Positions 1-8,778 of a DNA stretch of 8,778 nucleotides are shown one piece after another. The DNA comes from an archaeon (lineage in GTDB: Archaea > EX4484-52 > WAPT01): assembly GCA_029258795.1 (NCBI GenBank), contig JAPDKB010000017.1, positions 1 through 8,778 of the forward strand. Reading direction: 5' to 3'. Within the stretch, counting starts at the first letter, position 1; each line of letters opens with the position of its first letter. Below the pieces are notes generated by a model that was given only the letters and a program-made list of their open reading frames with translations, had not been told where the DNA came from and did no database searches. A program made the position numbers and the translations under genes.

Positions 1-2
1 TT

Positions 3-209
3 GTATTGGTGCATAGTCAACAAGATCCTGTTATTGAAGCTATAAAACAGCAGCAGCCATTTAGTAGCGATTTACTTAATTATTATGGTTTAAGAGGTCC
101 AATCAAAATATGGAAAATTAACTATCCAGATAGCATTATCGCTAGACCAGAGTTTGTAAAGACACAAGGAGAGTGGGCAGAACTCGATGGTTTGCAATTT
201 ACTTCTTAG
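3..209 (+). CDS. 3' end of an unrecognised protein-coding gene (partial)
   Basis: This is the last 68 codons of a gene whose start lies before the window. The frame is open from the first complete codon (GTA at 3-5) to the TAG at 207-209. A TTG at 6-8 could be read as a start, but the open frame upstream of it makes truncation by the window edge more likely. The visible tail begins VLVHSQQDPVIEAI, has a middle stretch GLRGPIKIWKINYPDS, and ends GEWAELDGLQFTS. It looks soluble and well mixed in composition, with no membrane segment, and unlike the operon proteins it is not lysine-rich. I do not recognise the family. By hand count its first 180 bases hold 65 G/C (about 36%), higher than two 60-base samples of the operon. 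It is separated from the operon by 45 bases containing a promoter-like element, so it is probably an independent unit. Confidence 0.7.
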   Translation, partial: VLVHSQQDPVIEAIKQQQPFSSDLLNYYGLRGPIKIWKINYPDSIIARPEFVKTQGEWAELDGLQFTS

Positions 210-227
210 TTTTGCTTCCGAGCAAGG

Positions 228-235
228 TTTAAAAA
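228..235 (+). promoter_or_regulatory. Candidate archaeal TATA box for the glycan operon
   Basis: TTTAAAAA lies in the only gap (210-254) before the nine-gene operon. Its first base is 27 bases from the ATG at 255 and 30 from the in-frame ATG at 258. Archaeal TATA boxes sit about 26 bases before the transcription start, so the mRNA would begin at or next to the start codon (leaderless). The purine-rich stretch just upstream (GAGCAAGG) could act as a BRE. In such AT-rich DNA a chance match is possible. A TAGTTTTG at 207-214 resembles the Bacteroidota -7 element, which is an alternative reading. Confidence 0.45.
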
Positions 236-254
236 TGTTAAAGTATCAGAAGTA

Positions 255-1364
255 ATGATGGCTAAAATAGCATTCATAATTGGGACAAGAGCAGAGTTAA
301 TAAAGACTTTTCCTGTTATGTTGGAACTACAAAAACAAAATATTGATTATTGGTTTATTCATACAGGACAACATAATCTTGGTAATCTATGCGAACAATT
401 TGGTATTAAAAAACCAGATTTTGTTCTTACTAAAGAGCCTACTAAAGCTACAACAAAATTTTTTCAAAGTTATACAAAGATAAGTGTTTGGAATCTTGAA
501 GTTATAACTAAAATAAAATTTTTACTTAACAGACTAAAAGGCTTAAAGTATGTGCTCTATCACGGTGATACAGCTTCTACCATGAATGCAGCAATAGCTT
601 CATCAAAATTACTCAATCCGTTTAAAAAATATAAAAATATCCATCTCGAAGCAGGGTTAAGGTCTGGCAATTTATTTGAACCATTTCCAGAAGAAATAAG
701 CAGAATTATTGCCGATCATTTTTCTGATATACTATTTGCTGTATCCAAACGAAGTAAAAAAAATTTGCAAAAATATGAAAAAAAGAAACAAATAATTGTA
801 ACCGGAAATACAATTATTGATGCAGCTTTAATAGCATATAAATTAGCAAAGAAAAAAAAGTTGAAGAAGTTAGCTAAACATTATGCTTTAGTATCTGTAC
901 ATAGAGATGAAAATCTGAAAAGTAAATCAAGATTAACTAGTATTGTTGAGATCATTACTTCAGTGCCAATTGATGTTTATTGGACATTGCATGATAATAC
1001 GAAAAAATATCTCATTAAATATAGATTGTGGAAAAAAATTAAAAAAAGTAAAAATGTTCATGTAGTCAAACATATGTGTTACATCGATTTTATTTATCAT
1101 CTTAGCAATGCTAATTTATTGCTTACAGATGGTGGAAGTATTCAAGAAGAAAGTTTAATTTTTAAAAAGCCATGTGTAATATTGAGGAAATTTACTGAAC
1201 GTCAAGAGGGTTTAGCTACAGGAATAAATTTTCTAACGAAACTTGATATTGATTATAGCAAAAACATAATTTTAAAAATCCTATCAGGATTTAAAATACC
1301 AAAATTTAAAAACCCTTATGGTAAGCTAGGGGTAAGTAAAAAAATTGTAAGGTTATTGCGATGA
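255..1364 (+). CDS. wecB: UDP-N-acetylglucosamine 2-epimerase, non-hydrolysing (WecB/MnaA family, diverged)
   Basis: Members of this family interconvert UDP-GlcNAc and UDP-ManNAc in the cytoplasm, supplying ManNAc-type sugars for surface glycans. The 369-residue length is normal for the GT-B-fold enzyme. Visible family motifs are the N-terminal loop IIGTRAELIK (8-17), HTGQH (36-40), HGDTAST (103-109), HLEAGLR (130-136), PFPEEISR (143-150), VTGNTIIDA (182-190), SVHRDEN (214-220) and SIQEES (295-300). The residues that match the acid/base and UDP-contact positions of the E. coli enzyme are present: D105, E132, E147 and H216. Several usually fixed spots differ: GTRPE reads GTRAE, DSGG reads DGGS, and TERPE reads TERQE. 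The nucleotide sugar may therefore not be exactly UDP-GlcNAc. ATGs at 255 and 258 are in frame; either keeps the first beta strand. It is the first gene of the operon, and its stop overlaps the next start (ATGA at 1361). Confidence 0.88.
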   Translation: MMAKIAFIIGTRAELIKTFPVMLELQKQNIDYWFIHTGQHNLGNLCEQFGIKKPDFVLTKEPTKATTKFFQSYTKISVWNLEVITKIKFLLNRLKGLKYVLYHGDTASTMNAAIASSKLLNPFKKYKNIHLEAGLRSGNLFEPFPEEISRIIADHFSDILFAVSKRSKKNLQKYEKKKQIIVTGNTIIDAALIAYKLAKKKKLKKLAKHYALVSVHRDENLKSKSRLTSIVEIITSVPIDVYWTLHDNTKKYLIKYRLWKKIKKSKNVHVVKHMCYIDFIYHLSNANLLLTDGGSIQEESLIFKKPCVILRKFTERQEGLATGINFLTKLDIDYSKNIILKILSGFKIPKFKNPYGKLGVSKKIVRLLR

Positions 1365-2317
1365 TTAAATTAATAGTGAATGGGTATTATAGAAGTGGTA
1401 GTACTCTGTTATTTAAGATGTTGGAGCTAGCTAATCCTAAAACTTTAGTTCTATATGAACCATTACATCCTGAAATTTTCTTTTCTTTTATGAGGTTTGG
1501 TCCAAATTATATAGAACCGCTTCATAATTATACTATATATAGATGTTATTTTAAATTATCGAAATTTAAATTAATCAAACAATTACACTATAAAATAGGA
1601 TTTAATTATTTTGATTGGAACAAGTATACTACATCTTTCTTTGATGCTATTCATAACATTAATAAGCCAACAATTCTTCAACTTAATAGAGGACATTTTA
1701 TCTTATATAATATGTATCAAAGATATAAATGCAGGTTTATCCACGTTATACGAAATCCTTTAGATGAGTGGTTATCTTTTATTAGTCCCACTATTATGAA
1801 TAAAAAAATTGAGCTAACGATTTGCGGTATAAGACTGCCTTCTTTGCTTAAAACTATATTTAAGGTTCATGAATTACCTTATATATGGAAAATGATAAAA
1901 AGAAAAATTCAATTAAGAAAAACAGGCCCATTTTATTTAGATTTAGAATTCGAACTGATAAAAAATAAATTCAAATTGAAACTTACCCCCCGGGATAGAT
2001 TTGATAAGTTTATTTTGCTCTGGACAATCATTAATAAGTCTGCTATTGCCCAAGTAAACCGGACTAGGTATGGTATGTATGTTTGGTATGAAAATATTGT
2101 TCTAAAGAAAAATGAATTAAACAAATTAGAAAAATTCTCTAACTTTAAATTCAAAACTAAAGAGATACAAGTATATAATAAATCGATATTTAAGTTTGAT
2201 ATGGAACTTCTAAAAGAATTTTGGGAAAGATGTGAGAGATTAGGAATAAAAAATGATGTAAGAAGTATACTTAAAACATCTAAAAATGAAAATTTGCTTA
2301 GTATCACGGAAATTTGA
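1361..2317 (+). CDS. Sulfotransferase family protein A (PAPS-dependent)
   Basis: Predicted to transfer sulfate from PAPS to a hydroxyl or amino group, probably on the glycan made by this operon. The N-terminus has the 5'-phosphosulfate-binding loop directly after the first beta strand (NGYYRSGSTLLFKML, 7-21). The 3'-phosphate-binding motif RNPLDEWLSF is at 131-140, with R131 and S139. A later W-to-YENI region (VWYENI, 241-246) matches the position of the conserved YE(D/N)L element in this family. The 318-residue length fits. There is no signal peptide or membrane segment, so the enzyme is probably cytoplasmic. The start shares an ATGA with the epimerase stop. The 3' end overlaps the next gene by 32 bases. 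A six-C tract at 1986-1991 (codons 209-211) is unusual in such AT-rich DNA but keeps the frame. It is clearly different from the second sulfotransferase here, so the two are not a recent duplication. The acceptor is unknown. Confidence 0.82.
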   Translation: MIKLIVNGYYRSGSTLLFKMLELANPKTLVLYEPLHPEIFFSFMRFGPNYIEPLHNYTIYRCYFKLSKFKLIKQLHYKIGFNYFDWNKYTTSFFDAIHNINKPTILQLNRGHFILYNMYQRYKCRFIHVIRNPLDEWLSFISPTIMNKKIELTICGIRLPSLLKTIFKVHELPYIWKMIKRKIQLRKTGPFYLDLEFELIKNKFKLKLTPRDRFDKFILLWTIINKSAIAQVNRTRYGMYVWYENIVLKKNELNKLEKFSNFKFKTKEIQVYNKSIFKFDMELLKEFWERCERLGIKNDVRSILKTSKNENLLSITEI

Positions 2318-3341
2318 TAAAAGCAGTGGTAGTGCGGAATGGATATATGCAGATAAGGTTAAAGAAGAATTAATTAGTCGGGGTTATACTGTGTATACTA
2401 TAGAACAAAAAGATTCGGGAATATATTCTTCAAAAATTAAAAAAATTTTTCATGATTTTTTTGTTTTACCTGCCAAACTTTTATATTATCGGATTTTTAA
2501 GCATGTAAAACTATATCATTTTTTTACTGAAAATCAAGCAATATACAGTTGGCTTTTACGATTATTAGGGGTTAGTACTATTGTTAATTTTCATGATTTA
2601 ATGGGGATCAAATTATCGAAAAAATTATTACGAAAAAATTATTTCTTTTTAATATATTGGTTAGCAACTTTTACAAATATTATTATTTGTAATTCAATTG
2701 CTACAAAAAATGATTTAATTATGTTAAATCCTTTTTGCAGAAAAAAGATAGTTTTAGTTTACCCTGTTCACAGAAAATTATCTAAGAAAAAATTAATAAA
2801 AAATAAAGGAGAATTTATAATCGGGTATTTAGGGGCTTTAAATTACAGAAAAAGACCTTTTTTATTATTAGACTTAGCTAGAAAAATAAAGCAAAATAAA
2901 ATTCAGGGTTTGCATATTCATGTATGGGGACAAGGACCTACATACGATTATATGATAAATAAAATAAAAAAAGAAAGATTATCCTCCTTTATATCAATGA
3001 AGGGATTCGCATCTGAAGAAAAAATCAATTCCATCTATCATTCTTTCGATTTTTTTGTTTTTCCCTCTTTGTATGAAGGATTAGGGTTGCCTGCTATTGA
3101 GGCAATGATGGTGGGGTTGCCTGTATTCGTTTTGAATGATGCATATATCCCCCATGAAGTAAAAAAAGGTTGCATTATATGTAAAAATATAGACGATTTA
3201 TTAAATAAAATCATTTATTTAATGTCAAATAAAAAAGCATATATTAAAGCCTGTAAAAAATCCATATCTTGTTCAAGAAGGTTTGAGTTTAATAGAAATA
3301 TTAAAAAATTAATTAACCTATATAAAAAGTTAGCAAAATGA
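2286..3341 (+). CDS. Glycosyltransferase family 4-like protein A (GT-B fold, retaining)
   Basis: Predicted cytoplasmic or membrane-peripheral enzyme that transfers a sugar from a nucleotide donor onto a growing lipid-linked glycan. The 351 residues show an N-terminal Rossmann half beginning MKICLVSRKF, a linker at about 155-175, and a C-terminal donor domain opening IIGYLGALNYRKRP (178-191). The diagnostic E-x7-E motif is intact in YEGLGLPAIE (E264 and E272), followed by the usual AMMVGLPVFV. VWGQGP (213-218) and MKGFASEEKI (238-247) match GT4 loop positions. The start at 2286 is accepted even though it overlaps the sulfotransferase gene by 32 bases, because the first residues form the family's first beta strand and no later start would keep it. 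The stop overlaps the next gene (ATGA at 3338). Donor and acceptor sugars cannot be read from the sequence. Confidence 0.88.
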   Translation: MKICLVSRKFDKSSGSAEWIYADKVKEELISRGYTVYTIEQKDSGIYSSKIKKIFHDFFVLPAKLLYYRIFKHVKLYHFFTENQAIYSWLLRLLGVSTIVNFHDLMGIKLSKKLLRKNYFFLIYWLATFTNIIICNSIATKNDLIMLNPFCRKKIVLVYPVHRKLSKKKLIKNKGEFIIGYLGALNYRKRPFLLLDLARKIKQNKIQGLHIHVWGQGPTYDYMINKIKKERLSSFISMKGFASEEKINSIYHSFDFFVFPSLYEGLGLPAIEAMMVGLPVFVLNDAYIPHEVKKGCIICKNIDDLLNKIIYLMSNKKAYIKACKKSISCSRRFEFNRNIKKLINLYKKLAK

Positions 3342-4429
3342 TAGACATATATCTTCAATATCCATGGAAATTTCCAGATTCTCCTTATTATAAGTATTTA
3401 GTCAATTATCCTCCAAAAGGTGTAAACTATATTAATGTGAAAAAACAAAGGTTTGGGGTGGTTACTTCAAAGAAAAAGTTTGCATTATTAAATTTCACGA
3501 AAAAATCGGTAAGATTTGTTTTGAATAAATTTAAACTACCAATTCCAAACGCCCACATTTCCCCAACACAAGATTATGATTTAATTCACTGTGCCCATTG
3601 TTTAAGTTTAAATAAAAAACCTTGGGTTGCCGATTTTGAAGCTGCATGGCAAATGTGGATTTCTGGTATGGATACAAGGCTAGGTAAGCAGGTAGTTAGG
3701 AAGATTCTATTAAGTAAATATTGTAAAAAGATAATGCCGTGGACAAATGCAACAAAACAGCAGATACTGCAAATTTTTCCAGAGAAGAAAATAAAAGAGA
3801 AAATTGAAGTGGTATATCCAGCTGTACCTCTACCTAAAATAAAGAAAAAAAAGAAAAAGAACGAAATTACTATATTATATGTGTCTAGGTATTTCTGGAT
3901 TAAAGGAGGTTTGATCGCTTTAGAAACTCTAAGAAGATTAAAGAAAAAGTATGATATCAATGAGTATTTTATTTCAGATGTTCCACCCCACATAAAGAAA
4001 AAATATAAAGAAATCAACATAATTGGTTTAGTTCCTCAAGAAAAATTGTTTAATTATTATTATCCAAATTCTGACATCTTCTTTTACCCAAGTTTTTCAG
4101 ATAATTTCGGTTTTGCATTGCTTGAAGCTATGTCTTTTGGTCTACCAATTGTTACAATCACGACACCTCATACCCCTGGAAGAAATGAAATAGTAACAGC
4201 CCAGGTAGGTTTTATTAGATCTTTATCTAAAGTCCCAAATATTTATTCTCTTACGAAGTTAAAAGGATTAATTAATTTTTTATTTACTTCAATTTCCTTT
4301 TTATTAATATCTTCTAAACTGAGAAAGAAAATGTCAAGAAACTGTAGAAAAATTATTAAAGAGGGCAAATTTTCAATAAAATACAGGAATAAAAAAATAA
4401 AAGAAATTTATGAAATTGTAAAACGGTAA
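3338..4429 (+). CDS. Glycosyltransferase family 4-like protein B (GT-B fold, E-x7-E variant)
   Basis: A second GT4-type transferase of 363 residues, with little visible similarity to its upstream neighbour in the N-terminal half, so it probably adds a different sugar or makes a different linkage. The donor domain begins ITILYVSRYFWIKGGL (177-192). It includes IIGLVPQEKLFNYY (228-241) and the signature region FSDNFGFALLEAMSFGLPIV (253-272). In the E-x7-E motif the first Glu is replaced by Asp (D255, with E263 retained). The acceptor-side domain is short and carries DLIHCAHCLSL (81-91) and a Trp-rich segment at 96-107. A lysine-only run in the interdomain linker (168-174) is encoded by an A-rich tract with an eight-A run near 3846-3853. 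The start lies in an ATGA overlap with the upstream stop. The next gene follows after a single base. Confidence 0.83.
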   Translation: MIDIYLQYPWKFPDSPYYKYLVNYPPKGVNYINVKKQRFGVVTSKKKFALLNFTKKSVRFVLNKFKLPIPNAHISPTQDYDLIHCAHCLSLNKKPWVADFEAAWQMWISGMDTRLGKQVVRKILLSKYCKKIMPWTNATKQQILQIFPEKKIKEKIEVVYPAVPLPKIKKKKKKNEITILYVSRYFWIKGGLIALETLRRLKKKYDINEYFISDVPPHIKKKYKEINIIGLVPQEKLFNYYYPNSDIFFYPSFSDNFGFALLEAMSFGLPIVTITTPHTPGRNEIVTAQVGFIRSLSKVPNIYSLTKLKGLINFLFTSISFLLISSKLRKKMSRNCRKIIKEGKFSIKYRNKKIKEIYEIVKR

Positions 4430-4430
4430 A

Positions 4431-5282
4431 ATGAAAAAACCAAATTTTTTTTTGGTAGGTGCACCCCGTTGCGGGACAACTTCATTTTATGAATATCTTA
4501 GAGAACATCCAGAAGTATTTATGTCACCTATAAAAGGTCCTAATTTTTTTGGCGAAGTACCAAATCCTTCTTTTCCCCAATTTCATAATAATATAAAAAA
4601 ATATTTATCCCTTTTTTCTAAATGTAAGAACGAAAAAATTATTGGAGAAGCTTCCCATTATTTTAACTCTGCAAGAGCACCAAGTCAAATAAAAAAGTTT
4701 AATCCTAATTCAAAAATATTAATTTTGATAAGGAACCCTGTTGATGTCGTTTATTCTTATTATTACTCTGGCCTTATTCCTAATCGCATACCTATATCTC
4801 AATCACTTCGATTAGATCATCCTTCAGTAAAAGATATGTGGAAAAATTTACAATATGGAACAAATATTCGTAGGTGGATAAAATATTTTGGTAAAAATAA
4901 TGTTAAGATTATTATTTTCGAAGAATTCCTGCAAAATCCTCAAAAATGTTTTAAAGAATTGTGTAATTTTCTTGAAATTAATGATACTTTTACTCCTAAA
5001 TTTGTTAAATATAATCCATCTGCCAAGAAAAAGAATAAATTATTGCTAAAAATCATACGAGCAATCCCTGTAAGTTTTAGAATTTGGATAAAAAATATCT
5101 TACCTGATAATTTTTTAACTAAAATTAAATTATTTTTATCTAAAATTACCATTAAAGAAGTAATAGAAAAACAGAAAGATCCACAAATAGAACAATATAT
5201 TAAAAAAAGACTTAAAAATGAAATATTATTAGCAAGTAAAATTTTAAAGATTAACTTAATAAAGAAATGGTTTCAGAAATGA
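4431..5282 (+). CDS. Sulfotransferase family protein B (heparan-sulfate-sulfotransferase-like)
   Basis: Predicted PAPS-dependent sulfotransferase of the Sulfotransfer_1 type, the group that includes heparan sulfate N- and O-sulfotransferases. The 5'-phosphosulfate loop is FLVGAPRCGTTSFYEYL (7-23). SPIKGPNFFGE (32-42) corresponds to the family's KEP-x-FF segment, and IGEASHYF (71-78) is the usual GE-S-P/H-Y element. The 3'-phosphate-binding motif is RNPVDVVYSYYYS (101-113), and FEEFLQNP (163-170) follows. The length of 283 residues is normal, and nearly all canonical elements are present, so it is probably active. Family resemblance suggests a carbohydrate acceptor. It starts one base after the upstream TAA and ends in an ATGA overlap with the GT2 gene. 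A nine-T run at 4445-4453, only 14 bases into the gene, could allow slippage. The two sulfotransferases differ in loop sequence (RSGST versus PRCGTT), consistent with different acceptor positions. Confidence 0.88.
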   Translation: MKKPNFFLVGAPRCGTTSFYEYLREHPEVFMSPIKGPNFFGEVPNPSFPQFHNNIKKYLSLFSKCKNEKIIGEASHYFNSARAPSQIKKFNPNSKILILIRNPVDVVYSYYYSGLIPNRIPISQSLRLDHPSVKDMWKNLQYGTNIRRWIKYFGKNNVKIIIFEEFLQNPQKCFKELCNFLEINDTFTPKFVKYNPSAKKKNKLLLKIIRAIPVSFRIWIKNILPDNFLTKIKLFLSKITIKEVIEKQKDPQIEQYIKKRLKNEILLASKILKINLIKKWFQK

Positions 5283-6094
5283 AAGTCTCTTTGATTTGTA
5301 CAGTAAAAAATGAAGAGGATAACATACGCCAGTTTATGAACTCTATAATCCATCAAACTAGAAAACCGGACGAGTTTATTATCGTTGATGGTGGTTCAAC
5401 AGATAATACTTACAACATTTTAAAAGAATATGCAAAAAAATATAAGTGGATTAAAGTTTATCAAGTTAAGGGCGCGAATATCTCTGAGGGGAGGAACTAT
5501 GCTATAAAAAGGTCTAAATATGATATAATTGCTGTATGTGATGCTGGAACAAAATATAAAAAAGATTGGTTAGAAAAATTAGTAGCAGGATTTAATGGTC
5601 AAGTTAGTTTTGGTATAGATAAACCTTTGGCAAAAACAAAATTTCAAAAAATTTTAGGAAGAAAGCTTTGCCATAAGTTTAAGGAAGGATCATCCAGAAA
5701 TATGATTTTTTTAAAAAAAATTTGGGAAGAAGTTGGAGGGTATCCTGAAGATCTCTTTATAGGGGAGGATTCTGTATTTGATGAAAAAATAAAGAGAAAA
5801 GGGTATAAAATTTCGATTGTAAAAGATGCTGTATGTTATTGGCAGATGCGTAAAAATATTAAGGAACTGAAAAAACAGTTTTATAACTATGGTTTTTGGG
5901 ATGGGGTCGCATATAAAAAATATAGGATGTTGCCATTAAAACACAAAATAGCTATAATTTTATTAACTTTAATGTTTCCTCTTTTTCTACCTTTATTTTT
6001 TATCTCCAGGTTTTCATTATCTTTAAAAATAGAGTTTGTAAGAAGGTTTTATTATCTAATCGGATTTTGGAGGGGTTTATTAACTATTCAATAA
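5279..6094 (+). CDS. Glycosyltransferase family 2 protein with C-terminal membrane segment
   Basis: Predicted inverting GT-A transferase acting at the inner face of the membrane. I chose the ATG at 5279 (271 residues) over an in-frame ATG at 5267. The later start forms an ATGA overlap like four other junctions here and places MKVSLICTVKNEE exactly on the family's first beta strand. Visible elements are the nucleotide-binding VDGGSTDNT (36-44) and GRNYAIKRSKYDII (71-84). The DxD position reads CDAG (87-90), so only the first Asp is kept. VGGYPEDLFIGEDSVFDEKI (152-171) carries the catalytic-type ED pair (163-164), and YWQMR (187-191) lies in the acceptor-side region. A hydrophobic segment at about 224-243 probably anchors the C-terminus in the membrane, with a further weakly hydrophobic stretch near 257-269. 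Loss of the second Asp is common among GT2 enzymes and does not imply inactivity. Confidence 0.88.
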   Translation: MKVSLICTVKNEEDNIRQFMNSIIHQTRKPDEFIIVDGGSTDNTYNILKEYAKKYKWIKVYQVKGANISEGRNYAIKRSKYDIIAVCDAGTKYKKDWLEKLVAGFNGQVSFGIDKPLAKTKFQKILGRKLCHKFKEGSSRNMIFLKKIWEEVGGYPEDLFIGEDSVFDEKIKRKGYKISIVKDAVCYWQMRKNIKELKKQFYNYGFWDGVAYKKYRMLPLKHKIAIILLTLMFPLFLPLFFISRFSLSLKIEFVRRFYYLIGFWRGLLTIQ

Positions 6095-6097
6095 AAA

Positions 6098-7189
6098 ATG
6101 ATAAAAAATAAAATGAAAGTCGAAATTTTAGAGAAAAGTGATCGGGAGACCTGGAAACAATTACAGCAACTATCTAATTTATCGTTTCATTTTAAATTAG
6201 AATTAATTCATGTAATAGAAAATACTTACTCTAATTGTAAATCTTTATATTATTTGATTAAAGATAAAGATCAGATCAAAGCATTATTCCCTTTTTTTAT
6301 TGTGAAAAGTAAATTGTTTAGTACTAGAGTTATTTCGCTTCCTTTTTTTGATGTTGGATATTTTTGGGGAAATTATGATTTATTACCACAAGTTATAGAG
6401 ATGATTAGAAACTTTAAAGAATATGATATTTCCAGTATTGAAATTAGAACAAATACCTTTGTTTCCAACTTTAATACATTAAAACAAATTTTAGAAAAAA
6501 TTGGATTTATTCCTGTACCGTCTAAACAACAATTCATACTTAGGCTTACGTCAGAAGAAGATTTATGGAAAAGGTTTCACAAACATACACGGAACGATAT
6601 TAGAAAGGCGCTTAAATCAGGGTTAAAAATTGTTAAGATTGATAATAAACAGGAAGTTAAAAAATTTTATAAGCTTTATTTTAGTGAAATGAGGCGGTTT
6701 GGTACTCCTCAACATTCTTTTAAATTTTTTGAAAACATGTTTACTCTTATGAACAATTATGTTTTGGGCTTGAACTGTTATTATAATGATATCATGATTG
6801 CATCATTGATCATGCTTTATGGGGGTGATTATGGATACATTATGTTTAATGTTTCTAACCCTTCATATAGAAAATTTAGGCCAAACGATTTGTTATATTG
6901 GGAAGCAATAAAGTATGGATTAAATAATAATCTAAAATTTATCGACCTTGGACAAGTTGATGCTAATTCAGAACCTGGCACTCATGCTTATGGTATTTAT
7001 AAGTTTAAGAGTAAATGGTTGGGTGATTTGTATGATAGAATTTATTTCTATTATTCTTTTGAGGGTCAACCATCGTTAGCTGGAGAAAAGAAGGAAAAAT
7101 ATAAAAAATTTAGAGCTATGTGGAGAAAATTACCACCACTTATAATTAAAAAACTTGGGCCTTGGTTATGTGCGCAACTGGCAATATGA
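6098..7189 (+). CDS. FemAB-like (tandem GNAT) aminoacyl/acyl transferase
   Basis: Resembles the FemABX / Acetyltransf_6 group, whose bacterial members add amino acids to peptidoglycan precursors and whose other members sit in exopolysaccharide loci. The 363 residues suit two GNAT-like halves, at about 1-148 and 149-320. The second half has the diagnostic order: LWKRFHKHTRNDIRKALKSG (156-175), then MRRFGTPQHSFKFF (198-211), YGYIMFNVSNPSYRKFRPND (245-264), and FIDLGQV (281-287) followed by GIYKFKSKWLG (299-309). No signal peptide is visible, so it is probably cytoplasmic and uses aminoacyl-tRNA or acyl-CoA; which one cannot be told from the sequence. The ATG at 6098 is three bases after the upstream stop; an ATG at 6113 (MKVEILEK) is an alternative start. 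The likely job is adding an amino acid or acyl group to an amino sugar of this glycan (inference). Confidence 0.8.
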   Translation: MIKNKMKVEILEKSDRETWKQLQQLSNLSFHFKLELIHVIENTYSNCKSLYYLIKDKDQIKALFPFFIVKSKLFSTRVISLPFFDVGYFWGNYDLLPQVIEMIRNFKEYDISSIEIRTNTFVSNFNTLKQILEKIGFIPVPSKQQFILRLTSEEDLWKRFHKHTRNDIRKALKSGLKIVKIDNKQEVKKFYKLYFSEMRRFGTPQHSFKFFENMFTLMNNYVLGLNCYYNDIMIASLIMLYGGDYGYIMFNVSNPSYRKFRPNDLLYWEAIKYGLNNNLKFIDLGQVDANSEPGTHAYGIYKFKSKWLGDLYDRIYFYYSFEGQPSLAGEKKEKYKKFRAMWRKLPPLIIKKLGPWLCAQLAI

Positions 7190-7791
7190 AAAAAAACCAA
7201 GGTAATAAATATTGGACGAACCCTTATGTAGCATATAATATCTACCCAAAACTTGTAAAGGTATTAACTAAATTTTTGGAACCTGGGTGGAAGATCTTAG
7301 ATGCTGGTTGTGGTATAGGGAACTTAGCTAAATTTTTACCATCTTATTATAAATTATATGGCTGTGATATTCAAAAATCTGCATTAGCTGAAGCAAAACA
7401 ATTGAAAAAATACGAAAAAATTATTTATGCTGATTTAAATAAAAAACTTCCATTTAAGGATTGCGAATACGATGCTGCCGTTTCTGTTGAAGTATTCGAT
7501 TATTTGAGTGATCCTTGGTTTAGTTTAAGAGAACTAGCAAGAGTAGTTAAATATAGAGTTATTGTAGTAGTACCTAATTATAACTGGTTAAAATTTTTTT
7601 ACGGATCACATAAATTACCAAAATACACTAAACATACTCTTGATTTTAATGTAAACTTTTTAATAAATCTTGGTAAAACATGCGATTTAAACATAGAAAA
7701 AATCTTTTATATATCAAATAAATTTGAGAGATTTAGGAATTTGTTTGGTAATTGGTTGGCAAGTAATGTTGGTATAGTATATAAAAAATGA
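7186..7791 (+). CDS. Class I SAM-dependent methyltransferase
   Basis: Predicted S-adenosylmethionine-dependent methyltransferase of the Methyltransf_11 type, probably acting on a sugar of the glycan. I chose the ATG at 7186 (201 residues) because it forms an ATGA overlap with the upstream stop. Upstream in-frame starts at 7162 (TTG) and 7168 (ATG) would run 19-28 bases into the FemAB-like gene and add residues with no domain role. Motif I is ILDAGCGIGNLAKFL (37-51). The acidic residue that binds the ribose is D61 in YGCDIQKSAL. YADLNKKLPF (81-90) contacts the adenine in relatives. EVFDYLSDPWFSLRELARVV (102-121) matches the motif IV to post-motif region. The C-terminal part is short and carries no added domain. 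There is an eight-A run immediately after the start codon (7189-7196). The substrate is not identifiable from the sequence. Confidence 0.85.
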   Translation: MKKNQGNKYWTNPYVAYNIYPKLVKVLTKFLEPGWKILDAGCGIGNLAKFLPSYYKLYGCDIQKSALAEAKQLKKYEKIIYADLNKKLPFKDCEYDAAVSVEVFDYLSDPWFSLRELARVVKYRVIVVVPNYNWLKFFYGSHKLPKYTKHTLDFNVNFLINLGKTCDLNIEKIFYISNKFERFRNLFGNWLASNVGIVYKK

Positions 7792-8579
7792 TAAAACGAT
7801 ATTTTGCACTAAGAGTTGATTTAGAATCTTATAAAGGAATAAAGTACGGTCTTCCTAATATTCTTGATCTTCTTGCAGAATTTGATCTTAAAGCTTCTTT
7901 TTACTTGGTGATGGGTGGCGAATCTAATTTGATTGAATTGTTAAGGTACAGGGAAAAAATAAAAGGGGAGAGGAAAATTAAAGTTTATACACTCAAAGAA
8001 AAATTGAGAATAGCTTTATTTCCATGCGATTTTGTAACTAAAAATCTAAATATAATAAGGCGAATTCTAAGGGAAGGTCACGAGTTAGGTATTCATGGAT
8101 GGAAACATAGAGCATGGACAAGGGCTCTAGATAAAATTAATATTGAAGAACATATAAAAAAAGCAAAACAAAAATATATTAAATTATTTAGCCAAATTCC
8201 TATTTCATTTGCTGCTCCAGGTTTTAGAACTAATATGGAAGTAATAAAACTTCTTGATAAATATGGGTTTAAGGTTATAAGCGATCTTCCTGGAGAAAAA
8301 CCATTTAAAATTAAAGGTACAAATATAATCAATGTTCCTGTTAATATTTGTGGAAATGATAACATGCCGATAATAGAATCATTAACACAAAAACGATATA
8401 ATGATGACAAGATTGTTACTCATCTAGTTCATAAAATTAAGAAAACAAAATACTCAGTAATGTATATTCATGGTTTATTTGAAGGCATGAATAAAATAGA
8501 GTTGCTTAGAAATCTATTTTTAAAATTGAAAAAAAATAATATAAACATAAGAAGGATAGTTGATATAGCGAAACTGTAA
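7788..8579 (+). CDS. ArnD-like polysaccharide deacetylase / deformylase (NodB-fold)
   Basis: Carbohydrate esterase 4 / NodB-fold hydrolase of 263 residues that most resembles ArnD, the enzyme that deformylates undecaprenyl-phosphate 4-deoxy-4-formamido-L-arabinose. The resemblance, recalled from the E. coli sequence, runs along the whole chain: RVDLESYKGIKYGLPNIL (9-26) against RIDVDTFRGTREGVPRLL; GHELGIHGWKHRAW (97-110) against HHEVGLHCWDHHAW; AAPGFRTN (142-149) against AAAGWRAD; and IINVPVNI (180-187). VMYIHGLFEG (224-233) matches the late His strand. The metal ligands H103 and H107 and the acidic D11 are present. The second acidic residue is Glu (E13) instead of Asp. An insert at about 58-92 occupies the place of ArnD's membrane-facing insertion. 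By homology it would remove a formyl or acetyl group from a polyprenyl-phosphate-linked amino sugar. No other Arn gene is present. It starts in an ATGA overlap and is the last gene of the operon. Confidence 0.83.
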   Translation: MIKRYFALRVDLESYKGIKYGLPNILDLLAEFDLKASFYLVMGGESNLIELLRYREKIKGERKIKVYTLKEKLRIALFPCDFVTKNLNIIRRILREGHELGIHGWKHRAWTRALDKINIEEHIKKAKQKYIKLFSQIPISFAAPGFRTNMEVIKLLDKYGFKVISDLPGEKPFKIKGTNIINVPVNICGNDNMPIIESLTQKRYNDDKIVTHLVHKIKKTKYSVMYIHGLFEGMNKIELLRNLFLKLKKNNINIRRIVDIAKL

Positions 8580-8603
8580 AAATTAATTCATTTAGTTCGT
8601 AAC

Positions 8604-8612
8604 CTTTATAAA
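8604..8612 (+). promoter_or_regulatory. Archaeal TATA box for the downstream gene
   Basis: CTTTATAAA sits in the 56-base gap between the operon's last stop (8579) and the next ATG (8636). Its centre, near 8608, is 26-28 bases before the ATG, the usual archaeal TATA-to-start distance, so the transcript would begin at or within a few bases of the start codon. No Shine-Dalgarno sequence lies between them, consistent with a leaderless message. The pyrimidine-rich CCTTCTTTTTC at 8612-8622 could also help terminate the upstream operon, but that is weak. Confidence 0.65.
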
Positions 8613-8635
8613 CCTTCTTTTTCAAAACTTAATTT

Positions 8636-8778
8636 ATGAGTGATGACATCTATATTGAATTAGAGGAACTTAAAGAAAAAATACAAGAATATAAGAAGCG
8701 TTACTGGGAAGCAGGAAGAAAGGATAACCAAATCAAAGATGAACATTTACGAAATGAATTATATGCGCTGAAGAAAGA
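8636..8778 (+). CDS. 5' end of an unrecognised gene, N-terminal coiled-coil-like (partial)
   Basis: The frame is open from the ATG at 8636 to the window edge (47 complete codons). The product begins MSDDIYIELEELKEKIQEYK and continues with a highly charged, Glu/Lys-rich sequence containing RRYWEAG-like spacing (KRYWEAGRKDN) and LRNELYALKK. The pattern suggests an alpha-helical, probably coiled-coil N-terminus. Such starts occur in many families, including AAA ATPases and DNA-associated proteins, and I cannot assign one. Evidence that it is real: a well-placed TATA box 24-32 bases upstream, an uninterrupted frame, and codon use consistent with coding. It is separated from the glycan operon by its own promoter, so it is probably not part of the pathway. 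Confidence 0.65.
   Translation, partial: MSDDIYIELEELKEKIQEYKKRYWEAGRKDNQIKDEHLRNELYALKK

Follow-up and report, generated by a model that had tools for sequence, protein, structure and literature searches.

The 8778 bases of DNA analysed here, referred to as the window, probably carry the variable cassette of an AglB-type N-glycosylation locus in a DPANN archaeon, a cassette that has been exchanged between conspecific strains. The comparison that reveals the exchange is with locus L149 of G473, a DPANN genome in the GTDB phylum of "Nanoarchaeota archaeon RA.bin88". Positions 255-8579 of the window are filled by nine consecutive plus-strand open reading frames separated by overlaps or gaps of ≤3 bases, as described in the first-pass annotation of this DNA. 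The gene families named there, namely an epimerase, three glycosyltransferases, two sulfotransferases, a FemAB-like protein, a methyltransferase and an ArnD-like protein, were likewise borne out by matches to profiles and solved structures. The features are as follows.

1-248, no strand: conserved left flank, 99.2% DNA identity to G473 (L149 12229-11982); the identity ends at 248
3-209, plus strand: C-terminal 68 residues of an AglB/STT3 oligosaccharyltransferase, cut at the 5' side by the contig end
249-8598, no strand: exchanged cassette of 8350 bases; its counterpart in G473 is L149 2500-11981 (9482 bases)
255-1364, plus strand: WecB, non-hydrolysing UDP-GlcNAc 2-epimerase (PF02350 2e-63; TIGR00236 231.8 bits, above the curated cut-off of 210.15 bits)
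1361-2317, plus strand: ST1, divergent PAPS-type sulfotransferase (Sulfotransfer_1 23.1 bits, a weak match at a cut-off of 22)
2286-3341, plus strand: GT4a, family 4 glycosyltransferase (Glycos_transf_1 3e-29)
3338-4429, plus strand: GT4b, DPANN-type family 4 glycosyltransferase and marker of the locus (Glycos_transf_1 1.7e-13)
4431-5282, plus strand: ST2, sulfotransferase (Sulfotransfer_1 1.4e-16, 61 bits)
5279-6094, plus strand: GT2, family 2 glycosyltransferase (Glycos_transf_2 3.6e-24; frame open from 5267)
6098-7189, plus strand: FemAB-like aminoacyltransferase-fold protein (PF02388 1e-16, 61 bits; TIGR03019 120 bits)
7186-7791, plus strand: class I SAM methyltransferase (Methyltransf_11 7e-16; frame open from 7162)
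7788-8579, plus strand: PDA, ArnD-like polysaccharide deacetylase (PF01522 3e-13; PRK15394 ArnD 101 bits)
8599-8778, no strand: conserved right flank, 99.4% DNA identity to G473 (L149 2499-2320)
8636-8778, plus strand: start of an 88-aa coiled-coil-like gene, cut at the 3' side (97.9% over 47 aa to L149 2196-2462)

Judging from ATGA overlaps, 5279 and 7186 are the more likely starts of the GT2 and methyltransferase genes. Scans for bacterial promoters and terminators scored at or below chance, and the RNA fold of the gap between aglB and wecB was no better than that of shuffled sequences. A TATA-like box, TTTATAAA, lies at about 8605-8612, ahead of the gene that starts at 8636. This flanking gene start and the AglB end at 3-209 had both been overlooked previously.

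Linkage of the cassette to aglB in DPANN archaea

The reading frame at 3-209 was not identified by PDB or Pfam and was recognized through its relatives. Over 68 aa it shares 98.5% identity with the C-terminal end of the 906-aa AglB in L149, which matches PF02516 (STT3) and PF21436 (core) and contains the WWDYG motif, and it aligns with AglB C-termini from 13 DPANN loci. An oligosaccharyltransferase gene is part of the cluster, represented in the window by its last 68 residues, and glycosyltransferase and sugar-nucleotide genes lie beside it as they do in relatives: of 33 loci containing GT4b, 23 have AglB in the vicinity and 20 have WecB, with decorating genes that differ from locus to locus. 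Within the phylum, 23 of 371 genomes encode GT4b. Its 22 named relatives are 44–59% identical and come only from DPANN-type archaea, apart from one labelled 'bacterium' (21/22 are labelled archaeal). The other sugar-handling proteins have relatives in similar settings. WecB is 48–60% identical to homologues from other small archaeal genomes, GT2 is 40% identical to a GT2 directly behind GT4b in L113, and GT4a shares 32% with L113 13092-14039.

The position of the cassette directly after aglB, together with the DPANN-type GT4b, supports the earlier proposals of an archaeal origin and of one pathway for one surface glycan; what that interpretation missed was the AglB N-glycosylation locus and the swappable nature of the cassette. 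That interpretation was to be checked by looking for the same gene order in relatives. The exact nine-gene set occurred nowhere else among the 33 related loci, and the sub-blocks AglB-WecB, GT4b-GT2, GT4b-FemAB and FemAB-deacetylase did recur. A bacterial capsule locus was rejected on account of the archaeal GT4b relatives and the neighbouring aglB.

Instead of being transferred by AglB, the product could still be a glycolipid or a polysaccharide resembling a capsule. The resemblance of the FemAB and deacetylase proteins to components of XrtA exopolysaccharide systems, and a Wzx-type flippase gene beyond the flanking gene in L149, are consistent with such a product. We nevertheless consider it unlikely: aglB abuts the cassette and is near GT4b in most related loci, 17 of the 33 contain a polyprenol-phosphate sugar-1-P transferase, and the window has no polymerase or capsule export gene.

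Cassette exchange between strains and assignment of the contig

Between flanks of 99.2% and 99.4% DNA identity, G473 has nine different genes, among which only one glycosyltransferase matches the window (53%). Each of the two alleles has a GT4b, a sulfotransferase and a methyltransferase. Because the flanks are almost identical but everything between them has been exchanged, the window is, on sequence grounds, best described as a putative strain-level alternative N-glycan cassette. Near-identical flanks and differing gene content in conspecific strains are seen here in two alleles of the exact locus, both from MAGs, with short flanks in the window (248 and 180 bases). We infer that homologous recombination in the conserved flanks (the aglB end and the coiled-coil gene) would swap the whole cassette between strains, changing the N-glycan and keeping the transferase AglB. 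No link of the cassette to viruses was found: neither viral contigs, in a collection that may lack close records, nor phages gave a match.

The window is the complete contig C12 of the 23-contig MAG G000, to which it is poorly matched. Its GC content is 27.7%, versus ~44% in most sampled contigs of G000; its tetranucleotide correlation is 0.33 with the bulk of G000 and 0.43 with the G473 flank; G000 encodes its own full-length AglB, different from that of the window, on contig C7; and the bin also includes the bacterial-looking contigs C11 and C13. Based on these mismatches, misbinning into the 44%-GC MAG is the most likely explanation, the true source being a strain of the same species as G473. 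Another low-GC contig of G000, C10, has a composition unlike the G473 flanks (correlation 0.17). If the contig truly belonged to G000, where it was after all binned, a recent horizontal transfer out of the G473 lineage would have brought in the second aglB and the cassette. The starts of contigs C4 and C7, where low-GC (31–37%) glycan genes are joined to normal-GC DNA, offer a parallel for this. Such an origin demands that aglB, the cassette and the flanking gene all moved together, very recently, into a genome that already has a full-length AglB, and the window shares no 25-mers with the G000 contigs, of which sampled stretches were compared. With the composition nearer to G473 and bacterial-looking contigs in the same bin, we judge it improbable. 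Glycan contigs of such archaea appear easy to bin into the wrong genome.

Assembly chimaeras at the junctions are very improbable as an explanation of the exchange: although both flanks are short and at contig ends, where assemblies of strain mixtures do break, both breakpoints between the window and G473 are intergenic and border operons that are complete and intact, an assembly error would have had to make two independent joins to one locus in the right order and orientation, and GT4b independently ties the cassette to AglB loci.

Relation to known surface-glycan switching

In bacterial O-antigen and capsule switching, sugar-biosynthesis genes are replaced wholesale between strains within conserved flanks. 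The window likewise keeps its flanks and swaps its sugar genes, unlike those loci in that its product is proposed to serve protein N-glycosylation by an archaeal AglB. Attachment to other archaea is the presumed way of life of many DPANN members, so that their surface glycans are likely to govern the recognition of hosts, attack by viruses and the choice of partners for recombination. Replacement of a whole cassette at aglB in 99%-identical DNA would point to a glycan under strong diversifying selection, like bacterial O-antigens, and this is testable in existing metagenomes.

Among archaea, the aglB-proximal N-glycosylation clusters of Haloferax vary in glycosyltransferase content by strain and species, which their authors likened to bacterial serotypes (PMC5867893). 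The window shares the arrangement of aglB beside a cluster of variable content, but it is from a DPANN archaeon, includes FemAB, an ArnD-like deacetylase and sulfotransferases, and shows total cassette replacement between 99%-identical flanks. A cell-wall genomic island of Haloquadratum walsbyi is similarly a surface-structure region with alternative versions in one natural population, arising partly via homologous recombination (PMC4535781); it contains mainly cell-surface glycoprotein and envelope genes, whereas the window holds nine genes in a compact N-glycan cassette with aglB at its border. Switching of surface glycans is already known in bacteria and haloarchaea, and the DPANN case is new.

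Predicted glycan and the FemAB-deacetylase pair

In the proposed pathway, UDP-ManNAc would come from WecB, and the glycosyltransferases GT4a, GT4b and GT2 would assemble a short oligosaccharide on polyprenol, to be decorated by two sulfations and a methylation. The ArnD-like enzyme would de-N-acetylate one amino sugar, the resulting amine would probably receive an amino acid from FemAB, and AglB would then transfer the finished glycan to asparagines of surface proteins. We know of no glycan structure for any such archaeon. A sulfated and aminoacylated glycan is a prediction from gene content. Sulfate and methylation, both predicted for the window, occur together in the N-linked tetrasaccharide of Halobacterium salinarum, which is composed of hexose and hexuronic acids, is sulfated, and is methylated at the dolichol-linked stage (PMC8674786). 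We found no description of a FemAB or ArnD-like step for that pathway, whereas the window encodes both.

Sulfation is plausible. PAPS-binding motifs were found in ST2 (APRCGTTS, RNPVDVVYSYY), whose solved relatives are 3rnl and heparan sulfate NDST and 3-O-sulfotransferases, and similar motifs could be read from the sequence of ST1 (YRSGST, RNPLDEWLSF), whose AF2 model, made without homologues, had a pLDDT of 38. PAPS-synthesis genes adjoin the cassette sulfotransferase in two relatives (L121 and L159), and ST2 is 34% identical to the one in L121. No APS kinase scored above cut-off in G000 or G473. Apparently neither makes PAPS, which would therefore have to come from a host or by another route. 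A literature search on DPANN sulfotransferases returned nothing relevant.

FemAB is a putative aminoacyltransferase by family membership. Its solved relatives are FemX and an aminoacyl-tRNA-dependent peptide synthase, and it is 43–46% identical to FemAB genes adjoining GT4b in L150 and L116. The best solved match of PDA, in both sequence and fold, is ArnD (8t0j), with which its motifs RVDLES, HELGIHGWKH and APGFR align; it scored 100.9 bits against an ArnD equivalog cut-off of 382 and shares 44% with the PDA of L150. The two genes are linked across loci (9/15 versus 1/31, Fisher p = 4e-5), and this recurrence suggests that FemAB aminoacylates an amine exposed by the deacetylase. A wider scenario, in which serotype-like N-glycan switching in DPANN archaea is coupled with such aminoacylation via aminoacyl-tRNA, and with sulfate drawn partly from host PAPS, is offered tentatively and is, taken whole, rather doubtful.

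The pairing recalls the XrtA/PEP-CTERM FemAB (TIGR03019) and deacetylase (TIGR03006). Unlike that pair, the window proteins lie under both cut-offs (120 bits for FemAB versus the 260 of TIGR03019, its nearest family), the deacetylase is ArnD-like, the window has no exosortase, and the setting is an archaeal AglB locus. A search of the literature on FemAB-deacetylase pairs found nothing relevant; the module is new and provides a concrete, assayable hypothesis for aminoacylated archaeal glycans. Two deacetylase subtypes occur in the FemAB pairs, ArnD-like in the window and L150, and XrtA-type in G019 and L041.

The operon and its position downstream of aglB

The nine plus-strand genes that the first-pass annotation had described were all recovered at their reported positions (255-8579). 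Since their junctions either overlap (mostly by the 4-base ATGA) or leave gaps of at most 3 bases, the genes almost certainly form a single transcription unit. Family scans upheld every family name proposed earlier, that of the first sulfotransferase (ST1) weakly.

Genes of the operon (255-8579, plus strand) in 5' to 3' order
WecB-type UDP-GlcNAc 2-epimerase
Sulfotransferase ST1 (weak assignment)
GT4 glycosyltransferase (GT4a)
GT4 glycosyltransferase (GT4b)
Sulfotransferase ST2
GT2 glycosyltransferase
FemAB
Class I methyltransferase
Polysaccharide deacetylase

Among solved structures, ST2 is nearest to sulfotransferases of the heparan type and of bacteria, and FemAB to FemX and an aminoacyl-tRNA-dependent peptide synthase. 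The deacetylase is nearest to Salmonella ArnD, both in sequence and in predicted fold (pLDDT 82; top match 8t0j, E 6e-17). The ST1 score barely exceeded the Pfam cut-off and its structure prediction gave no help to the assignment; the motifs YRSGST and RNPLDEWLSF favour a sulfotransferase.

A truncated ORF at 3-209 had no match in Pfam or PDB. Its counterpart in DPANN relatives is the C-terminal end of an 880-1000-residue protein encoded just upstream of wecB. One of these long counterparts (L116, 4842-7787) matches STT3 (PF02516), a motif of the type YxGxRGPIKIWKxxYP is common to all 13 C-termini, and the closest relative, in stretch L149 of the DPANN genome G473 (98.5% identity over 68 residues), has the catalytic WWDYG motif. 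Together these features place the operon directly 3' of aglB, the gene for the archaeal N-glycosylation oligosaccharyltransferase. In another stretch (L151, 1054-3977), AglB is seemingly split into two ORFs by a frameshift or intervening DNA.

Origin of the contig and replacement of the cassette

The window is the whole of contig C12 of G000, a MAG of 1.17 Mb that includes a full-length archaeal 16S rRNA, but the contig's membership of that bin is doubtful. Its GC content is 27.7%, versus about 44% for most sampled G000 contigs, its tetranucleotide profile correlates with that of the bulk at 0.33, and G000 has its own AglB on contig C7. GC alone would not settle the matter, because C4 and C7 also begin with glycan genes of low GC (31-37%). 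Contig C10 is likewise low in GC (29.6%) and carries an apparent defence island, which encodes a large protein resembling restriction methylases and a helicase that has a phospholipase-D-like domain. Contigs C11 (a phosphate-transporter-like and a UbiB-like protein) and C13 (repeated beta-propeller-like proteins with a sorting-signal-like C-terminus, GVYFLRL...FILLNP) look bacterial and are probably contaminants of the archaeal bin.

Decisive evidence on origin came from comparing the flanks with G473, which belongs to the GTDB phylum of 'Nanoarchaeota archaeon RA.bin88'. Window positions 1-248 match L149 12229-11982 at 99.2% identity, breaking off abruptly 39 bases past the aglB stop, and identity restarts 20 bases past the deacetylase stop (8599-8778 versus L149 2499-2320, 99.4%). 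Flanks this similar identify the window as the same locus of the same species as G473, or of one extremely close. Assembly errors at the two ends are improbable, since each junction lies between genes and runs on into intact ones.

Between the flanks, the contents are entirely different: 8350 bases with the nine genes in the window and 9482 bases in G473, encoding in order GT4, GT4b, GT2, GT4, GT17, GT4, a Sulfotransfer_3 protein, GT9 and an FkbM methyltransferase. GT4b is the sole close relative in both cassettes (53% protein identity), and the window copy is nearer to its counterparts elsewhere in DPANN (59% to L135, 57% to L121) than to the G473 copy. The pattern resembles bacterial O-antigen and capsule loci exchanged between strains, and it probably arose by homologous recombination in the flanks. 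Two GT4b copies at contig ends (L126 and L127) of a single Nanoarchaeota genome (REEA64) may be a further instance of alternative cassettes, or may reflect a break in the assembly at this locus.

Predicted modification of the glycan

The biochemical reading in the first-pass annotation, a sulfated, methylated, deacylated and possibly aminoacylated glycan, stands as a prediction. A sulfotransferase gene adjoining ATP sulfurylase and APS kinase at the glycan-locus edge, in L121 and L159, supports the view that some of these archaea sulfate their glycans. No APS kinase scored above cut-off in G000 or G473; the window organism's sulfotransferases would therefore use imported PAPS or depend on an unrecognised enzyme, or have another function. 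In L121 (18305-20512), a 737-residue protein combines a pyruvate-kinase barrel with PUA_2 and ATP-sulfurylase domains, and L159 (130-2340) encodes a full-length relative; each gene adjoins APS kinase and sulfotransferase genes, and this unusual fusion may link the regeneration of ATP with PAPS synthesis.

A polysaccharide deacetylase was present in 9 of the 15 archaeal loci that encode a FemAB relative, versus 1 of 31 GT4b loci that lack FemAB (Fisher p = 4e-5; 2e-4 once related genomes were collapsed), and usually lies near FemAB where both occur. The partner is either ArnD-like (window, L150) or XrtA-type TIGR03006 (G019, L041), and pairing with two different subfamilies suggests that FemAB requires the free amine that deacetylation produces. 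FemAB proteins transfer amino acids from aminoacyl-tRNA onto amines, as established for FemX, so the simplest reading would be an amino sugar that is de-N-acetylated and then N-aminoacylated. In genome G019, two separate contigs (L037 and L038) each carry FemAB adjoining an XrtA-type deacetylase (in L038, 257 bits against a cut-off of 276); these pairs are close to the FemAB-deacetylase pair of bacterial exopolysaccharide systems.

GT4b loci in other archaea

Precedents in Haloferax, whose agl clusters vary by strain (PMC5867893), Haloquadratum, with variable surface islands (PMC4535781), and Halobacterium, with a sulfated N-glycan methylated at the dolichol-linked stage (PMC8674786), mean that this kind of system is already known. 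As far as our searches went, two things are new: the clean replacement, in a DPANN archaeon, of a whole cassette at aglB, and the presence of a FemAB-deacetylase module in the N-glycan loci of archaea.

Scanning named genomes for GT4b gave 22 loci, 21 labelled DPANN or plain archaeal and one 'bacterium'; the gene occurs in 23 of the 371 genomes from the phylum to which L116 belongs. Its neighbours across 33 distinct loci include AglB (at least 23), WecB (at least 20) and a polyprenol-phosphate sugar-1-phosphate transferase (at least 17), counts that are lower bounds as several loci end at contig ends. The complete nine-gene set recurred in none of the other loci among these 33, and its earlier framing as a unique fixed operon fails. 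Decorating genes differ among the loci and include FkbM methyltransferases, C-methyltransferases and epimerases. In L121, GT4b, GT2 and GT4a follow in succession with a sulfotransferase farther along. The nearest arrangement, L150, reads AglB-WecB-GT4b-FemAB-methyltransferase (opposite strand)-deacetylase-GT4. This AglB locus also holds NeuB with a cytidylyltransferase (2955-4749), which suggests that the N-glycan of this DPANN archaeon contains a nonulosonic (sialic-acid-like) sugar.
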